Of a DNA stretch of 64,000 nucleotides, positions 1-64,000 are shown in pieces. Position numbers and translations under genes: made by a program. A model generated the notes under the pieces. That model saw only the letters and a program-made list of their open reading frames with translations. It searched no databases and was not told where the DNA came from. How positions within the stretch are numbered: the first letter of the stretch is position 1; the number at the start of each line of letters is the position of its first letter. The stretch is from Thiorhodococcus drewsii AZ1 (lineage in GTDB: Bacteria; Pseudomonadota; Gammaproteobacteria; Chromatiales; Chromatiaceae), in contig NZ_AFWT01000001.1 in the NCBI RefSeq assembly GCF_000224065.1, positions 235,503-299,502 of the forward strand. Direction: 5' to 3'.

Positions 1-2
1 TC

Positions 3-428
3 GTCCTGTTGTCGATTATCTTCAATCGGGTGCTGTTCCATCATCCGATCGAAGAGCGCCTGATGCCGACCCTGTTCATCCTGATCGCGCCGCCATCGGT
101 TGGGTTCGTGGCCTACATGCAACTGGTTGAGGGGCTGGACAGCTTCGCTCGGGTGCTCTATTTCAGTGCGCTCTTCCTGACCCTGCTGCTTTTCACCCAG
201 GCGCCGCGCTTTTTGCGCCTGAGTTTCTCGCTGACCTGGTGGGCCTACTCCTTCCCGCTCGCGGCCTTCAGCATTGCCAGTCTGGTGATGTTCGAGCGCA
301 CTGGCGTCGATTTTTACCGCTATCTCGGGGTCGGGATGCTCACCCTGTTGTCCGGCATCGTGCTGTGGCTTTTGGCCGCGACCGGGGTCGCGGTGCTCAA
401 AGGCCGGGTTTGTCTCCCAGATCAATGA
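3..428 (+). CDS. TDT/TehA-SLAC1-type transporter, C-terminal part
   Basis: This is the 3' end of a polytopic inner-membrane protein whose start lies before the window; the frame is open from base 3. About 140 residues are visible, with four strongly hydrophobic segments. The stretch IEERLMPTLFILIAPPSVG followed by AYMQL resembles the end of the tellurite-resistance/dicarboxylate (TDT, TehA/SLAC1) transporter family. In that family the protein is a trimeric channel-like carrier of anions, dicarboxylates or sulfite. The substrate cannot be judged from this fragment. The next gene begins about 50 bases later on the same strand. Confidence 0.7.
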   Translation, partial: VLLSIIFNRVLFHHPIEERLMPTLFILIAPPSVGFVAYMQLVEGLDSFARVLYFSALFLTLLLFTQAPRFLRLSFSLTWWAYSFPLAAFSIASLVMFERTGVDFYRYLGVGMLTLLSGIVLWLLAATGVAVLKGRVCLPDQ

Positions 429-477
429 GCGCCAGCGCGGAAACCCCATTCATCCAAATGGGTCGACGGAAATCACT

Positions 478-1290
478 ATGTCCATGACCAATCGGCCAGC
501 CAGATCGAGAACCCTGTTTGCGATCGGCTATCTTTTGCTGACCTTCTGTGCGGGGCTGCTGCTCGTCTATCGCGTTGATCATGGGCGGGGCACGGATGCC
601 GAACCAGCGCGGTTTCCGGAGCCTGCTCGGCCCGAGATCGTCGAGCCGATGGCGAAGGTGACAGTGCCGCCCGCCGCCGCTTCCAGGAAGGATGGCGGGT
701 CTGTTGCTTCCGACCCTTTTGGTGAGATGCAGCGGAGACTGCAGCGCCTGGAGGATGAAATGGCCTCGCTGCGGCGTCAGCAGACCGCTTCCTTCGAGCG
801 CGAGCATGCGCTCATCCTTGAAGAGCTGACCTCCATCGCCAAGGCGCACCAGGATCGACTGAACCGAGCCCGCGCACTGTTGCGCGAGACCAAAGACAAT
901 CAGGCCCGGTTGGACGCGGACCTCGCCTTCCTGCAGGCCCGTTACACGGAGGAGGGCTTGCGCGTCTCTGTGTCGGAGGCCGAGCTCGAGGCGGGGCCGG
1001 CGGGCGGCGTTTCCGAGCGCATCGCCCGGCTCGCGGATGTCCTTGCCCACAATCCGCGTCTGCGGCTGTCGTTGCGGGGGCGGGTCGATGGCGCTGGTTC
1101 AGCGTCGGGCGATCCGGTCGCGTTGGAGGCTGCCGCACGCGGGCTCCGCGATCGGCTGGTCGCCCAAGGGGGCGAGGCCGATCGGATCGAGCTGGAGACG
1201 TTGGGCGAGGGCCGACCGAATGCCGGGGACTCGGTGTCCGAGGGGCGTGCGCGCGGTGTCTCGGTCGATGTCTATTTCATCTCGCCCTGA
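478..1290 (+). CDS. Membrane-anchored coiled-coil protein with an OmpA-like C-terminal region
   Basis: A 270-residue protein with one N-terminal transmembrane segment (about residues 13-32), a Pro/Ala-rich linker, a predicted coiled coil (about 80-150, rich in Glu, Arg and Leu), and a C-terminal region (about 165-270). The last part has the pattern of an OmpA/MotB-like domain: a valine-rich strand, a helix ending in NPRLRLSLRGRVDG, then ARGLRDRLVAQGG and a GRARGVSVDV end. It would be inner-membrane anchored with the bulk in the periplasm and could touch peptidoglycan. ATG codons at 478 and 484 are both possible starts. The specific role is unknown. Confidence 0.5.
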   Translation: MSMTNRPARSRTLFAIGYLLLTFCAGLLLVYRVDHGRGTDAEPARFPEPARPEIVEPMAKVTVPPAAASRKDGGSVASDPFGEMQRRLQRLEDEMASLRRQQTASFEREHALILEELTSIAKAHQDRLNRARALLRETKDNQARLDADLAFLQARYTEEGLRVSVSEAELEAGPAGGVSERIARLADVLAHNPRLRLSLRGRVDGAGSASGDPVALEAAARGLRDRLVAQGGEADRIELETLGEGRPNAGDSVSEGRARGVSVDVYFISP

Positions 1291-1410
1291 GCGGTGCCTC
1301 TGTTGGGCGGGTGTCAGAGGGGAAAAAACGCGAGCCCTGGTGGCGCGGGTCTTATGATCGTCGGCCCGGCTGTGGTTTAATGCCGCTTTAAGGCCGCAGA
1401 CGATCAACCG

Positions 1411-2016
1411 ATGGCTTCCGAAATCTCCAGCCGCCAGGCTCGGATCGAACGCAATACCTTGGAGACCCAGATCCAGATCGAGATCGATCTCGACGGTAGC
1501 GGGTGCTCCCGTTTCCAAACCGGGGTTCCCTTCCTGGACCACATGTTGGATCAGGTCGCGCGCCATGGTCTGATCGATCTGGATATCCATGCCGTCGGCG
1601 ATCTTCATATCGATGCGCATCATACGGTCGAGGACATCGGCATCACGCTCGGCCAGGCCTTGGCCAAGTCGCTGGGCGACAAGCGCGGGATCCGTCGCTA
1701 CGGTCATGCCTACGTCCCCTTGGACGAGGCGCTGTCGCGCGTGGTGATCGATCTCTCGGGCCGCCCCGGGCTGGTCTACGAGGTCGACTTCAGTCGCGCC
1801 ATGATCGGGGCCTTCGACGTGGATCTGTTCCAGGAGTTCTTCCACGGCCTGGTCAATCATGCCGGTATGACACTGCACATCGACAATCTGCGCGGCACCA
1901 ACGCCCACCACCAGGCCGAGACCATCTTCAAGGCCTTCGGGCGTGCGCTGCGCATGGCGGTGGAGCCCGATCCGCGCATGGCGGGCATGACGCCATCGAC
2001 CAAGGGGGCCTTGTAG
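1411..2016 (+). CDS. hisB: Imidazoleglycerol-phosphate dehydratase
   Basis: HisB removes water from imidazoleglycerol phosphate to give imidazoleacetol phosphate in histidine synthesis. The 201-residue length is that of the monofunctional enzyme, without the phosphatase domain fused in E. coli HisB. Metal-binding signatures are visible: [21 protein letters not shown] and a second [10 protein letters not shown] half near the end, consistent with the duplicated HisB fold binding two manganese ions. It is first of four co-directional his genes. The next one, hisA, starts 49 bases on, so hisH, common in this place in related operons, is absent here. Confidence 0.96.
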
Positions 2017-2065
2017 GCCCATCCACACTGATCCGATTTTTCACGAACCGCGAGAGACCCATCCG

Positions 2066-2809
2066 GTGCTGTTGATCCCCGCAATCGATTTGAAGGACGG
2101 GCGCTGCGTGCGCCTGCGTCAAGGCCGCATGGACGACGAAACCATTTTTTCCGACGATCCGGTCGAGATGGCCGGTCGCTGGGTGCGCGAGGGCGCGCGT
2201 CGGCTGCATCTGGTCGACCTCAACGGTGCATTCGCCGGCGAGCCGGTGAACGGCGAGGCCATCCGTGGCATCGCGGCGGCCTATCCGGATCTGCCGATCC
2301 AGGTCGGCGGGGGCATCCGCGACGAGGCCACCATCGAGGCCTATCTCAGTGCCGGCGTGTCCTACTGCATCATCGGCACCCAGGCGGTGAAGGAGCCCGA
2401 GTTCGTCGCCCGCGCCTGTCGCGCCTTCCCCGGGCATGTGATGGTCGGGCTGGACGCCAAGGACGGTCAGGTCGCCATCAAGGGCTGGGCCGAGATTACC
2501 CCCTATCGGGTGGATGAACTGGCCAAGCGTTTCGAGGACGATGGCGTCTCGGCCATCGTCTATACGGACATCGGACGCGACGGCATGCTGAGCGGTCCCA
2601 ATGTCGAGGCGACGCGCGCCCTGGCCGAGGCCATTCGTACGCCGGTGGTCGCTTCTGGAGGCATTACCGGTATCGAGGATATTCGGGCGCTCGCCGAGGC
2701 GGCTTCGAGCGGTATCTCTGCTGCTATCACCGGGCGCGCCATCTACGAGGGTACGCTCGATTTCGCCGAGGGTCAGCGGCTCGCCGACAGTCTCCGTCAG
2801 ACCGGCTGA
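2066..2809 (+). CDS. hisA: ProFAR isomerase (phosphoribosylformimino-5-aminoimidazole carboxamide ribotide isomerase)
   Basis: HisA opens the sugar ring of ProFAR to make PRFAR, the substrate of HisF-HisH. The 247-residue (beta/alpha)8 barrel begins [17 protein letters not shown] with the catalytic Asp, and shows VGGGIRD and [10 protein letters not shown] (second Asp and phosphate loops) and ASGGI. The start is GTG at 2066; the conserved motif LIPAID follows at once, so no further start is expected. The partner synthase genes hisF and hisH are not next to it, which is unusual. Confidence 0.96.
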
Positions 2810-2842
2810 GCCCACCTGCGATCGATCCCATCAGGAGCTTCC

Positions 2843-3244
2843 ATGAGCATGACTGACACCTGGCTCGATGCCATCAAATGGGACGCCGACGGGCTGGTTC
2901 CAGCCATCGCCCAGGAGGAGGGGACCGGGGTCATCCTGATGATGGCCTGGATGAATCGCGAGTCGCTATGTCTGACGCGCGAGACCGGTCACGCGGTCTA
3001 TTGGTCGCGCTCGCGTGGGCGTCTATGGCACAAGGGCGAGGAATCGGGCCATCAGCAGATCGTGCGCGCGCTCCGTGTCGACTGCGATGGGGACGTCGTT
3101 TTGTTGCGGGTGGAACAGAAAGGCGGGATCGCCTGTCATACCGGGCGCCACACGTGTTTTTTCCGCGAACTGGATGCGAACGGCGACTGGGCGGAGGTTT
3201 CGCCCGTGCTCCAGGATCCGGATAGCATTTATCGCAACCCCTGA
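2843..3244 (+). CDS. hisI: Phosphoribosyl-AMP cyclohydrolase
   Basis: HisI opens the adenine ring of phosphoribosyl-AMP in step 3 of histidine synthesis. At 133 residues it is the stand-alone form, separate from HisE. Family motifs are clear: [28 protein letters not shown], and the zinc/magnesium ligands in VDCDGD and [16 protein letters not shown] good ribosome binding site (aggag) lies just before the ATG. It begins 33 bases after hisA and is followed 16 bases later by hisE. Confidence 0.95.
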
Positions 3245-3260
3245 TCGGAATCCTCAGAAT

Positions 3261-3578
3261 ATGACAGATGTCTTGACGCGCCTGGCCGAAGTCCTCGAAG
3301 AACGCAAGGCTGCGGACCCGGAGTCGTCCTATGTCGCGAAGCTCTATGCCAAGGGCTTGGACGCTATCCTCAAGAAGGTGGGCGAGGAGGCGACCGAGAC
3401 GGTGATGGCGGCCAAGGATGGGGTTCCTGATAAGATTGTGTACGAGGTCGCGGATCTCTGGTTCCACACTTTGGTACTCTTGGCCCATCAGCAACTGGGG
3501 CCGGAGGCGGTGCTGGCCGAGTTGGATCGCCGCTTCGGGTTGTCCGGCTTGGAGGAAAAGGCGAGTCGGACCAAGTAA
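3261..3578 (+). CDS. hisE: Phosphoribosyl-ATP pyrophosphatase
   Basis: HisE hydrolyses phosphoribosyl-ATP to phosphoribosyl-AMP (step 2), feeding HisI. The 105-residue protein shows the MazG-like helical fold: [20 protein letters not shown] with the acidic metal-binding EEATE, then [16 protein letters not shown]. The ATG at 3261 is chosen because [16 protein letters not shown] is the usual start of the family. It is the last his gene; tatA follows after about 190 bases without an obvious gene, an order (hisE-tatA) often found in proteobacteria. Confidence 0.94.
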
Positions 3579-3764
3579 ACTTGGATGCCTGTGGCGGTTC
3601 GAATCGCGAATAGAGTAGTATTACGCATTGGCTGCGGAACGCTTCGGTCGTCTCTGCGTGCCCGAACCCGCAAAAATGCGCCGGCGGGCGTGACCGACCA
3701 GTCTTCCAAAATCGACACTGAACGACAATCGACCGCCGTTTGCCGGCTGGTCTGGAGATAAAGC

Positions 3765-3998
3765 ATGGGTGCGGGTGGAATCAGTATCTGGCAGCTTTTG
3801 ATCATTCTGGTGATCGTGGTGTTGCTGTTCGGCACCAAGCGATTGAAGGGTATCGGCTCGGATCTTGGTAGTGCCGTCAAAGGTTTCCGCAGCGCCATGT
3901 CTCAGCAGGACTCTGAGGAAGAGAGCGCCCCGCGTGCAGAGTCCTCGGTGCAGGGGGATTCCGCCAAGCCGAAGACCGAGGACAAACCTCACGTCTGA
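3765..3998 (+). CDS. tatA: Twin-arginine translocase subunit TatA
   Basis: TatA forms the size-variable pore of the Tat pathway, which exports folded proteins. The 77-residue protein begins with a short N-terminal stretch and one transmembrane helix ([17 protein letters not shown]), then the FG hinge and an amphipathic helix ([19 protein letters not shown]), followed by a charged tail. TatE would look similar; position beside tatC argues for TatA. A Tat client, the Rieske protein, is encoded in this window. Confidence 0.93.
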
Positions 3999-4231
3999 GC
4001 ACCTCTTGGAGCACGCGGGCATCGATCGGTTTAGGCCGTCGACGCCTACGGTGTCGCGATGAAGTCGTCTTTCCGGCGACGGTCGACGGAATGCCGTATC
4101 CGGCACGATCGCCATCCGGCGATGGTTGCTGACCGGCGTCTCGTTCGATACTCCCGGCTGTTCCGGCCCACCGTCTAGCGCGTTCCAGAAGGTTCCGCGT
4201 CCACTGCTTCCTAATCGAAAGAGCGACACCC
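3999..4231. other. tatA-tatC spacer with no recognisable tatB
   Basis: In most gammaproteobacteria tatB sits here. The 233 bases hold no reading frame beginning with a hydrophobic helix and the FGxxEL motif expected of TatB, in any of the three forward frames. TatB is also usually longer than 233 bases would allow. Either tatB is elsewhere or TatA also serves as TatB. Confidence 0.6.
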
Positions 4232-5386
4232 ATGCCCTCTGCGATGCAGCCCGACGATCCGGGCGCTGAACAGCCCTTCCTTTCCCATCTGGTCGAATTG
4301 CGTGATCGCATGATCCGCATGTCGATCGCGGTCGGCCTGGTGGTGCTGTTGGTGTTTCCCTTCGCCAACGACCTCTACTCCTACGTAGCGGCACCCTTGC
4401 TGGCACAGCTTCCGGCCGGAAACACCATGATCGCCACTCAGGTGGCCTCCCCCTTCCTCACGCCGTTCAAGCTGGCGTTGGTTGGGGCCGTGTTTCTTTC
4501 CATGCCCTATCTGCTCTATCAGCTCTGGGCCTTCGTCGCGCCTGGGCTCTATCAGCATGAGAAGCGCCTGGCCGTGCCGCTGCTGATTTCGAGCATCCTG
4601 CTTTTCTACGTCGGTATGGCGTTCGCCTACTTCGTGGTGTTCCCGCTGGTCTTCGCATTCATGGCCGGGACTACGCCCGCCGGCGTCGAGATGATGACCG
4701 ACATCTCGTCCTATCTGGATTTCGTGCTGACGCTCTTCTTCGCCTTCGGTCTGGCGTTCGAGATTCCCATCGCGACCATCCTGCTGGTGGCCATCGGCGC
4801 CGTGACGCCTGATGTGCTCGCCAGCAAGCGGCCCTACGTCGTCGTCGGCGTCTTCGTTGTCGGCATGCTGCTGACCCCGCCCGACGTCATTTCTCAGACC
4901 CTGCTGGCCCTGCCCATGTGGCTGCTGTTCGAGCTCGGAGTCTTCTTCTCGCGCATCCTGTTACGTCAGCGCGAGAAGGAGGGGCGGGGGCCGGGGCCGG
5001 ACTCGGGTGGAGCCTTGACGACTCCCTCGGTGTCCACGTCTAAGCCTGGCGCGACCTCCGGGCCGGCGGCTGGCGGTGCGGGTCAGTCGGTTGCGGCCGG
5101 ATCTTCCGAGGGCTGGCATCCTCTGAGCGAGGACGAAATGGAGGCCGAGCTCGACCTCATCGATGTCGCCGAGGGCGAATCCCGCGATCAGGACGCACCC
5201 GTCGCCGCACCGGCTGCTGGCGGATCCGTCAATTCAATCGAGGAGAAGATTCGTCGCGCGAATCGGCTGCGAGAATTGGACAACGAGTTCGCCGCCCGCC
5301 AGGTGCTCTACGAGGTCTTGGAGGAAGGGGACGCGGATCAACGCCGGGTCGCGCGCAACATCCTGCTTCAGCTGGATCAAGGCTGA
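4232..5386 (+). CDS. tatC: Twin-arginine translocase subunit TatC with a long C-terminal extension
   Basis: TatC is the core receptor for twin-arginine signal peptides. Residues 10-245 carry the family pattern: [14 protein letters not shown] at the N-terminus, six transmembrane helices, [17 protein letters not shown], and [11 protein letters not shown]. The usual length is about 250, but this protein has 384 residues. The extra part is a Pro/Gly/Ala/Ser-rich linker (about 250-300), an acidic patch ([19 protein letters not shown]) and a helical end (about 335-384) with [20 protein letters not shown], which resembles the C-terminal TPR-like domain of FimV. The extension is presumably cytoplasmic, like the TatC C-terminus. 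Confidence 0.93.
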
Positions 5387-5532
5387 TTGGATGTGGCTCG
5401 ACCCGTTGATGGCTATTTCGGTGCCCCAGGTCGCACTTTCGCCACCTGTTTCCTGAACCTATGTGCGTATTGCTGTTATCAATGTCTTTGCTGGGATACT
5501 ATCAATCGTCATTATTGGGCGAAAGGTAGGGT

Positions 5533-6516
5533 ATGACCGTGGGAGCTGGATCTCAGATTCATTACAAACAGAACCGGTTGAAACAACTGCGGGCGTTCTG
5601 TCATGCCGCGCGGACTGGTAGCGTCAGTGCCGCAGCGGAAAAGATCTTTCTCAGTCAGCCGACCGTGTCCCTGCAGATCCAGGCCTTGGAGCGTGAATTC
5701 GGGACCGTGCTCTTCGAGCGCCGTGGACCGAAAATCAAGCTGACTCCAGAGGGCGATCTGCTGTTCCAGATGGCGGAGCCCCTCGTCGAGGGTATGGATA
5801 AGCTCCATGAGACCTTCGCGACCCAATGTGGTCGCGTGGATCAGGGGGTGCTCAACATCGCCGCCGGCGAATCGACCATTCTCTATATCCTGCCCGACCC
5901 AGTGCAGTCATTCGTCGACCAGTATCCGGGGATCGAGCTCAAGCTTCACAACGTGACCGGGCGCGATGGTCTGGCGATGTTGCGGGCGGATGAGGTGGAT
6001 CTTGCCGTGGGCTCCATGCTGGAGATCCCGGATGACATCACCTATCGGCCCTTCGTCACCTATCAGCCGACCCTGATCACGCCCAAGGACCATCCGCTCG
6101 CGGAAAAAAAGTCCGTCACCCTCGATGAGATCACGCCCTATGGGCTCATCCTGCCTCCGCGCCATCTGAGTACCTGGAGAATGGTGGATCTCGTCTTCAA
6201 GCAGCACAATCTCGGCTACCGGGTCACCATGGAAGCGGGTGGCTGGGAAGTCATCAAGAAATACGTCGAGCTTGGTCTAGGCATCTCGATCGTGACCGAC
6301 GTCTGTCTCACAGGTGACGAAAACCTGGGAGTCATCCCCATCGGACAGTATTTCCCCAAGCGCAGCTACGGTATTGTGCAACGCCGAGGGAAATTCCTGT
6401 CACCTCAGACCAAGTGTTTTATCAAGACGCTTGATCGGGCCTTTGCGGACCGGATCGTGGAGCCGCAACCCCAAACCGTCGGCGATGCCGAATGGGAAGA
6501 TGCCTTTCTGGGCTGA
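5533..6516 (+). CDS. LysR-family regulator, CysB-like
   Basis: A 327-residue LysR-type transcription factor. The N-terminal winged helix-turn-helix (about residues 14-75) reads LKQLRAFCHAARTGSVSAAA then LSQPTVSLQIQALERE and LFERRGPKIKLTPEG. The rest is a periplasmic-binding-protein-like effector domain, with VDLAVGSM and GLGISIVTD typical of the CysB/Cbl branch. Such proteins sense O-acetylserine, sulfate or related ligands, but the ligand here is not shown by the sequence. The start ATG has ggtaggg just upstream. It stands alone between tatC and an XRE regulator. Confidence 0.85.
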   Translation: MTVGAGSQIHYKQNRLKQLRAFCHAARTGSVSAAAEKIFLSQPTVSLQIQALEREFGTVLFERRGPKIKLTPEGDLLFQMAEPLVEGMDKLHETFATQCGRVDQGVLNIAAGESTILYILPDPVQSFVDQYPGIELKLHNVTGRDGLAMLRADEVDLAVGSMLEIPDDITYRPFVTYQPTLITPKDHPLAEKKSVTLDEITPYGLILPPRHLSTWRMVDLVFKQHNLGYRVTMEAGGWEVIKKYVELGLGISIVTDVCLTGDENLGVIPIGQYFPKRSYGIVQRRGKFLSPQTKCFIKTLDRAFADRIVEPQPQTVGDAEWEDAFLG

Positions 6517-6597
6517 GAATCTCGGAAGTCATCTCTGAAGCCAACCACCGGAGACACGGATCGAGCGTTCCGTGTTTTGCGCCGGACGGCAAACCGA

Positions 6598-6653
6598 CGG
6601 TTAAGTTCCCGCATATCGGACGTGTGGCCTGCTTGCGCTGGCGAACTTAACCG
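6598..6653. promoter_or_regulatory. Perfect 11-base inverted repeat upstream of the XRE regulator
   Basis: The arm cggttaagttc (6598-6608) is matched exactly by gaacttaaccg (6643-6653), with 34 bases between. It lies 63 bases before the next gene start, and a direct repeat of ttgtac/tttgtacc follows at about 6660-6680. The spacing fits a two-site operator, for example autoregulation by the XRE protein. A weak terminator of the LysR gene is possible but there is no T-run. Confidence 0.35.
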
Positions 6654-6716
6654 CCGCCTATTGTACTAACTCTTTGTACCACCAACGAAAGAAGGCTTTT
6701 TGAAACCTTACCTACT

Positions 6717-7094
6717 ATGGACCTGACAAAACAAATTGGCCAACGTCTGCGTGCGGCCCGGCAGGAGCAGAAGCTCAGTCTTTCTGACCTTTCCGGTCGT
6801 ACCAACTCCCTCTCCAAGTCTCGCATCAGCAACTACGAGCAAGGAATTCGCCGGATGGGGCTAGAGGAGGCCCATGAGTTGTCGGTCGCCCTCGGAACTG
6901 TAACGCCAACCTATCTGTTGTGCCTCGACGACAAGGATCCGCTGTCGCCGCAGGAGCGTCAGCTGGTGGAACTCTGCCGCCAGACCGACGATCGTGGACG
7001 GGAGACGCTCATCAAGCTTGCCGAAGCTGAGGTCGTACTCGGCGTCGTGTCGGAGGAGCCCGTCAGCGAGGACTTCGAGGTTTCGGAGTCCTGA
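6717..7094 (+). CDS. XRE-family helix-turn-helix regulator
   Basis: A 125-residue DNA-binding protein. Residues 1-65 are a lambda-repressor-type HTH: IGQRLRAARQEQKLSLSDLS, SKSRISNYEQGIRRMGLEEA, and LSVALGTVTPTYLLCLDD. The remainder, LSPQERQLVELCRQTDDRGRE, is a short helical tail often found in small Xre/Cro repressors and may help dimerisation. No toxin, antitoxin or phage gene is beside it, so it is probably a chromosomal house regulator with unknown targets. A strong terminator follows. Confidence 0.85.
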   Translation: MDLTKQIGQRLRAARQEQKLSLSDLSGRTNSLSKSRISNYEQGIRRMGLEEAHELSVALGTVTPTYLLCLDDKDPLSPQERQLVELCRQTDDRGRETLIKLAEAEVVLGVVSEEPVSEDFEVSES

Positions 7095-7149
7095 TCTAGC
7101 GCGCGATTTCGGGCGCATCCGAGTGAGAAGCGTCTGGGACCGGCATCTG

Positions 7150-7182
7150 AAAACACCCGTCGAGTCGACGGGTGTTTTTTTG
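7150..7182. terminator. Intrinsic terminator between convergent genes
   Basis: Arms aaaacacccgtcg and cgacgggtgtttt form a 13-base-pair stem around a 3-base loop, followed by a run of seven T on the plus strand. It lies between the XRE gene and the leftward Cache-domain gene and probably serves mainly the XRE gene. Confidence 0.88.
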
Positions 7183-7203
7183 CCCTTTTTCCAGTCAAGG
7201 TGC

Positions 7204-7662
7204 TTATTTGTAGGCGCCCACACCGCAGAAGAAGCCGCCGTCGTTGGTCATGACGTAACTGGTCTTTTCGCGAATCTCATCCGAGCCCGGATAGGGCCAC
7301 TTGTAGTCGACCCAGCCTTCGCCGGAGGTTTTTGCGACCTCGATCATGTTCTTGAACAGGGTATCGCCGTATTTGTTGAAATCCAGCAGGTTCTTGCCGA
7401 CCAGTTCGGGTTTCATGGCGTGCGAGAGCATGACGCCGTCCATATCCATGCAGAAGACGTAGAGATCCTTCTCCTTGAAGCCACCATCGTCCGCCGCGAA
7501 GGCGGCGAACGCCTTGTCCTGTCCCATCGTGTTGACGGCGGTTTGTGCCTTCTGTGACATGGCCTTGGCTTCGTCGGGGGTTGCCATCTCTCCGGCCAGG
7601 GCGAGGTTGAAGGTGCCGCACAGGAGCGCGCCGGCCGCAATAGCGGTCAATCTTGAGATCAT
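7204..7662 (-). CDS. Exported single-Cache-domain protein
   Basis: A 152-residue protein with a clear Sec signal peptide (about residues 1-23, ending LALA-GE). The mature part is a small sensor-like Cache domain: AVNTMGQDKAFAAFAADDG, DLYVFCMDMDGVMLSHA, LVGKNLLDF, then GEGWVDYKWPYPGSDEIREKTSYV. Free-standing Cache proteins of this kind sit in the periplasm and may bind small organic ligands. No transmembrane signalling partner is adjacent. It ends just after a terminator shared with the convergent XRE gene. Confidence 0.8.
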   Translation of the reverse strand: MISRLTAIAAGALLCGTFNLALAGEMATPDEAKAMSQKAQTAVNTMGQDKAFAAFAADDGGFKEKDLYVFCMDMDGVMLSHAMKPELVGKNLLDFNKYGDTLFKNMIEVAKTSGEGWVDYKWPYPGSDEIREKTSYVMTNDGGFFCGVGAYK

Positions 7663-7864
7663 GCCTGGTTCTCCTCGTCGTTCTTATGTGAGTTCTTTGA
7701 TGCCCGAAGGCAGAGCGACCTTAGTATAAAAACCGGGCCAGATCTAGCCCGGTGGGGACGCTCCGTGTCGGGGATGGGCGCATTGCTTCCCGCTATCTGG
7801 GTGCCGCAGACGTTTCGGAAACAGGGCCGCTACGAAAATCGGACAGCTGTTGTTGGACGATTCC

Positions 7865-8908
7865 TCAGCAGATACGCGGCAGCTGCTCGCCTGCGAGCCA
7901 GTCGACGATTCGGCTTCCGCCGAATCCTGTCTCCATTTGCACGAAGTGCAGATCGTCCTCGACAACCGCGCCGATGATCGCGGACTCAGAGCCCAGGGGG
8001 TGAGCGCGCATCGTTGCCAACAGATGTTCGGCGCGGTCGGCGGGACAGATGGCGATCAGCTTGCCTTCGTTGGCGACGTAAAGCGGGTCGAGTCCCAGCA
8101 GCTCGCAGGCCGCAGACACCTCCGCCTTGATCGGAATGCACTCCTCGCGGATCTGCATGCCCACGCCGGACTGGAACGCCAGTTCGTTCAAGGTCGTTGC
8201 CAGTCCACCTCGGGTCGGGTCGCGCAGACAGTGGATTTCGGGCACGCTGGCGACCATGGCTGCGACCAGATCGTGCAGGGCGGCCGTGTCGGAGTGGATT
8301 TCGGTCGCAAATCCCAGATTCTCACGTTTCGAGAGGATGGAAACGCCGTGGTCGCCGATGCTGCCGCTGACCAGGATGGCGTCGCCTGGGCGTGCCAGGT
8401 CGCCGGATATCTGGATCCCGTCTGGTACCACGCCAATGCCTGTGGTGGTGATGAAGACGCCATCGCCCTTGCCGCGCTCGACGACCTTGGTGTCACCCGT
8501 GACGATCGGTACGCCGGCGGCCTTCGCCGCCTCGCCCATGCTCTGGACGATGCGGACCAGATCGTCCAGGGGGAACCCTTCTTCGATGATAAAGCCGGCG
8601 GACAGATAGAGCGGTCGGGCGCCGGCCATGGCGACGTCGTTGATGGTTCCGTGCACGGACAGACAGCCGATGTCGCCGCCGGGAAAGAACAGGGGAGAGA
8701 TGACATGGCCGTCGGTGCTCATGACCAGTCTTCCGGCGGGCGGAGAGAACAGCGCCTGATCGTTGCCCTGGGCGAGTAGGCCGTTGTCGAGCGCGGCCTG
8801 GAAGACCTCTGCGATGAGTTGCGCTGTGGCTCGGCCGCCGGCGCCGTGACTCATGTCCACGGTGCCGCGTTTCAGGTCCAGTCGGAGAGGGAAGCGTCGG
8901 TCTGTCAT
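7865..8908 (-). CDS. hypE: Hydrogenase maturation protein HypE (carbamoyl dehydratase)
   Basis: HypE takes a carbamoyl group from HypF on its C-terminal cysteine and dehydrates it with ATP to a thiocyanate, the source of the cyanide ligands of [NiFe] hydrogenases. The C-terminus is PRIC, the required terminal cysteine. VDMSHGAGGRATAQLI and the PurM-like ATP-binding signatures (LYLSAGFIIEEG, RDPTRGGLATTLNEL) are present. I chose the ATG at 8908, giving 347 residues; an in-frame ATG at 8977 would add 23 unconserved residues. No other hyp or hydrogenase gene is adjacent, so the rest of the pathway must be elsewhere. Confidence 0.95.
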   Translation of the reverse strand: MTDRRFPLRLDLKRGTVDMSHGAGGRATAQLIAEVFQAALDNGLLAQGNDQALFSPPAGRLVMSTDGHVISPLFFPGGDIGCLSVHGTINDVAMAGARPLYLSAGFIIEEGFPLDDLVRIVQSMGEAAKAAGVPIVTGDTKVVERGKGDGVFITTTGIGVVPDGIQISGDLARPGDAILVSGSIGDHGVSILSKRENLGFATEIHSDTAALHDLVAAMVASVPEIHCLRDPTRGGLATTLNELAFQSGVGMQIREECIPIKAEVSAACELLGLDPLYVANEGKLIAICPADRAEHLLATMRAHPLGSESAIIGAVVEDDLHFVQMETGFGGSRIVDWLAGEQLPRIC

Positions 8909-9184
8909 GGGTGGAAATGTGTCGCCGTGGTCTGGGTGAAGGAGGCTCGCCAGTTCGGTCGTTCTGATCGAGCGCATGCGTTCGCCGTGGGGCGATGGTT
9001 CGGTTCAGGGGCCGCGTCGGGGTTTATGGTTTGAGCGATGGCCGTTCAAGGCGAGCGCTTCCTGTCGTCGAACGCGACGATCGCAATCTGCCAGCCGCTT
9101 CGCAACCGCGCAAGTCGAGTCCGGGAATCGGGGGCGCCGCTTGCTGGCATGATGCCTTTGGCGCGTTGGGGTCAAGACCTTCGG

Positions 9185-10138
9185 TCAGCCTTTCGGCTCG
9201 GCGATCACGCGGTTGCGTCCTTCGGATTTGGCGCGGTAGAGCAGTTGGTCGGCGCGCTGGATCAGGGATTCCGCCGTGTCGTCGGGCACGAGTTCCGTTA
9301 CGCCGATGCTGGTCGAAATCCTGCATTCCTCTCCGCAGGGTCTCAGTGTGCCGATCTCTTTGCGCAGACGTTCTGCGGCGTCGGTCGCGGCGAGGAGCGG
9401 GGCGTCCTGCATGTAGAGAATGAATTCCTCGCCGCCGAAACGCCCGGGCAGGTCCGCGCTGCGAACCTTGGCGACCAGCAGTGCGGCGACCGCGATCAGA
9501 ACTGCGTCGCCGCCGGTATGTCCGAACCGGTCGTTGATGCTCTTGAAGTGATCGAGATCCATCATCAGCAGCGACAGTTGGCGGTTGCGCGTCTGCGCGT
9601 GATCGATGCTCTGACGTAGCCGTTCCATGAAATAACGCCGATTGGCGATTCCGGTCAGCGGATCCGTGCGCGCCAGTTTTTCTGCGCGCGCGTTGGCCAT
9701 GAGCAGATCCTGATTGGTCTTGCGCAGATCCCGCACCAGTCTCGACATCTCGATCGCGAGGTGTCCCATCCGCTCGATGATGTCGCTGTCCTCGGCGTTG
9801 GCGAGTTCGCCGATGAGCAGCGCCCCGTCTCCAAGCTGGTAGGCATGGAACAGAAAGGTTTCGCCCGATCTGCGGTCGATCAGGACGTGCGTGATCGCCG
9901 TGCGTTGAGCGATACCGGCCTCGATATCCGGCGATTCACCGCTCGTGCTGGTGAAGAAGCTTGCGACCGTTTCACCGTCGGGCCGGTTGAAGCCGGCGAA
10001 ACGTGAACGAAAGGCGATATTGGATTCTCGGATTCGGCCCTCCGCGTCCAGCTCGATGACGAGCAGGCGACCGGAGCTCATCACGTGGCGCTTCAGCGCC
10101 CACAAAAGATCCTTCTCGTGAGCATGGTCGAGATTCAT
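9185..10138 (-). CDS. Diguanylate cyclase with PAS-like sensor region
   Basis: A 317-residue soluble protein that should make cyclic di-GMP from GTP. The N-terminal part (about 1-115) looks PAS-like (LLVIELDAEGRIRESNIAFR). A coiled-coil helix around 125-150 precedes the GGDEF domain (about 155-317), which has the active site GGEEF and an RSAD product-inhibition I-site five residues before it, so it is likely active and feedback-controlled. It has no membrane segment. Its ATG overlaps the stop of the upstream B12-binding gene (ATGA), a strong sign of translational coupling and joint function. Confidence 0.92.
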   Translation of the reverse strand: MNLDHAHEKDLLWALKRHVMSSGRLLVIELDAEGRIRESNIAFRSRFAGFNRPDGETVASFFTSTSGESPDIEAGIAQRTAITHVLIDRRSGETFLFHAYQLGDGALLIGELANAEDSDIIERMGHLAIEMSRLVRDLRKTNQDLLMANARAEKLARTDPLTGIANRRYFMERLRQSIDHAQTRNRQLSLLMMDLDHFKSINDRFGHTGGDAVLIAVAALLVAKVRSADLPGRFGGEEFILYMQDAPLLAATDAAERLRKEIGTLRPCGEECRISTSIGVTELVPDDTAESLIQRADQLLYRAKSEGRNRVIAEPKG

Positions 10139-11274
10139 GCGGCGGAGGGCAGGGTGCGAGCCCAGTCGACAGCCGACTCGCAGTCCGGGAGTGAAAGGTC
10201 GGCGCCGAGCCATTCGGCCAGTGACGGTGCCGTGAGCAAGGCGCGGCCCCCGACCAGGATGTGGGTGTTCGAGTCCGCCGGGAGCGACGCGCGCAGAGTC
10301 TCGATGACCTTGCGTGCGATCGGAACGTTGCTGGGCAGGCTGATCGACAGGGCAACGAAGCGCGGGGAGACGCGCCGAGCCGCCTCGGTGATGCCCTCCA
10401 GCGTGGTGTCGCCCGGGAGCAGGGTGACGTTCCAGCCATCCAATTCGAGACAGGCCGAGACCATCCAAGCGCCCAGTTCATGGAACTCGTTGGTGACGGG
10501 GGCAACGATCGCCTCGCCTCGGTGGGCCGCCGGGAAGGGCTGGGCGTAATAGAGGGTCGATAGCATCAGATAGGCTGTGGATGTTGCCTGGTGCTCCATG
10601 GCAATGGAGACGTCGCCGTTCTCCCAGCGCTCGCCGATCTCGAACATTGCGGGGTAGACGATGTATTGGAGCAATTTGGGAAAAGGCAAGCCGTTGTCCA
10701 GCAGACGATGGCAGTGCTCCAGTGCGTTGAGGTAATCGCCCGCGATCAATGATTCGAGAATCGCGGCATAGGCCTCGTGCAATTCCTGCGGAATTCCTGG
10801 TCCTTCGATGCGATAGGCCTCGGCGGCATGGATGATGTCTTGATGCGCACCGAGTATCCAGTCGTAGAGGTCGAGCAGGCAATGGGCCTCAAGCGCGGGC
10901 AATTGCGCCTGAATCGCTTCCTTCCAGGCCAGGTTCCGGGCGAGGAAATATTCGTAGGGAACGCCTTGCCCATGGTAGGCGTGGTAGGACCAGGACAGAA
11001 CCTTGGCCAGGAGTTTGAAATCGTTCGTGCGAAGGATTCCCGCAATGAGCGCGGCGTGATTGCGGTGGTTGATTTCGAGCAGACGGAAGGGATTGCCGTT
11101 GAGAAAAGCGGCGATCTTCGGGTGGTGTGCCAGCCGGCTCGAAACCTGAGAGGCCAGTGCATCGGCGCGTTCGGCGTAAAGTTGCGCGGCGACCGGTGGA
11201 CACGGGATCAGGGCCGCGATTCTGTTGGTGAGCGCGTTGGTCCGATCGGTGTTGATCGAGTTTTGAGTGGGCAT
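10135..11274 (-). CDS. Cobalamin-binding regulator with MetH-like cap domain
   Basis: A 379-residue protein. The N-terminal ~160 residues are helical and not recognised. Residues about 165-245 are a MetH-like helical cap containing W217 and E227-H228, that is Wx9EH, the motif of light-sensing B12 proteins such as CarH. Residues about 250-375 are a B12-binding Rossmann domain with E263-x-H265-x-x-G268, a variant of DxHxxG in which His supplies the lower cobalt ligand. No enzyme domain is attached. It is followed with a 4-base overlap by a diguanylate cyclase, suggesting it senses B12 or light and controls c-di-GMP. That function is inferred. Confidence 0.85.
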   Translation of the reverse strand: MPTQNSINTDRTNALTNRIAALIPCPPVAAQLYAERADALASQVSSRLAHHPKIAAFLNGNPFRLLEINHRNHAALIAGILRTNDFKLLAKVLSWSYHAYHGQGVPYEYFLARNLAWKEAIQAQLPALEAHCLLDLYDWILGAHQDIIHAAEAYRIEGPGIPQELHEAYAAILESLIAGDYLNALEHCHRLLDNGLPFPKLLQYIVYPAMFEIGERWENGDVSIAMEHQATSTAYLMLSTLYYAQPFPAAHRGEAIVAPVTNEFHELGAWMVSACLELDGWNVTLLPGDTTLEGITEAARRVSPRFVALSISLPSNVPIARKVIETLRASLPADSNTHILVGGRALLTAPSLAEWLGADLSLPDCESAVDWARTLPSAA

Positions 11275-11712
11275 CGTAAACGCGGATCATACAGATGAGA
11301 GTTCATATGGGATCCCTCCAGCGGCGTGTCACGACGGCGCGACTACTGCGCAGCTCAATCCATTCGTTTCGTTTTGGCACATCCTGATGTCGCGGACCGG
11401 ATGTCGGTCGAGCCAGCGGCATGATCCTTCCACGATCGGCTTCAAGTTTCGTTGCCGTGAGCGACCGCCAGCTTGCAATTATGCGCCGAGTTGTCGGATC
11501 GCCAAAACCGTTGGTCCTATCATCCGGTTCCAACGGCGTCTTCCCGATGGTGCGAGGAATAGGCTGTTGTCCATGCTGGGAGGCTGGCTGGGATCCCCAA
11601 GTTGCAGTGGGCCACAGCGCCGCGAGGATAACGCAAGCCACTCCGGGCATGTTCTGTCCGGGAAACGCCGACGTACGTCGGCGATCCCAGGTTACATCCA
11701 ATTTTTCGGCGA
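11275..11712. other. 438-base gene-free stretch with an 18-base palindrome
   Basis: Lies between the B12-binding gene and thiC. No frame has plausible coding features. It contains a perfect palindrome, cgccgacgtacgtcggcg (11666-11683), which could be a protein site or a weak transcription stop for thiC. The start of the stretch should hold the promoter of the leftward B12 gene, though I could not assign boxes. Confidence 0.4.
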
Positions 11713-13614
<1,902 letters not shown>

Positions 13615-13814
13615 TCAATAACGAATCGGGCGCGTCATGGCGCCAGGGGCCCATCGGTGGCTCGTTAACTGCCGGATGTCGGGGCGGAGGCCAGGCGCGG
13701 CGAGCGGGCGGGGGAGAGTCGATCGGGCGGAACGCGCGAGGATGGCGGGGACGATGCCGTGCGGTCCGGCAACGATATGTCCCGCGATCCCGATCATCTG
13801 GGATGCGCGTCCGT

Positions 13815-13968
13815 CTGCTTTCCTGCGCCAGCATGACCCGGATCAGGTTCGAAGGGTCTTCTCTCAGCCCTGTATCGGTGCGCCTTCTCGCGAAAGGGTC
13901 GGCTGAACGTGGAATGTTCCGCCACCGACCATCCGCTGATGGCGGGTCGACACGGACACCCCCAGCAG
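13815..13968 (-). promoter_or_regulatory. TPP (THI-element) riboswitch upstream of thiC
   Basis: Read on the minus strand, the region has the P1 pairing ctgct/agcag, ggggtg near the 5' side, the conserved ctgaga, accctt, gaacctgatccgggtcatgc and gcgcaggaaag blocks in the correct order. There is a long P3 arm between the first and second blocks. It sits about 210 bases before the thiC start, which leaves room for an expression platform. It senses thiamine pyrophosphate. Confidence 0.95.
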
Positions 13969-14076
13969 TATGACGAGTTTTGAAACTAGCGAAAGGAGGC
14001 GGCGATTTCAACCGCAAATCGAGGCGTGTGATTTGCGAAACGGCAACGTGCACATCATGATGGGTTTGGGTGTGGC

Positions 14077-16194
14077 ATGACACTGACACAGGTTACCAAG
14101 GACATGAAACCGCCAGAGCAAGCGCAACCAGAGACGGCCATCCTCTTTCTGGGCATCGATTCCCAGCTCCTGCAGGAGCTGAAGCCCATGCTCGAGCCCA
14201 AGGGGCTGAGCCTGACGGACGTCGACGATCCAGAGGGTCTAGCCGCCCTGCGCGCCCGGATATCGCCGAGCGTTCTCGTCGTCGATCTTCCGTTCATCGG
14301 CGGGACCGAGAGACTTCCCGGCCTGATCTCCGGGTTGGTTTCGGAAGAAGGAGCCTGCCCGGTCGTGCTCTGTCTCTCCCGCCGCGAGCGTGGCGACGAC
14401 ACCTTGGAGCGCCGTTTGGCGGCCTTGCGCGCCGGGGCCGACAGTTATCTGCCGCTGCCGGCTTCCTCGCGTCGACTGGCCGACCGCATCGTGCGCCTGA
14501 GTGGTGTCTTCGACAGCCGCCGATATCGGATCTTGGTTGTCGAGCCTCAAGCCGATCAAGCGAAGAATATCGCGATCACCATCGCTGGCGCGGGCATGGA
14601 CGTGCTGGTAGTTGAGGATCCCATGAAGACCCTGGATCGGCTCCAGGCATTCCGGCCCAATCTGATTCTCATGAGTCAGGACATGCCAGCTGTCTCCGGG
14701 GCTGAACTGGCGGCCATCATCCGCGATCATGATATGTTTTTTGGGTTGCCTATCCTCTTTTTCTCCGCTGAGGACAATCTGTCGGGACAGTTGGATGCGC
14801 TTCGGGCGGGGGGCGATGGCTTCATTCCCAAACCGGTTCGTCGTCACCAACTGATCGCTGCGATCGAGCAGCGCGTGCGCGGATCTCGCTGGTTCCACGA
14901 TCGGCGCACCCTAGAGAACCGGCGCGAAAGCACCAAGGGGTTTCTGCCGCGCGATGTCTTTTTGCGCTATCTGGAGGTCTTCGTCGACTCGGGGAAGGTC
15001 GCGCGGGATGGTGTCGGGCTGGTGGTTTTGGGGCTCGATCAGCATGCGCGGGCCTTGGAGCGCCTGGGTATCGGCGGCTTCGAGCGCCTGCTGCGGCAGA
15101 TGGAGGTGATGATCGCCCAGTGCATGGGACCCGATGAGGTTGCGGCTCGGCTGGACGAGCACCGTTACGGCGTACTCGCCTCGCGTCAGCAGCTCTCGGA
15201 GATCGAGTCCTTCGCCTCGGAGCTTTGCGCGCGCCTGTCCGAGGGGCTGGGGTTTCGCGGTGGCTCGAAGCTGACGGGTGTGACCGTCAGTATCGGCGTG
15301 GGGTTGCCGACGCCACCGCTGGAGGATGCGGGGACCTTACTCGCACGTGCCGAACAGGCGCTGAAGTGGGCCGATGAGGCCGGTGGCAACCAGTTTCGGT
15401 TGTGGTCGTCCACGGGCGGGCAGGACGAGGTGCCTGGAGGCTTCGGGGTGATTCGGCGATTGGTCAATGCCGCGCTCAATCACGATGGTCTCCTGCTGCT
15501 GCATCAACCCTTGGTTCCGGTCGCCAAACAGGGCGAAGAATTCTACGAGGCCCAGTTACGGCTCAAGACCCTGGATGGTGAGCTGGTGACGCCCACGGGG
15601 TTTCTCGCCTCGGCCGAGCGCGGTGGTCTGATGGTGCGGATCGATCGTTGGGTGCTGGCTCAGGCGCTGGAGGTGATGAACCAGCATCGCGCCAGTCATC
15701 CCCGTATGCGCTTGCTGGTTCATCAGTCGGTCGAGACGCTGACCGCTCCAGACTGGTTTCCCTGGTTCCGCGAGCAGATCGTGCAGCGCAATCTGGTGCA
15801 GCTCTATCCAGTGCTTCAGTTCCAACTCGCCGATGTACGCCAGAATCGCTTGGAGGCCAAGTCGCTCATGGATCGACTGGGAACCTATGGCATCCATGCC
15901 TGTGTTGCCAACGTCATGGGCTCGCGGGAGGATCTCGCGCTCCTGCCGGGGCTTGGGGTCAAGTACGCCAAGCTCTCGATGCAAGTGCTCGCGCGGGGCG
16001 ATCAATCCGAGCTGATGGGGCTCATTCAGGGGCTGCAAGAGCGCGGGGTGATCGTCATTGTGGCCGGTATCGACGATAAGGAGAGCCTGGAGCGTGTCTG
16101 GACCTGTCGCCCGGACTTCATCCAGGGTAGCTTCATTCAGTTGCCGGGGGCGGATCTGAATTTCGACTTCAGGCGAGCGACCGCCGAGGTTTGA
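14077..16194 (+). CDS. FimX-like protein: two receiver-like domains plus degenerate GGDEF and EAL domains
   Basis: A 705-residue cytoplasmic protein. Residues about 20-140 and 148-270 are receiver-like; the first keeps an Asp in LVVDLPF, the second has Ser in its place (LILMSQDMP) but keeps the Lys (FIPKPV). The GGDEF region (about 290-440) lacks GGDEF (LDEHRYGVL), and the EAL region (about 455-700) has EAQ in YEAQLRL and lacks catalytic acidic residues. This pattern matches FimX-type c-di-GMP receptors that control type IV pili. It is likely a binding protein, not an enzyme. The start ATG at 14077 lacks a strong Shine-Dalgarno; ATG 14104 is an alternative. Confidence 0.8.
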   Translation: MTLTQVTKDMKPPEQAQPETAILFLGIDSQLLQELKPMLEPKGLSLTDVDDPEGLAALRARISPSVLVVDLPFIGGTERLPGLISGLVSEEGACPVVLCLSRRERGDDTLERRLAALRAGADSYLPLPASSRRLADRIVRLSGVFDSRRYRILVVEPQADQAKNIAITIAGAGMDVLVVEDPMKTLDRLQAFRPNLILMSQDMPAVSGAELAAIIRDHDMFFGLPILFFSAEDNLSGQLDALRAGGDGFIPKPVRRHQLIAAIEQRVRGSRWFHDRRTLENRRESTKGFLPRDVFLRYLEVFVDSGKVARDGVGLVVLGLDQHARALERLGIGGFERLLRQMEVMIAQCMGPDEVAARLDEHRYGVLASRQQLSEIESFASELCARLSEGLGFRGGSKLTGVTVSIGVGLPTPPLEDAGTLLARAEQALKWADEAGGNQFRLWSSTGGQDEVPGGFGVIRRLVNAALNHDGLLLLHQPLVPVAKQGEEFYEAQLRLKTLDGELVTPTGFLASAERGGLMVRIDRWVLAQALEVMNQHRASHPRMRLLVHQSVETLTAPDWFPWFREQIVQRNLVQLYPVLQFQLADVRQNRLEAKSLMDRLGTYGIHACVANVMGSREDLALLPGLGVKYAKLSMQVLARGDQSELMGLIQGLQERGVIVIVAGIDDKESLERVWTCRPDFIQGSFIQLPGADLNFDFRRATAEV

Positions 16195-16205
16195 GGATCG
16201 ATTCC

Positions 16206-16808
16206 ATGGATAGATCCATGATTCTCGACGGAACGGACGCCACCTCAGCGGCGCACACGGGACGGCTGGTCCTGACGCCTTCCGATCCGCATGTCTGTCC
16301 CCATGCCCCACTGTTGATCGAGGCGTTGGTCGAGGAGGGCTTCATCGGCGAACGCTTGGGCGATGAAGGGGGCGCGTCCTTTCGCACCGGGCCGGGATTC
16401 CTGAGTCTGGTGGCCTTTACCGGCTGCGCGGTTCAGATCCGCGATGTGCCGGGCTCACGAGGGCCCTTCTGTCACGTCCGCATCTCGTCCGCCTTCGAAC
16501 ATCCGCGTCTGCTGTACGGGCGCAATACGCGTGCACCGCGCTGCAATGCGTGTCGGCATCGATTGGGCGATTGGCGCGATCATGTGAGGCATTGGATGTC
16601 CCATGCGCATGCGGGCGTGACCTGTCCGAGTTGCAGGGAAACGCGTCCGCCTTGGCTGTGGGATTGGAAGCAGCAGGGTGGATTCGGACGGTTCTTCGTC
16701 CTGATCGAGGAGGTGTTCCCGGGAGAGGCGACTCCCTCCCATGCGTTGCTCGACGTCCTGACCCGCGCGAGCGGGATGGGCTGGCGTCACTTCTATGTGC
16801 AGGATTAG
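16206..16808 (+). CDS. Conserved protein with a zinc-ribbon-like motif
   Basis: A 200-residue protein of unknown function. It has a four-cysteine pattern (CNACRHR near residue 113 and CPSCRE near 141) that could bind zinc, and no signal peptide or membrane segment. I chose ATG 16206 because a gagg box lies 9 bases before it; a TTG at 16191 would overlap the FimX-like gene. It is likely co-transcribed with that gene. Its stop is followed directly by the heptad-repeat element that ends at phaC. Confidence 0.6.
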   Translation: MDRSMILDGTDATSAAHTGRLVLTPSDPHVCPHAPLLIEALVEEGFIGERLGDEGGASFRTGPGFLSLVAFTGCAVQIRDVPGSRGPFCHVRISSAFEHPRLLYGRNTRAPRCNACRHRLGDWRDHVRHWMSHAHAGVTCPSCRETRPPWLWDWKQQGGFGRFFVLIEEVFPGEATPSHALLDVLTRASGMGWRHFYVQD

Positions 16809-16810
16809 GC

Positions 16811-16838
16811 CGCCAGCCGCCAGCCGCCAGCCGCCAGC
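16811..16838. repeat. Four tandem copies of a 7-base unit (cgccagc)
   Basis: Four exact head-to-tail copies of cgccagc. The ccagc core is complementary to the gctgg core of the larger array that begins ten bases further on, so the two arrays can form the arms of one long hairpin in single-stranded DNA or RNA. Confidence 0.9.
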
Positions 16839-16847
16839 ACTATAATC

Positions 16848-16971
16848 TAGCTGGTAGCTGGTAGCTGGTAGCTGGTAGCTGGTAGCTGGTAGCTGGTAGC
16901 TGGTAGCTGGTAGCTGGTAGCTGGTAGCTGGTAGCTGGTAGCTGGTAGCTGGTAGCTGGTAGCTGGTAGCT
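16848..16971. repeat. Seventeen-plus tandem copies of a 7-base unit (tagctgg)
   Basis: A 124-base perfect array of tagctgg (17 full copies and 5 bases). It ends 3 bases from the stop codon of the leftward phaC gene and starts 40 bases after the stop of the rightward gene, so it separates two convergent genes. With a perfect 7-base period it should slip in copy number between strains. With the cgccagc copies next to it, it can fold into a long imperfect hairpin and may act as a 3' end or mRNA-protecting structure. Confidence 0.95.
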
Positions 16972-16974
16972 ACA

Positions 16975-18042
16975 TCAACCCCGTTCGTTCAGCCATTTGC
17001 CGATGGCGGGGGTGACTTCCTTCTGGGCCTTGCCGCTGACGTAGATGCCGATGTGCCCGCCGGGGAAGGCGAGTTCGGTGTAGTCCTTGGAGCTGATCAG
17101 AGACTTGAGCGGTTTGGATGCATCCGGCGGAACCAGGTGGTCCTGGAGCGCATAGATATTGAGCACCGGGCAGGTGATGTTTTTGAGGTTCACCTCCTGT
17201 CCGCCCAGCATGACGCCGCCTTCGATGAAGCCGTTCTTCTGGTAGAAATCCTTGGTGAACTGGCGGAAGGTCTCGCCGGCCTGATCCGGGCTGTCGAAGA
17301 TCCACTTTTCCATGCGCAGGAAATTCTTCACCTTGTCCGGGTCGTCCAGCAGATCGACCATGTTGACGTACTTCTGGCCGGTCAGGCTGAAGGGCTTGAG
17401 CGACAGGAAGGTCCAGTTCAGCAATTCGCCCGGGATATTGCCCATGGTGTCGACGGCCAGATCGACGTCGATGTTCTGCACCCAGGAGGACAGCATGTTG
17501 TCCGGGGTCTGGAAGTCCACTGGCGTGACCATGGTCACCAGGTTGTTCACCTTCTCCGGGTGCATGGAGGTGTACATGAGGCTGAAGGCACCACCCTGGC
17601 AGATGCCGAGGATGTTGACTTTGTCGACGTCGTGCGTCTCGCGCAGATGGTCGACGCAGCGGTCGATATAGCCGTTGATGTAGTCGTCCAGGGTCAGGGC
17701 GCTGTCGGCCTGATCCGGATAACCCCAATCGATCAGATAGACATCCTGGCCTGTTGCGAGCAACCCCTTGATGGTGGAGCGGTTCTCCTGGATGTCGGTC
17801 ATGTAGGGGCGGTTGACCAAGGCGTAGACGATCAGCAGGGGCGTTTCCTGCGTTTCGACGCCCTCGGGGGTCTCGTAGCGATAGAGGACTAGCTTGTCCT
17901 CGCTATAGACGGCTTGCTTAGGGCTGACTCCGGTGTCGATGGCCTCTGCGTTCAGCAGGTTCTCCATGCCCTGCCCGAGCTTGCGGCTGTAGTCGAACAT
18001 CTCCTGGGCGAGCCTGTCCGGTCGGATATCGATGGGTAACAT
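16975..18042 (-). CDS. phaC: Class III PHA synthase, catalytic subunit PhaC
   Basis: PhaC polymerises 3-hydroxyacyl-CoA into polyhydroxyalkanoate on the granule surface and needs PhaE. The 355-residue length and sequence match, from memory, the Allochromatium vinosum enzyme. The alpha/beta-hydrolase triad is visible as Cys148 in GICQGG, Asp301 in LQDHLVPPD and His330 in PGGHIG. I chose ATG 18042 (MLPIDIRPDRL) because that is the family start; a longer frame begins at 18093 inside the phaE-phaC spacer. It lies 56 bases downstream of phaE. Confidence 0.97.
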   Translation of the reverse strand: MLPIDIRPDRLAQEMFDYSRKLGQGMENLLNAEAIDTGVSPKQAVYSEDKLVLYRYETPEGVETQETPLLIVYALVNRPYMTDIQENRSTIKGLLATGQDVYLIDWGYPDQADSALTLDDYINGYIDRCVDHLRETHDVDKVNILGICQGGAFSLMYTSMHPEKVNNLVTMVTPVDFQTPDNMLSSWVQNIDVDLAVDTMGNIPGELLNWTFLSLKPFSLTGQKYVNMVDLLDDPDKVKNFLRMEKWIFDSPDQAGETFRQFTKDFYQKNGFIEGGVMLGGQEVNLKNITCPVLNIYALQDHLVPPDASKPLKSLISSKDYTELAFPGGHIGIYVSGKAQKEVTPAIGKWLNERG

Positions 18043-18098
18043 GTGTGTGGTCCTCGCGGTGTTCGTCTCTGTTGCGGTGCCGGATATCGCCATTCAGC

Positions 18099-19184
18099 TC
18101 ATTCGCTGGGCGTCGTCTTGGCGGTCGTCTTGCGGCGCGTGGTCGTCTTGGTGGCCGGGGCCGTGCTTTTGAGCGCCGTGGCCGGCTTTGCGGTTGCCAC
18201 CTTCGCGGGCGTCTTGCCGGCGAGTGCGTCGACCTGCTTCTCCAGCGCCCGCAGTCCCTGGGACAGCCGCTTGTTTTCGCGACGGGTCTCCTGGAGACGA
18301 TCCTGGAGGGTGCGTACCTCGCTGCGGGTGGGCATGTTCATGGCGCCGAGGTTCTCATCGACGATGAGCGCGAGGCGCTTCTTGAGGGCCATCTGAGCAT
18401 TGACCAGGCGTCCGTGGATCCGGGCGTACTCCGGGGTTGCGACCTCGTCGGCGTAGACGGATTCGCAGCAGCTCACCCAGTTGTCATAGAGTGCGCGGGC
18501 CGAGTCGATGGTCTTGCCGCTGTCGACGACGCCTTGGATGTAGTCGCCCATGCGCTCGACCGATTTCATGCCGAGCTTGGAGTAGAAGGCGCTGTATTCC
18601 TGGAGCGCGGACTGATACTCCATGGAGCTACGCATCAGCTCTTGATATTGGCCCTGTTCCTCGCGAGTGTAGCCGAGTCCGGGCGCGGAGAGCGCGCGGT
18701 CCAGATTGCCCTTGAAGCTCTCGTGCGGCATGTTGCGCAGCATGTCGCCAGGCATCGGCGACATGGAGGACACCATGCGCTGCCAGTTGTCGAGCGGCAT
18801 CTCCCAGAAGGACATCATGCGCTGTAGCGTGTTATCGCCGTCGTTCAGATTGCCCGAGAAACGCTGTTGCATGTCTTCCAGGGCCTTGGTCCAGAAGGTC
18901 ATGCCGTTGGTGGCGGAGCCGTCGTTGGACTGGGTCGAGAAGGTCTCCGCCATGCGGAAGAACGTCTTGCCTTGCTCCATCATCTTCTCCATGAACGACT
19001 TGGAGAGGTCGGGGGCTGCGGGGGCGAAGGCCTTCCACCAATGGTCGAGCGCACCCTCCCAGGGCGCGGTCATCTTGGCTTCGCCGTCGAGCCCCATCGC
19101 TTTGCGGCTCATGTCGGACCAACTGTCCCAATACTTGCGCTGGAGATCCATCCAGTCGTTGTTGAAAAAGCTGTCATTGCTCAT
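18099..19184 (-). CDS. phaE: Class III PHA synthase subunit PhaE
   Basis: PhaE is the non-catalytic partner that activates PhaC. The 361-residue protein begins MSNDSFFNNDWMDLQRKYWD, the family start, after a strong Shine-Dalgarno (gaggaggg); the frame is open much further upstream but that part overlaps phaA on the other strand and is not coding. It ends in a coiled-coil region and an Ala/Lys/Thr-rich tail resembling phasin and histone-like tails (ATAKPATALKSTAPATKTTT), a possible DNA or granule contact. It is the first gene of phaE-phaC and diverges from phaA. Confidence 0.95.
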   Translation of the reverse strand: MSNDSFFNNDWMDLQRKYWDSWSDMSRKAMGLDGEAKMTAPWEGALDHWWKAFAPAAPDLSKSFMEKMMEQGKTFFRMAETFSTQSNDGSATNGMTFWTKALEDMQQRFSGNLNDGDNTLQRMMSFWEMPLDNWQRMVSSMSPMPGDMLRNMPHESFKGNLDRALSAPGLGYTREEQGQYQELMRSSMEYQSALQEYSAFYSKLGMKSVERMGDYIQGVVDSGKTIDSARALYDNWVSCCESVYADEVATPEYARIHGRLVNAQMALKKRLALIVDENLGAMNMPTRSEVRTLQDRLQETRRENKRLSQGLRALEKQVDALAGKTPAKVATAKPATALKSTAPATKTTTRRKTTAKTTPSE

Positions 19185-19208
19185 GCTTTTGCCCTCCTCG
19201 GGTTGGTA

Positions 19209-19248
19209 TTGTGCAGACGTTAGCATGCCGATTTGTGCACTGCAACAA
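19209..19248. promoter_or_regulatory. Candidate PhaR operator between phaE and phaA
   Basis: Contains ttgtgca twice (19209-19215 and 19233-19239) and the near-palindrome ttgtgcactgcaacaa (19233-19248). The same ttgtgca/tgcacaa words occur in inverted array upstream of phaP at 27422-27452. PhaR family repressors bind TGC-rich sites at pha promoters, and phaR is encoded nearby. The link is inferred from the shared motif. Confidence 0.5.
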
Positions 19249-19328
19249 AGGTGCGTAGAATCCCGTTCAAATAGGCTTCGATCTATACTCGACCACTCCC
19301 CAATGATGCCAGAGAGGACATGCTTAAC

Positions 19329-20513
19329 ATGAGCGAGAACATCGTCATCGTCGATGCTGGACGCACCGCAATCGGAACCTTCGGAGGTTCCTTGTCGTCC
19401 CTTCCCGCGACCGAGCTGGGTACCACTGTGCTCAAGGCGCTGCTGGCGCGTACTGGAATTGCGCCCGACCAGATCGACGAGGTTATCCTCGGTCAGGTGC
19501 TGACTGCGGGTGTCGGCCAGAATCCCGCTCGACAGACGACCCTCAAGGCCGGTTTGCCACATGCGGTTCCGGCCATGACCATCAACAAGGTCTGCGGCAG
19601 CGGTCTCAAGGCCGTTCATCTGGCGATGCAGGCGGTCGCCTGTGGGGATGCCGACATCGTCATCGCCGGCGGCCAGGAGTGCATGAGCCAGTCCAGTCAT
19701 GTGTTGCCCCGCTCGCGCGATGGTCAGCGCATGGGCGACTGGAAGATGGTGGACACCATGATTGTCGACGGCCTCTGGGATGCCTTCAATCAGTATCACA
19801 TGGGTGTTACGGCTGAGAACATCGCCAAGCAATTCGGCTTCACCCGCGAGGCCCAGGATACCTTCGCCGCCGAGTCCCAGCAGAAGGCCGAGGCTGCGAT
19901 CAAGGCCGGTCGCTTCAAGGATGAGATCGTTCCCGTCTCCATTCCGCAGCGCAAGGGCGATCCGCTGGTGGTCGACACCGACGAATTCCCGCGCGCCGGG
20001 ACCACGGCCGCGGGTCTGGGCAAGCTGCGTCCGGCCTTCGACAAGGAGGGCACCGTGACTGCGGGCAATGCCTCCGGCATCAACGATGGCGCCGCCATGG
20101 TGGTGGTGATGAAGGAGTCCAAGGCGAAGGAGCTGGGTCTCAAGCCGATGGCGCGTATCGTCGCGTTCGCCAGCGCCGGCGTGGACCCAGCTATCATGGG
20201 CACCGGTCCCATCCCGGCCTCCACCAAGTGCCTTGAGAAGGCGGGCTGGACGCCGGCCGATCTGGACCTGATCGAGGCCAACGAGGCGTTCGCCGCTCAG
20301 GCCATGTCGGTCAACAAGGAGATGGGTTGGGATCTGAGCAAGGTGAACGTCAATGGCGGCGCCATCTCGCTCGGTCACCCGATCGGTGCCTCCGGCGCTC
20401 GCGTGCTGGTGACCCTGCTCCACGAGATGCAGCACCGCGATGCAAAGAAGGGTCTCGCGACCCTTTGTATCGGTGGTGGCCAGGGCGTCGCCCTCGCCGT
20501 CGAGCGTCTCTGA
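19329..20513 (+). CDS. phaA: Acetyl-CoA acetyltransferase (beta-ketothiolase)
   Basis: PhaA condenses two acetyl-CoA to acetoacetyl-CoA, the first step of PHB synthesis. The 394 residues show the thiolase catalytic Cys89 in [12 protein letters not shown], the His in [10 protein letters not shown] and the second Cys in [20 protein letters not shown] at 19329 is the family start; an ATG at 19320 would add three residues and lies closer to the gagagg box. It diverges from phaE. Confidence 0.95.
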
Positions 20514-20523
20514 TCGCGGTGGT

Positions 20524-20608
20524 GGCGCGCCGAGTCATCGGCGCGCCACTCGTCGCCTTGCGTCACGAACGCGCCTCGTCGGCGACCGCCGACGAGGCGC
20601 GTTCGTGA
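20524..20608. terminator. Two stacked strong hairpins after phaA
   Basis: First hairpin: ggcgcgccga and tcggcgcgcc with a gtca loop (20524-20547). Second: a perfect 22-base-pair stem between 20563-20584 and 20587-20608 with only two bases between the arms. Neither has a T-run. They could stop phaA transcripts, protect their 3' end or reduce read-through into phaR, which starts 48 bases later. Confidence 0.6.
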
Positions 20609-20655
20609 GTGGAGTACACTTGCATCATTCCTCGCCCACGCAGACCCAGGTGCCC

Positions 20656-21132
20656 ATGAACAGCGAGCGCATCATCAAGAAGTATCCGAACCGCCGCCTC
20701 TATGACACCGAGGTCAGTCGTTACATCACGCTGTCCGACGTGCGCGAGCTCGTCATGGGGCGTGTCAGCTTCAAGGTGGTCGATACCGCCAACGACAACG
20801 ACATCACCCGCTCGATTTTGCTGCAGATCATGCTGGAGGAGGAGGCCGGCGGCGAGCCGCTGTTCAGTGCCTCCATGCTGGCGCAGATCATCCGTTTTTA
20901 CGGCGGCACGCTGCAGGGGATCTTCGCTCGCTATCTTGAAACCTCGCTCAATCTCTTCGCCAAGCAGCAGCAAGAGGTGACTCAGGCCTGGACCGATACC
21001 CCGTTCGACACCGTGACGCGTCTGACCCAGAAGAACGTCGAGATCTGGGCCGAACTCCAGGACGATCTCCTGCGTGCCGCTGGATTCGGTCTTTCAGGCG
21101 AGCGCAAAAAGAAGGATGAGGATCCGTCCTGA
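20656..21132 (+). CDS. phaR: PHA synthesis repressor PhaR
   Basis: PhaR binds DNA and nascent PHA; it represses phasin genes until granules form. The 158-residue protein has the N-terminal PHB/PHA accumulation regulator DNA-binding domain ([25 protein letters not shown]-like) and a C-terminal helical part ([23 protein letters not shown]) characteristic of the family. I chose ATG 20656 because [18 protein letters not shown] is the usual start. It may autoregulate, but I see no operator word immediately before it. Confidence 0.93.
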
Positions 21133-21317
21133 TCTGAGCCCTTCGGTTCATCCGTGACGTTTTGACTGCGTTCAGCCAAAAATGAGCTGCATCCGGGGCC
21201 AGCCCCGGAGCCATTGGCAACCGCGATCTCCGTGTGAACAGATCGGCGCTCGGCGTTTCCTCTTGGTCGTCAGGGCGATGCGTGCAAGGTTGGTACGGTG
21301 CTGGCCCGTTCTTTCCT

Positions 21318-21830
21318 TCACGCCATCTGAGTGTCCTCGACCAAGGCGGCGAGCTGATTGATTTCCTGCACCGACAGCACCCGCGCCTGGTCGAGCACGA
21401 TCACGAAGCGGTCTTGGGACTTCCACATGCCCTGGATGAAATCGACCCGGATCTTGGCGCCGAACTTCGGTGGCGGTTCCAGGTCGCTCGCCGGGATATC
21501 GCTGACGGCGTTGACGCCATCGACCACGATGCCCATGTCCTGTACGCCCGTCTCCTCATGCAGTTCAACGATGACCACGCAGGTGCGCTCGCCGATGACG
21601 GTGGGGGGCTCGCCGAAGCGCGCTGCCAGATCGATCACCGGCACCACCCTTCCGCGCAGGTTGATCACTCCTCGAATGAACTCCGGCATGCCAGGGATAG
21701 GGGTCACACTGCCGTATTCGATGATCTCTTTGACCCCGAGCAGGGGGATGGCGAATGGTTCTCCGCGCAGATTGAAGATGAGGTACTGAGCCTTCTCCTG
21801 TCCGCTCTCGGTTGAGGTTTCACGTGTCAT
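21318..21830 (-). CDS. cheW: Chemotaxis coupling protein CheW
   Basis: CheW links receptors to CheA. The 170-residue protein is a single CheW domain: QYLIFNLRGEPFAIPLLGVKEII, IRGVINLRGRVVPVIDLAARFG and the C-terminal IRVDFIQGMWKSQDRFVIVLD. It is last in a four-gene leftward operon (STAS, cheA, mcp, cheW), 9 bases after the receptor gene. No cheB, cheR or cheY is seen nearby. Confidence 0.95.
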   Translation of the reverse strand: MTRETSTESGQEKAQYLIFNLRGEPFAIPLLGVKEIIEYGSVTPIPGMPEFIRGVINLRGRVVPVIDLAARFGEPPTVIGERTCVVIVELHEETGVQDMGIVVDGVNAVSDIPASDLEPPPKFGAKIRVDFIQGMWKSQDRFVIVLDQARVLSVQEINQLAALVEDTQMA

Positions 21831-21839
21831 GAGCGCCTC

Positions 21840-23750
21840 TCAGAACGGGATGAATTCTTCATTGCCCGATTTGTGCTCGTCCGCTCCGACGCGCAACGCG
21901 GGGGCGGATGCGGTCGAAGCCCTTGTTGGAGCCGGTTTCGTCACCATCGCGTGCGTGCCCGCGACCTGGAAGAAGTCCATCAGCTCTTGCAACTGCTTGG
22001 CTTGACCGGTCATCTCTTCGGCTGTGGCGGCCAGCTCCTCGCTTCCAGAGGCGGTGCTTTGGGTCGCCTGATTGACCTGGCTGACTGCACTGTTGATTTG
22101 GGACACTCCAGTCGTTTGCTCGTTGCTGGCCGCCGCGATTTCCTGGACCAGATCGGCCGTCTTGATGATGGAGGGAACCATCTCATCCAAGAGTTTTCCG
22201 GCACGCTCGGCACGGTCCACGCTGCTGCCGGCCAGATCGCCGATCTCCTGAGCCGCACTTTGGGAGCGCTCGGCCAGGTTGCGCACCTCCGCCGCGACCA
22301 CCGCAAATCCCTTGCCGTGCTCGCCCGCGCGGGCCGCCTCGATGGCCGCGTTGAAGGCCAGCAGATTGGTCTTGTAGGCGATGTCGTCGATGATCTTGAT
22401 CTTGACCGCAATCTCGCGCATTGCCTGCACGGTATCGCGCACCGCCGTGCCGCCTTCCTCCGCCTCCCGCGCGGCCTGGGTCGCGATTCCATTGGTGATC
22501 TGGGCGTTTTCGGTGTTCTGGGCAATCGAGGCCGACATCTCTTCGACCGACGCCGAGGTTTCTTCCATGCTGGCGGCCTGTTCGGACGCCCCTTGCGAGA
22601 GGCTCTGCGAGGTTGCGGATACCTGCCCCGCCGCGCTGTTGAGGGCGTCGGCCGAGGTGCGGACCTGACCGATGGTCTCACCCAATTTGTTCACGGTGGT
22701 GTTGAGCGCGTTTTTGAGCTCCTCGAAGTCGCCCTGATAGCGCGCATTGATGGTCTGGCTCAGATCGCCCTCCGACATTGCCCCTAGCACGCGCCGGATT
22801 TCAGTGATCGGAAGGACGAAGGACTCCATCGTTTCGTTGATGCCTTGAACCATGGCGCGGAAGTCGCCTTGATGGACCTCTGCGTCTGCGCGCGCGCTCA
22901 AGCGTCCCTCGGCCACGGCTTGATTCAGCAGCCGGGTGTCGGCGGTCATGGCTCGCAGACTGCTCTGCACCGTCTTTAGCGCCGCCAATAGGCTGGCGTT
23001 GTCATTCTCCCGCGTCTTCAACTCCTGCGACAGATCGCCCACCGCGAAGCGCTGGGCGACTGCTGCGGCCTCAGACGGATCGGCGCCGAGCTGTCGCATC
23101 AGGCTGCGCACGATGACGACGCCGATGATAATACCGAGCAGGGCCGCGATCAGGATGGCACCTATGATCCAGTTCCTGGCCTGCGCGTACATGACGTCGC
23201 CGTTCTCGCTGGCGGCGTTGCCTCCGGCGATGTTCAGTTCCACCAGCTTTTCCAGAGTGGCCGAGTAGGCGTCGAACAGCGATCGGGATTCGCCGTTCAT
23301 GATGGCCATCGCCTCTTCGGTCCGCATGGCGCGCGACAGAGGAATCATGCGCGCGTTGGCATCCATGTAGGCGTCGAACTGATTTGCGAACGAGTCGTAG
23401 AGCGCTCGCTCCTCTTCGGAGGAAATGAGCTTGGCATAGGCGTCGCGATCCTTGAGCAGGGACGCCTTAATGTCGCTCATCTGCTTTTCGAGGTCGTCGA
23501 GCTGGGTCGAATTCTCCGAGATCACGTGCATGAGTTCGGCGATGCGGAAATCCGAGGTCTTGGTGTTCATCGACTGGATATAGCGGATGCTGGGCATCCA
23601 GTTGACGGTGATTTCGGTGGAAGCCTCGTTGACCTTGCCCATTTGGAGGATGGCAAATCCCCCCGTGGCGGCCGTCAGCAGAATGAGTAGGCCAAAGCCG
23701 ATCGCGAGTTTGGTGCGTAGTTTCATCGTCTTGAACATGGGGCTTTCCAT
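21840..23750 (-). CDS. Methyl-accepting chemotaxis protein
   Basis: A 636-residue receptor. It has two transmembrane segments (about 15-35 and 195-215) around a helical periplasmic domain of the four-helix-bundle type, HAMP modules (a first near 215-270 and likely a second about 290-345), and a signalling domain with the hairpin tip [25 protein letters not shown] and methylation-type helices. The C-terminus lacks a CheR pentapeptide (ends EEFIPF). The ATG at 23738, four codons in, has a ggaaag box and may be the true start. It probably signals to the neighbouring CheA and CheW. Confidence 0.93.
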
Positions 23751-23886
23751 TCCTCTAAAAGGCGCTGAATCAAAGCGTGTTTTGGGAGTCTGTTCGTGGT
23801 CCCGTTCTTGTCTTGCTGCCGGCTAGGTCAGGTGTTTGCTGTCCCGTCAGCCTGTTTGCGTTTCGACGCGCGTCGTCGTTACCTAA

Positions 23887-25989
23887 TCACCTCAAAGCGG
23901 CCGTGAGATGGCCACTCGTCGCTTCCCTGCGCTCCGCCTGATCGACCAAGACGGGTACATCCAGAATCAGGCCGACCTGTCCGACATCCAGGACGGTGCA
24001 GCCACTGATCCACTTGAGCGCGGAGAACACCTCTCCCAGCGGTTTGATCACGGTCTGCAATTCGCCCAACAGCCTGTCGACCACCAGGCCGGCCTTCTTG
24101 CCCGCGTAGCTCACCACCACCACGCTCTGGCGCGCGGGCGTCTCCGTGGTGTCGCGCAGCAGGTCTCGCAGACGCAGGAATGGCAGAACCTCTCCCCGCA
24201 GATCCAGATAGTCCCGCCGCCCCACCTCGCCGAGCTCCATGCATTCCTCCACCGTATCCAGAGGCACCACGTAGCGTGCGTCGCCCACGGACACCAGGAA
24301 CCCGTCGATGATGGCCAGGGTGAGCGGCATGCGCAGACGCACCGTCGCACCCTGTCCGGGCCGGTTTTCGAGTTCGACCGTTCCACGCAGGTCCTCGATG
24401 GTGCGCTTGACCACGTCCATGCCCACGCCACGTCCGGAGAGGTTGGAAACCTGCTCGGCGGTGGAGAATCCTGGGGCGAAGATCAGCTGGAAGACATCCT
24501 GATCCGAGAGTCCGTCGGCGCTGTCGATGAGTCCGCGCTCGATCGCCTTGTTCGCAATGCGTTGTCGGTCGAGGCCGCGCCCGTCGTCCGAGAGTTCGAT
24601 GAGGATGCTGCCGTTTTCGTGATGGGCGTTGAGCTGCAGGCGTCCCAGTGGATTCTTCCCAGCCGCCTGGCGCTCCTCCGGGGACTCGATGGCGTGATCG
24701 ATGGCGTTGCGCACCAGATGGGTGAGCGGATCTCCGATGCGGTCGACCACGGTTTTGTCGAGTTCCGTCTCGCCGCCGCTGATGACCAGTTCGATGTGTT
24801 TGCCCAGCTCTTGCGACAGGTCATGGACCACCCGCTGGAAACGGCTGAAGGTGCCGCCGATCGGTACCATGCGCAGACCGAGGGCGGCGTCCCGCACCTC
24901 TTCGATGAAGCGGGAGCTGGTGGCGACCGCTTCCTGCAGGGCGCGGTCGTTGGAGTGGCTGGCCCTGAGCGTGGTCACGGTGCTCGAGATCACCAGTTCG
25001 CCCACCAGATCGACCAGGCGGTCCAGCTTGTCGGCCTCCACCCTCACGTAGCGCTCTCCGGCGGTTCGACCGGCATGCATCTGTCGGCCCAGCGCCGCAT
25101 TCACCGCCTCGCGCGGGGCGAGTCCTTGTTCGACCAGAATGTCGCCGAGCGGCTTGGCCGGCGAGTCGATCACCTGGATCCCCATGGCGGCAGCCAGTTC
25201 ATGGCGGGTCAGCACCCCGGTGCTCACCAGGATTTCGCCGAGCTTGTCGTGGCCCTCGGGCAGCGCCTGGATTAGTTCTGCCCATTGCGCCGGCTTGCTG
25301 CCGGGGGGGATCAGGTGGACCTGGCTGCTCTCGCGGATGAACTCGAAGGCGGAGTCGATCTCCTGCTTGTCAGCCTCGGTCTTGAGGTCGATCTCGAATC
25401 CCAGATAGCAGCTCGTGGGATCCATCCGCTCGGCGTGTGGAAGGGCGTCATCAAGCGTGGTGACGCTGATCAGCTCGCCGAGCGTGCCGAGGTAGCGCAG
25501 GATGGACAGCGGGTCCATGCCGTCGCGGAAGAGTTCTTGGCCGCAGCGTAGTGAGATGTGCCAGGCATCGTCGCTGGTGCGGTTGTCGCCAGGAGCGCCG
25601 CCGAGCCACGCGTGCAGCTGTGCGGTGAGGGCGTCTCCTTGGGCCAGAAGATCGGCAGGTGCATCCTCGTCCAGCGTGCTGTGCACCAAGGCTGCGATAT
25701 GGTCGTGGCATCGCAGCAGTAAGGTCACCAGTGTGGCGTCAATCGGTTGTTGGCCTGAGCGCACCGCTTCGAGCAGGGTCTCTACCTCATGGGCGAAGGC
25801 GACCACTGCGTCCAGCCCGAACATGCCGCTCGATCCCTTGATGGTATGAGCGCTGCGAAAGATCGCGTCGATCAGATCGGGATCCTCTCGCCCTGCCTCG
25901 AGCGCCAGCAAGGCGCGTTCCATCTCCTCCAGAAGTTCTTGGCTCTCGACAGTGTAGGTTTGCAGGGCTGCGGTCAGGTCCAGGGTCAT
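23887..25989 (-). CDS. cheA: Chemotaxis histidine kinase CheA, variant form
   Basis: A 700-residue kinase. Order: Hpt domain with His48 (AIFRSAHTIKGSSGMFG), a middle region of about 200 residues (120-320), dimerisation helices (VEADKLDRLVDLVGELVI), ATPase (HLVRNAIDHAIESPEER, DDGRGLD, GRGVGMDVVKRTI) and a CheW-like domain. The middle region includes repeats like LGEILVSTGVLTRHELAAAMG and LGDILVEQGLAPREAVNAALG, resembling the GSPII_E/MshEN-type or FimV-like helical repeat in other variant CheAs, instead of a normal CheY-binding P2. The ATG overlaps the STAS gene stop (ATGA). Confidence 0.93.
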   Translation of the reverse strand: MTLDLTAALQTYTVESQELLEEMERALLALEAGREDPDLIDAIFRSAHTIKGSSGMFGLDAVVAFAHEVETLLEAVRSGQQPIDATLVTLLLRCHDHIAALVHSTLDEDAPADLLAQGDALTAQLHAWLGGAPGDNRTSDDAWHISLRCGQELFRDGMDPLSILRYLGTLGELISVTTLDDALPHAERMDPTSCYLGFEIDLKTEADKQEIDSAFEFIRESSQVHLIPPGSKPAQWAELIQALPEGHDKLGEILVSTGVLTRHELAAAMGIQVIDSPAKPLGDILVEQGLAPREAVNAALGRQMHAGRTAGERYVRVEADKLDRLVDLVGELVISSTVTTLRASHSNDRALQEAVATSSRFIEEVRDAALGLRMVPIGGTFSRFQRVVHDLSQELGKHIELVISGGETELDKTVVDRIGDPLTHLVRNAIDHAIESPEERQAAGKNPLGRLQLNAHHENGSILIELSDDGRGLDRQRIANKAIERGLIDSADGLSDQDVFQLIFAPGFSTAEQVSNLSGRGVGMDVVKRTIEDLRGTVELENRPGQGATVRLRMPLTLAIIDGFLVSVGDARYVVPLDTVEECMELGEVGRRDYLDLRGEVLPFLRLRDLLRDTTETPARQSVVVVSYAGKKAGLVVDRLLGELQTVIKPLGEVFSALKWISGCTVLDVGQVGLILDVPVLVDQAERREATSGHLTAALR

Positions 25990-26255
25990 GACGGCTCCTC
26001 GGCCAGATGGGACAGGCCGCACAGGTGCAGGATGTCGGTGACAGCATCGCTCGGAGCGGTCAGGCGGGTGCCGGCGTCGCGATGGATGAGCATCAAGAGC
26101 TGTAGGCCAGATCCGTCACATTCCGTGACGCCCGAGAGATCGAGTGTGACTCCGGGCTGGGCCAGCAGGCGTTCCTTCACCTCGTCCACCTCGTAGATGG
26201 TCAGCGGTCCGCTTAGATGCAGCCGATGGTGTTCGTCGTCTTCTAGGATACTCAT
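25986..26255 (-). CDS. STAS-domain protein
   Basis: An 89-residue single STAS domain (LSGPLTIYEVDEVKERLLAQ, VTLDLSGVTECDGSGLQLLM), similar to anti-sigma factor antagonists and to lipid-asymmetry MlaB. STAS proteins can be phosphorylated on Ser/Thr in the DGSG loop. It is the first gene of the chemosensory operon and overlaps cheA by four bases. STAS beside cheA is seen in some alternative chemosensory systems. I chose ATG 26255 over the GTG three bases upstream because of a gggaa box 5-6 bases before. Confidence 0.85.
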   Translation of the reverse strand: MSILEDDEHHRLHLSGPLTIYEVDEVKERLLAQPGVTLDLSGVTECDGSGLQLLMLIHRDAGTRLTAPSDAVTDILHLCGLSHLAEEPS

Positions 26256-26258
26256 CAC

Positions 26259-26587
26259 GTTCCCTTTTTAAGATGGCCTCAATTCGCCTGGGAAGCATGC
26301 GAACTTTCGGCCTGGTCGCTGATGTGCGATCCGAGATCTGGGGTATGGCTTGTCGGGTGGTTGCGGTGGCCAGAATGTGTTTTCAGCCGCCGATCTATCC
26401 GTGATTTTTGGTCATGTTTCGTGTTCGTCCATTGTGGATAAAAATTTGGGTGTGTGCCGAAATCGCGACGGTAATTCCATTGGGGGAGGACTTGGTGTTT
26501 GGGCGGTCGGTCATCAAGACCCCTGTTGGTGGAGCAGGCCATGGCGGGTCATAATCGTCGGACGCAAAAGGCCTGTTCGACTGGGGG
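26259..26587. other. Gene-free divergent spacer (329 bases)
   Basis: Lies between the leftward STAS-cheA-mcp-cheW operon and a rightward exonuclease gene, so both promoters must be here. It is A+T richer than its surroundings around 26380-26480. I saw no RNA gene and no clear boxes. Confidence 0.4.
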
Positions 26588-26596
26588 GTGTTGGGC

Positions 26597-27229
26597 GTGG
26601 ATACCGTTGCCGTGATCGATTTCGAGACGACTGGACTGTCGCCAGCGCGGGGTGATCGACCGACCGAGATCGCGGCGGTTCTGGTGGCGGAGGGGCGGAT
26701 CGTCGACCGCTATCAAAGTCTCATGAACGCGGGGCTTTTTGTGCCGCCTTTCATCGAGCGTCTGACCGGTATTTCGACCGCCATGCTGCGCCGTGCGCCA
26801 CCGGTCGAGCAGGTGATGGCCGAAGTGGCCGATTTCGTCGGCACGGTTCCGCTCGTCGCGCACAATGCTGCATTCGACAGCAAGTTCTGGGATGCCGAGC
26901 TGAGCCGGCTCGGCCGTCAGCGCAGTCAGTCATTCGTCTGTACCCTGCTGTTGGCGCGGCGGGTTCTGCCTCGGGCGCCGAGTTACAAGCTCGGCGCCCT
27001 CGTCGACTCATTCGGTCTGCCCGCTGCGGAGCCCGCTCACCGGGCGCTGGCCGATGCGGAAATGGCCTCCCACCTGATGCTTCGTCTGGAGCAGGAACTG
27101 ATCGAGCAGTTTCAGTGCGCTGCGGTGACGCACGACTTGCTGAGACGGATCCAGCGCATGCCCAAGAGTCAGTTGCAGACCCGTTTGGCCGGAGAGGGCA
27201 GGGGGCTGCCGATTCGCGCAGAGCTTTAG
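26597..27229 (+). CDS. DnaQ-like 3'-5' exonuclease
   Basis: A 210-residue DEDD exonuclease related to the epsilon subunit of DNA polymerase III. Active-site residues: AVIDFETTGLSP (Asp, Glu), VAHNAAFDSKFWDAEL (Asp), and AHRALADAEMASHLML (His and Asp), so DEDDh type. It lacks a polymerase-binding tail of classic DnaQ and is likely a repair or RNA-processing exonuclease. GTG at 26597 is chosen because a G-rich box sits 8 bases before; GTG 26588 is an alternative. It stands alone between the chemosensory operon and phaP. Confidence 0.85.
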   Translation: MDTVAVIDFETTGLSPARGDRPTEIAAVLVAEGRIVDRYQSLMNAGLFVPPFIERLTGISTAMLRRAPPVEQVMAEVADFVGTVPLVAHNAAFDSKFWDAELSRLGRQRSQSFVCTLLLARRVLPRAPSYKLGALVDSFGLPAAEPAHRALADAEMASHLMLRLEQELIEQFQCAAVTHDLLRRIQRMPKSQLQTRLAGEGRGLPIRAEL

Positions 27230-27396
27230 CGGCCGGGCACGGAGGTGCCATGAATGATGACGCACATCCTAAGGTCTCCTCGTCGAGACAGTCAGACGTC
27301 TTTACTGAGCGATGGTCGTCTTCATCATGGTTGGGAATGCCTTGATTCGGATCCTTATATTTTGGTAGCTCAATGAAAAAAATTGCGAAATCGCTG

Positions 27397-27452
27397 TTGA
27401 CTCGGCTGGTCTAGACGAATATTGTGCAACGCAACATTGCTGCACTGCACAA
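27397..27452 (+). promoter_or_regulatory. phaP promoter with overlapping candidate PhaR operator
   Basis: A sigma-70-like promoter: ttgact (27397-27402), 17 bases, then tattgt (27420-27425). Overlapping the -10 box and start region is an inverted array ttgtgca (27422-27428) and tgcacaa (27446-27452), with further gcaac/ttgctgc words between. A bound repressor would block initiation. The same words occur upstream of phaE/phaA. PhaR is the natural candidate. Confidence 0.6.
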
Positions 27453-27469
27453 ACCACGGAGAGATTGCG

Positions 27470-27838
27470 ATGAGCACCAACGATAGCATCAAGACCATGA
27501 ACGATTTGACCAACAAGACCGTTGAGCGCTTGACCAGCCTGGGCGAGCTGAACGTGCGCATCTTCGAGAAGATGGCTAGCCGCCAGATGGATGTCGTGAA
27601 CCTGTACATGGATCACTCCATGCGCATCATGAACCTGGCTACCGAGTCCAAGGGTTACAACGACTTCTTCAAGGGCCAGGTCGAGGCGACCAAGGAATTG
27701 AGCGAGCGCGTGATGGCTGAGGGTAAGACCACCATGCAATTGGCCAATGAGGCTCGTGATGACTACCGCGCTTGGTTCGAGAAGAACCTGGCCGAGGTCA
27801 GCTCTGACCTGCAGAAGAGTGTTCCTGCGAACGCTTAA
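27470..27838 (+). CDS. phaP: Phasin
   Basis: Phasins coat PHA granules and are among the most abundant proteins during storage. This 122-residue protein is almost entirely amphipathic helix (MNDLTNKTVERLTSLGELNV, FFKGQVEATKELSERVMAEG), without cysteine or membrane segments, as in the phasin_2 family. A good ggagag box precedes the ATG. It lies about 160 bases before phaB and downstream of a regulated promoter. Confidence 0.9.
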   Translation: MSTNDSIKTMNDLTNKTVERLTSLGELNVRIFEKMASRQMDVVNLYMDHSMRIMNLATESKGYNDFFKGQVEATKELSERVMAEGKTTMQLANEARDDYRAWFEKNLAEVSSDLQKSVPANA

Positions 27839-27873
27839 GTCAGTCGTGGTACCGACGTCCAGGGACGGACTGT

Positions 27874-27913
27874 CATTTGCAATGACTCCTGTTGACAGGA
27901 ATCATTGCAAATG
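27874..27913. promoter_or_regulatory. 19-base-pair hairpin in the phaP-phaB spacer
   Basis: Arm catttgcaatgactcctgt (27874-27892) pairs with acaggaatcattgcaaatg (27895-27913) with one mismatch and a two-base gap. There is no T-run, so it is more likely an attenuating or mRNA-stabilising element that lets phaP be made in excess over phaB than a full terminator. Confidence 0.55.
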
Positions 27914-28000
27914 GATGAGGGGCTTCACCCTGTGTAGGGGTGGTAGTAAGGTACAGCTCTCGTCGTTTCAATCGTAAACGGTATCTTCTGGAGGAATTGC

Positions 28001-28741
28001 ATGGCTCGCATCGCTCTCGTCACTGGTGGCATCGGCGGTCTCGGTACCGCGATTTGCACGCGCCTCGCGAAGGAAGGCTGCACTGTTGTGGCGAATCATC
28101 ATCCGTCGGAGGCCGAGGCCGCCGAAGCTTGGAAGAAAGAGCGGGCTGCTGAGGGCGTCGACGTTGCGACCATCGCCGCTGACGTTTCCTCCTACGAGGA
28201 TTGCGTCCGCATGATCCAAGAGATCAGCGAGCAGCAGGGACCGGTCGACATCCTGGTGAACTGCGCGGGAATCACGCGCGACAAGACTTTCAAGAAGATG
28301 GAAGCAGCGCATTGGCAGGCTGTGATCAACGTCAACCTCAGTAGTGTGTTCAACGTCACACGTCCGGTTTGGGAGGGGATGTTGGAGCGCGGTTTTGGGC
28401 GTATCATCAACATCTCTTCCGTCAATGGGCAGCGCGGGCAGTTCGGCCAGGCCAACTACTCGGCAGCCAAGGCGGGTATGCATGGCTTTACCATGGCCCT
28501 CGCTCAAGAAGGCGCGGCCAAGGGCATCACGGTGAACACCGTCTCTCCGGGCTACACTGATACGGCCATGACCTTGGCGATGGACGACAAGGTCCGTAAC
28601 AGCATCATCAGTGGCATCCCGATGCGTCGCATGGCTCAGCCGAGCGAAATCGCGGCTGCGATCGCCTTCCTGGTGAGCGATGACGCGGCTTACGTGACGG
28701 GTGCGAACCTGCCCGTCAACGGCGGTCTCTTCATGCACTGA
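28001..28741 (+). CDS. phaB: Acetoacetyl-CoA reductase
   Basis: PhaB reduces acetoacetyl-CoA to (R)-3-hydroxybutyryl-CoA, the PhaC substrate, usually with NADPH. It is a 246-residue short-chain dehydrogenase: cofactor loop TGGIGGLGTAICTRLA, NCAGIT, active-site Ser-Tyr-Lys (ISSVNG, QANYSAAKAG), and the PhaB-type start MARIALVTGG. A ggagg box precedes the ATG, and a strong terminator follows. Confidence 0.96.
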   Translation: MARIALVTGGIGGLGTAICTRLAKEGCTVVANHHPSEAEAAEAWKKERAAEGVDVATIAADVSSYEDCVRMIQEISEQQGPVDILVNCAGITRDKTFKKMEAAHWQAVINVNLSSVFNVTRPVWEGMLERGFGRIINISSVNGQRGQFGQANYSAAKAGMHGFTMALAQEGAAKGITVNTVSPGYTDTAMTLAMDDKVRNSIISGIPMRRMAQPSEIAAAIAFLVSDDAAYVTGANLPVNGGLFMH

Positions 28742-28827
28742 TTTGCCGGTCGGTCAGTCCCTGAGGCTGGCCACCAACAGAACGTTTTTTCGAGTCCTCC
28801 TCGTCTCTCTCATCATGAGACGTTTCC

Positions 28828-28855
28828 AGCCCGGCTCCCCGCCGGGCTTTTTTTT
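28828..28855 (+). terminator. Intrinsic terminator after phaB
   Basis: Arms agcccggc and gccgggct around tcccc, followed by a run of eight T including the last stem base. It ends the phaP-phaB unit 28 bases before the next gene start. Confidence 0.93.
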
Positions 28856-28882
28856 GCTTTTGTTTTGCCCGAGATTCCGAAG

Positions 28883-29635
28883 ATGATCGAATCCCATGAT
28901 TTGGTCGCCTATTGCGACCGTCTGCTCGATGCCGGACGTTTCTCCGACTACGCCCCCAATGGCCTGCAGGTCGAGGGGAATCGTCCGATACGCTCTCTCG
29001 TGACTGGCGTGACCGCGAGCGCCGCGCTCATCGACGCCGCTATCCAAGAGGGCGCGGATGCCATCCTGGTGCATCATGGTTGGTTCTGGAAGAATGAGAA
29101 TCCCTGCTTGACTGGAATCAAGGGGCGGCGCGCACGTGCCATACTGGAGGCCGGGATCACTCTGCTGGCCTACCATCTTCCGCTCGATGCCCATGCTGAA
29201 CTTGGCAACAATGCGCGGCTTGCGGTCGAGCTCGACATCCGTGGTGCGGAACCATCGGGAGTTGGTAACGGTCTAGTGTGGGTTGGTCGGCTATCCGCTC
29301 CCATGACCGCCGAGTCGTTCGCCAGCAAAGTGACGCAACGGTTGGGGCGGGAGGTCGTGATGGTCGGTCGACGCTCGGGGCAACTCGAGCGAATCGCATG
29401 GTGCTCCGGCGGGGGGCAGGGATATCTGGAGCAGGCGGTCGCCTTGGGGGCTGACGTCTTCTTGAGCGGCGAACTCTCTGAGCAGACCGCGCATGTGGCG
29501 CGCGAGTCGGATGTCTGTTATCTCGCCGCCGGTCATCACGCTACGGAGCGTTACGGTGTTCAGGCGCTCGGTACACATCTAGCCGAGCATTTTGGTCTGC
29601 GGCATCGTTACATCGAGATCGATAATCCAGCTTGA
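28883..29635 (+). CDS. Nif3/YbgI-like dinuclear metal-centre protein
   Basis: A 250-residue member of the Nif3 family (E. coli YbgI, annotated as GTP cyclohydrolase 1 type 2 homologue); the true substrate is not settled. Metal-binding motifs are present: ILVHHGWFWKN near the N-terminus, LLAYHLPLDAH, and GHHATERYG near the end. FSDYAPNGLQVEG is the usual N-terminal family stretch. I chose ATG 28883. In many proteobacteria this gene lies just before petA, as here. Confidence 0.9.
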   Translation: MIESHDLVAYCDRLLDAGRFSDYAPNGLQVEGNRPIRSLVTGVTASAALIDAAIQEGADAILVHHGWFWKNENPCLTGIKGRRARAILEAGITLLAYHLPLDAHAELGNNARLAVELDIRGAEPSGVGNGLVWVGRLSAPMTAESFASKVTQRLGREVVMVGRRSGQLERIAWCSGGGQGYLEQAVALGADVFLSGELSEQTAHVARESDVCYLAAGHHATERYGVQALGTHLAEHFGLRHRYIEIDNPA

Positions 29636-29841
29636 TTGGCCACGGTAATAGCCTATAGACCTACAGTTTTTAGGTTTTTCCCTTGACCTATCCTGCTGGA
29701 ATCGAAGAGAATGCGCGGTCGATTTTATAGTCAGTCGTCATATTCTCAACCCTTTCCACCTGAACGTTTCATCCAAGCTGCGTGGGGTGCTTGCCTGGGA
29801 TGCCTTGGGCAGTGCTCGCATCAGCCGGGGGATATTGGCCT

Positions 29842-30435
29842 ATGAGCGCGCAAGGCGTGAATACAAGTAGGCGACGAGTGCTCGTCGCCGCGACCAGCGT
29901 GGTCGGTGCCGTGGGTGCCGGTTACGCGCTCGTACCGTTCGTCGCATCAATGAACCCGAGCGCCCGTGCTCGGGCAGCCGGTGCGCCGGTTGAGGCGGAC
30001 ATCAGTAAACTGGAGCCGGGGGCGCTGCTGCGCGTCAAGTGGCGCGGCAAGCCGGTCTGGGTGGTGCACCGTACGCCAGAGATGATCGATGCGTTGCCGA
30101 GCAACGATCCCAGACTGGTCGACCCCACGTCCGAAGTGGATCACCAGCCGTCCTATTGCAAGAACCCCTCGCGCTCGATCAAGCCAGAATATCTGGTGGC
30201 CATCGGTATCTGTACCCATTTGGGCTGTTCGCCGACCTACCGTCCCGAGTTCGCTCCCGATGATCTCGGACCCGAATGGAAGGGTGGCTTCCACTGCCCC
30301 TGCCATGGTTCGCGTTTCGATCTGGCGGCTCGCGTGTTCAAGAACGTGCCGGCACCGACCAACCTCTGGATTCCGAAGCACGTCTATCTCAACGATAACA
30401 CCATCCTCATTGGTGAAGATCGAGGAACGGCCTGA
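29842..30435 (+). CDS. petA: Rieske iron-sulfur subunit of cytochrome bc1
   Basis: PetA carries the 2Fe-2S cluster that takes electrons from quinol. It has 197 residues: a Tat-like signal anchor (TSRRRVLVAATSVVGAVGAGYA), then the cluster-binding boxes CTHLGC and CPCHGS with a disulfide-forming Cys in each. I chose ATG 29842, ten bases after a ggggga box; an ATG at 29782 gives an unconserved extension. The stop overlaps petB start by one base (tgatg). Confidence 0.96.
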   Translation: MSAQGVNTSRRRVLVAATSVVGAVGAGYALVPFVASMNPSARARAAGAPVEADISKLEPGALLRVKWRGKPVWVVHRTPEMIDALPSNDPRLVDPTSEVDHQPSYCKNPSRSIKPEYLVAIGICTHLGCSPTYRPEFAPDDLGPEWKGGFHCPCHGSRFDLAARVFKNVPAPTNLWIPKHVYLNDNTILIGEDRGTA

Positions 30436-31679
30436 TGAGTGCTGAAAAGACCGAAAACCTCAGTTGGATCGACAAGCGATTCCCGCTCACGGAGACCTGG
30501 CGCGCCCACCTCTCCGAATATTTCGCTCCGAAGAACCTCAACTTCTGGTCCTTCTTCGGCTCGCTGGCCATCCTGACGCTCGTCATGCAGATCGTCACCG
30601 GTATCTGGCTGGCCATGAACTACAAGCCGGATGCGACCCTCGCCTTCGCATCGGTCGAATACATCATGCGTGATGTCGACTGGGGCTGGCTGATCCGCTA
30701 CATGCACTCCACCGGTGCCTCGGCCTTCTTCATCGTCATCTATATGCACATGTTCCGTGCCTTGCTGTGGGGTTCCTACCGCAAGCCACGCGAGCTTTTG
30801 TGGATGATCGGTGTGGTCATCTATCTGGCGATGATGGCAACCGCCTTCTTCGGCTATCTGCTGCCCTGGGGGCAGATGTCCTACTGGGGGGCGCAGGTTA
30901 TCGTCAACCTCTTTGCCGCAGTGCCGGTGATCGGCGATGACCTCTCGGTCTGGGTGCGTGGCGACTACGTGATCTCCGACGCGACCCTGAACCGCTTCTT
31001 CGCGTTCCACTTCCTGCTGCCCTTCGTGCTCGTCGGTCTGGTGTTCCTGCACATTGTCGCGCTGCACCACGTCGGTTCGAACAACCCCGACGGTATCGAG
31101 ATCAAGCAAGGTCCGAAAGGCAACCGCTGGAGCGACAAGGCCCCGGCCGATGGCATTCCCTTCCATCCCTACTACACCGTCAAGGATCTGATGGGCGTCG
31201 TGGTCTTCCTGGCGCTGTTCTCGGTGGTCATGTTCTTCATGCCAACCTTTGGCGGCATCTTCCTCGAAGCTCCGAACTTCCAGCCTGCCAACCCGATGCA
31301 GACCCCGCCGCACATCGCGCCGGTCTGGTACTTCACGCCCTTCTACGCCATGTTGCGTGCGATTCCGCCGATGTGGAACTCCCAGTTCCCGGGCGTCGTC
31401 GTCATGTTTGGCGCGATCCTGATCCTGTTCGCGTTGCCTTGGCTCGATCGCAGCCCAGCGAAGTCGATGCGTTACAAGGGGCCGATTTTCAAGGTGGCTA
31501 CCGCCGTCTTCGCCGTGTCCTTTGTGATGTTGGCCTGGCTGGGTATGCAGCCTGCATCGGACTTCTATACCCTGCTTTCGCAGATCTTTACTGGGCTGTA
31601 CTTCGCCTTCTTCCTCTTGATGCCGATCTATAGCTCGATCGATAAGACCAAGCCCGTCCCAGAGAGGGTGACCTCATGA
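30435..31679 (+). CDS. petB: Cytochrome b of the bc1 complex
   Basis: A 414-residue membrane protein holding two b hemes and the quinol sites. Heme-ligand His pairs are visible in helix B (WLIRYMHSTGASAFF and YMHMFRALLWGSYRKPREL) and helix D (RFFAFHFLLPF, HIVALHHVGSNNP); the Qo-site PDWY-type motif appears as PVWYF after the PPHIA segment. It is translationally coupled to petA and overlaps petC by four bases (ATGA). In a purple sulfur bacterium it closes cyclic electron flow. Confidence 0.97.
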   Translation: MSAEKTENLSWIDKRFPLTETWRAHLSEYFAPKNLNFWSFFGSLAILTLVMQIVTGIWLAMNYKPDATLAFASVEYIMRDVDWGWLIRYMHSTGASAFFIVIYMHMFRALLWGSYRKPRELLWMIGVVIYLAMMATAFFGYLLPWGQMSYWGAQVIVNLFAAVPVIGDDLSVWVRGDYVISDATLNRFFAFHFLLPFVLVGLVFLHIVALHHVGSNNPDGIEIKQGPKGNRWSDKAPADGIPFHPYYTVKDLMGVVVFLALFSVVMFFMPTFGGIFLEAPNFQPANPMQTPPHIAPVWYFTPFYAMLRAIPPMWNSQFPGVVVMFGAILILFALPWLDRSPAKSMRYKGPIFKVATAVFAVSFVMLAWLGMQPASDFYTLLSQIFTGLYFAFFLLMPIYSSIDKTKPVPERVTS

Positions 31680-32407
31680 GAAAAGTGATCATCGCCGCCC
31701 TGTTGCTCTTGGCTCCGGGCTTGTTGCTGGCTTCAGAGACCGCTCACCTCGAGAATGCCGACATCGATCTGCGCGATCAGGCCTCGTTGCAGCGTGGCGC
31801 GAAATATTTTGTCAACTACTGCATGGGCTGCCATTCGCTGCAGTACATGCGCTACAACCGTCTGGCAAAGGACTTGGGGATCGACACGGTCTCGCTGCGT
31901 GAGAATCTGCTCTTCGGCGACGCCAAGGCGGGCGACCTCATGACCAAGTCCATGCGTGACGAGGACGCACTCAAGTGGTTTGGCGTGGTTCCGCCGGATC
32001 TGACGCTGGTCACCCGCTGGCGCTCTCCGGATTGGGTCTACACCTATCTGAAGAGCTTCTACTTGGACGATACCCGTCCGTACGGCGTGAACAACGTCCT
32101 CTTCCCTCTGGTCGGTATGCCCGATGTGCTGGGCGATCTCCAGGGCAAGCAGGAGGCCATCATGTCTCCGCCGCACGAGCCGGGTGGCGAGCCCATGGTG
32201 ACCGGCGTCAAGCTGATCGAGCAGGGTTCGCTGTCGCCTGAGGAGTTTGACTCCATGGTGCGGGACATTACCGCCTTCCTGACCTACGCGGGAGAGCCGA
32301 TCCAGCTCGAACGTCAGCGTCTGGGCTTCTATGTCCTGCTGTTCCTTGGTCTGCTCTTCATCCCTGCGTATCTCCTGAAGAAGGAATTCTGGAGAGACGT
32401 TCACTGA
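31676..32407 (+). CDS. petC: Cytochrome c1 of the bc1 complex
   Basis: A 243-residue protein with a cleavable signal peptide (LLLLAPGLLLAS), the c-type heme site CMGCH (residues 49-53), the axial Met in LVGMPDVL and a C-terminal membrane anchor (LLFLGLLFIPAYLL). It is the last gene of petABC. It passes electrons from the Rieske protein to a soluble carrier. Confidence 0.96.
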   Translation: MRKVIIAALLLLAPGLLLASETAHLENADIDLRDQASLQRGAKYFVNYCMGCHSLQYMRYNRLAKDLGIDTVSLRENLLFGDAKAGDLMTKSMRDEDALKWFGVVPPDLTLVTRWRSPDWVYTYLKSFYLDDTRPYGVNNVLFPLVGMPDVLGDLQGKQEAIMSPPHEPGGEPMVTGVKLIEQGSLSPEEFDSMVRDITAFLTYAGEPIQLERQRLGFYVLLFLGLLFIPAYLLKKEFWRDVH

Positions 32408-32423
32408 TTGGATGAGCCCTGAC

Positions 32424-32449
32424 ACGGCCCTTGTTTCGGCAAGGGCCGT
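32424..32449 (+). terminator. Hairpin after petC
   Basis: A 10-base-pair stem (acggcccttg and caagggccgt) with a 6-base loop lies 17 bases after the petC stop. No T-run follows, only a tg-repeat, so it may be partial. The rest of the 324-base spacer to sspA holds no gene I can recognise. Confidence 0.5.
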
Positions 32450-32731
32450 TGTGTGTGTGCCGACCTTTTTTCAGCGTTTGATCCTGGTATTTCCGCATCT
32501 CAATGCGGATCGCGCGTAAAATTCTTTATGCGCTGTCGTCTTGGAAGGTATATCCTCCAGCCCCGAGTGGCCTGATCGAATTGACTGGTTCGGCATCGGA
32601 TCGGGGATCCTCGACCAGTGTTGTACCGCCGTACCGAACGGCGACTTTTTCGAAGGCCGACAGGGATAGATCGGCATCAGCAATCCAATCGAGCCCTGCC
32701 GGGCTCAGCCTCAGTGCTGGAGAAGGGACGA

Positions 32732-33355
32732 ATGGCAGTGGCTGCAAGCAGACGAGCTGTGATGACCTTATTTTCTGATCCCGTTTGTCCCTATTGCCAT
32801 CGGGTCAGGATGGTGCTTGCCGAGAAGGGAATTGCCGTCGAAGTCGTGGATGTCGACGCGCACGCATTGCCCGACGAGGTCATGGACTTCAATCCCTATG
32901 GCACGGTTCCGACCTTTGTGGACCGGGATCTGCGTCTCTACGAGTCGCGGATCATCATGGAATATCTTGACGAGCGTTTCCCTCACCCCCCCTTGCTTCC
33001 GGTCGATCCGGTCTCGCGCGCCAACGCGCGGCTCTTCATGTACCGCGTCGATCGCGATTGGTACTCCCTGATGGGACGTATCCGCATGGGCAGCGACGAG
33101 GAGGCGGCTCAGGCCCGCAAGGAACTTCGTGAGAGCCTGACTGTGACGGCCCCCATTTTTACCGCTCACTCCTTCTTCATGAGCGACGAATTCTCGCTAG
33201 TCGATTGTTGTGTGGCCCCCCTTCTGTGGCGGCTTCCCTTGCTCGACATCGAGTTGCCGCCTCAGGCGGATGCGGTGCGGGCCTATATGAAGCGGATCTT
33301 TTCCTGGGATGCCTTCCGTCAGAGTCTGACCGAGGCGGAAAAGGAGATGGTTTAG
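32732..33355 (+). CDS. sspA: Stringent starvation protein A (GST-like RNA polymerase-associated protein)
   Basis: SspA binds RNA polymerase in stress; it has a glutathione S-transferase fold without that activity. The 207 residues include the thioredoxin-like N-terminal part (MTLFSDPVCPYCHRVRMVLAEKG, FNPYGTVPTFVDRDLRLYESRII), the C-terminal helical domain, and the SspA-type EYLDERFPHPPLLPVDP. I chose ATG 32732 with an agaaggg box; the frame is open further upstream but that part is unconserved. It precedes sspB, the usual arrangement, after petABC. Confidence 0.92.
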   Translation: MAVAASRRAVMTLFSDPVCPYCHRVRMVLAEKGIAVEVVDVDAHALPDEVMDFNPYGTVPTFVDRDLRLYESRIIMEYLDERFPHPPLLPVDPVSRANARLFMYRVDRDWYSLMGRIRMGSDEEAAQARKELRESLTVTAPIFTAHSFFMSDEFSLVDCCVAPLLWRLPLLDIELPPQADAVRAYMKRIFSWDAFRQSLTEAEKEMV

Positions 33356-33366
33356 GGTCCGAACTG

Positions 33367-33864
33367 ATGATTGACGATACCGATAGCATGACTTCCAGCA
33401 AGCCTTATCTGATCCGGGCGATCCACGAGTGGATCCTCGATAACCAGATGACGCCCCATCTGGTGGTGGATGCCAACTATCCGGATACCTGCGTGCCTGT
33501 GGAGTTCGTAGATGGCGGGCGTATCGTGCTCAATATCTCCCCGGGTGCGGTTCGCGGTCTCGTGATCGGTAACGATTGGATTCAGTTCAACGCGCGCTTC
33601 AACGGTATCGCCCGCGAGATCATGGTCCCCTGCGAGGCCGTGGTCGGGATCTTCACCCGCGAGAATGGTCAGGGAATGGTGTTTCCCGATCCGCACTATC
33701 CCGCAGAGGGCGAGGACGCTGCGACTGATGCGCCACCCCAAAGCGCCGGTCCGACGCTCAGGCCGGTCGAGGCATCCACCAGCGTGGAGTCCAAGGGCGG
33801 TCCGGATGACGACGGTGGTAAGGGAAAAGGCAAGGGCGGGCCGACGCTCAAGCTGGTCAAGTAA
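33367..33864 (+). CDS. sspB: ClpXP adaptor SspB
   Basis: SspB hands ssrA-tagged proteins to ClpXP. The 165-residue protein has the family domain at 8-115 (SKPYLIRAIHEWILDNQMTPHLVVDA, ISPGAVRGLVIGNDWIQFNARF, VPCEAVVGIFTRENGQGM), a variable acidic linker, and the C-terminal ClpX-binding tail ending LKLVK. ATG 33367 is chosen; ATG 33388 (MTSSKPYLIRA) is a possible shorter start. It begins 11 bases after sspA. Confidence 0.94.
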   Translation: MIDDTDSMTSSKPYLIRAIHEWILDNQMTPHLVVDANYPDTCVPVEFVDGGRIVLNISPGAVRGLVIGNDWIQFNARFNGIAREIMVPCEAVVGIFTRENGQGMVFPDPHYPAEGEDAATDAPPQSAGPTLRPVEASTSVESKGGPDDDGGKGKGKGGPTLKLVK

Positions 33865-33893
33865 TTCGCCGAAACGGATCGGATCGCGCGCGA

Positions 33894-34208
33894 TCAGGCG
33901 TCGCCGATCCGGGTTGGCAGCCCGAAGCTCAGCTCCTCCAATTGCAGGCCTCGCATCACCAGATACCCGTTGCGCCGGCCGGTTCCTTCCTCGCTGAAGT
34001 CGAAGCGGTAGACACGGCGTAGCCGCAGTCCCTCGGATCTCCAGGATAGACCCAAATGGCGCAGTGCGATGGCCTGGTCGAGCAGCTGCACCTCGTGTCG
34101 CGCGCAGGCCGCCTGGCAGATTCCCACCGCGATCTCACGCGCCCGCAGACTATCCAGCCAGAACCAGCCGATTAGCAGTAACAGAAGAATCGCGAACAGG
34201 TTATCCAT
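33894..34208 (-). CDS. DUF3301 family small membrane protein
   Basis: A 104-residue protein with a single N-terminal membrane helix (LFAILLLLLIGWFWLDSL), then REIAVGICQAACARHEVQLLDQAIAL and a strand-rich end with RRVYRFDFSEEGTGRRNGYLVMRG. This is the DUF3301 pattern, a family of unknown function common in gammaproteobacteria. It faces sspB tail to tail and diverges from the next small lipoprotein. Confidence 0.8.
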   Translation of the reverse strand: MDNLFAILLLLLIGWFWLDSLRAREIAVGICQAACARHEVQLLDQAIALRHLGLSWRSEGLRLRRVYRFDFSEEGTGRRNGYLVMRGLQLEELSFGLPTRIGDA

Positions 34209-34231
34209 ATCGGCAGCATTGAGGGGGGCGA

Positions 34232-34555
34232 ATGAGTCGGACCAGCCGTGGTTTGTTGTCGCTTTTCATCACTTTTGCCATTTCGGCTTGCAACCAGGGC
34301 GATGAGGCGAAGCCGACGTCTTCGTCGGCTTCGGCCCTTTCTTCTTCCCATTCGCTGGGCAGCGAGACCAACGCCGATATCCGTGCCATCAAGGACGCGA
34401 TCGCCGAGGAGCGTCTCGGGCATGCGGAGGGCCTTCTGAACGCGCTCGAGCGTCGCTCCGGCATGCTGTCCGAGGACCAGAGGGCCGAGTTGGAGCGTGT
34501 CTCGGTCATGCTCTCCACGGAGAAAGAGATCAGGGGCATTCCGGGCGCCGACTGA
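34232..34555 (+). CDS. Small predicted lipoprotein
   Basis: A 107-residue protein with a short signal sequence and a lipobox-like FAISAC, so probably lipid-anchored at Cys20. The rest is a Ser-rich linker and a charged helical segment (IRAIKDAIAEERLGHAEGLLNALERR). No family recognised. It shares a divergent promoter region with the DUF3301 gene. Confidence 0.6.
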   Translation: MSRTSRGLLSLFITFAISACNQGDEAKPTSSSASALSSSHSLGSETNADIRAIKDAIAEERLGHAEGLLNALERRSGMLSEDQRAELERVSVMLSTEKEIRGIPGAD

Positions 34556-34598
34556 CCGCCTTGGCTGGGTTCGGGCACCCGGTGGCGCGATGTCCGCG

Positions 34599-35069
34599 TC
34601 ACTCGAAGGCGGGGAGTCCGGATGTGAGCCACCAGGTCTTCTTCTCCGCGTCCCAGCGCCAGATCTGACGGTCAATGAGTGATTTGACGACCTGTCGATC
34701 CTCGTACAGATACTCGATCTGTACGATCTGGGTGGCGATGGCGGCGTCGTCGTCCTCGTCATCGTCGTTCTTCTTCTGGACGCCCGGTGGCTGGACGACG
34801 TCGTAACCGGTGAGACGCAAGCCGGTCAGACTGGGCGGCATTGAGGTGTTCTCGCGCTGATCCGGGTCGACGAAGGCATAGGCGTTTTCGAAATAGCCCC
34901 AACGCAATGCCGACTGATAGCCGTGGGTGGCCGCGCTGAGAGCGATCGCCATTTTGTCCTTTTTGATGCTCCCGCAGCCGGTTGTCACCAGCAGGATCGC
35001 CAGCGCGCAAGTGCCGACGGTCAGGGCGTGACGGCGTAGGCGCGCCGATCTAGGTGTCGGTCCTTTCAT
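34599..35069 (-). CDS. Predicted lipoprotein of unknown function
   Basis: A 156-residue protein with a signal sequence and lipobox LVTTGCGS. The mature part (ALSAATHGYQSALRWGYFENAY, YDVVQPPGV, an Asp-rich patch, then VVKSLIDRQIWRWDAEKKTWWLTSGLP) resembles a nuclear-transport-factor-2-like or SnoaL-like fold seen in small periplasmic lipoproteins. I chose ATG 35069 rather than the longer frame starting at 35114. Function unknown. Confidence 0.65.
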   Translation of the reverse strand: MKGPTPRSARLRRHALTVGTCALAILLVTTGCGSIKKDKMAIALSAATHGYQSALRWGYFENAYAFVDPDQRENTSMPPSLTGLRLTGYDVVQPPGVQKKNDDDEDDDAAIATQIVQIEYLYEDRQVVKSLIDRQIWRWDAEKKTWWLTSGLPAFE

Positions 35070-35294
35070 CGAGACCTCTGTGAAGGTATGCGTGGCGTCA
35101 AGGTGAAACAGCATGCGGCGCGATGATACGGCATCCTCGCCGGAGCACCAACGCGGGAGGCGGGCGGCCTTCGTTCGGTCGCGTCAGGGCGATCGATCGC
35201 GATGCCCGTCCGCTCAACCGTTCGATCCGTGGGGTATGATGCCGCCCTTTGTGTTCCAATCCCCGCACCGGGGATGCCAAATGACAGGATTTTC

Positions 35295-36497
35295 ATGGCT
35301 GAGTCAATCGAACCGCGGCGTGAAATCGTCCTCGACGACGTCCATTTGACCCTGCTCGGGACCGCTCATGTGTCCCGTGTCAGTGCCGATCAGGTGAAAA
35401 AGCTGGTCCAGACCGAGAACTTCGACGCCATCGCAGTCGAGCTCTGTCGCAGTCGCTTCAATGCGCTGATGGACCCCAAATCCCTCTCTCAGATGGATCT
35501 CTTTTCGGTCATCCGCCAGAACCGGGTCTACATGGTGGTGGCCAATCTGGCGCTGTCGGCCTACCAGCAGCGACTCGCCGACCAGTTCGGCATCGAGCCC
35601 GGGTCGGAGCAGCGCACGGCGCTGCGTCTTGCCAAGGAGCGCGATCTGCCGGTCATGCTGATCGACCGCGAGATCGGTATCACGCTCAAGCGCATCTCGG
35701 CCAGCCTCGGATGGTGGAAGCGCTACGGGCTCTTCGCCGGTTTGGTCAGCTCCATGGTGACTGCAGAAGAGGTCACGGAGGACGAGGTCGAGCGGCTGAA
35801 GGAGGGAGACGTTCTGGAGACCACCTTCGCCGAGTTCGCGAGCGATCGCCGCGACCTCTATGTGCCACTGATCGAGGAGCGGGACCAGTACATGGCAGCG
35901 AAGCTGCGGCGCGAGGCGGCCCGGATCGGTGCCCACCGGGTGCTGGCGGTGGTCGGCGTCGGTCACCTGAAGGGAATCGCCGATTCTCTGGAGTCGGAGC
36001 GCTCGGATCCTGCCGTCGTCCTAGAGCGGCTGGAGGAGATTCCTCCGCCAAGCCGCTGGCCCCAGGTGCTGGCCTGGGGCCTGCTCGCGCTGATCATGGC
36101 GGGGTTCGCCTACGGTTTCGCCATCAGCCCCTCCTTCGGATTCGACCTTCTGGTCTCCTGGGCGCTGATCACGGGCAGTCTGTCGGCCCTCGGGACCCTG
36201 CTGGCAGCGGGACATCCGCTGACCATCGTCTCGGCCTTTCTGGCAGCGCCCCTGACCACACTGAATCCGACGTTGGGCGCCGGAATGGTTACCGGGGCGG
36301 TGGAACTCTATCTGCGCAAGCCGAGCGTCGGTGACTTCAGTCGCCTGCGCGCCGACGTTTCCAACTGGAGCGGCTGGTGGCGTAATCGGGTCTCGCGCGT
36401 CTTGCTCGTGTTCCTGCTGAGCACGCTCGGCGCTGCGATCGGGACCTATGTCGCGGGCTTTCACGTTGCCGGACAGCTGCTGCACTCCGGATCCTGA
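35295..36497 (+). CDS. TraB/PrgY family membrane protein
   Basis: A 400-residue protein. Residues about 10-240 form a TraB/PrgY/TIKI-type domain with GTAHVS at the N-terminus, AVELCRSRFNAL, and VVGVGHLKGI near its end, motifs shared with metalloprotease-like TIKI proteins. The C-terminal ~150 residues hold four hydrophobic segments. In Enterococcus, PrgY limits pheromone activity; the bacterial role here is not known. An aggat box precedes ATG 35295. Its stop abuts that of the convergent esterase gene with no base between. Confidence 0.85.
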   Translation: MAESIEPRREIVLDDVHLTLLGTAHVSRVSADQVKKLVQTENFDAIAVELCRSRFNALMDPKSLSQMDLFSVIRQNRVYMVVANLALSAYQQRLADQFGIEPGSEQRTALRLAKERDLPVMLIDREIGITLKRISASLGWWKRYGLFAGLVSSMVTAEEVTEDEVERLKEGDVLETTFAEFASDRRDLYVPLIEERDQYMAAKLRREAARIGAHRVLAVVGVGHLKGIADSLESERSDPAVVLERLEEIPPPSRWPQVLAWGLLALIMAGFAYGFAISPSFGFDLLVSWALITGSLSALGTLLAAGHPLTIVSAFLAAPLTTLNPTLGAGMVTGAVELYLRKPSVGDFSRLRADVSNWSGWWRNRVSRVLLVFLLSTLGAAIGTYVAGFHVAGQLLHSGS

Positions 36498-37091
36498 TTA
36501 TTCCGCGTCGTGGCCCTTCGCGGTCGCTGTGGAGCTCAGATGGTCGCGGAGGATCTCGATGGCCGCGTCCATGTGCTGGAAGGCGTGATCGCCGCCGTCC
36601 CAGACCAGCAGCCGCCCACAGTCTGCATAGAGCCGTTCGGCAATGCGGTAGTCGATCACCTCGTCGCCCCGGTCGAGGAAGAGGGTCGTCGGCGTGCCGT
36701 CGCAGGGCGTCTCGATCCCATACGGGCGAAGGCGTTCGGCGAGATCGGCTGTAAGCACATAGTCCTCGCCGTTCGCGGTGGTCTGGGTCTCCCCGAGTCG
36801 CTCGCCGATGAAGGTCCAGGGGGTGAGCGCCGGATTGATCAGAAATAGGTGGGAAAACGGGAACCGGCGCGCGAGATACTGTCCATAGAAGCCGCCCATG
36901 GAACTGCCGATGACGGCGGGCCGTTGCGGTCGCAGATCCTCGAAGAAGCTCGACAGCCGTGCGATGGCCTCGTCCGGTCGGTGAGGCCTGTAGTCCACCG
37001 CCAGAACCTCGAACGGGGCGAGATGTTCCCTCAATAGGCCGGCCTTGACGGATCGGCTCGAACTGTTGAGGCCGTGAAGATAGACGAGCAC
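36498..37091 (-). CDS. YqiA-like alpha/beta-hydrolase (esterase)
   Basis: A 197-residue UPF0227/YqiA family protein: YLHGLNSSSRSVKA at the start, nucleophile elbow GSSMGGFYGQYLA with Ser, LINPALTPW, and catalytic His in DGGDHAFQHMD. E. coli YqiA hydrolyses short acyl and palmitoyl-CoA esters. It may work with the next gene upstream, 45 bases away on the same strand. Confidence 0.85.
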   Translation of the reverse strand: MLVYLHGLNSSSRSVKAGLLREHLAPFEVLAVDYRPHRPDEAIARLSSFFEDLRPQRPAVIGSSMGGFYGQYLARRFPFSHLFLINPALTPWTFIGERLGETQTTANGEDYVLTADLAERLRPYGIETPCDGTPTTLFLDRGDEVIDYRIAERLYADCGRLLVWDGGDHAFQHMDAAIEILRDHLSSTATAKGHDAE

Positions 37092-37136
37092 GCGGGTCTC
37101 CTGGGCAGGTCTCTGAAATGGACGTTGTTTGGACGT

Positions 37137-38054
37137 TTAGGGTTTCCTGGATTTCGCGAGGAAGGTCCGGTGAAACTGTTCGCAGCGGTCGATGAATTCC
37201 CGGGTGCTTTTGGGCATGGGGACACGCGCGCGGACGATGAAGCTCACCAGGTCCGTGCCCTCACCGAGCAGGCGCGTGCCCTCGACCGCCTCGCGAATGT
37301 CCTCCGTTCCGTGGTTGGCGGGAAGGATGGGCTTGAGGTTGCGGAGTCGCTCGCTGGCGACCACATAGGCCGGCCAGACGTCGAATACGGCCGGATCGGT
37401 CCGCAGGATTTCGCACTTGCGTTTCGCGGCGTCCGTGAGTTCGTCGATGCGCGCGTCCAGGCCGACGATTTGGGTGCTGTCGGCGAAGGTGACCTTCAGC
37501 GCCGAGGCGATGCGATCGACGTCTCGCATGGTCATGGCGATCTTCAGATAGCGGCTGGCGTAGAAATCCTCGATCGGCATCGAGAATGCCTTGAAGGGTT
37601 CGCCCCAGAGTTCGTCGATTCCCTCGTCGCCACCTCGGTGACGCACCATCTTGCCCAGTTCCAGCGCCTCCATCAGACAATGACCGCACTCGCGCATGAG
37701 TGGGTGCTCCGGTGTCACCTCGAGACCGGCGGTCTGCAGATCCACCAGACAGCGGAAGAGGTCGGCGGCGCGGTTGAAGAGTGCGCCGGCCAGCATAGCG
37801 CCGTTGACCCGCTTGCGTTCGGTATCCGTCTCGGCCGCATAGGCGGCTCGGGCCTCCTTGAGACGGGATCCCGGGATGTTGATTCCGTGCTCGACGTGGT
37901 TGAACAGCCGGATCGTCAGAGCCTGGATCAGTTGACGTCGGACCTCGAAGGAGTCCTGAGGCGGGTCGTAATAGTTGATCCAGTACCCCTCATAGTAGAT
38001 CTGAGGGACGCCGTCGAAGACGCGTTTGGCGCCGTTGCTTGGGGGTTGATGCAT
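37137..38054 (-). CDS. Conserved protein of unknown function
   Basis: A 305-residue protein, mostly helical and charged, without signal peptide or membrane segment. It has IYYEGYWINYYDPP near the N-terminus, NRAADLFRCLVDLQ and CGHCLMEALELGKM in the middle. Good coding character and a clear ATG. It is probably co-transcribed with the YqiA-like gene. I do not recognise the family. Confidence 0.6.
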   Translation of the reverse strand: MHQPPSNGAKRVFDGVPQIYYEGYWINYYDPPQDSFEVRRQLIQALTIRLFNHVEHGINIPGSRLKEARAAYAAETDTERKRVNGAMLAGALFNRAADLFRCLVDLQTAGLEVTPEHPLMRECGHCLMEALELGKMVRHRGGDEGIDELWGEPFKAFSMPIEDFYASRYLKIAMTMRDVDRIASALKVTFADSTQIVGLDARIDELTDAAKRKCEILRTDPAVFDVWPAYVVASERLRNLKPILPANHGTEDIREAVEGTRLLGEGTDLVSFIVRARVPMPKSTREFIDRCEQFHRTFLAKSRKP

Positions 38055-38201
38055 AGGTTACATCGAATTCGCGCACGCGATTGAATGTGGCAAGAGGTCG
38101 ATGGGTCGATGGCCTCTTGTGCCCACCGAGCCCGATGGCATGGATCCGGCTGGTCGCGGACGGGTTAGACTATGAGCCACTGACCACCGAGTCGTTGGAA
38201 G

Positions 38202-38978
38202 ATGCGCATGTTTACTAAGGATCAGTTTGCCGCGATCGTGATGACTGTCTTCATCTGGGGATTCGCGGGTGCCCTGTTTGGAGCCCTTTTTGCTGGTCTG
38301 TATCAAGTGCTTGGGATGCTCGGGCTATCGGGATGGCAGCCGCTCATCATCGCGGCTGCGGCTGCAGCCATGACGACATCGGCTTTTTATAGCGCGATGC
38401 CGGTCGCTCTGGTAGGCGCTATGGCGGGTGTGCTGGCGTCTATCGGCTATTTGATTGCCTCGGGTCAAGAAGTCGAATTGGCGATGATCGTTTCCATTGC
38501 GGGGGCGCTAGGGGTGATCGCCGGCGGATTCTACGCCTGGATCGTCAAGGGAGGGGGACGTCCGCTGGCCGAAACCCTGACCGGGTTGATCGCCGGTCTG
38601 CTGGCGGGTGGTTCGCTGGCCTTGATCTTATCCTTTACCGGGCACCGGGTCGGCATGTTCGTGCTGGCCGCAGGTGTCGTCGCCCTGGTGGGGACCTTCT
38701 TTCAGATCTCCGAGCGCTGGCTGGTGACGCGCAGCGCCGGTTGGCTGCCTGGCGCGCTTTCGGCCCCGATGGTGGCGGGGCTCATCGCCTCGGTCGTCGG
38801 AGCCAGCATCTGGATCGTCGGTGGAACCACGGCCGTCATGCCGGATGGGAACGCACGCGGAATCATGGAGGCTGTGGTGCACGACATTCCTCCGGGTCTG
38901 CTCGGCGGTCTGCTCGGCGGTGCCATGACCGGCATTTTGCTCGAACTCTTCGGCTTCCATATCGAGGAGCACCCCTGA
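38202..38978 (+). CDS. Polytopic membrane protein of unknown function
   Basis: A 258-residue protein, rich in Gly and Ala, with about seven predicted membrane helices from residue 10 on. The C-terminus has GLLGGLLGGAMTGILLELFG. No transporter motif is recognised. It is divergent from the preceding gene. An ATG at 38208 is an alternative start. Confidence 0.6.
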   Translation: MRMFTKDQFAAIVMTVFIWGFAGALFGALFAGLYQVLGMLGLSGWQPLIIAAAAAAMTTSAFYSAMPVALVGAMAGVLASIGYLIASGQEVELAMIVSIAGALGVIAGGFYAWIVKGGGRPLAETLTGLIAGLLAGGSLALILSFTGHRVGMFVLAAGVVALVGTFFQISERWLVTRSAGWLPGALSAPMVAGLIASVVGASIWIVGGTTAVMPDGNARGIMEAVVHDIPPGLLGGLLGGAMTGILLELFGFHIEEHP

Positions 38979-39114
38979 TCCGGACGCAAAGCCCTCGATT
39001 CTGGAACCGGTAAAAACCCTATCGTCGACTCATGTCTTTAGGCGAATGGTGGCGGTCTCTGCCGGGAGGATCGCTGGGTACGTTTGTCATCAACTCCAAC
39101 TGGAGGTAAGACAC

Positions 39115-39249
39115 ATGCTCGTATTGCTGTTTGGGGTCGTCATTGGAGTCCTGATTGGTTGGAACTGGCCACAGCCCGAATGGGCGCGAGACATTCAGCG
39201 GCGTTTCGTGAATTTCGTCCGCTCGACGGCCAGCAAGACCGACCGTTAG
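39115..39249 (+). CDS. 44-residue membrane protein
   Basis: A very short gene with a strong ggaggt box 8 bases before its ATG. The product has one N-terminal hydrophobic helix (MLVLLFGVVIGVLIGWNW) and a basic tail (ARDIQRRFVNFVRSTASK). It would sit in the inner membrane with the tail in the cytoplasm. Its last four bases overlap the stop codon of the convergent cyclase gene. Function unknown. Confidence 0.6.
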   Translation: MLVLLFGVVIGVLIGWNWPQPEWARDIQRRFVNFVRSTASKTDR

Positions 39250-40709
39250 CCGGATTCCGCCCGCCCCTCATCGTCCAGCGCCTCGGGCGGGACGGAGGCA
39301 GGCGCGGGCGGACTTGCCGAACGTGCCGTGTCCCAGGCCTCGACACGGTTTCGTCCATTCTTTTTCGCGACATACAGCATGCGGTCGGCATAGTCGAGTA
39401 GGGTTTCGAGCGTCAGCATGCTGTCGGGTGTCAGCGCCGCAATGCCGAAGCTGGCTGTCATGGAGATGGATCCCGGCTCGGTCTCGACGGCTTGTGCCGC
39501 CAGGCCGAGCCTCAACCGTTCGGCCGTGCCCTTGGCCGTGGCCAAATCCGCTTCAGGCATTAGGATCGCGAATTCCTCGCCGCCGTATCGACAGAGGATA
39601 TCCGAGCTGCGTAACTGCTCGCGCATGACCTTGGCCGAGGTTTGCAGCACCGCATCGCCCGCTATGTGACCGAAGGTGTCGTTGATCCGCTTGAACTGAT
39701 CCAGGTCGACCATGAGGGCGGCGACCGGATACCGATAGCGACGGACGCGTTCCAATTCCTCCTCGGCCAACTGATAGAAATGACGCCGGTTGAGCAGTCC
39801 GGTCAGCGGATCCGAGATCGCCAGATCATGTAGGGCGGCCTCCATGCGCTTGCGGTCGGTGATGTCGGCGGCCATCGCGAGCAGACCATTGGGGCGTCCG
39901 TTTCCATCGGTCAGTGCCTTGACGGAGAGCAGGGCCCAGATTTGGGTGCCGTCTTTGCGCAAGAGGCGCACGTCGTGCTGCTCGGCTGCGTCTTGCAGGC
40001 CCCGCCCGAAATTGTCCCGGGTCGTTTTTCGCCAGTCTTCGGGCATGAAGTCGTAGAGGTCGTTGCCCAGCATCTCCTCGACCTCGTAACCGAGCATCGC
40101 GGCCATGCGCGTATTGACGAAGGTGGTATGGCCGTCTGTATCGAACATCCAGATCCCTTCGTGACTGCTCTCGACGATGTGTCTGTAGCGCTGTTCGCTG
40201 TCGCGCAGTGCCTGTTCGGTGGTCTTGAGGGCAGAGATGTCGGTGATGAATCCCTCAAGCATGAGGATCTCGCCGGCATCCGAGTAGATGCCCCAGCCAC
40301 GCTCCCAGACCCATTTGATGGCACCTTGGCGTGTGCGGATGCGGTAGACGAGCTCGAAGCAGCGATCGATATCCAGTGCCGCTTGGACGTGCTTCCACAC
40401 CCGTGCGCGATCCTCCTCCAGGATGAGGTCGGCATAGGCGAGCCGCTGGTATCTGAGGTTGTCGGGGTCGTAGCCGGTGAGTCCTTCGGCACCCGCACTG
40501 ACGTAGTGCATGCTCCAGCTCGGATCGTTGCGGCAGCGATAGACCATTCCGGGAAGGTTGTCGAGCAGGAGCCCGATGTGCGGCGACTGCTCCGGGGGCG
40601 GGGCGATCTGAGGGGCGCGCTGCGCGGCGCATGCTTCCAGTTCGTTGATGCGCTGCTGAAGGGCCGCGTTGGTCGCGACCAGTCGTTCGAACGCGGCTGA
40701 ATGGGTCAT
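39246..40709 (-). CDS. PAS-PAS-GGDEF diguanylate cyclase
   Basis: A 487-residue soluble protein. After a short coiled coil there are two PAS domains (about 42-165, with MVYRCRNDPSWSMHYVS, and 170-300, with GIWMFDTDGHTTFVNTRMAAMLGY), then a GGDEF domain with active site GGEEF and an I-site RSSD five residues before. Likely an active, product-inhibited cyclase responding to an unknown cytoplasmic signal. The start may be ATG 40709 or 40763; neither has a strong box. Third c-di-GMP protein in the window. Confidence 0.9.
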   Translation of the reverse strand: MTHSAAFERLVATNAALQQRINELEACAAQRAPQIAPPPEQSPHIGLLLDNLPGMVYRCRNDPSWSMHYVSAGAEGLTGYDPDNLRYQRLAYADLILEEDRARVWKHVQAALDIDRCFELVYRIRTRQGAIKWVWERGWGIYSDAGEILMLEGFITDISALKTTEQALRDSEQRYRHIVESSHEGIWMFDTDGHTTFVNTRMAAMLGYEVEEMLGNDLYDFMPEDWRKTTRDNFGRGLQDAAEQHDVRLLRKDGTQIWALLSVKALTDGNGRPNGLLAMAADITDRKRMEAALHDLAISDPLTGLLNRRHFYQLAEEELERVRRYRYPVAALMVDLDQFKRINDTFGHIAGDAVLQTSAKVMREQLRSSDILCRYGGEEFAILMPEADLATAKGTAERLRLGLAAQAVETEPGSISMTASFGIAALTPDSMLTLETLLDYADRMLYVAKKNGRNRVEAWDTARSASPPAPASVPPEALDDEGRAESG

Positions 40710-40886
40710 CGAGAAGCGCTCACTGATGGGTCTGCTGTCAGCCGTTACGGCCTCTGAGAGCATACACCAAGTGAGTCGACCGATTGGCGGATGGATCGCA
40801 AGCGGCGACCTGGTTCACGCACTCGGGGCACTCGTTTCGGACGAGGCCCCGGTTGCGTGATGGATGGAGCGGTCCCCTATGAGGGA

Positions 40887-42335
40887 TCAGATCATGAAGA
40901 GATCCATGAACTGGTTGACCGGGGTGGCCATCAGCTTCTGCTCATCCTGGCAGAGGTCGTAGATGCGCTGGGCCTGCCCCTTGGGGAAGCGGGTCTTGAG
41001 CGCGTCGATGAACTTGGCCTCCAGGACCGGGATGCCCTCGGCGCGACGGCGGCGATGGCCGATCGGATACTCGACCTCGACCTTGTCGGTCTTGGAGCCG
41101 TCCTTGAAGTAGACCTGCACCGCGTTGGCGATGGAGCGCTTGTCCGGATCCAGGTATTCCTGGGTGTAACGTGGATCCTCGGTCACGGTCATCTTCTCGC
41201 GCAGGGCGTCGATGCGTGGATCCTGGGCGACCGAGTCCTCGTAATCGTCGGCGGTGAGACGGCCGAAGATCAGCGGCACGGCGACCATGTACTGCAGACA
41301 GTGATCGCGGTCGGCCGGGTTGTAGAGCGGGCCGTCCTTGCTGATGATGCGGATCGCCGACTCCTGGGTGGTCAGCTCGATGCGCTCGATCTCGTCGATG
41401 CGGTCCTTGACCTGGTCGTGCAGGGTCATGGCGCACTCGGCGGCGGTCTGGGCGTGGAACTCGGCCGGGAAGCTGATCTTGAACAGGATGTTCTCCATCA
41501 CGTAGCTGCCGTAGTCGCGCTGGAAGGCGAACTTCTCGCCCTTGAACAGCACGTCGTAGAAGCCCCAGCGCGGTGCGGTCAGGACCGAGGGCAGGCCCAT
41601 CTCGCCCTTCTGCACCATCATCGCCAGACGCACGGCGCGCGAGCTGGCATCGCCCGCCGCCCAGGACTTGCGCGAGCCGGTATTGGGCGCGTGACGGTAG
41701 GTACGCAGCGACTGGCCATCGACCCACGCCTGCGACAGGGTGTCGATGACCTGATCCTTGTCGGCACCCAGCATGAGCGCGGACACGCCGGCGGAGGCGA
41801 CCTTGACCAGCAGCACGTGGTCGAGACCGACCCGGTTGAAGCTGTTCTCCAGCGCCAGCACGCCCTGGATCTCGTGCGCCTTGACCATGTAGTGGAGTAC
41901 GTCACCCACGGTCAGGGGCGCGGCGCCGTCGGCGACGGCCTTGCGCGAGAGATAGTCGCCCAGGCCCAGGATGGCGCCCAGGTTGTCCGACGGATGACCC
42001 CACTCGGCGGCCAGCCAGGTGTCGTTGAAGTCGAGCCAGCGCACCATGGCACCGATGTCCCAGGCGGCCTTGACCGGGTCCAGGCTGTGCTGGGTGCCGG
42101 GCACGCGGGCACCGTTCGGTACGCTGGTTCCCGGAACGATGGGGCCGAGGTGCTTGGTGCACTCCGGGTACTGGAGCGCCAGCATGGCACAGCTCAGCGA
42201 GTCCATCAGACAGTGACGTGCGGTGGTGATCGCCTCCTGGGAGGTGATTTCGTAATCGCAGACGTAGTCGGCGAGTGCGGCCAGTTCCTGGTCTGGTTCG
42301 GGACGCATGTTGGCGTCGGCGATATGTGCGCTCAT
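40887..42335 (-). CDS. prpD: 2-Methylcitrate dehydratase
   Basis: PrpD turns 2-methylcitrate into 2-methyl-cis-aconitate in propionate breakdown. The 482-residue protein matches the MmgE/PrpD family: [15 protein letters not shown] near the start, [51 protein letters not shown] segment with [20 protein letters not shown]. It uses no iron-sulfur cluster. It is the last gene of prpB-prpC-prpD. Between it and prpC lies a heptad-type hairpin. Confidence 0.94.
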
Positions 42336-42369
42336 GGTTTGGATCTCGTTTGGTCGTTAGAGGAAACCT

Positions 42370-42441
42370 CCAGCGTCCAGCGGTCAGCGCTCCAGCGCTT
42401 TGGCGGAGTGCTTTCGCTGGCAGCTGGGGGCTGGAAGCTGA
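42370..42441. repeat. Degenerate heptad-repeat hairpin in the prpC-prpD spacer
   Basis: ccagc occurs at 42370, 42377 and 42392 (with tcagc at 42384), steps of 7, 7 and 8; gctgg occurs at 42416, 42423 and 42430 (gctga at 42437), steps of 7. The two sets face each other and can pair as one long hairpin. This is the same layout as the perfect arrays after phaC, in a degenerate form. It lies just after the prpC stop codon. Confidence 0.7.
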
Positions 42442-42448
42442 GCGCTGT

Positions 42449-43603
42449 CTAGCGCTTTTCGATCGGTGTCCACTTGAGGTTTTCGACGCCGACATAGTTC
42501 GCGCTCGGGCGGATGATCTTGCCGTCCTTGCGCTGCTCGATGACGTGGGCCACCCAGCCGGAGGTGCGTGCGATGACGAAGATGGGCGTGAAGAGGGCCG
42601 TCGGAACGCCCATCTGGGCGTAGGACACCGAGGAGAACCAGTCCAGGTTCGGGAACATCTTCTTGAGGCCCCACATGACGGTTTCCAGTCGGTCGGCGAC
42701 CTCGAACATCGTCATGTTGGCGTTGGCCTCGGAGAGTCGCTTGGCGACCGCTTTGATGACCTCGTTGCGTGGATCGGCAATGGTGTAGACCGGGTGTCCG
42801 AACCCGATGATGATCTCCTTGCGGCCGACGCGCTCGGTGATGTCGGCCTCGGCCTCGTCGGCGTTGGCGTAGCGCTGCTGGATCTCGCAGGCCACCTCGT
42901 TGGCGCCACCGTGTTTGGGACCGCGTAGCGCGCCGATCGCACCGGTGATGGCCGAGTACATGTCCGAGTTGGTGCCCGCGATCACGCGCGAGGTGAAGGT
43001 CGAGGCGTTGAATTCGTGCTCGGCGTAGAGGATCAGCGAGGTGTGCATGGCGCGCACCCACTCGGGACGGGGCGTGTGGCCGTGCAGCAGGTGCAACAGG
43101 TGTCCGCCGATCGAGTCGTCGTCGGTCTCGACATCGATGCGCCGTCCGTTGTGCGCGTAGTGATACCAATAGAGCAGCATGGAGCCGAAACTGGCGATCA
43201 GCCGATCGCCGATGTCACGCGCCGCAGCAACCGGCATGCTGTCCTTTTCGGGTTCCAGTGCGCCGAGAACGGAGCAGCCGGTGCGCATCACGTCCATCGG
43301 GTGCGCCGAGGGCGGCAACTGCTCCAGGGCCGTCTTGAGCGCGGCCGGAAGGCCTCGCAGCGACTTGAGCTTGTGCTTGTAGGCGACCAGTTCGCTGTGG
43401 CTCGGCAGACGCTCGTGGATCAGCAGGAAGGCGATTTCTTCGAATTCGGCCTGATCGGCGAAGTCCAGGATGTCGTAACCGCGATAGTGCAGGTCGTTGC
43501 CGGTGCGGCCGACGGTGCAGATGGCGGTGTTGCCGGCGGCGGTACCCGACAGGGCGACGGATTTCTTCGGCTTGGGCAGTTGGCTTGCTTGATTCTCAGC
43601 CAT
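42449..43603 (-). CDS. prpC: 2-Methylcitrate synthase
   Basis: PrpC condenses propionyl-CoA with oxaloacetate. It is a 384-residue citrate-synthase-family protein: [20 protein letters not shown] near the start, catalytic His segments ([25 protein letters not shown]) and [13 protein letters not shown]. The short form and gene context mark it as methylcitrate rather than citrate synthase. The start at 43603 has an ggagag box; the frame is open six codons upstream. Order on this strand: prpB, prpC, prpD. Confidence 0.94.
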
Positions 43604-43732
43604 CGGATGTTCTCTCCTCATGCTCGAGTGGATATCGAGGAATCTGGCCTCGGCAGTGACCGATCGATCGGGATGCGTCGGGGTCCGCGATCCGTGCGTT
43701 CGCGGCGCGGATCGGGACGGACGCGTTCGACG

Positions 43733-44623
43733 TTAGCTCTCGGACTTTTCCTGGGCGAACAGCACGTCGAGCTTCTTCTCGAAGCTGTGATAGTCGAGGT
43801 AGTCGTAGAGATCCATGCGGGTCTGCATGGTATCCAGCACGTTGGCCTGAGTGCCGTCGCGGCGGATGGCCTGGTAGACGTTGAGCGCGGCCTGGTTCAT
43901 GGCGCGGAAGGCCGACAGCGGATAGAGCACCAGCGAGACGCCGACATCGGCCAGCTCGTCGGTCTTGAACAGCGGCGTGGCGCCGAACTCGGTGATGTTG
44001 GCGAGTACCGGTACCTGCACCGCAGCGGTGAACTGCTTGTACTGAGCCAGCTCGGTCATGGCCTCGGGGAAGATCATGTCGGCGCCGGCCTCGACGCAGG
44101 CGATAGCGCGCTCGATCGCCGCGTCCATGCCCTCGACGGCGAGCGCGTCGGTACGGGCCATGATGACGAAATCGTCGGTGCGCGCGTCCACGGCGGCCTT
44201 GATGCGATCGACCATCTCTTCCTTCGAGACCACGGCCTTGTTCGGACGATGACCGCAGCGCTTGGCCGCGACCTGATCCTCGATGTGGCAGCCGGCTGCG
44301 CCGTTGCGGATCAGATGCTTGACGGTGCGCGAGATGTTGAAGGCGCTGCCCCAGCCGGTGTCGGCATCGACCAGCAGCGGCAGATCGCTTGCGTAGGTGA
44401 TGCGGCTGACGTCTTCCAGCACGTTATCCAGGCTGGTCATGCCCAGATCGGGAATCCCGTAGGAGCCCGCCGCAACGCCACCGCCGGACAGATAGAGCGC
44501 GCGATAACCGGTGCGCTCGGCCATTCTGGCGTGATAGGCATTGATCGCGCCCACCACCTGCAAGGGATGTTCTTCCTGAACGGCAAGGCGCAGCTTGGCG
44601 CCGGGGGTCATGGTGTCGGTCAT
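43733..44623 (-). CDS. prpB: 2-Methylisocitrate lyase
   Basis: PrpB cleaves 2-methylisocitrate to pyruvate and succinate, the last step of the methylcitrate cycle. The 296 residues form an isocitrate-lyase-like barrel: [32 protein letters not shown] (magnesium-binding), and the catalytic [11 protein letters not shown] loop with its Cys. It is the first enzyme gene of the operon, 73 bases after the GntR regulator. Confidence 0.95.
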
Positions 44624-44696
44624 GGTGTTGCCTCGTCTATGGAATCCGACGCCCTGCGGCGGGGATTCACTCTGTTTGAAACTCGGTGTCGGCCGT

Positions 44697-45383
44697 TCAA
44701 TCCTTCATGGCGGCGAGCCGGCGCTCGGTCGCTCGGCGTGATGTGCGGATGTGGCGGCGCATCAGCCATTCCGCCAATTCTCCGTCGCGCTCCGCGATGG
44801 CGTCGACGATCAGTTCGTGTTCCTTGAGCGCGTCACGTGCGCGGTCGCTCTTCATGCCGAACTGGCAGCGGTACATGCGCGCCAGATGGTAGAGATCGTT
44901 GCAGAGGATGTTGTTGAGCCGCCCGTTTCCGCTGCCCTGGACGATGCGGAAATGGAAGTCCAGATCCCCTTCCTCCTGGAAATAGGCCTGCCAGGCCTCC
45001 TGCGCGACCTCGTTGCGGTGCTGATCGAGCAGGCGCTTCAGGTCCGCGATGGCCGCATCGGACATCTGCTCTGCGGCCAGGCGCGCCGCCATCCCCTCCA
45101 GCGCTTCGCGGATCACATAGATCTCAAGCAACTGCGCGCTGGTGAGTGTGATCACGCGCGCGCCGATGTTCGGCTTGCGCTCCACCAGGCTGCTCGACTC
45201 CAGCCGGCGCATCGCCTCGCGCAGCGGGCCGCGACTGATGCCATAGCGGGCAGCGAGGGCCGGTTCGCTGATCTTGCTGCCGGGCGCGATCTCACCGACC
45301 ACGATGGCGTGGCGGATCTGATCGAACACACGATCGGCGATCGTACCGTTGGCGTCGGAAAGCGCTTCAGCTGGAACAGGCAT
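44697..45383 (-). CDS. GntR/FadR-type regulator (FCD domain)
   Basis: A 228-residue regulator. N-terminal winged HTH ([45 protein letters not shown]) and a helical FCD ligand domain ([45 protein letters not shown]) with His and Asp residues that in relatives bind a metal and a carboxylate. Its position right before prpB suggests control of propionate catabolism; methylcitrate is a plausible ligand (inference). The frame is open upstream of 45383 but the fold starts here. Confidence 0.9.
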
Positions 45384-45389
45384 GGAGAC

Positions 45390-45463
45390 TGTCGACACAT
45401 TTGGCTTCGTTGACCATAAATTAGCGCCTTTGACGCGTAAGTCAAGCTTGGATTGTCGACAAT
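45390..45463 (-). promoter_or_regulatory. Two tgtcgaca operator-like words upstream of the GntR gene
   Basis: tgtcgaca occurs at 45390-45397, seven bases before the gene start, and again inside the perfect 12-base palindrome attgtcgacaat at 45452-45463. FCD-type GntR repressors bind short palindromes of this type, so autoregulation of the prp unit is likely. The second site probably overlaps the promoter; I did not fix its -35 and -10 boxes. Confidence 0.5.
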
Positions 45464-45613
45464 GTTCGGCGTGAAGCCGGGTAACGCGTTCGAAAGGTCG
45501 GATGGTCGAGCGGACGGAAAGGCCGTCTATAATGCGCTGGGCGCGCGTTGGCGTTTCCTCGTGCCGCGCGCGGGTAGGGTCTCGACCTCCTTCATCATCA
45601 AGGACATCTCTCA

Positions 45614-45910
45614 ATGGATATTCCAGCCATGCTGCAGCAATGGCCGATGGAGGCGGTGGTCGCCATCATCGCCGGAGTCGTCATTCTGCTGGTGCCGCGC
45701 GTGCTCAACTACGCCGTCGCCGCCTATCTGCTCCTCATCGGCGCGCTCGGTCTCATGCACTACTTCCACGGCCAGCCGATTTCCCCCATGGCGGTGATCT
45801 CGATCGTCGCCGGCGCCCTCATCCTCATCAAACCGGCGATCCTCAACTATGTCGTGGGGTTTTATCTGATCCTCGCAGGTCTGTTGCAGGCTGGAATGCT
45901 CAGGTTTTAG
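45614..45910 (+). CDS. DUF3096 family small membrane protein
   Basis: A 98-residue protein with two similar halves, each two hydrophobic helices (AVVAIIAGVVILLVPRVLNYAVAAYLLLIG and AVISIVAGALILIKPAILNYVVGFYLILAG), the DUF3096 repeat. Function unknown. A caagga box lies before the ATG. Its stop codon coincides with the end of an IS5-like fragment, so the native C-terminus may have been altered by that insertion. Confidence 0.8.
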   Translation: MDIPAMLQQWPMEAVVAIIAGVVILLVPRVLNYAVAAYLLLIGALGLMHYFHGQPISPMAVISIVAGALILIKPAILNYVVGFYLILAGLLQAGMLRF

Positions 45911-46095
45911 AGGGTGTTTACAAAATTATGTCGTTAATCGCCGAGCCAGCAAGCGCGCTTCTGCGAGCCAACCCCAGGTCTCGGAGACCTTCAGCAATCG
46001 ATCGTGATGCATGATCAGGCGTCGAGCATGCTCGTTCCAGGCATGGGTGCGTTCGACCACCCACCGCTTGGGGAAGATGACGACCGCTATTGACC
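45910..46095 (-). mobile_element. 3' end of an IS5-family element
   Basis: The left edge gagggtgtttacaaaa is typical of IS5-family (IS427-like) ends. Reading leftward, VVIFPKRWVVERTHAWNEHARR is the usual C-terminus of such transposases. Only this end is left; the rest has been replaced by an ISKra4-like fragment, in frame enough to make one composite 208-residue frame (45926-46552). The insertion lies exactly at the stop of the DUF3096 gene. Confidence 0.65.
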
Positions 46096-46687
46096 ACAAT
46101 GGCCTCCGGCGGCAGCGGGACGGGCGCCGGGACAACTGCTCCCAAAACGCCTCGACCTGCGCGCTCAGTCGCGTTTGGTCGCGCTCAATCGTCTGCTCCG
46201 ATTGGCGCACGCCCAACAGGTGCTCAAGGAACTGCTCGGCCTGGGCATAGGACATCGCCTGCATCAGTCGGGCATTCCACTCCTGCAGCAGATAGGAGGT
46301 GCACTGGGCGGGGGCAGCTGCAGGCGTGCATCCAAGGGGGGGCGCCTCCAACGTCTGCTCCTCGCGCTGGCCATAGACGAACCGCTCAATGGTGTACTCG
46401 CCAAAGAGGTTGCGGTAAGGACGTGGGCGCGACGCCAAGCGCGTGACTGTGCGCCCATCCTCCAGTTTCAACGGTTCCCCGACATCACCCGGACCGCTCA
46501 GGGTCAAGAAGCTCTGAAACAAACTGTGGCCGAGTCGCAGCAACTGGCTCAACAGCCCCTCCCTGCTCTAGGTTATGCGCCGCCGTTCCCGTTTCCACCG
46601 CCGCCTGCACCATCGTGATCATGGCTTCGAATTCGCGACGGACAGGGGGGGAATCGCTTCAGGGACAGCAGGCAGCAGACGCGACAT
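46096..46687 (-). pseudogene. ISKra4-like transposase fragment, frameshifted
   Basis: The minus strand encodes the ISKra4-type N-terminal stretches VRREFEAMITMVQAAVETGT, AAHNLEQG and LRLGHSLFQSFLTLSG, but in different frames. One shift falls at a run of seven C (46645-46651) and another near 46556-46564. The first ATG is about 46687. The C-terminal two thirds are missing and replaced by the IS5-type end. It is a dead relic. Confidence 0.65.
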
Positions 46688-46767
46688 CGCAAGATCCTCA
46701 AGGCAGCAAAACCGTGCCGATCAACACCGACCAACGGGCTCTGTTACGCTCGCTCTGACGCGCAGAC

Positions 46768-47061
46768 TTGCCACGTCACCCAGATCAATTATGCCTCCTT
46801 TGTGTACGGCTCGGGGCGCGCTCGGCAGGTTGCACCCACCATGGACGGCTCGAATATCAGAAGGGTCGCATTATCTTCGTCGATCACAGCACCAATGGAG
46901 CCCCGGTTCAGGAGCAAACCTCCGCCGAGTCTGTTCTGGTCCATCGTGAACAGCGCTGGTTGCGTGGCGAGGGATGGTTGCGTTTCGGCTGCCGCGAGGA
47001 TGCATCGGGAGAGGTGACGGTGGGCTATTGCTGCGAAAATTCAGAGCATAGCCTGACCTAA
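46768..47061 (+). pseudogene. Possible FHA-domain fragment
   Basis: The frame reads LEYQKGRIIFVDHSTNGAPV and LVHREQRWLRGEGWLRFGC, the second half of a forkhead-associated domain (phosphothreonine-binding; STNG is its hallmark) as often fused to adenylate or guanylate cyclases. The first half is not in frame before it and there is no effector domain after it, so it appears broken. A start ATG at 46768 lacks a good box. Confidence 0.45.
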
Positions 47062-47691
47062 AAGTCGGATCCGCCAGCCTGATCAGGCACTTGAGGTGCC
47101 TGTTTTCGCTCTCTCCGAGCAAGACATTTCTGGCGGCAGGTCTCTCGGTCTGACACTCGAGTAAGAGTCCATCAACTATTTCGCGATTGGATTTGCAGAG
47201 GGTTCCTGGGATGACCGAATTGCAATCGGCCCATTGAGGCCAAGGGTCGTGGTGAGATGTTTCGATTGGACTCCGACCATGGCGGCATTGCCAAGTACAA
47301 TTCGGCGATCCTGGGAACGACCGGCCGAGAAGTTGATGGTAGAGATTTTCTTGCGTCAACGCACACCAGTATTCGCTCGAAATATTTTTATGTGCGACAA
47401 AATGTCTGAATCCTCCCGTCTGGAAGAGTGAATGTTTCCTGGAGACAGAATTGGCCGGTCTGATTTTGCTCCTTTATTAACTCTGAGCTTGGAGAGATTC
47501 AATCCAATGACAGTCAGTGTAATGATTCGGGAAGAGGCTTCCTTGGGGACCGATCATGACAGGATTTGCTTAGGGCAGAGTGTCGCAACGGTCGTCAACA
47601 TCTTGCAGTCGCGATCCTTTCTGTTTGGTATCACGTTCGTCGTGGTAGTGGTTGTCGATTATGTAAAGAGAAGCTGTCGAGTAAAGGCGCT
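47062..47691. other. 630-base stretch without a supported gene
   Basis: A+T richer than the core genome. Small frames occur, for example an 87-codon one at 47432-47695 ending in a hydrophobic run, but none has a ribosome binding site or family resemblance. It may hold the promoter of the thiol-disulfide gene at 47692. Confidence 0.4.
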
Positions 47692-48453
47692 ATGAAAATG
47701 AATACAATGCTCGATGTCAAAAGATATTCTATTTTCATTGTCGCTGCCAGCTTGTATGTCTTAGTGCTGCCTGCACTTCTATCGTATCCTGTCACTTCTG
47801 TTGCAGCTCCGACAGTAAGGGAGTTCAGCCGGCTGGCTCATTTGGATGTGCCGAATGGTACTCGGCTGGAGGAAACTATCGTTCCAGATATCTACGCCTT
47901 TCGTTTTCGAAGCAATGTGCATCATAAATGCGCCCAGTACCTTTCAGGTGATTATCAGTTCATCGCGAATCAGGGAGGTAAGGGATGGAGATACTTGAAG
48001 ACACGTTCGCCTGTCTCGCAAGCTGATGCAGCGACTATCGGAAAACGGATCGCCTCGGCAGCGCGTCCTCTTACCATTAAGATGGGGCCTGCAGGAAAGA
48101 GGGATGCATTCATTTTGATTAGCGGTGTGGATTGCGGTTTTTGCCGGAATCTGGAGAGGCAGCTCCACCAAGAAGATATCGCTTATCGTGTAGTACCAGT
48201 CATGCTATCGGATGAGAATCGCGATCTGGTTGAAGCTGTATGGTCTGCGGTTGATCCAAGCGTGGCTTGGTCGACGATCATGTCAGGTAAGGAAGCCAAT
48301 TTTCCCAAATCGATGGAACACCGAAGATACCCATGGGAGGCATTCCATGATATGAACTGCATGATGGGCGGTGGGGCTCCGATAGCCATATTTCCTAACG
48401 GTGACATGGTTTTCGGCAAAGGGATTTTGCCGCGTATCGCGCATCAAAGGTAG
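47692..48453 (+). CDS. Exported thioredoxin-fold protein, DsbC/DsbG-like
   Basis: A 253-residue protein with a signal peptide (about residues 1-39, ending VAA-PTVREF). The C-terminal half has a thioredoxin-like fold with active-site Cys148-Gly-Phe-Cys151 (FILISGVDCGFCRNLERQLH) and a cis-Pro-type GGGAPIAIFPNGDMVFG near the end, as in DsbC. It would work in the periplasm as a disulfide isomerase or reductase, with a divergent N-terminal domain. A+T content is higher than the core genome, suggesting transfer. Start ATG 47692 has an aaagg box; longer frames upstream are not supported. Confidence 0.75.
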   Translation: MKMNTMLDVKRYSIFIVAASLYVLVLPALLSYPVTSVAAPTVREFSRLAHLDVPNGTRLEETIVPDIYAFRFRSNVHHKCAQYLSGDYQFIANQGGKGWRYLKTRSPVSQADAATIGKRIASAARPLTIKMGPAGKRDAFILISGVDCGFCRNLERQLHQEDIAYRVVPVMLSDENRDLVEAVWSAVDPSVAWSTIMSGKEANFPKSMEHRRYPWEAFHDMNCMMGGGAPIAIFPNGDMVFGKGILPRIAHQR

Positions 48454-48585
48454 ACGTGAGCGAGTCGGTCTGGCCATTGGGTCCAGCCGGCTCGATATCG
48501 GATCGAAGACGATCTTGTGTTGAATGAGGATGAACCCATCAATCCCAGGGCGTTGAAGGTCACGAAGGGTGCTCACGCGTAACAG

Positions 48586-49690
48586 TGTTACGTCCCGTGT
48601 GATTATCTGCCTCGACGGAGCTATCCTTTGTTCCGAGCCCGCGAGGTGCTAGAGCACGTGGTCCACAAAGCCAGCGCTCGCGGAACAGCCCACAGCCCGG
48701 GAGCCTGATTGCCGATGGAAATCCGCCTGCACAAGAATGCCCGCACCACCCCAGCGATTCGTCGCGATTTGCAAGCATCCACGTTGCCGAACAAGGTCCT
48801 CGCCGCCCAGTACAACCTCTCGGTGCAGACGGTGAGAAAGTGGCGGCGACGCACGGTGGTCGAAGATGCTTCGCACCGCCCACACCGGCTCTCAACGACG
48901 CTCTCGCCCGAGCAGGAAGTCCTCGTGGTGGCCCTGCGTGAAACGCTGTTGCTGCCGTTCGACGATCTGTTGGCGGTTACCCGCGAATTCATCCACCCCG
49001 AGGCCTCGCGTTCGGCACTCGATCGGTGCTTGCGGCGCCACGGGATCTCCAACCTCAAGTCCCTGATCCCGCAGGAGGCGGACACCGCGAAGCGTCCGGT
49101 GAAGACCTTCAAGGACTACGCCCTCGGCTTCGTCCATGTCGACGTCAAGTACCTGCCCCAGATGCTCGATGAAGACCGCCGAAAATACCTCTTCGCGGCG
49201 ATCGACCGTGCCACTCGCTGGGTCTACGTCGAGATCCTCGACGACAAGTCGGCGGCCTCGGCCAGTGGCTTTCTCGAGCGCCTGATCGCCAAGGCGCCGT
49301 TCACCCTCACCAAGATCCTCACCGACAACGGCAAAGAGTTCACCGACCGTTTCTGCGCCACGGGCGAGCGCTCGCCAACGGGGCAGCATCGCTTCGATCA
49401 GGTTTGCGCCCAGCACGCTATTGTGCATCGCCTAACCAAACCCAGAACTCCACAGACCAATGGCATGGTCGAGCGTTTCAATGGGCGCATCGCCGAGGTG
49501 CTGGCCACCACACGCTTCGACTCTTCACAGAGCCTGGAGCAAACCATCACCCGCTACGTCCAGGTCTACAACCAGCACATTCCGCAAAAAGCACTCGGGC
49601 ATATCGCTCCGATTCAAGCCCTCAAGGATTGGGCCGAGAAGCGCCCCGAATTATTCAAAAAGCGTGTATATAATCTTCGGGGACTTGACA
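48586..49690 (+). mobile_element. IS481-like insertion sequence
   Basis: About 1.1 kb. Imperfect terminal inverted repeats: the left end (48586-48606, tgttacgtcccgtgtgattat) and the complement of the right end (49670-49690) match at 15 of 21 positions and both start tgt. The single transposase gene fills most of it. I saw no target-site duplication, so it may be old or rearranged. Confidence 0.7.
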
Positions 49691-49728
49691 CAAGAAATGT
49701 GTACGAAACTGGTTCGAGATATGGGTAA
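48715..49728 (+). CDS. IS481-family transposase
   Basis: A 337-residue DDE transposase with an N-terminal helix-turn-helix (MEIRLHKNARTTPAIRRDLQ, YNLSVQTVRKWRRR) and a retroviral-type integrase core: HVDVKYLPQM (first Asp), ILTDNGKEFTDRF (second Asp) and RLTKPRTPQTNGMVERFNGR (Glu). The frame reads past the right inverted repeat, so the last ~13 residues are host-derived; the native stop may have been lost. Start ATG 48715 is preceded by a TTG at 48709. Confidence 0.85.
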   Translation: MEIRLHKNARTTPAIRRDLQASTLPNKVLAAQYNLSVQTVRKWRRRTVVEDASHRPHRLSTTLSPEQEVLVVALRETLLLPFDDLLAVTREFIHPEASRSALDRCLRRHGISNLKSLIPQEADTAKRPVKTFKDYALGFVHVDVKYLPQMLDEDRRKYLFAAIDRATRWVYVEILDDKSAASASGFLERLIAKAPFTLTKILTDNGKEFTDRFCATGERSPTGQHRFDQVCAQHAIVHRLTKPRTPQTNGMVERFNGRIAEVLATTRFDSSQSLEQTITRYVQVYNQHIPQKALGHIAPIQALKDWAEKRPELFKKRVYNLRGLDTRNVYETGSRYG

Positions 49729-49855
49729 AGGGATGGGCTCAACATGGCGATGTCTTGATCTCGTCAACTGCACCAAGAGCACGGTGAGTAATGAGCGTAA
49801 CTCGCTGATTGTAAATGTTATATTTCCGCGCCTTCAAAGCCCTGCCCATCAATCC

Positions 49856-50659
49856 CTAATCAGAACGACCCTGGCTCTCCTCCGGATCAATCCATTCGGA
49901 TCCATTGAAGATCAATACGGTATCGAAATCGCAGATTAAATCGTGATACCCGTTACTGATATGAGGTAGAATACCAACCCTCCTGCACAAACCGAAAAAA
50001 GACTGAGTTTTCCCGTCAGGAAGCGGCAATTCACAACTGGAATAGTAGCCCCAACTCCAGTCCTTTTCGCAGGCGATACGTTCTTTATGGCCGTCGCCAT
50101 TGAGGTCGAAGGCTAAGATTTCGTATCGTTGATCATCTATGTAGCTATATACATGAGTCCTAATATCTTTAAGGGTCTTGGGTGATACTATCCTCTTGGT
50201 GACACTGATTTCATGGCCGTCGAACGCATAATAGAGCTTGTGATCGATTTCCTGTTCGACCAGGAGAAGACGTTTTCCATCTTGTTCCATCTCGGGGTTG
50301 GTGATCTCTGGCTTGGGATCTGCGACGATTATCTTGCCATCCTTGAGGGCGGCGATTCGATAGTAGTCTAGGCATCTCGATCCAGGACATTTGTTGTATA
50401 TCAGTAGCGCCTCCTGCTTTCCGTCGCCGTCGAAATCCTCGGTGAGATAGATGCGTCCTTGGATAGGACCACTGCGATACTCCCGTCCAGACTCGGTATC
50501 CTGGACGACAAGTATTTTCTTGTGGAAGTAGTTACTTTCATCCTTGATGTCGGTTTCAACCTCGGAATAGATGTGGTCGGCGAACAGTGCGGAGTTGTGA
50601 GCCATGAAGATAATCGGGGCGATTTTTGGCAGGATTCGCGATATCAGTCGCTGGGTCAT
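49856..50659 (-). CDS. Exported protein with FG-GAP-like calcium-binding motifs
   Basis: A 267-residue protein with a signal-like N-terminus (IAPIIFMAHNSALFA). Two DxDGDG-type loops (EDFDGDGKQEALLIY and FDLNGDGHKERIACE) resemble FG-GAP or VCBS repeats that bind calcium in surface proteins. Strong cysteine content (GSRCLDYY, IACEKD, SSCELP). A gagga box precedes the ATG. It is convergent with the IS481 element and lies downstream of the CHAT gene on the same strand. Function unknown. Confidence 0.6.
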   Translation of the reverse strand: MTQRLISRILPKIAPIIFMAHNSALFADHIYSEVETDIKDESNYFHKKILVVQDTESGREYRSGPIQGRIYLTEDFDGDGKQEALLIYNKCPGSRCLDYYRIAALKDGKIIVADPKPEITNPEMEQDGKRLLLVEQEIDHKLYYAFDGHEISVTKRIVSPKTLKDIRTHVYSYIDDQRYEILAFDLNGDGHKERIACEKDWSWGYYSSCELPLPDGKTQSFFGLCRRVGILPHISNGYHDLICDFDTVLIFNGSEWIDPEESQGRSD

Positions 50660-50807
50660 GCTTCGTGGTTCCTCAACCGTGTTGTCTTCATCGGTTCCTT
50701 TTCAATCGTCATCATGGCGATGATGGTTGCCGGTGATGTGTAAATCTCGATTGGACGGCCAAATGACTGGATCTCGTCGTTTAATCCTCGTCGTTGCTGG
50801 TTGCAGC

Positions 50808-53800
50808 TCAGAGCCAATCCCCCATTAGGATGAAGGGAGCCCAATAGTAGGGGTGACGATAATCGGCTTGCCTCGACGTCAGTCCGTCTTCCGATGGTCG
50901 CAAGCCGAGTGGCACGCGTTTCCGCACAGCGGCATGCACCAGCTTGCCGCTGGTGTCGATCAATTCCATTTGGGCACGACGCAGGGCTTCCGCCTTGTCG
51001 AGCCCCTGCTCCTGGCGCAGCGCATAGAAGCGCTGCATCAACCAGGCGGTTGAGGTATCGGCGACGGACCAGAGGCTGGCGATTACACCGTGCGCCCCTT
51101 GGCGTTGGATGATGTCAGCGAGACCCTCGATTTCGATTCCGTCGGCATCCGGCCCCCCAAGCGCGGTCTCGCAGGCGGAAAGGGTGAATAGATCGACATG
51201 GGTGAGATCGAGAGCGCTTCTGCGCAGCTCGCTCATGCTGAGGAGCTCGCCGGTACCAAGCAGCAGGGCAGACTCCAGCTCATTGCCCGGTTGGAGGTTG
51301 AAGTGACTGGCGATGTGCACGATGGCATAGTCGCCGGCGGCAGCTTGGCGTAAGGCCTTTTCGGTGAATGCCTCGTTCAAGTGCACCGTGCCGGGGAGCA
51401 GTCCTTGATCGTTCGGGTCGTCCTGGCGACGCACGATGCTCTCCAACTCCTCCTCGACCGCTGGGAGCGCCGCAAATGCCCCGTGAGGCCTACTGGTGCC
51501 CAGACCTGCGATCCGTCGCTCTCGTCGATCCGTGGCAGGTGGTGGCGGCGTTGAGATGGTCGTGTCACGGACTACCGCGAGTCGTTCGGCTAGCCATCCC
51601 TGTCCATCGTGCAGCGCAGCGAGGGGAAGATAGCGCAGACGCCCGTCGAGCTGGCTCATCAGTGTCTGGATACCTTGTTCGGACAGGGTCGCTTCGAGTG
51701 GGCCAAGAATCCGCTCGTAGACAGCTTTGGCGGGTGGTTTGGGGTCTGTACCCGGATCGCGCAGCGCCTGGACGAGCGCCGAGATCAGCTTGTCCAAAGT
51801 CGATGCGTCGAGCGTTGAGACCGCTGTGCTCCAGCCGGACGGCGTCGTCAGCAGGAGTCGCAGGTGATCGCGTAGGATCAGCGTCTGGAGCAGGGCGGTC
51901 GGGCGACCGCTGCGGCTCGTGAGTGAGGCGAGTCGATGCGCTTGGCCACCATGAATTTCGGCCATCTGAGCGTTGATTCTAGCCTGCTCTGTGGGTGTGA
52001 TCAGGGCTAAACGTGCTGGAAGCGCATCTAGGGCGGATCGGAGATCGGATTCGAGGGCCTGATGCTGTTTGGTCAGCACATTGATCGCAACCTGTTCTGT
52101 ATCTGAGCGGACCTGCTCCAAGATGCGCTTCAATGGGATCAGCTTCGCTTCGACCGCCCGCAGATCCGCGGTGGTCTGATCGACCGCTTGGCTCCAATCG
52201 GTTTCGACAGGATTGAGACTGGCTCGCGTGCGTCGCGGATCGGACGCTGGATCTTTCACGAGCAGGTAGTCGTAGAGTTCGACCTCCCTGAGCATCTCCA
52301 GGATCTGCTGTGCTTCGGCATAGCGTCCCTGCTGGATCAGTCGCTCGGCGGTATCTCGGTAGACGAAGCGTCGACTCGTCAGGAGACCCTCCTGCATTCG
52401 TTGGTCGAGCTTGCGATTCGTGGCGCGCATTTCCTGGAGGAGATTCACCGCCAGCTTGCCCGCGGCGATAGCTGCGCGGTTTTGATTCCGGGCTGCGTAG
52501 ACGTTGCTCACGGCTTGCCATAGGCGCCATGACAGCTCGGGCGTATCCAGCGTGGCGGTCAGGGTCAGGCCTTGGTTGAAATGCGCGAGTGCCTCCTCGG
52601 AGTCACCCTCTATCCAATGCACCAAGCCGAGATTGAGCCGGTCACTGGCCTCGGCTGCGCGGTCGCCGACCTCCCGGTCGATCGCAAGCGCCTGCTCCAG
52701 ATAGCCCTGGGCTTGGCGGTTGCGGTCCATGGCACGGTACAGGTTGCCGATGTTGGCTAGGCTCGTACCCTCTCCAGCGCGGTCTCCCATTTCTCGGTGG
52801 ATGGCGAGTGCCTCTTTGAATCGGCTCAGCGCGTCTTGATGACGGCCTTGGTGTTGGTCGATATTGCCAAGGTTGTTGAGACTGGCGGCTGCAGTGTCGC
52901 GATCGTCGATGCGCCGCTGGATGGCCAGTGCCTGTTGGAGATGATCGCGCGCCTCTTGTATCAGACCGAGATCGAATTTGACGGCGCCGATGTTGGTGAG
53001 TGTCTGACCCTCACCTCGAAGGCTGCGGAGTTTTCGATGAATGGCCAGCGCCGCTCGATAATGCTTTAGGGCATCCTGATAGCGGCAGCTGAGCTGGAAG
53101 ACCAGGCCCATCATGGCGAGTGTCGCACTCTCACCCGATGGTTTTCCGATTGAGTGGAAGATGGTGCGTGCTCGGCCAAGCTGCTCTAGCGCCACGTCGT
53201 AACGACCTTGGATCTGATTGAGGATGCCGAGGTGGTGGAAGCTCAGGGCCTCACCCCTGCGGTCTCCGATCTCGTGGCGAATGGTGAGCGCCTGTTGGAA
53301 ATGGCTCATTGCCCCCGGTATGTCATCAATCCGGGTCTCGACGATGCCAATGTTGTCGAGATCATTGGCTTCGGCGGCGCGCGAGCCGAGTCTGCGGTGG
53401 ATGGCGAGCGCCTGGCGGTGCAGAGTCAATGCCTGAGGGTAGCGTCCGAGTCGCAGATAGACGACTCCGATGTTCGTGAGCGTGTTTGCCTCGCTGTCCA
53501 GGTCTCCAGCCTCACGCAGCAGGGGGAGCGCCTGATCGTAGTGGTCCAGGGCGTCCTGGTAGCGGTCGAGCTTCTCCAGCACGATTCCGAGATTGGTGAG
53601 CACCTTCCCCGCCTCGCCGAGCGCATCGAGTCGCCGGTTGATGGCGAGCGCCTGTTGCAGATGGCTCAGTGCCTCAGGGTAGCGGTCGAGTGCTTGGTAC
53701 AGATTGCCCAGATTGCTGAGGTCCGCCGCCTGGCCCCACTCGTCGTGGATGCGGCGGCGAATTCCGAGCGCCTGCTCGTGGTGCTCGAGTGCCTGGGAAT

Positions 53801-54119
53801 ATTGGCCGAGGCTTTGCTCGACCAGGCCAAGATCAGACAAGAATGCCGCGATGGACCATTCATCCCCCCGCTGCCGCGCCAGCCCGAGCCCCTCCTCGAA
53901 GCAATCGCGCGCCTCGGGGTAGCGGTCGTGATTCAGGGCATCCATACCGCTGTCGAGCAAGAGCCCAATCCGTTGCCCTACCTCGTCCGTTTCAGGCGAG
54001 TCTGCGGCCGGGGCGTCGCCTAGCACACAGAGGGTCAGGCAGAGGCATACGGCCAGATAGATTCCCTGCGCCCTCACTCGATCCCAAGCAACACAAGCTG
54101 CGACAAAAATTCTCGGCAT
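50808..54119 (-). CDS. Exported TPR-CHAT protein (caspase-like protease)
   Basis: A 1103-residue protein. A signal peptide (residues about 1-38, ending APAA-DSPE) leads into more than a dozen tetratricopeptide repeats (about 45-600, each like YPEALSHLQQALAINRRL), a helical linker (600-780) and a C-terminal CHAT domain. The catalytic pair is His939 (VHIASHFN) and Cys983 (LFTLSACETALGG). CHAT domains are clan CD proteases related to caspases and separases; family examples work in death-like and defence pathways. Export to the periplasm is unusual for a protease with TPR sensors. I chose ATG 54119 since the signal peptide follows at once. It diverges from a lipoprotein gene. Confidence 0.85.
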   Translation of the reverse strand: MPRIFVAACVAWDRVRAQGIYLAVCLCLTLCVLGDAPAADSPETDEVGQRIGLLLDSGMDALNHDRYPEARDCFEEGLGLARQRGDEWSIAAFLSDLGLVEQSLGQYSQALEHHEQALGIRRRIHDEWGQAADLSNLGNLYQALDRYPEALSHLQQALAINRRLDALGEAGKVLTNLGIVLEKLDRYQDALDHYDQALPLLREAGDLDSEANTLTNIGVVYLRLGRYPQALTLHRQALAIHRRLGSRAAEANDLDNIGIVETRIDDIPGAMSHFQQALTIRHEIGDRRGEALSFHHLGILNQIQGRYDVALEQLGRARTIFHSIGKPSGESATLAMMGLVFQLSCRYQDALKHYRAALAIHRKLRSLRGEGQTLTNIGAVKFDLGLIQEARDHLQQALAIQRRIDDRDTAAASLNNLGNIDQHQGRHQDALSRFKEALAIHREMGDRAGEGTSLANIGNLYRAMDRNRQAQGYLEQALAIDREVGDRAAEASDRLNLGLVHWIEGDSEEALAHFNQGLTLTATLDTPELSWRLWQAVSNVYAARNQNRAAIAAGKLAVNLLQEMRATNRKLDQRMQEGLLTSRRFVYRDTAERLIQQGRYAEAQQILEMLREVELYDYLLVKDPASDPRRTRASLNPVETDWSQAVDQTTADLRAVEAKLIPLKRILEQVRSDTEQVAINVLTKQHQALESDLRSALDALPARLALITPTEQARINAQMAEIHGGQAHRLASLTSRSGRPTALLQTLILRDHLRLLLTTPSGWSTAVSTLDASTLDKLISALVQALRDPGTDPKPPAKAVYERILGPLEATLSEQGIQTLMSQLDGRLRYLPLAALHDGQGWLAERLAVVRDTTISTPPPPATDRRERRIAGLGTSRPHGAFAALPAVEEELESIVRRQDDPNDQGLLPGTVHLNEAFTEKALRQAAAGDYAIVHIASHFNLQPGNELESALLLGTGELLSMSELRRSALDLTHVDLFTLSACETALGGPDADGIEIEGLADIIQRQGAHGVIASLWSVADTSTAWLMQRFYALRQEQGLDKAEALRRAQMELIDTSGKLVHAAVRKRVPLGLRPSEDGLTSRQADYRHPYYWAPFILMGDWL

Positions 54120-54296
54120 GTCCGTCTCTTCTGGTTGTGGTCGTTTGGAAGTCTGGTCAGCGTATCGGACTCGGCACTCGTTCCGGATCGGTCCCGATCG
54201 AGTCCTTACGACTATTCTGCAGGCTACTCGTGACTCGGCGGGCAGACTTGGGCAGACCTTCAAGACATACGACTGATCAATTCAAGGGTAAGCATG

Positions 54297-54644
54297 ATGT
54301 CTCGAATCAAATATGGTGTCGTTTCGTTGCTGATGTGCGGCTTGACTGCCTGTAGCGATGGTCCAGCGGATACGGCCGAGCAATTTCTATTTGAGCTCTC
54401 CCATTGCAATTTCGAAAATGCAAAGAAATTGAGCACAGACCTGACGGGGCAGATGATCGACGTCATGAAAATGACAGGATTTCCTTGTGATCCAAATGCT
54501 GAGTTCGAGATTGTCGAAAAAAAAATCGACGGCTACCAGGCGGTCGTCTCTTTCAGGGAGGGTACCAATAAGGATTCGGAGCTCCAGGTCATTCATCTCG
54601 TGAAACACGATGGAGTATGGAAAGTCAACGAACAAAAACGCTAG
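54297..54644 (+). CDS. Small lipoprotein with DUF4878-like fold
   Basis: A 115-residue protein with a signal sequence and lipobox LTACS. The mature part (AEQFLFELSHCNFENAKKLS, EIVEKKIDGYQAVVSFREG, VIHLVKHDGVWKVNE) looks like the DUF4878/SnoaL-like lipoproteins. It opens the rightward gene series opposite the CHAT gene, and its last 28 bases overlap the next gene. Confidence 0.7.
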   Translation: MSRIKYGVVSLLMCGLTACSDGPADTAEQFLFELSHCNFENAKKLSTDLTGQMIDVMKMTGFPCDPNAEFEIVEKKIDGYQAVVSFREGTNKDSELQVIHLVKHDGVWKVNEQKR

Positions 54645-55234
54645 TTGTTGCGACGATACTGCTTTTCGCCTCTGTTCTCCTGCTTAGATGGTATCACCTG
54701 ACGACGAGACCTGTGGGCACGGTAGTCACATTCGATGTGAAAAGTGTTTCCGTCGGAGATCTCATTTTTCGGCGCGGCCGGGGATTGGCTTCCGATGTTG
54801 CAAGAAGATTCTCCCTGCAGGAGCAGCGTTTCTCGCATGTCGGCATCATCGTGGAGACCGAGGATGGTCTGGGAGTGGTTCACTCCATTGCCGATGATGC
54901 GAAAGGGTTCGACGGGGTGGTCGTAGAATCTATTTCGGGTTTTCTGGAGGATGCGCGTGATTGGTCGGCCTATCGACTCGCCGTGTCTCAGGAAGAGCGG
55001 AATGAAATTGGTAACGTGGCGTTGAGTATGGCGACGAAAGGTATTCGATTCGACAATGAGTATGACCTGTCGACGTCAGATCGACTCTATTGCACAGAGC
55101 TTGTCAGATCCGTCGTCAATAGCGCGTTGAGGGCAGAGTTCTTCACGGCAAAGACACACAGAATGGGACGGGATTTCGTCTCGATCAGTGATCTTTATGT
55201 CGATATGTCTGTGCAGGTTCTCAAAGTAAAGTGA
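54617..55234 (+). CDS. YiiX/YebB-type NlpC/P60-like hydrolase
   Basis: A 205-residue protein with one N-terminal membrane helix (VVATILLFASVLLL). Permuted papain-like signature: VGDLIFRRG, His74 in RFSHVGIIVE, VVHSIADD, and Cys159 in DRLYCTELV. This superfamily (NlpC/P60, DUF830) includes amidases, peptidases and acyltransferases acting on cell-wall peptides or lipids. The catalytic Cys and His are present, so it is likely active at the periplasmic face. It overlaps the preceding lipoprotein gene, pointing to coupling. Confidence 0.8.
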   Translation: MESQRTKTLVVATILLFASVLLLRWYHLTTRPVGTVVTFDVKSVSVGDLIFRRGRGLASDVARRFSLQEQRFSHVGIIVETEDGLGVVHSIADDAKGFDGVVVESISGFLEDARDWSAYRLAVSQEERNEIGNVALSMATKGIRFDNEYDLSTSDRLYCTELVRSVVNSALRAEFFTAKTHRMGRDFVSISDLYVDMSVQVLKVK

Positions 55235-55321
55235 TGATGTCCACCATGAGCGTCTTTCAAGATGCCTGGCTAACGTTATCTAATGTCACGATCTCTATAG
55301 ATATTGCCGTGGATTCAATTA

Positions 55322-55564
55322 ATGGCGCATGAAAGATGTGGAAACTGCGGAGGCAATGGCCGCTTTCGTTGCAGTAACTGTGGCGGACAAGGTCAAAGTA
55401 CTTGTTCTAATTGCGGAGGGCGCGGCCTGCAGGGTTATGGCGCCGATGCTACACTTTGCAGTACCTGTGGCGGCGGAGGAACGATCAGGTGCAGCTCCTG
55501 CGGAGGCAGCGGTGAAGTTAATTGTGGCACTTGTGGCGGTTCGGGAATGGTCTATGTTGGCTAA
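55322..55564 (+). CDS. Free-standing DnaJ-type cysteine-rich zinc-finger protein
   Basis: An 80-residue protein made almost only of six CxxCGGxG-type motifs (CGNCGGNG, CSNCGGQG, CSNCGGRG, CSTCGGGG, CSSCGGSG, CGTCGGSG), the repeat that binds two zinc ions in DnaJ. No J domain or substrate-binding domain is attached. It could be a zinc-binding thiol chaperone or a partner of another protein. The gene is short but the repeats are unlikely to arise by chance. Confidence 0.7.
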   Translation: MAHERCGNCGGNGRFRCSNCGGQGQSTCSNCGGRGLQGYGADATLCSTCGGGGTIRCSSCGGSGEVNCGTCGGSGMVYVG

Positions 55565-55628
55565 ATCAGTACTGATTCAAAGGTCAAGGTTGCTGTCATA
55601 ACCTGTTTTTAGGTGTTGCAATAAGGTA

Positions 55629-55780
55629 GGGAAACGCTGATTTATGGCGTTTCCCGTTCGGGCCAAGGATGGCCCGACATTTCCAGGCACGTAAGTGCTT
55701 GAAAATGGAGCGAACCGGAAACCGCATTTTCGGCCCACGAGCTGATTGAATGCCAGGAAGGCATTTAATCAGCATTTCCC
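55629..55780. mobile_element. MITE-like element with TA target duplication
   Basis: A 152-base element with ends gggaaacgctgattta (left) and ttaatcagcatttccc (right), which match as inverted repeats at 14 of 16 positions. A TA dinucleotide lies on each side, as expected for IS630/Tc1-mariner-type transposition. It has internal hairpins (for example cgggcc/ggcccg and ctgattgaatgcc with ggcatttaatcag) and no coding frame. Confidence 0.6.
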
Positions 55781-55854
55781 TAGAGGTCGGATTACTATCA
55801 GCTATATGCGAAATTAAACAAAATTATTCCAAACTCTGAACGGAGATGATTCTT

Positions 55855-56124
55855 ATGGCTGGTTCTGACCAATTATTCGCTGCTATTTTTGCTTCGGTTG
55901 GCGCTTTGCTATTCGTGATAGGGTATTTCGGAGACCACTGGGTCGATAGACGTCAGTTTTATCGAAGAAACGACAACGGAGTAGAAGAATTCAAGAGTTA
56001 TGGCTCGGCCGTGGCGACAAGCTATATCGAAGGAATCGTTGGCTTCTTATCCAAAATTATAAAAATAATCGGGGGGATGCTCTTTGTCTTGGGGACGTTG
56101 GGTTTGGTGTCCCCTTATTTGTAG
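55855..56124 (+). CDS. Small two-helix membrane protein
   Basis: An 89-residue protein with two hydrophobic helices (LFAAIFASVGALLFVIGYFG and IIKIIGGMLFVLGTLGLV) separated by a charged segment. A ggag box lies nine bases before ATG 55855; the earlier ATG at 55846 is too close to it. No family recognised. Higher A+T than the core genome. Confidence 0.55.
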   Translation: MAGSDQLFAAIFASVGALLFVIGYFGDHWVDRRQFYRRNDNGVEEFKSYGSAVATSYIEGIVGFLSKIIKIIGGMLFVLGTLGLVSPYL

Positions 56125-56211
56125 AAAAGAACAGCAGTTGGGATAGGGCTGGCGTCACGATACTGTGCTATGCCCAATTGACACGCTTAATGAATATGTG
56201 AGACGAAGACT

Positions 56212-57051
56212 ATGATCGGATATCAGGAAAATACGCTGCCAGTAAACAGAAAGCGAATCGGTGTGGATACGATGTTCGCTCTGTCATGTGTAGTTGCAAT
56301 CGTAATGGCCGGCATTTCCGGAGAGGCGGAGTCCGCTTCAGGAAAGGATCGGCGCACAATGGCCGAAAAACGCTGCGATGCCCTTGCTGCCTCGCCTGAT
56401 GCCCCAGGAGTACGTGGTGAACAGGTGAATTTCGAGCGGATTAACGTCGCCGCCGCCTTTTCTGCGTGTAAAGAGGTCGTTCAGGATACATCCAAGCCGA
56501 GATACTGGTATCAGATGGGTCGCCTGCTTGATAAGGGAAAGTATTACAGAGAGGCTCTGCCCTGGTACCTCAAGGCCGCAAGGCAGGGTTTTGTTCCGGC
56601 GCAATATAATTTGGGTGTCAAGTACCGTGATGGCCAAGGGGTACAGAGAGACGATTCCATAGCAGCTGCCTTGTTTAGAAAGGCAGCTGAGCAAGGTGAT
56701 GCGGATGCCCAGTTCAACTTGGGGTTATTCTACGCGGATGGGCAAGGTGTCCCCCGAAACGACGCCAAAGCGGTCGCTTGGTATCGTAAAGCTGCATCCC
56801 AAGGGTTGGCTGTTGCCCAATCTAATTTAGGATTTATGTACGAGCATGGTCGAGGGGTTCCCCGGAGCCTTAGAGAAGCGGCTGCTTGGTACGGCAAGGC
56901 TGCCGCCCAGGGAAATTCTATCGCCAGACGCAATTTGGCAAACCTACAAGGGGGCGGATCGTCCTATTCCTATGACGATGAACTGATGCAGCGCCAACAG
57001 ACGCGTGATCTATATCGGAACGCCGGCGACCCTAATTGGAACATGCGGTAA
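56212..57051 (+). CDS. Exported Sel1-like repeat protein
   Basis: A 279-residue protein with an N-terminal hydrophobic helix (MFALSCVVAIVMAG, signal or anchor), a short linker and four Sel1-like TPR repeats (about 120-250), for example AQYNLGVKYRDGQGVQRDDS and AQFNLGLFYADGQGVPRNDA. Sel1 proteins are scaffolds for protein-protein contacts, often in envelope stress and secretion. ATG 56272 would move the hydrophobic helix to the very N-terminus. Confidence 0.75.
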   Translation: MIGYQENTLPVNRKRIGVDTMFALSCVVAIVMAGISGEAESASGKDRRTMAEKRCDALAASPDAPGVRGEQVNFERINVAAAFSACKEVVQDTSKPRYWYQMGRLLDKGKYYREALPWYLKAARQGFVPAQYNLGVKYRDGQGVQRDDSIAAALFRKAAEQGDADAQFNLGLFYADGQGVPRNDAKAVAWYRKAASQGLAVAQSNLGFMYEHGRGVPRSLREAAAWYGKAAAQGNSIARRNLANLQGGGSSYSYDDELMQRQQTRDLYRNAGDPNWNMR

Positions 57052-57257
57052 CAAGGTTTGACATGAGCGCTGAGAAACCGATGCTTTGATCGAAAGGGAT
57101 GCTGATTGGCTGCCGCCATGGAAGGCAATCAGCTTACCGAATAGGAAGCCAGCCTCTCGGCTCGCACAACAAATGTGCTAAGAGATATTGTTTTTCGATT
57201 TTTATACTCTCGTGGGGAACCATTCTTCACGCTGGGATTTCTTTGAGGATTATATTT

Positions 57258-57602
57258 GTGGCTCTCGTTAAGTGTAAAGAGTGCAACTCCGACGTATCCG
57301 ATTCTGCAGTTTCGTGTCCCAAGTGCGGTGCACCCGTAATCGGAGCTGACCAATCGCAATGTCCCCACTGCAGGACAGTTATCCACGAGAAAGCGACTAA
57401 GTGCCCAGGATGTGGCGCAGTGAAGGGCTACATTTATGACTCGAGATGGGGAGCTCTCGGGAAATTTGGCATGATCTTCTTTGGGTTCATTGTTCCTCCA
57501 ATTGTGATTTTGTTCTTTCCGCCTGCAATGATTATATTTATCCCCTACGCTCTTTACTTTGCGTACCGTTATTTCGTTACCGGGCCACGATGGTTTGTGT
57601 AA
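57258..57602 (+). CDS. Zinc-ribbon membrane protein
   Basis: A 114-residue protein with two zinc-ribbon modules (CKECNSDVSDSAVSCPKCG and CPHCRTVIHEKATKCPGCG) followed by two membrane helices (MIFFGFIVPPIVILFF, MIIFIPYALYFAYRYF). GTG 57258 is chosen as start: a gagg box lies nine bases before. Such proteins are common and poorly known; the zinc ribbons would lie in the cytoplasm. Confidence 0.65.
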   Translation: MALVKCKECNSDVSDSAVSCPKCGAPVIGADQSQCPHCRTVIHEKATKCPGCGAVKGYIYDSRWGALGKFGMIFFGFIVPPIVILFFPPAMIIFIPYALYFAYRYFVTGPRWFV

Positions 57603-57629
57603 ATTCGTTGATCGCCTAGGTAGGTATCA

Positions 57630-58877
57630 GTGTCGGGTGAGCGCTTGCAGCTCAAGCGGTTCATCAATCGTCATCCATGTCTCGTTGAGTCCCTTCAGCG
57701 CTATTGCCCATTCGACGAGGAATTGATCGGGCGATTTTGCCCAAGCTTCGATTTGCTCTCGTCAAACAAGGCGGTGGAATGGACTCCTGAGCTGATCGAT
57801 CGCTTCATCGGCGACTGGGATTGGTATGAGCTCTCGGCGAACCCAGGCTTGCCATGGAGCACTGAACTGATCGAGCGGTTTGCCGACCGCTGGTGCTGGG
57901 ATCGGCTTCCCTCGCCCGCAACGCGAGCCCTGGATTGGGATTGGATCGGCCATCGTAATGATCCAGAGCTGTTCCGGTCTCTCTCCAGAAACTGGAGTTT
58001 GCCTTGGACTCAGTCGCTGATTGCAGGCCATGCGAATCAATGGGATTGGGATGCCTTGTCCTCTAATCCCTCGCTGCCCTGGACCAGCGATCTCATCGCA
58101 GATTATGAGAATCGGTGGTGTTGGGGGCGGAGTTGCAAACCTGAGTCTGCAGATGGTGGGCTCTCCGTGAATCGAGCTCTTCCCTGGAGTCTCGAGCTCA
58201 TCGAGCAATACCGCGACAAATGGTGCTGGATTGACTCGGGGCTCTCGTCAAACCGTGGATTACCCTGGAACGATGAGTTGCTCGAGGTTTACGCCAGCCG
58301 GTGGGGCTGGGGTTGTTATGGACTCTCGCTCAACCCGGCTTTGCCCTGGACCTCTGACTTGATCGAGCGTTACTCCGAGCGCTGGTGCTGGGGAAATTGG
58401 GGGTTATCCGGTAATCTCGCCTTGCCATGGAGCATTGAGTTGATCGCGCGCTATGAGGATCGTTGGGGGTGGGAGGATCTGGTTGGCCGCTCCCCAAGCT
58501 ATGGAGATGCATATTGTGTGTCGCTTTCCAGCAATAGCGGCCTTCCCTGGAGCATCGAGCTAATCGAGCGTTTTGCCTCGCGCTTTTGCCGGGTAGATCT
58601 GGCGACGAACCCCTCGCTTCCTTGGAGTTTCGAGTTTATCGAGCAGTTCGAGCGCTATTGGGGACGCAGCGATCCCGGTTCGTTTACCACCGAGACTGAT
58701 GGCAAAGCCAGCCGTTGGCTCTGGTTCTTCTTGACGCAGAACCCGGCTTTGCCCTGGAGCACGGATTCGTTGCTGTATTTCGAGGATCGCTGGAAATACG
58801 ATGATTTGTGCCTGCCGTCTGATCTCTGTCGGCTGCTACGGCGCGAGGATCTCATGGATTTTGCACTGGCTCGTTGA
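57630..58877 (+). CDS. Trp-rich tandem-repeat protein
   Basis: A 415-residue protein built from about eleven repeats of 26-40 residues with the consensus LSxNPxLPWSxELIERYxxRWxW. Repeats include LSANPGLPWSTELIERF, LSSNPSLPWTSDLIADY and LSLNPALPWTSDLIERY. There is no signal peptide or catalytic motif. The helical, Trp-rich unit suggests a solenoid-like binding scaffold. I do not know a named family. GTG 57630 is the start, with a ggtaggt box near. Confidence 0.7.
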   Translation: MSGERLQLKRFINRHPCLVESLQRYCPFDEELIGRFCPSFDLLSSNKAVEWTPELIDRFIGDWDWYELSANPGLPWSTELIERFADRWCWDRLPSPATRALDWDWIGHRNDPELFRSLSRNWSLPWTQSLIAGHANQWDWDALSSNPSLPWTSDLIADYENRWCWGRSCKPESADGGLSVNRALPWSLELIEQYRDKWCWIDSGLSSNRGLPWNDELLEVYASRWGWGCYGLSLNPALPWTSDLIERYSERWCWGNWGLSGNLALPWSIELIARYEDRWGWEDLVGRSPSYGDAYCVSLSSNSGLPWSIELIERFASRFCRVDLATNPSLPWSFEFIEQFERYWGRSDPGSFTTETDGKASRWLWFFLTQNPALPWSTDSLLYFEDRWKYDDLCLPSDLCRLLRREDLMDFALAR

Positions 58878-59016
58878 CGATCTCAGCTGGTATCAACCCA
58901 CTTCCATTCAGATCCGGTCGTCGGTTGTGGCGCGAGCCAGTGCCGCTTTTGTTACAGCAGAAGGCCCGTTGACCTCGATCGTGCTGGATTCGTGAGCTCC
59001 TCTACCAGGAGTCGAA

Positions 59017-60336
59017 ATGAACAATACAATCATCGCCCTAACGTCTCTGGCACTGGTTGTCGGTTGCTCAAATAGTCAGGGTGTCACTGACGGCGATGCC
59101 GAAAAGGCCGCCGGTTCAAGCGTGGCGATCCAACAGTTGCCGTCCGATATGTGCGAGCGGCCAGCCTTGAAGGTGCGCGAGGTGCGTGGTCGGACCCTGA
59201 TCCTAGATGCTGGTCGATTGGCCGGTGTGACCGTCGGCAGTCTCTATCTGTCATCGACGAACGGGGTGCGGGTCCGAATTCGAGAGACCGGTGCGACTTG
59301 GAGTCGCGGTGAGATCGAGTCCGGCTCTGTGGGGGTTGGCACCCTGCTCGTAGAGCACAGGCATGTCTACGAAACATTGCCGCTGAGGCTCTTCGTCATG
59401 CCGGTCTCTGGTGTCGACGACCAGCGATGGAAGGAGGAACTAGGCTCCAGGTTAGGACGCGTCCCTGGTTACCGCTGGACGAATTCCCGTGCCGATGCGG
59501 ATCTGCTCCTGGCTCTGGTCAGTCCGCGACGGACGGAGGCCGTCATCCAAGACTGCGAGGGTCAGCGGAAGCATGATCGGCGATCAGTCGAGGATTCCGC
59601 TGTGGCCTCGGAGCTTCGGGTTCTGATGCCCGACGAACGCCTGTTGCACGAGGGATTCGTGATTTCTCCGGCGTCCGGTCAGGACGAGTGGGAGCGTCTG
59701 GCGCTGAGTCTGACCCGCTACCGGCATCTCATCGAGCTCAGGCGCCTCGTGAGCGATGCGAAGGGGCGGGCTGAGGTGAAGGTTTCCCTCATCCAGTTCG
59801 AACGCTGCGATCCCCAGCTCGATGGCGCCTTCCGCTTACCGGCAACCGGCGACTGGTATCGGCGTCTCCCCGGCATCCTTCCCATGGAGCAACTGGGCGC
59901 GCATTCCTGGCCCCAAGGAACGCTCATGAGCTTCGTGTTGGAGAGTTCAGCCCCTGGTGATCGTTATGTTTCATTGATCGAACTCGCTGCAAATGGAGCG
60001 GTTCGGCCGATTTTTCCGCTACCCGCCGATGATCGGTATCTGAAAGGCGGGGGCCGGGTCGATCTCACCGCCCAGGACATCGGGTTGTTGTTCGATGAGC
60101 CCGGCGACAATTCCTTGCTGATTCTAGTGACCCGCGAGGCGCTTGATCCCCGCCTAATGAGCCAGGAGGGTTACGGGCAGCGACGCGGTCCTTCGAACCC
60201 TGGCGGGCCAGGGCTCGGTCGATTCGCGTCGGTCCTCGAAGCGACCATGCAAGATCTCGGCACGGTGGGGTGGGCGGGGAGATTGATCGACTATCACGTC
60301 GATCCGGTAGGGACGAGACATGCGGATCTGCGTTGA
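59017..60336 (+). CDS. DUF4384-like lipoprotein
   Basis: A 439-residue protein with a lipobox (VVGCS) after a short signal. The C-terminal part (about 295-395, GTLMSFVLESSAPGDRYVSLI, GAVRPIFPLPADDRYLKGGG, ILVTREALDP) resembles DUF4384, a domain often encoded beside caspase-like or CHAT proteins. The middle (130-260) has LRLFVMPVSGVDDQRWKEEL with AxxLLALVSPR of unknown role. Its end overlaps the next gene by 17 bases. Confidence 0.7.
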   Translation: MNNTIIALTSLALVVGCSNSQGVTDGDAEKAAGSSVAIQQLPSDMCERPALKVREVRGRTLILDAGRLAGVTVGSLYLSSTNGVRVRIRETGATWSRGEIESGSVGVGTLLVEHRHVYETLPLRLFVMPVSGVDDQRWKEELGSRLGRVPGYRWTNSRADADLLLALVSPRRTEAVIQDCEGQRKHDRRSVEDSAVASELRVLMPDERLLHEGFVISPASGQDEWERLALSLTRYRHLIELRRLVSDAKGRAEVKVSLIQFERCDPQLDGAFRLPATGDWYRRLPGILPMEQLGAHSWPQGTLMSFVLESSAPGDRYVSLIELAANGAVRPIFPLPADDRYLKGGGRVDLTAQDIGLLFDEPGDNSLLILVTREALDPRLMSQEGYGQRRGPSNPGGPGLGRFASVLEATMQDLGTVGWAGRLIDYHVDPVGTRHADLR

Positions 60337-62230
60337 GTCACTACAAATGATCTGGTTCCAGCAGAATACTAGGGCGTGGCGACGCCGACTTGTCGGGAGG
60401 TGCCGCAAGAGGAGCTGGCTGGCGTGCCAATATCTGATCGTGGCGCTCTTTTTGGTTTTCGAGGTACGCGCGGCGGATGATAGGCTCACCAATCATGCGG
60501 CCTTTTTCGTCGATGCCTATGGTTTGGCCGACGCCTCCACAGAGCCGCTGGTGGCGCGCGCATACCAGATCTTCTCGCAAATCAAGGCTGTGGCTGCTGT
60601 GCAGGGACGGCATACACCCCGGCTCAAGGTCCTGGGCACATCAGGCTCGCCCTGGGCACTGGCGCTTCCGGATGGCGCGGTCTTGCTCTCGCGGGGGGCG
60701 CTGGACATCTGCTATCGCGCGGCCGATGAGGATCTTGGGGACACGCGTTTGGCCTTCGTGTTCGGTCACGAGCTGGCCCACCTGGCCGACAACGATTTCT
60801 GGAGCGCTGAGGTCTATCGTTCCTTGGCCGACGACCAACTTGCGCCGCTCAGACGTCTATTGCACCAAACGACAGAAGTCGGTCCCGGGCGCCTGGCCGA
60901 AATTCAGCTCAAAGAGACCAAGGCCGATGATGGGGGCTTCTTTTATGCGGCGGTCGCAGGCTACCCGGTGCATCGGCTGTTGGGCGATCCTGCCTCTGAT
61001 CGGTCGGATTTCTTCCAGTTCTGGAGCGAGCAGACCGAGGCCGGTTTCGTGGGGGATGGCACCCACCCGCCGCCGGAGGAGCGTGCCGCCTGGCTGCGTC
61101 AGCGGCTGAGCCAGATGCTCGGGGCCATCGAGCTGTGGCGTTTCGGAGTCAGGCTGCTGCAGGCGGATCGCTTGGACGACGCACGCTATTTCCTCGATGC
61201 CTTTCAGGAGCATTTTCCTTCTCGAGAGGTGTACGGCAACTTGGGCTATCTGTCGCTGCGTCAAGCCATGCAGCGCATGCCGCAGAAGGTGGCGACACGT
61301 TTTTGGATGCCGATCCAATTCGATCTCGATACCCGCGCAGACTCGTTGGGTGGAGCGTCGGTCACCCGCAACGCCGCAGGACTGACCTCCGAGGTCATCG
61401 ATCTGCTTGAGACCGCCAGGAGTGCCTTGGAGAGGTCGGTCGAGCTCGATCCGGATTACATGCCCGGCTGGAGCAATCTTGCGGTGACCCATTTCTTCCT
61501 TGGCGATATCCACCTGGCGCGTGATGCCGTCGATCGAGCCCTGGCTAGGCGTCAAGAGAATGGCGCACTCTCGGCCTTGCAGGCCGCCATCATCGCCGAG
61601 ACCGACCCGACCCTGGATCTCTGGCCTCAGGCGATCGAGCGTTTGGAAACACTGCTCGCACATCAGCCGCAGGCAGCGGCCGCTCATTACAATCTGGCGC
61701 GTTTGCTCGATGAGCGCGGCCGCGCGGCCGCAGCCGCGCCGCACTGGGCTTGGCTGCGCGCTCGTGCGGGTGAGCTACCCACTATCTATGCCGATGTGGT
61801 GTGCAGGTTCGAAGGCGGGGCGCGACACGCGGAGTGTCCAGCCACGAGGCCGAGGTCCAGGGGTCTGTTCCCCTGGCCGTTACCCATACAGCCTGGCGTG
61901 GATCTATACCAGGACACTGAGGTGGCGGAGCAGCTCACAGATTCAGCCTGGCAGCGGCTGACGCTTCGGTTTGGCACCGCGAAGATGGATGGGGCACTCT
62001 TTTGGCAGCCGGATCGTTTTGCAGTGCTCGTGCTCGGTGGCTATGTAGATACCTTCGTCCTCTATGGCGCCGATCTAGGAACGGCGGTGGAGCTGCGAAA
62101 ACGTGTGGGTGCGCCTCACTCGATCCGGACGCTGCCGGGCGCGGAGATCTGGCAATACGGCGGCTGGGCCGCTGTGATCCGGAGCGGGCAGGTGACCGAG
62201 GCTTGGGCCATGAACGCGTCGCCGTACTGA
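60320..62230 (+). CDS. M48-type metallopeptidase with C-terminal TPR-like repeats
   Basis: A 636-residue protein with a signal-like hydrophobic segment (about 34-48, YLIVALFLVF). Zinc motif HELAH (His150, Glu151, His154) and third ligand Glu199 in KETKADDGG place it in family M48 (BepA/LoiP/Oma1-like). The region from about 265 to 490 has TPR-like repeats (LERSVELDPDYMPGWSNLAVTHF). Periplasmic M48-TPR proteins like BepA handle outer-membrane assembly. ATG 60320 overlaps the previous gene; ATG 60347 is an alternative. It is probably the last large gene of the set. Confidence 0.85.
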   Translation: MRICVESLQMIWFQQNTRAWRRRLVGRCRKRSWLACQYLIVALFLVFEVRAADDRLTNHAAFFVDAYGLADASTEPLVARAYQIFSQIKAVAAVQGRHTPRLKVLGTSGSPWALALPDGAVLLSRGALDICYRAADEDLGDTRLAFVFGHELAHLADNDFWSAEVYRSLADDQLAPLRRLLHQTTEVGPGRLAEIQLKETKADDGGFFYAAVAGYPVHRLLGDPASDRSDFFQFWSEQTEAGFVGDGTHPPPEERAAWLRQRLSQMLGAIELWRFGVRLLQADRLDDARYFLDAFQEHFPSREVYGNLGYLSLRQAMQRMPQKVATRFWMPIQFDLDTRADSLGGASVTRNAAGLTSEVIDLLETARSALERSVELDPDYMPGWSNLAVTHFFLGDIHLARDAVDRALARRQENGALSALQAAIIAETDPTLDLWPQAIERLETLLAHQPQAAAAHYNLARLLDERGRAAAAAPHWAWLRARAGELPTIYADVVCRFEGGARHAECPATRPRSRGLFPWPLPIQPGVDLYQDTEVAEQLTDSAWQRLTLRFGTAKMDGALFWQPDRFAVLVLGGYVDTFVLYGADLGTAVELRKRVGAPHSIRTLPGAEIWQYGGWAAVIRSGQVTEAWAMNASPY

Positions 62231-62277
62231 GGTCATGAGTCCTGGAATATGCAATCCATCATCGATCGGGGGGCAAA

Positions 62278-62493
62278 ATGAGAGACTATTGCGGCCTGTG
62301 CTATGAGGGCTATGACGAAGGCAATCTCGGTACCTGCAAGCAGTGCGGAGCCAGCTACTGTTACCGCTGCGGGAGTAACGGGCTCTGCGATCGTTGTGCC
62401 TCGTCCCTCAAGCCGTCGGTCGTGAAGGATATGGCAGGCGACGCGTCGCCATCGATCATTAAGAGGATCTGTACACGTTTGTGCGGCAAATAA
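62278..62493 (+). CDS. Small Cys-rich protein
   Basis: A 71-residue protein with eight cysteines in a pattern CGLCYEG, CKQCGASYCYRCGSNGLCDRC, suggesting one or two zinc sites of zinc-ribbon or B-box-like type. It has no signal or membrane segment. A G-rich box (gggggg) precedes the ATG. It follows the M48 gene in the same direction. Confidence 0.55.
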   Translation: MRDYCGLCYEGYDEGNLGTCKQCGASYCYRCGSNGLCDRCASSLKPSVVKDMAGDASPSIIKRICTRLCGK

Positions 62494-62698
62494 GGAATAG
62501 TCGGGCTGAGGTTATGCACTGCTTGGGTGTGGGCGGCTCTTCATCGAGAGGGGTATTCCTAACTGCGGGGGAAGTGAAAATATTACTCGATCTTCGAGTT
62601 TTTATTTCAAAAGGGCGAGAATGGTTGTCGTTACCTGATAAGTAACTGCCGCCATTTTTTCTGCTGCTCTGCCGTTCATTGATGGCTATCTCGAAGAC

Positions 62699-63964
62699 TT
62701 GGACACAGCCCTGAGGGAGCATGCGCCTGGGCGGGGCTTGACCTGCAGCCAGCGGCGCTGGCTGACGTTCTGTCTGAGGGGTCTGTTGCTGACCAATACG
62801 GTGAGCTGGGCACAGTTTGAGCGCTGTGGCTTGGGGTGGTATCGGTTCAGTGCCTTGTCGTGGATGTTTCGCCACACCAAGCTCCTCTGGGAGGGACTGT
62901 GGCAGGCCAGTGTCAGCGTGGTCGTTGCGCAGTATGGCGTGAGCGAAGGCGTGTTGGGCATTGATGACAGTGACCATCGCCGCGCCAAGCGCACCAAGCG
63001 CATTCACCGTAGCCACAAGGTCTACGACAAGAAGACGGGCGGCTATTTCAATGGGCAGGCGCTGGTGTTTCTCGTCCTGATCACGCCGCAGCTGACCCTT
63101 CCGGTGGGATTTCGCTTTGCTGCGCCGGATCCGCGCCAGGTGGCGTGGCGCGCGGAAGAGGCGCGCCTGAAGCGGCTGAAGATTCCCAAGGCCGAGCGCC
63201 CGCCACGCCCGGCCCCGGATGCAGCCTATCCGGGCAAGCCGCCGCTGGCCCTGGAGTTGATCGAAGCGTTTCGCCGCGCCCATCCGCAGGTGCGCCTCCG
63301 CGCCGTTCTGGCCGATGCGCTCTACGGGACGCAGGCGTTCATGGATCAGGCCAGCCACCGATGCGGCAACGTCCAGACGGTCAGCCAATTGCGCGCCAAC
63401 CAAAAGGTGCGTTTTCGTGGTAAGGAGCGCGCGCGTGCACGTGTGCGCTCATGGCACCAAGCGCTTCGTTATCCCAACGAGAGCGAATATCGCTATCTGG
63501 TTGCCACCGATTTGAGCTGGCGCACGCTCGACATCGTCCAACTCTATACCCTGCGATGGCTCGTCGAGGTGTTTCTGGAGGACTGGAAGCTCAATGAAGG
63601 GTGGGGGCAACTGGCCAAACAGCCTGATGAAGAGGGATCAAGCCGAAGCCTAATCCTGAGTCTGCTGCTCGACCACGCCCTAATCCTTCACCCCGAGCAG
63701 CAAGCCCGCCTGAGCCGCCAGACGCCCGCGTGCACCGTGGGCTGCCTCCGACAGCAGTGCCAGGGTGAGGCACTCGTGGAGATGTTCCGACGGGTGTTGG
63801 AGGCCGAGGGTAAGCGTCCGGCCAATTACATCTATCCCGCCCAGAATCGAGTCTGCAAGATGAAATTCCATTCCATCACGACAGGAGTTTCAGCATGGCA
63901 GATCGACGGCGCACACGCGAGCAGTGGCAATCCATTGTTGAAGGCTGGCCAAAGAGTGGCCTGA
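62699..63964 (+). CDS. DDE transposase (IS4/IS701-like)
   Basis: A ~420-residue transposase: LTCSQRRWLTFCLRGLLLTN, LGIDDSDHRRAKRTKRIHRS (Asp), FFLVLITPQLTLPVGFRF-like core, LADALYGTQAFM (Asp), and YTLRWLVEVFLEDWKLNEG (Glu), the Y-(2)-R-(3)-E-(6)-K signature of IS4-type enzymes. The frame is open upstream to 62642 and no ATG is in frame, so the start (TTG 62699) is unsure. It runs into the start of another IS gene at its end, so its last ~25 residues may be foreign. Family assignment is tentative. Confidence 0.75.
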   Translation: MDTALREHAPGRGLTCSQRRWLTFCLRGLLLTNTVSWAQFERCGLGWYRFSALSWMFRHTKLLWEGLWQASVSVVVAQYGVSEGVLGIDDSDHRRAKRTKRIHRSHKVYDKKTGGYFNGQALVFLVLITPQLTLPVGFRFAAPDPRQVAWRAEEARLKRLKIPKAERPPRPAPDAAYPGKPPLALELIEAFRRAHPQVRLRAVLADALYGTQAFMDQASHRCGNVQTVSQLRANQKVRFRGKERARARVRSWHQALRYPNESEYRYLVATDLSWRTLDIVQLYTLRWLVEVFLEDWKLNEGWGQLAKQPDEEGSSRSLILSLLLDHALILHPEQQARLSRQTPACTVGCLRQQCQGEALVEMFRRVLEAEGKRPANYIYPAQNRVCKMKFHSITTGVSAWQIDGAHASSGNPLLKAGQRVA

Positions 63965-64000
63965 CCCAGGCGCAGTATTGCGCCCAGCAGGGCATCTCGG
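63895..64000 (+). CDS. tnpA: IS66-family accessory protein TnpA, N-terminal part
   Basis: Begins ATG at 63895 after an aggag box: MADRRRTREQWQSIVEGWPK then SGLTQAQYCAQQGIS, the start of the helix-turn-helix TnpA protein of IS66 elements. It continues past the window end. It overlaps the end of the previous transposase in another frame, so an IS66-type element has probably inserted into or next to it. Confidence 0.65.
   Translation, partial: MADRRRTREQWQSIVEGWPKSGLTQAQYCAQQGIS

Follow-up and report, generated by a model that had tools for sequence, protein, structure and literature searches.

A candidate split photocobilin and diguanylate cyclase encoded by overlapping genes in Thiorhodococcus drewsii and related purple sulfur bacteria

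The gene pair and its parts

Our analysis of a 64,000-nucleotide stretch of Thiorhodococcus drewsii AZ1 DNA (hereafter the window) identifies two overlapping genes, one for a B12-binding protein with a predicted photoglobin-type domain and one for a predicted diguanylate cyclase (Table 1), which we interpret with moderate confidence as a split photocobilin-cyclase in which B12 would control the cyclase in response to light. The 379-residue sensor has Pfam matches to B12-binding_2 (residues 171-241, 8.9e-11) and B12-binding (255-359, 1.3e-15), and the 317-residue enzyme to GGDEF (156-310, 7.8e-44; 149.7 bits vs 23.8). In the latter GGEEF lies at residues 235-239 and the I-site RSAD at 226-229, five residues upstream, so that the protein has both the GG(D/E)EF and RxxD signatures of diguanylate cyclases, and cyclase activity is predicted. 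At the gene junction (GCATGAAT) the ATG that opens the cyclase gene shares bases with the TGA that ends the B12 gene. This overlap (ATGA), the intact GGEEF and I-site, and the placement of W217, E227, H228, E263, H265 and G268 in the sensor had all been put forward in a preliminary description of this DNA, and each was borne out.

Downstream of the cyclase lies hypE (window 7865-8977, minus strand), and upstream of the sensor gene a thiC-like gene (by reading of the ORF); Imhoffiella (L001) keeps both neighbours and a Thiocystis MAG (L002) thiC only. A further c-di-GMP protein lies about 3 kb from the pair (14077-16194, plus strand); it is a response regulator that combines an EAL domain with a GGDEF that is divergent (34 bits). 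At 7204-7662 (minus strand) there is a 152-residue, apparently secreted single-Cache-domain protein in which Pfam finds no signalling domain.

Table 1. Features of the sensor-cyclase locus (window coordinates; residues are those of the respective product)
Feature	Position	Strand	Basis
Photoglobin-B12 sensor gene, 379 aa (divergent photocobilin)	10135..11274	-	ORF, residues, Pfam, PDB relatives
Predicted photoglobin-type globin domain, sensor N-terminus, residues ~23-145	10840..11208	-	profile comparison, conservation, AlphaFold2 model
B12-binding_2 four-helix cap, residues 171-241, with G214-x-x-W217 and E227-H228	10552..10764	-	Pfam, conservation
B12-binding Rossmann domain, residues 255-359, with E263-x-H265-x-x-G268	10198..10512	-	Pfam, conservation
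ATGA, stop/start codon overlap	10135..10138	-	sequence, family loci
Diguanylate cyclase gene, 317 aa	9185..10138	-	ORF, Pfam, motifs
Cyclase PAS-like N-terminal domain, residues ~10-112	9803..10111	-	model, N-domain searches
Cyclase signalling coil, residues 115-157, with RDLRKTNQDL	9668..9796	-	model, motif comparison and control
GGDEF domain, cyclase residues 156-310	9209..9673	-	Pfam, motifs
GGEEF	9422-9436	-	
I-site RSAD	9452-9463	-	

Cobalamin pocket and N-terminal domain of the sensor

The best solved relatives of the sensor in the PDB are photocobilins, CtMerR and CarH, which supports the relationship to B12 photoreceptors proposed earlier. We found that W217, E227, H228, E263, H265 and G268 are each present in 30/30 sequences (the window protein and its 29 closest database relatives), with H265 the predicted lower axial cobalamin ligand. 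The cap and Rossmann domain are of the CarH/photocobilin type with W-x-EH and E/DxH motifs, and together with a globin-like domain (by profile, see below) these are sequence features expected of a photocobilin. The published light signature of cobalamin photoreceptors, as given in the accessible part of PMC11796333, consists of GxxW, EH, GxxH and GxxxP. The first two are present as G214-x-x-W217 and E227-H228 in 30/30 close members, whereas the window protein has N262-x-x-H265 in place of GxxH (position 262 is N in 25, D in 3 and G in 2 of the 30) and P287-x-x-x-T291 in place of GxxxP (position 291 is P in 7/30). In CtMerR the GxxxP proline of the neighbouring monomer packs against the adenosyl group (same part of PMC11796333), and its absence here suggests that the adenosyl pocket or the dimer seam of the window sensor probably differs. 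Position 218, the equivalent of CarH His132, is Glu in 30/30 close members, and according to the same text photocobilins likewise have no His132 equivalent. The earlier statement that the sensor carries the same hallmark motifs as CarH is thus true only in part, for GxxW and EH, because GxxH, GxxxP and the His132 equivalent are missing.

Other identities were rejected on scores. For CarH, Pfam finds no HTH match and the NCBIfam CarH model gives 49.3 bits against a cut-off of 400, and for corrinoid methyl-transfer proteins (MtbC/MtgC) the NCBIfam values are 41.9 vs 370 and 29.4 vs 350. An AppA SCHIC (heme) type was also set aside, as PF21966 gives no match to the window sensor at E 10; the same model matches 13/48 sensor relatives, at best with 2.1e-5.

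The N-terminal ~160 residues, which at first were thought to match nothing known, are now accounted for through a chain of profile comparisons. Pfam gives no match to residues 1-160 of the window sensor, and PF00502 (phycobilisome family) is matched by 6/48 aligned members of the sensor family (best 7e-4). Our first, smaller N-terminus profiles gave E 2.7e-4 and 1.7e-3 and were later enlarged with distant loci. With these, the close-clade N-terminus matches the N-terminal domain of distant B12 proteins at E 6e-11 over 110 columns, and that distant-clade domain in turn matches the C-terminal globin of SasPcob-type proteins at E 1.2e-16, with control comparisons at E 0.09-0.56; a SasPcob-type protein itself matches SasPcob at 2.5e-55 and allophycocyanins at 3.3e-6. 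Compared directly, the close-clade N-terminus and the SasPcob-type globin match weakly (E 1.4e-3, probability 18%). The single window sequence matches the distant-clade model at 2.7e-5, the best shuffled sequence reaching 3, and only at 0.009 a model built on distant and SasPcob-type globins together. The AlphaFold2 model of the sensor (mean pLDDT 92.7) has a helical N-terminus, but since the PDB comparison of this full-length model covers residues 163-379 only, the globin claim rests on the profiles. By these the sensor N-terminus is a divergent photoglobin, which would give the sensor a photocobilin architecture, B12 plus bilin-type globin.

Conserved positions within this domain are N69, R71, H73 and W95. 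By ungapped alignment W95, a Trp in 48/48 members, corresponds to SasPcob Trp296, N69 to SasPcob Asp270, and L66 occupies the Cys position of CxxD (SasPcob residue numbers were placed on the chain with an offset of six, derived from His108). Position 69 is N in 27, E in 2 and K in 1 of the 30 close members, N in 7/7 intermediate members, and D in 10 and E in 1 of the 11 distant ones. The window protein therefore has Asn69 in place of the bilin-contacting Asp, a residue that is not universal among photocobilins, AbDPcob having His. In print the weak biliverdin binding of AbDPcob is explained by this replacement at the Asp270 position (PMC10979010), and, given Asn69, biliverdin binding by the globin described here may be weak or absent.

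Conservation of the pair and the cyclase adaptor

An even sample of 194 genomes from the family, taken out of a larger set, was searched with the sensor and gave matches in 24 at E 1e-20: 16 close intact homologues (36-100% identity), an interrupted copy in G073, remnants in G138 and 6 distant homologues. This cyclase lies immediately downstream on the same strand in 16/16 genomes with an intact close homologue. In the reciprocal search, the first 152 residues of the cyclase recovered 17/194 genomes (E 1e-5), namely the 16 with intact pairs and G073, with one copy each that always adjoins the B12 gene. These results support the earlier proposal that the two genes form one sensory unit, and a check of the Chromatiaceae, as the preliminary description had suggested, finds the gene pair conserved in some of the family genomes. 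In a large protein database the cyclase N-domain matches 26 proteins, all precomputed as GGDEF (the matches were limited to proteins 0.55 to 1.75 times the cyclase length), and for 12 of the 26 the contig has the same length as one that carries a database match to the sensor. Named genome records added 8 loci, with the pair in 7 (L001-L007: Imhoffiella, an uncultured Thiocystis, two Thiocapsa, two Allochromatium (L004 and L006) and a Thiohalocapsa MAG), some of them probably the same genomes as members of the 194-genome sample; the eighth, L008, is an Elusimicrobia MAG whose B12-gene partner lacks GGDEF. The B12 gene is also present in Allochromatium vinosum. In 10/16 family loci the partner gene starts four bases ahead of where the sensor stop codon ends; five others have other overlapping in-frame ATGs (-1 to -23), and in L013 the start falls 39 bases after the stop. 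As the overlapping genes are kept side by side, the sensor would likely switch the cyclase on or off. In G073 (L025 / L033) the B12 gene is broken near residue 237 by ~2 kb with resolvase-like and TnpB-like ORFs (by reading of the ORFs) and the cyclase behind it is intact, and in G138 (L026) a B12-gene remnant is followed by a 95-residue GGDEF-like remnant, so that both pair genes look decayed.

The cyclase model (mean pLDDT 86.2, pTM 0.57) consists of a PAS-like N-domain, a long helix at residues 115-157 and the GGDEF domain. Among the closest chains a near-whole-model span is found only in the PAS-GGDEF-EAL chains 5xgd, 5xgb and 5xge and the LOV-cyclase 8c05, at an rmsd of 20-26 that may be read as domain arrangement, and PAS_4 is weakly matched by 6/27 cyclase members (best 0.0056). 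We found that the coil carries a strict motif, R[DE]LxxxNxxL, in 10/12 compared proteins (the window cyclase and 11 hand-picked partners, of which L028 and L041 are without it), in 27/27 close cyclases and in 11/16 intact-pair family cyclases. The five most distant of the family cyclases (L020-L024) lack the final L but retain R[DE]LxxxN, and the G073 cyclase (L033) has H instead of the motif R. In a control the strict form occurs in 1/22 other GGDEF proteins of the own genome, for which 30 of 70 GGDEF places were taken and 8 dropped because no frame matched the pattern. Moreover, among 669 frames of at least 150 residues in the fetched loci the strict motif occurs in 28, all 28 of them B12-gene partners, a count in which several genomes are present twice and few other coils form the background.

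Of distant globin-B12 loci we collected 15 and, after dropping L027 at a contig edge, kept 14. In 8/14 (L008, L028, L029, L030, L032, L039, L040 and L041) a PAS-coil, cyclase or kinase partner has its start at -68 to +18 bases relative to where the stop codon ends, and in 6/14 (L042-L045, L056 and L058) no such partner is found. When run against the partners of distant B12 sensors, the cyclase N-domain model matches the Elusimicrobia partner without GGDEF at 1.2e-12, a kinase partner at 1.8e-4 and a 163-residue output-less partner at 0.009, and the pooled N-domains of the L030, L031, L032 and L035 partners match the cyclase N-domain at E 2.2e-6 over 135 columns. For the adaptors of L029, L039 and L040 the hhalign comparison was not significant (E 0.02, coil only). 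By Pfam the partner outputs are histidine kinase parts (L028, L034, L039, L040, L041), GGDEF (L029, L032), GAF/PAS (L031) and none (L008 and L030). In L035 the B12 gene lacks a globin, and a stand-alone 118-residue globin-type ORF (by reading of the motif) is found between it and a kinase-like gene. Taken together, the coil motif and the partner comparisons suggest that the PAS-coil may be the part that listens to the B12 sensor. In L051, L053, L054 and L055 the stop of a small B12 protein overlaps the start of a ~350-residue ORF that resembles methyltransferase/uroporphyrinogen decarboxylase-type proteins, likely for corrinoid methyl transfer (by reading).

Proposed mechanism, alternatives and meaning

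The closest published system is AbDPcob (PDB 8j2y), a light-activated photocobilin-diguanylate cyclase fusion in which the cyclase turns over more slowly in the dark with adenosylcobalamin and speeds up more than 10-fold under green light, with no rise for methyl-, hydroxo- or cyanocobalamin (PMC10979010). Like AbDPcob, the pair couples a B12 photosensor and globin to a diguanylate cyclase, with the W-x-EH and E/DxH motifs and a globin of the weak-bilin kind (His in AbDPcob and Asn69 here at the Asp270 position). However, AbDPcob is one polypeptide with the cyclase first and the globin last, whereas here there are two genes, the globin comes first, and the enzyme has an added PAS-like domain and coil. 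Similar to SasPcob (PDB 8j2w, 8j2x), which is published as acting on a cyclase in trans, the sensor is a stand-alone B12-globin protein, but the SasPcob globin is C-terminal and has Asp270, and the accessible text reports no cognate overlapping enzyme gene for it. With CarH and CtMerR (PDB 5c8d, 8jbs) the sensor shares the B12 domain, W, EH and lower His; it differs in that those proteins have a DNA-binding domain, that the GxxxP loop is absent here, and that CarH His132, which gives the bis-His light state, is replaced by Glu218. The BBAG-2 clusters, as far as the accessible part of PMC10151467 describes them, likewise associate a bilin-type globin with a B12-binding protein, but as separate genes with heme oxygenase/PcyA relatives, whereas here the two are fused and tied to a cyclase.

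By analogy with AbDPcob, an adenosyl-type cobalamin would in the dark have the cap (W217, E227, H228) on one side and the Rossmann domain on the other, with H265 below the cobalt, and the sensor would be held as a dimer that grips the PAS-like domain and coil of the cyclase, the contact through which the two proteins would meet, and so keeps it off. Green light would break the Co-C bond and move the cap helix with E227/H228, the coil would be released or re-registered, and two GGDEF domains could then meet and make c-di-GMP. With Glu218 a CarH His132-type bis-His state would not form and in the light water would ligate the cobalt, as it does in SasPcob, and the globin probably buttresses the corrin edge through W95. 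The response would likely be to green light, through the corrinoid. Photocobilins alter an isolated cyclase in trans, and since for SasPcob the sign of this effect depended on the bilin, the direction is uncertain here; that light activates is our tentative suggestion.

Reaction-centre proteins (PF00124) occur in 77/194 genomes and in 17/17 of those that carry this cyclase (Fisher p 4.6e-8; at genus level 10/10 vs 20/61, neither corrected for descent), so the close pair goes with phototrophy; 60/77 reaction-centre genomes are without the pair. No heme oxygenase (PF01126) was found in 3/17 pair genomes, one of which is G049, the nearest relative, and biliverdin may therefore not be required. 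Among phototrophs it is not significantly enriched with the pair (14/17 with vs 37/60 without, p 0.15), and a bilin link via heme oxygenase was discarded as unsupported. CobS is present in 17/17 pair genomes, with CobC-, CobT- and BtuB-like ORFs (by reading) adjoining it in the own genome (G000:C120:12000-28000, L064), but of the adenosyltransferases CobA/CobO (PF02572) is found in 4/17 and PduO-type PF01923 in 0/17. Neither family is found in 13/17, which counts against an adenosyl-type cofactor and may reflect an unrecognised corrinoid adenosyltransferase, draft gaps or a non-adenosyl cofactor.

Cobalamin supply serves B12-dependent bacteriochlorophyll synthesis and methyl transfer, and the sensor could read the cobalamin available or loaded, and not light, and set cyclase activity accordingly. 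The incomplete light signature in the window sensor, the missing adenosyltransferases and the cobalamin genes of the own genome all fit such a corrinoid-status role, which we nonetheless judge unlikely, as the residues that contact the adenosyl group in CarH and photocobilins (W217, E227, H228) are invariant (30/30) and the pair goes with reaction-centre genes in 17/17 genomes. A redox or oxygen sensor of AerR/PpaA/AppA-SCHIC type, which would bind B12 or heme, report redox state and release the cyclase, we regard as improbable. Least probable is that the B12 protein is an MtbC-like methyl-transfer corrinoid protein, as its name in some databases ('methanogenic corrinoid protein MtbC1') implies, with the overlap mere operon packing and the cyclase obeying the PAS-like domain that it has of its own, because the NCBIfam corrinoid-protein score is far under its cut-off (41.9 vs 370), the scanned immediate neighbours are HypE and ThiC (by reading) with no methyltransferase, co-occurrence is reciprocal in the family, and related PAS-coil partners also adjoin some distant sensors.

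Photocobilins, including a cyclase fusion, are already in print, and PMC10979010 contains a genome-neighbourhood analysis of 506 photocobilins that may include such pairs, but 'operon' and 'Chromatiaceae' do not occur in the main texts of PMC10979010 and PMC11796333. The accessible part of a 2022 census of c-di-GMP sensing lists the BLUF blue-light protein BldP of Allochromatium vinosum as acting on c-di-GMP, so that light control of this messenger in itself has a precedent there; 'cobalamin' and 'B12' do not occur in the accessible main text of that census. Among open-access titles and abstract beginnings on photocobilins, on B12-binding with cyclase and on purple-sulfur c-di-GMP the pair is unreported, and gene-neighbourhood remarks in the founding photoglobin paper (Schneider 2022) may overlap. 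A bolder reading, which we offer tentatively, joins a plug-in light platform with a purple-branch, B12-only photoreceptor. In at least two bacterial phyla, globin-B12 sensors encoded by overlapping genes would plug into a common PAS-like/coil adaptor (R[DE]LxxxN) whose output can be exchanged, being a diguanylate cyclase, a histidine kinase, a GAF/PAS chain or nothing at all. The purple-bacterial branch would have lost both the GxxxP loop and the bilin Asp, and its corrinoid chemistry would be unlike that of CarH.

The own genome (G000) has 70 GGDEF places in 5.5 Mb, so any effect of the cyclase may be local, and surface attachment, the outcome proposed in the preliminary description, is unsupported on this ground. 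If the split photocobilin-cyclase reading is true, purple sulfur bacteria would naturally divide between two proteins the light-activated photocobilin-cyclase that has been published as a fusion, and a B12 cofactor would be linked to c-di-GMP in phototrophs. The split form makes the passing of the signal testable, that is which surface of a B12 photosensor meets which part of the enzyme, and the clade, in which nature has altered two signature positions as well as the bilin Asp, amounts to an experiment on what a B12 photoreceptor needs.
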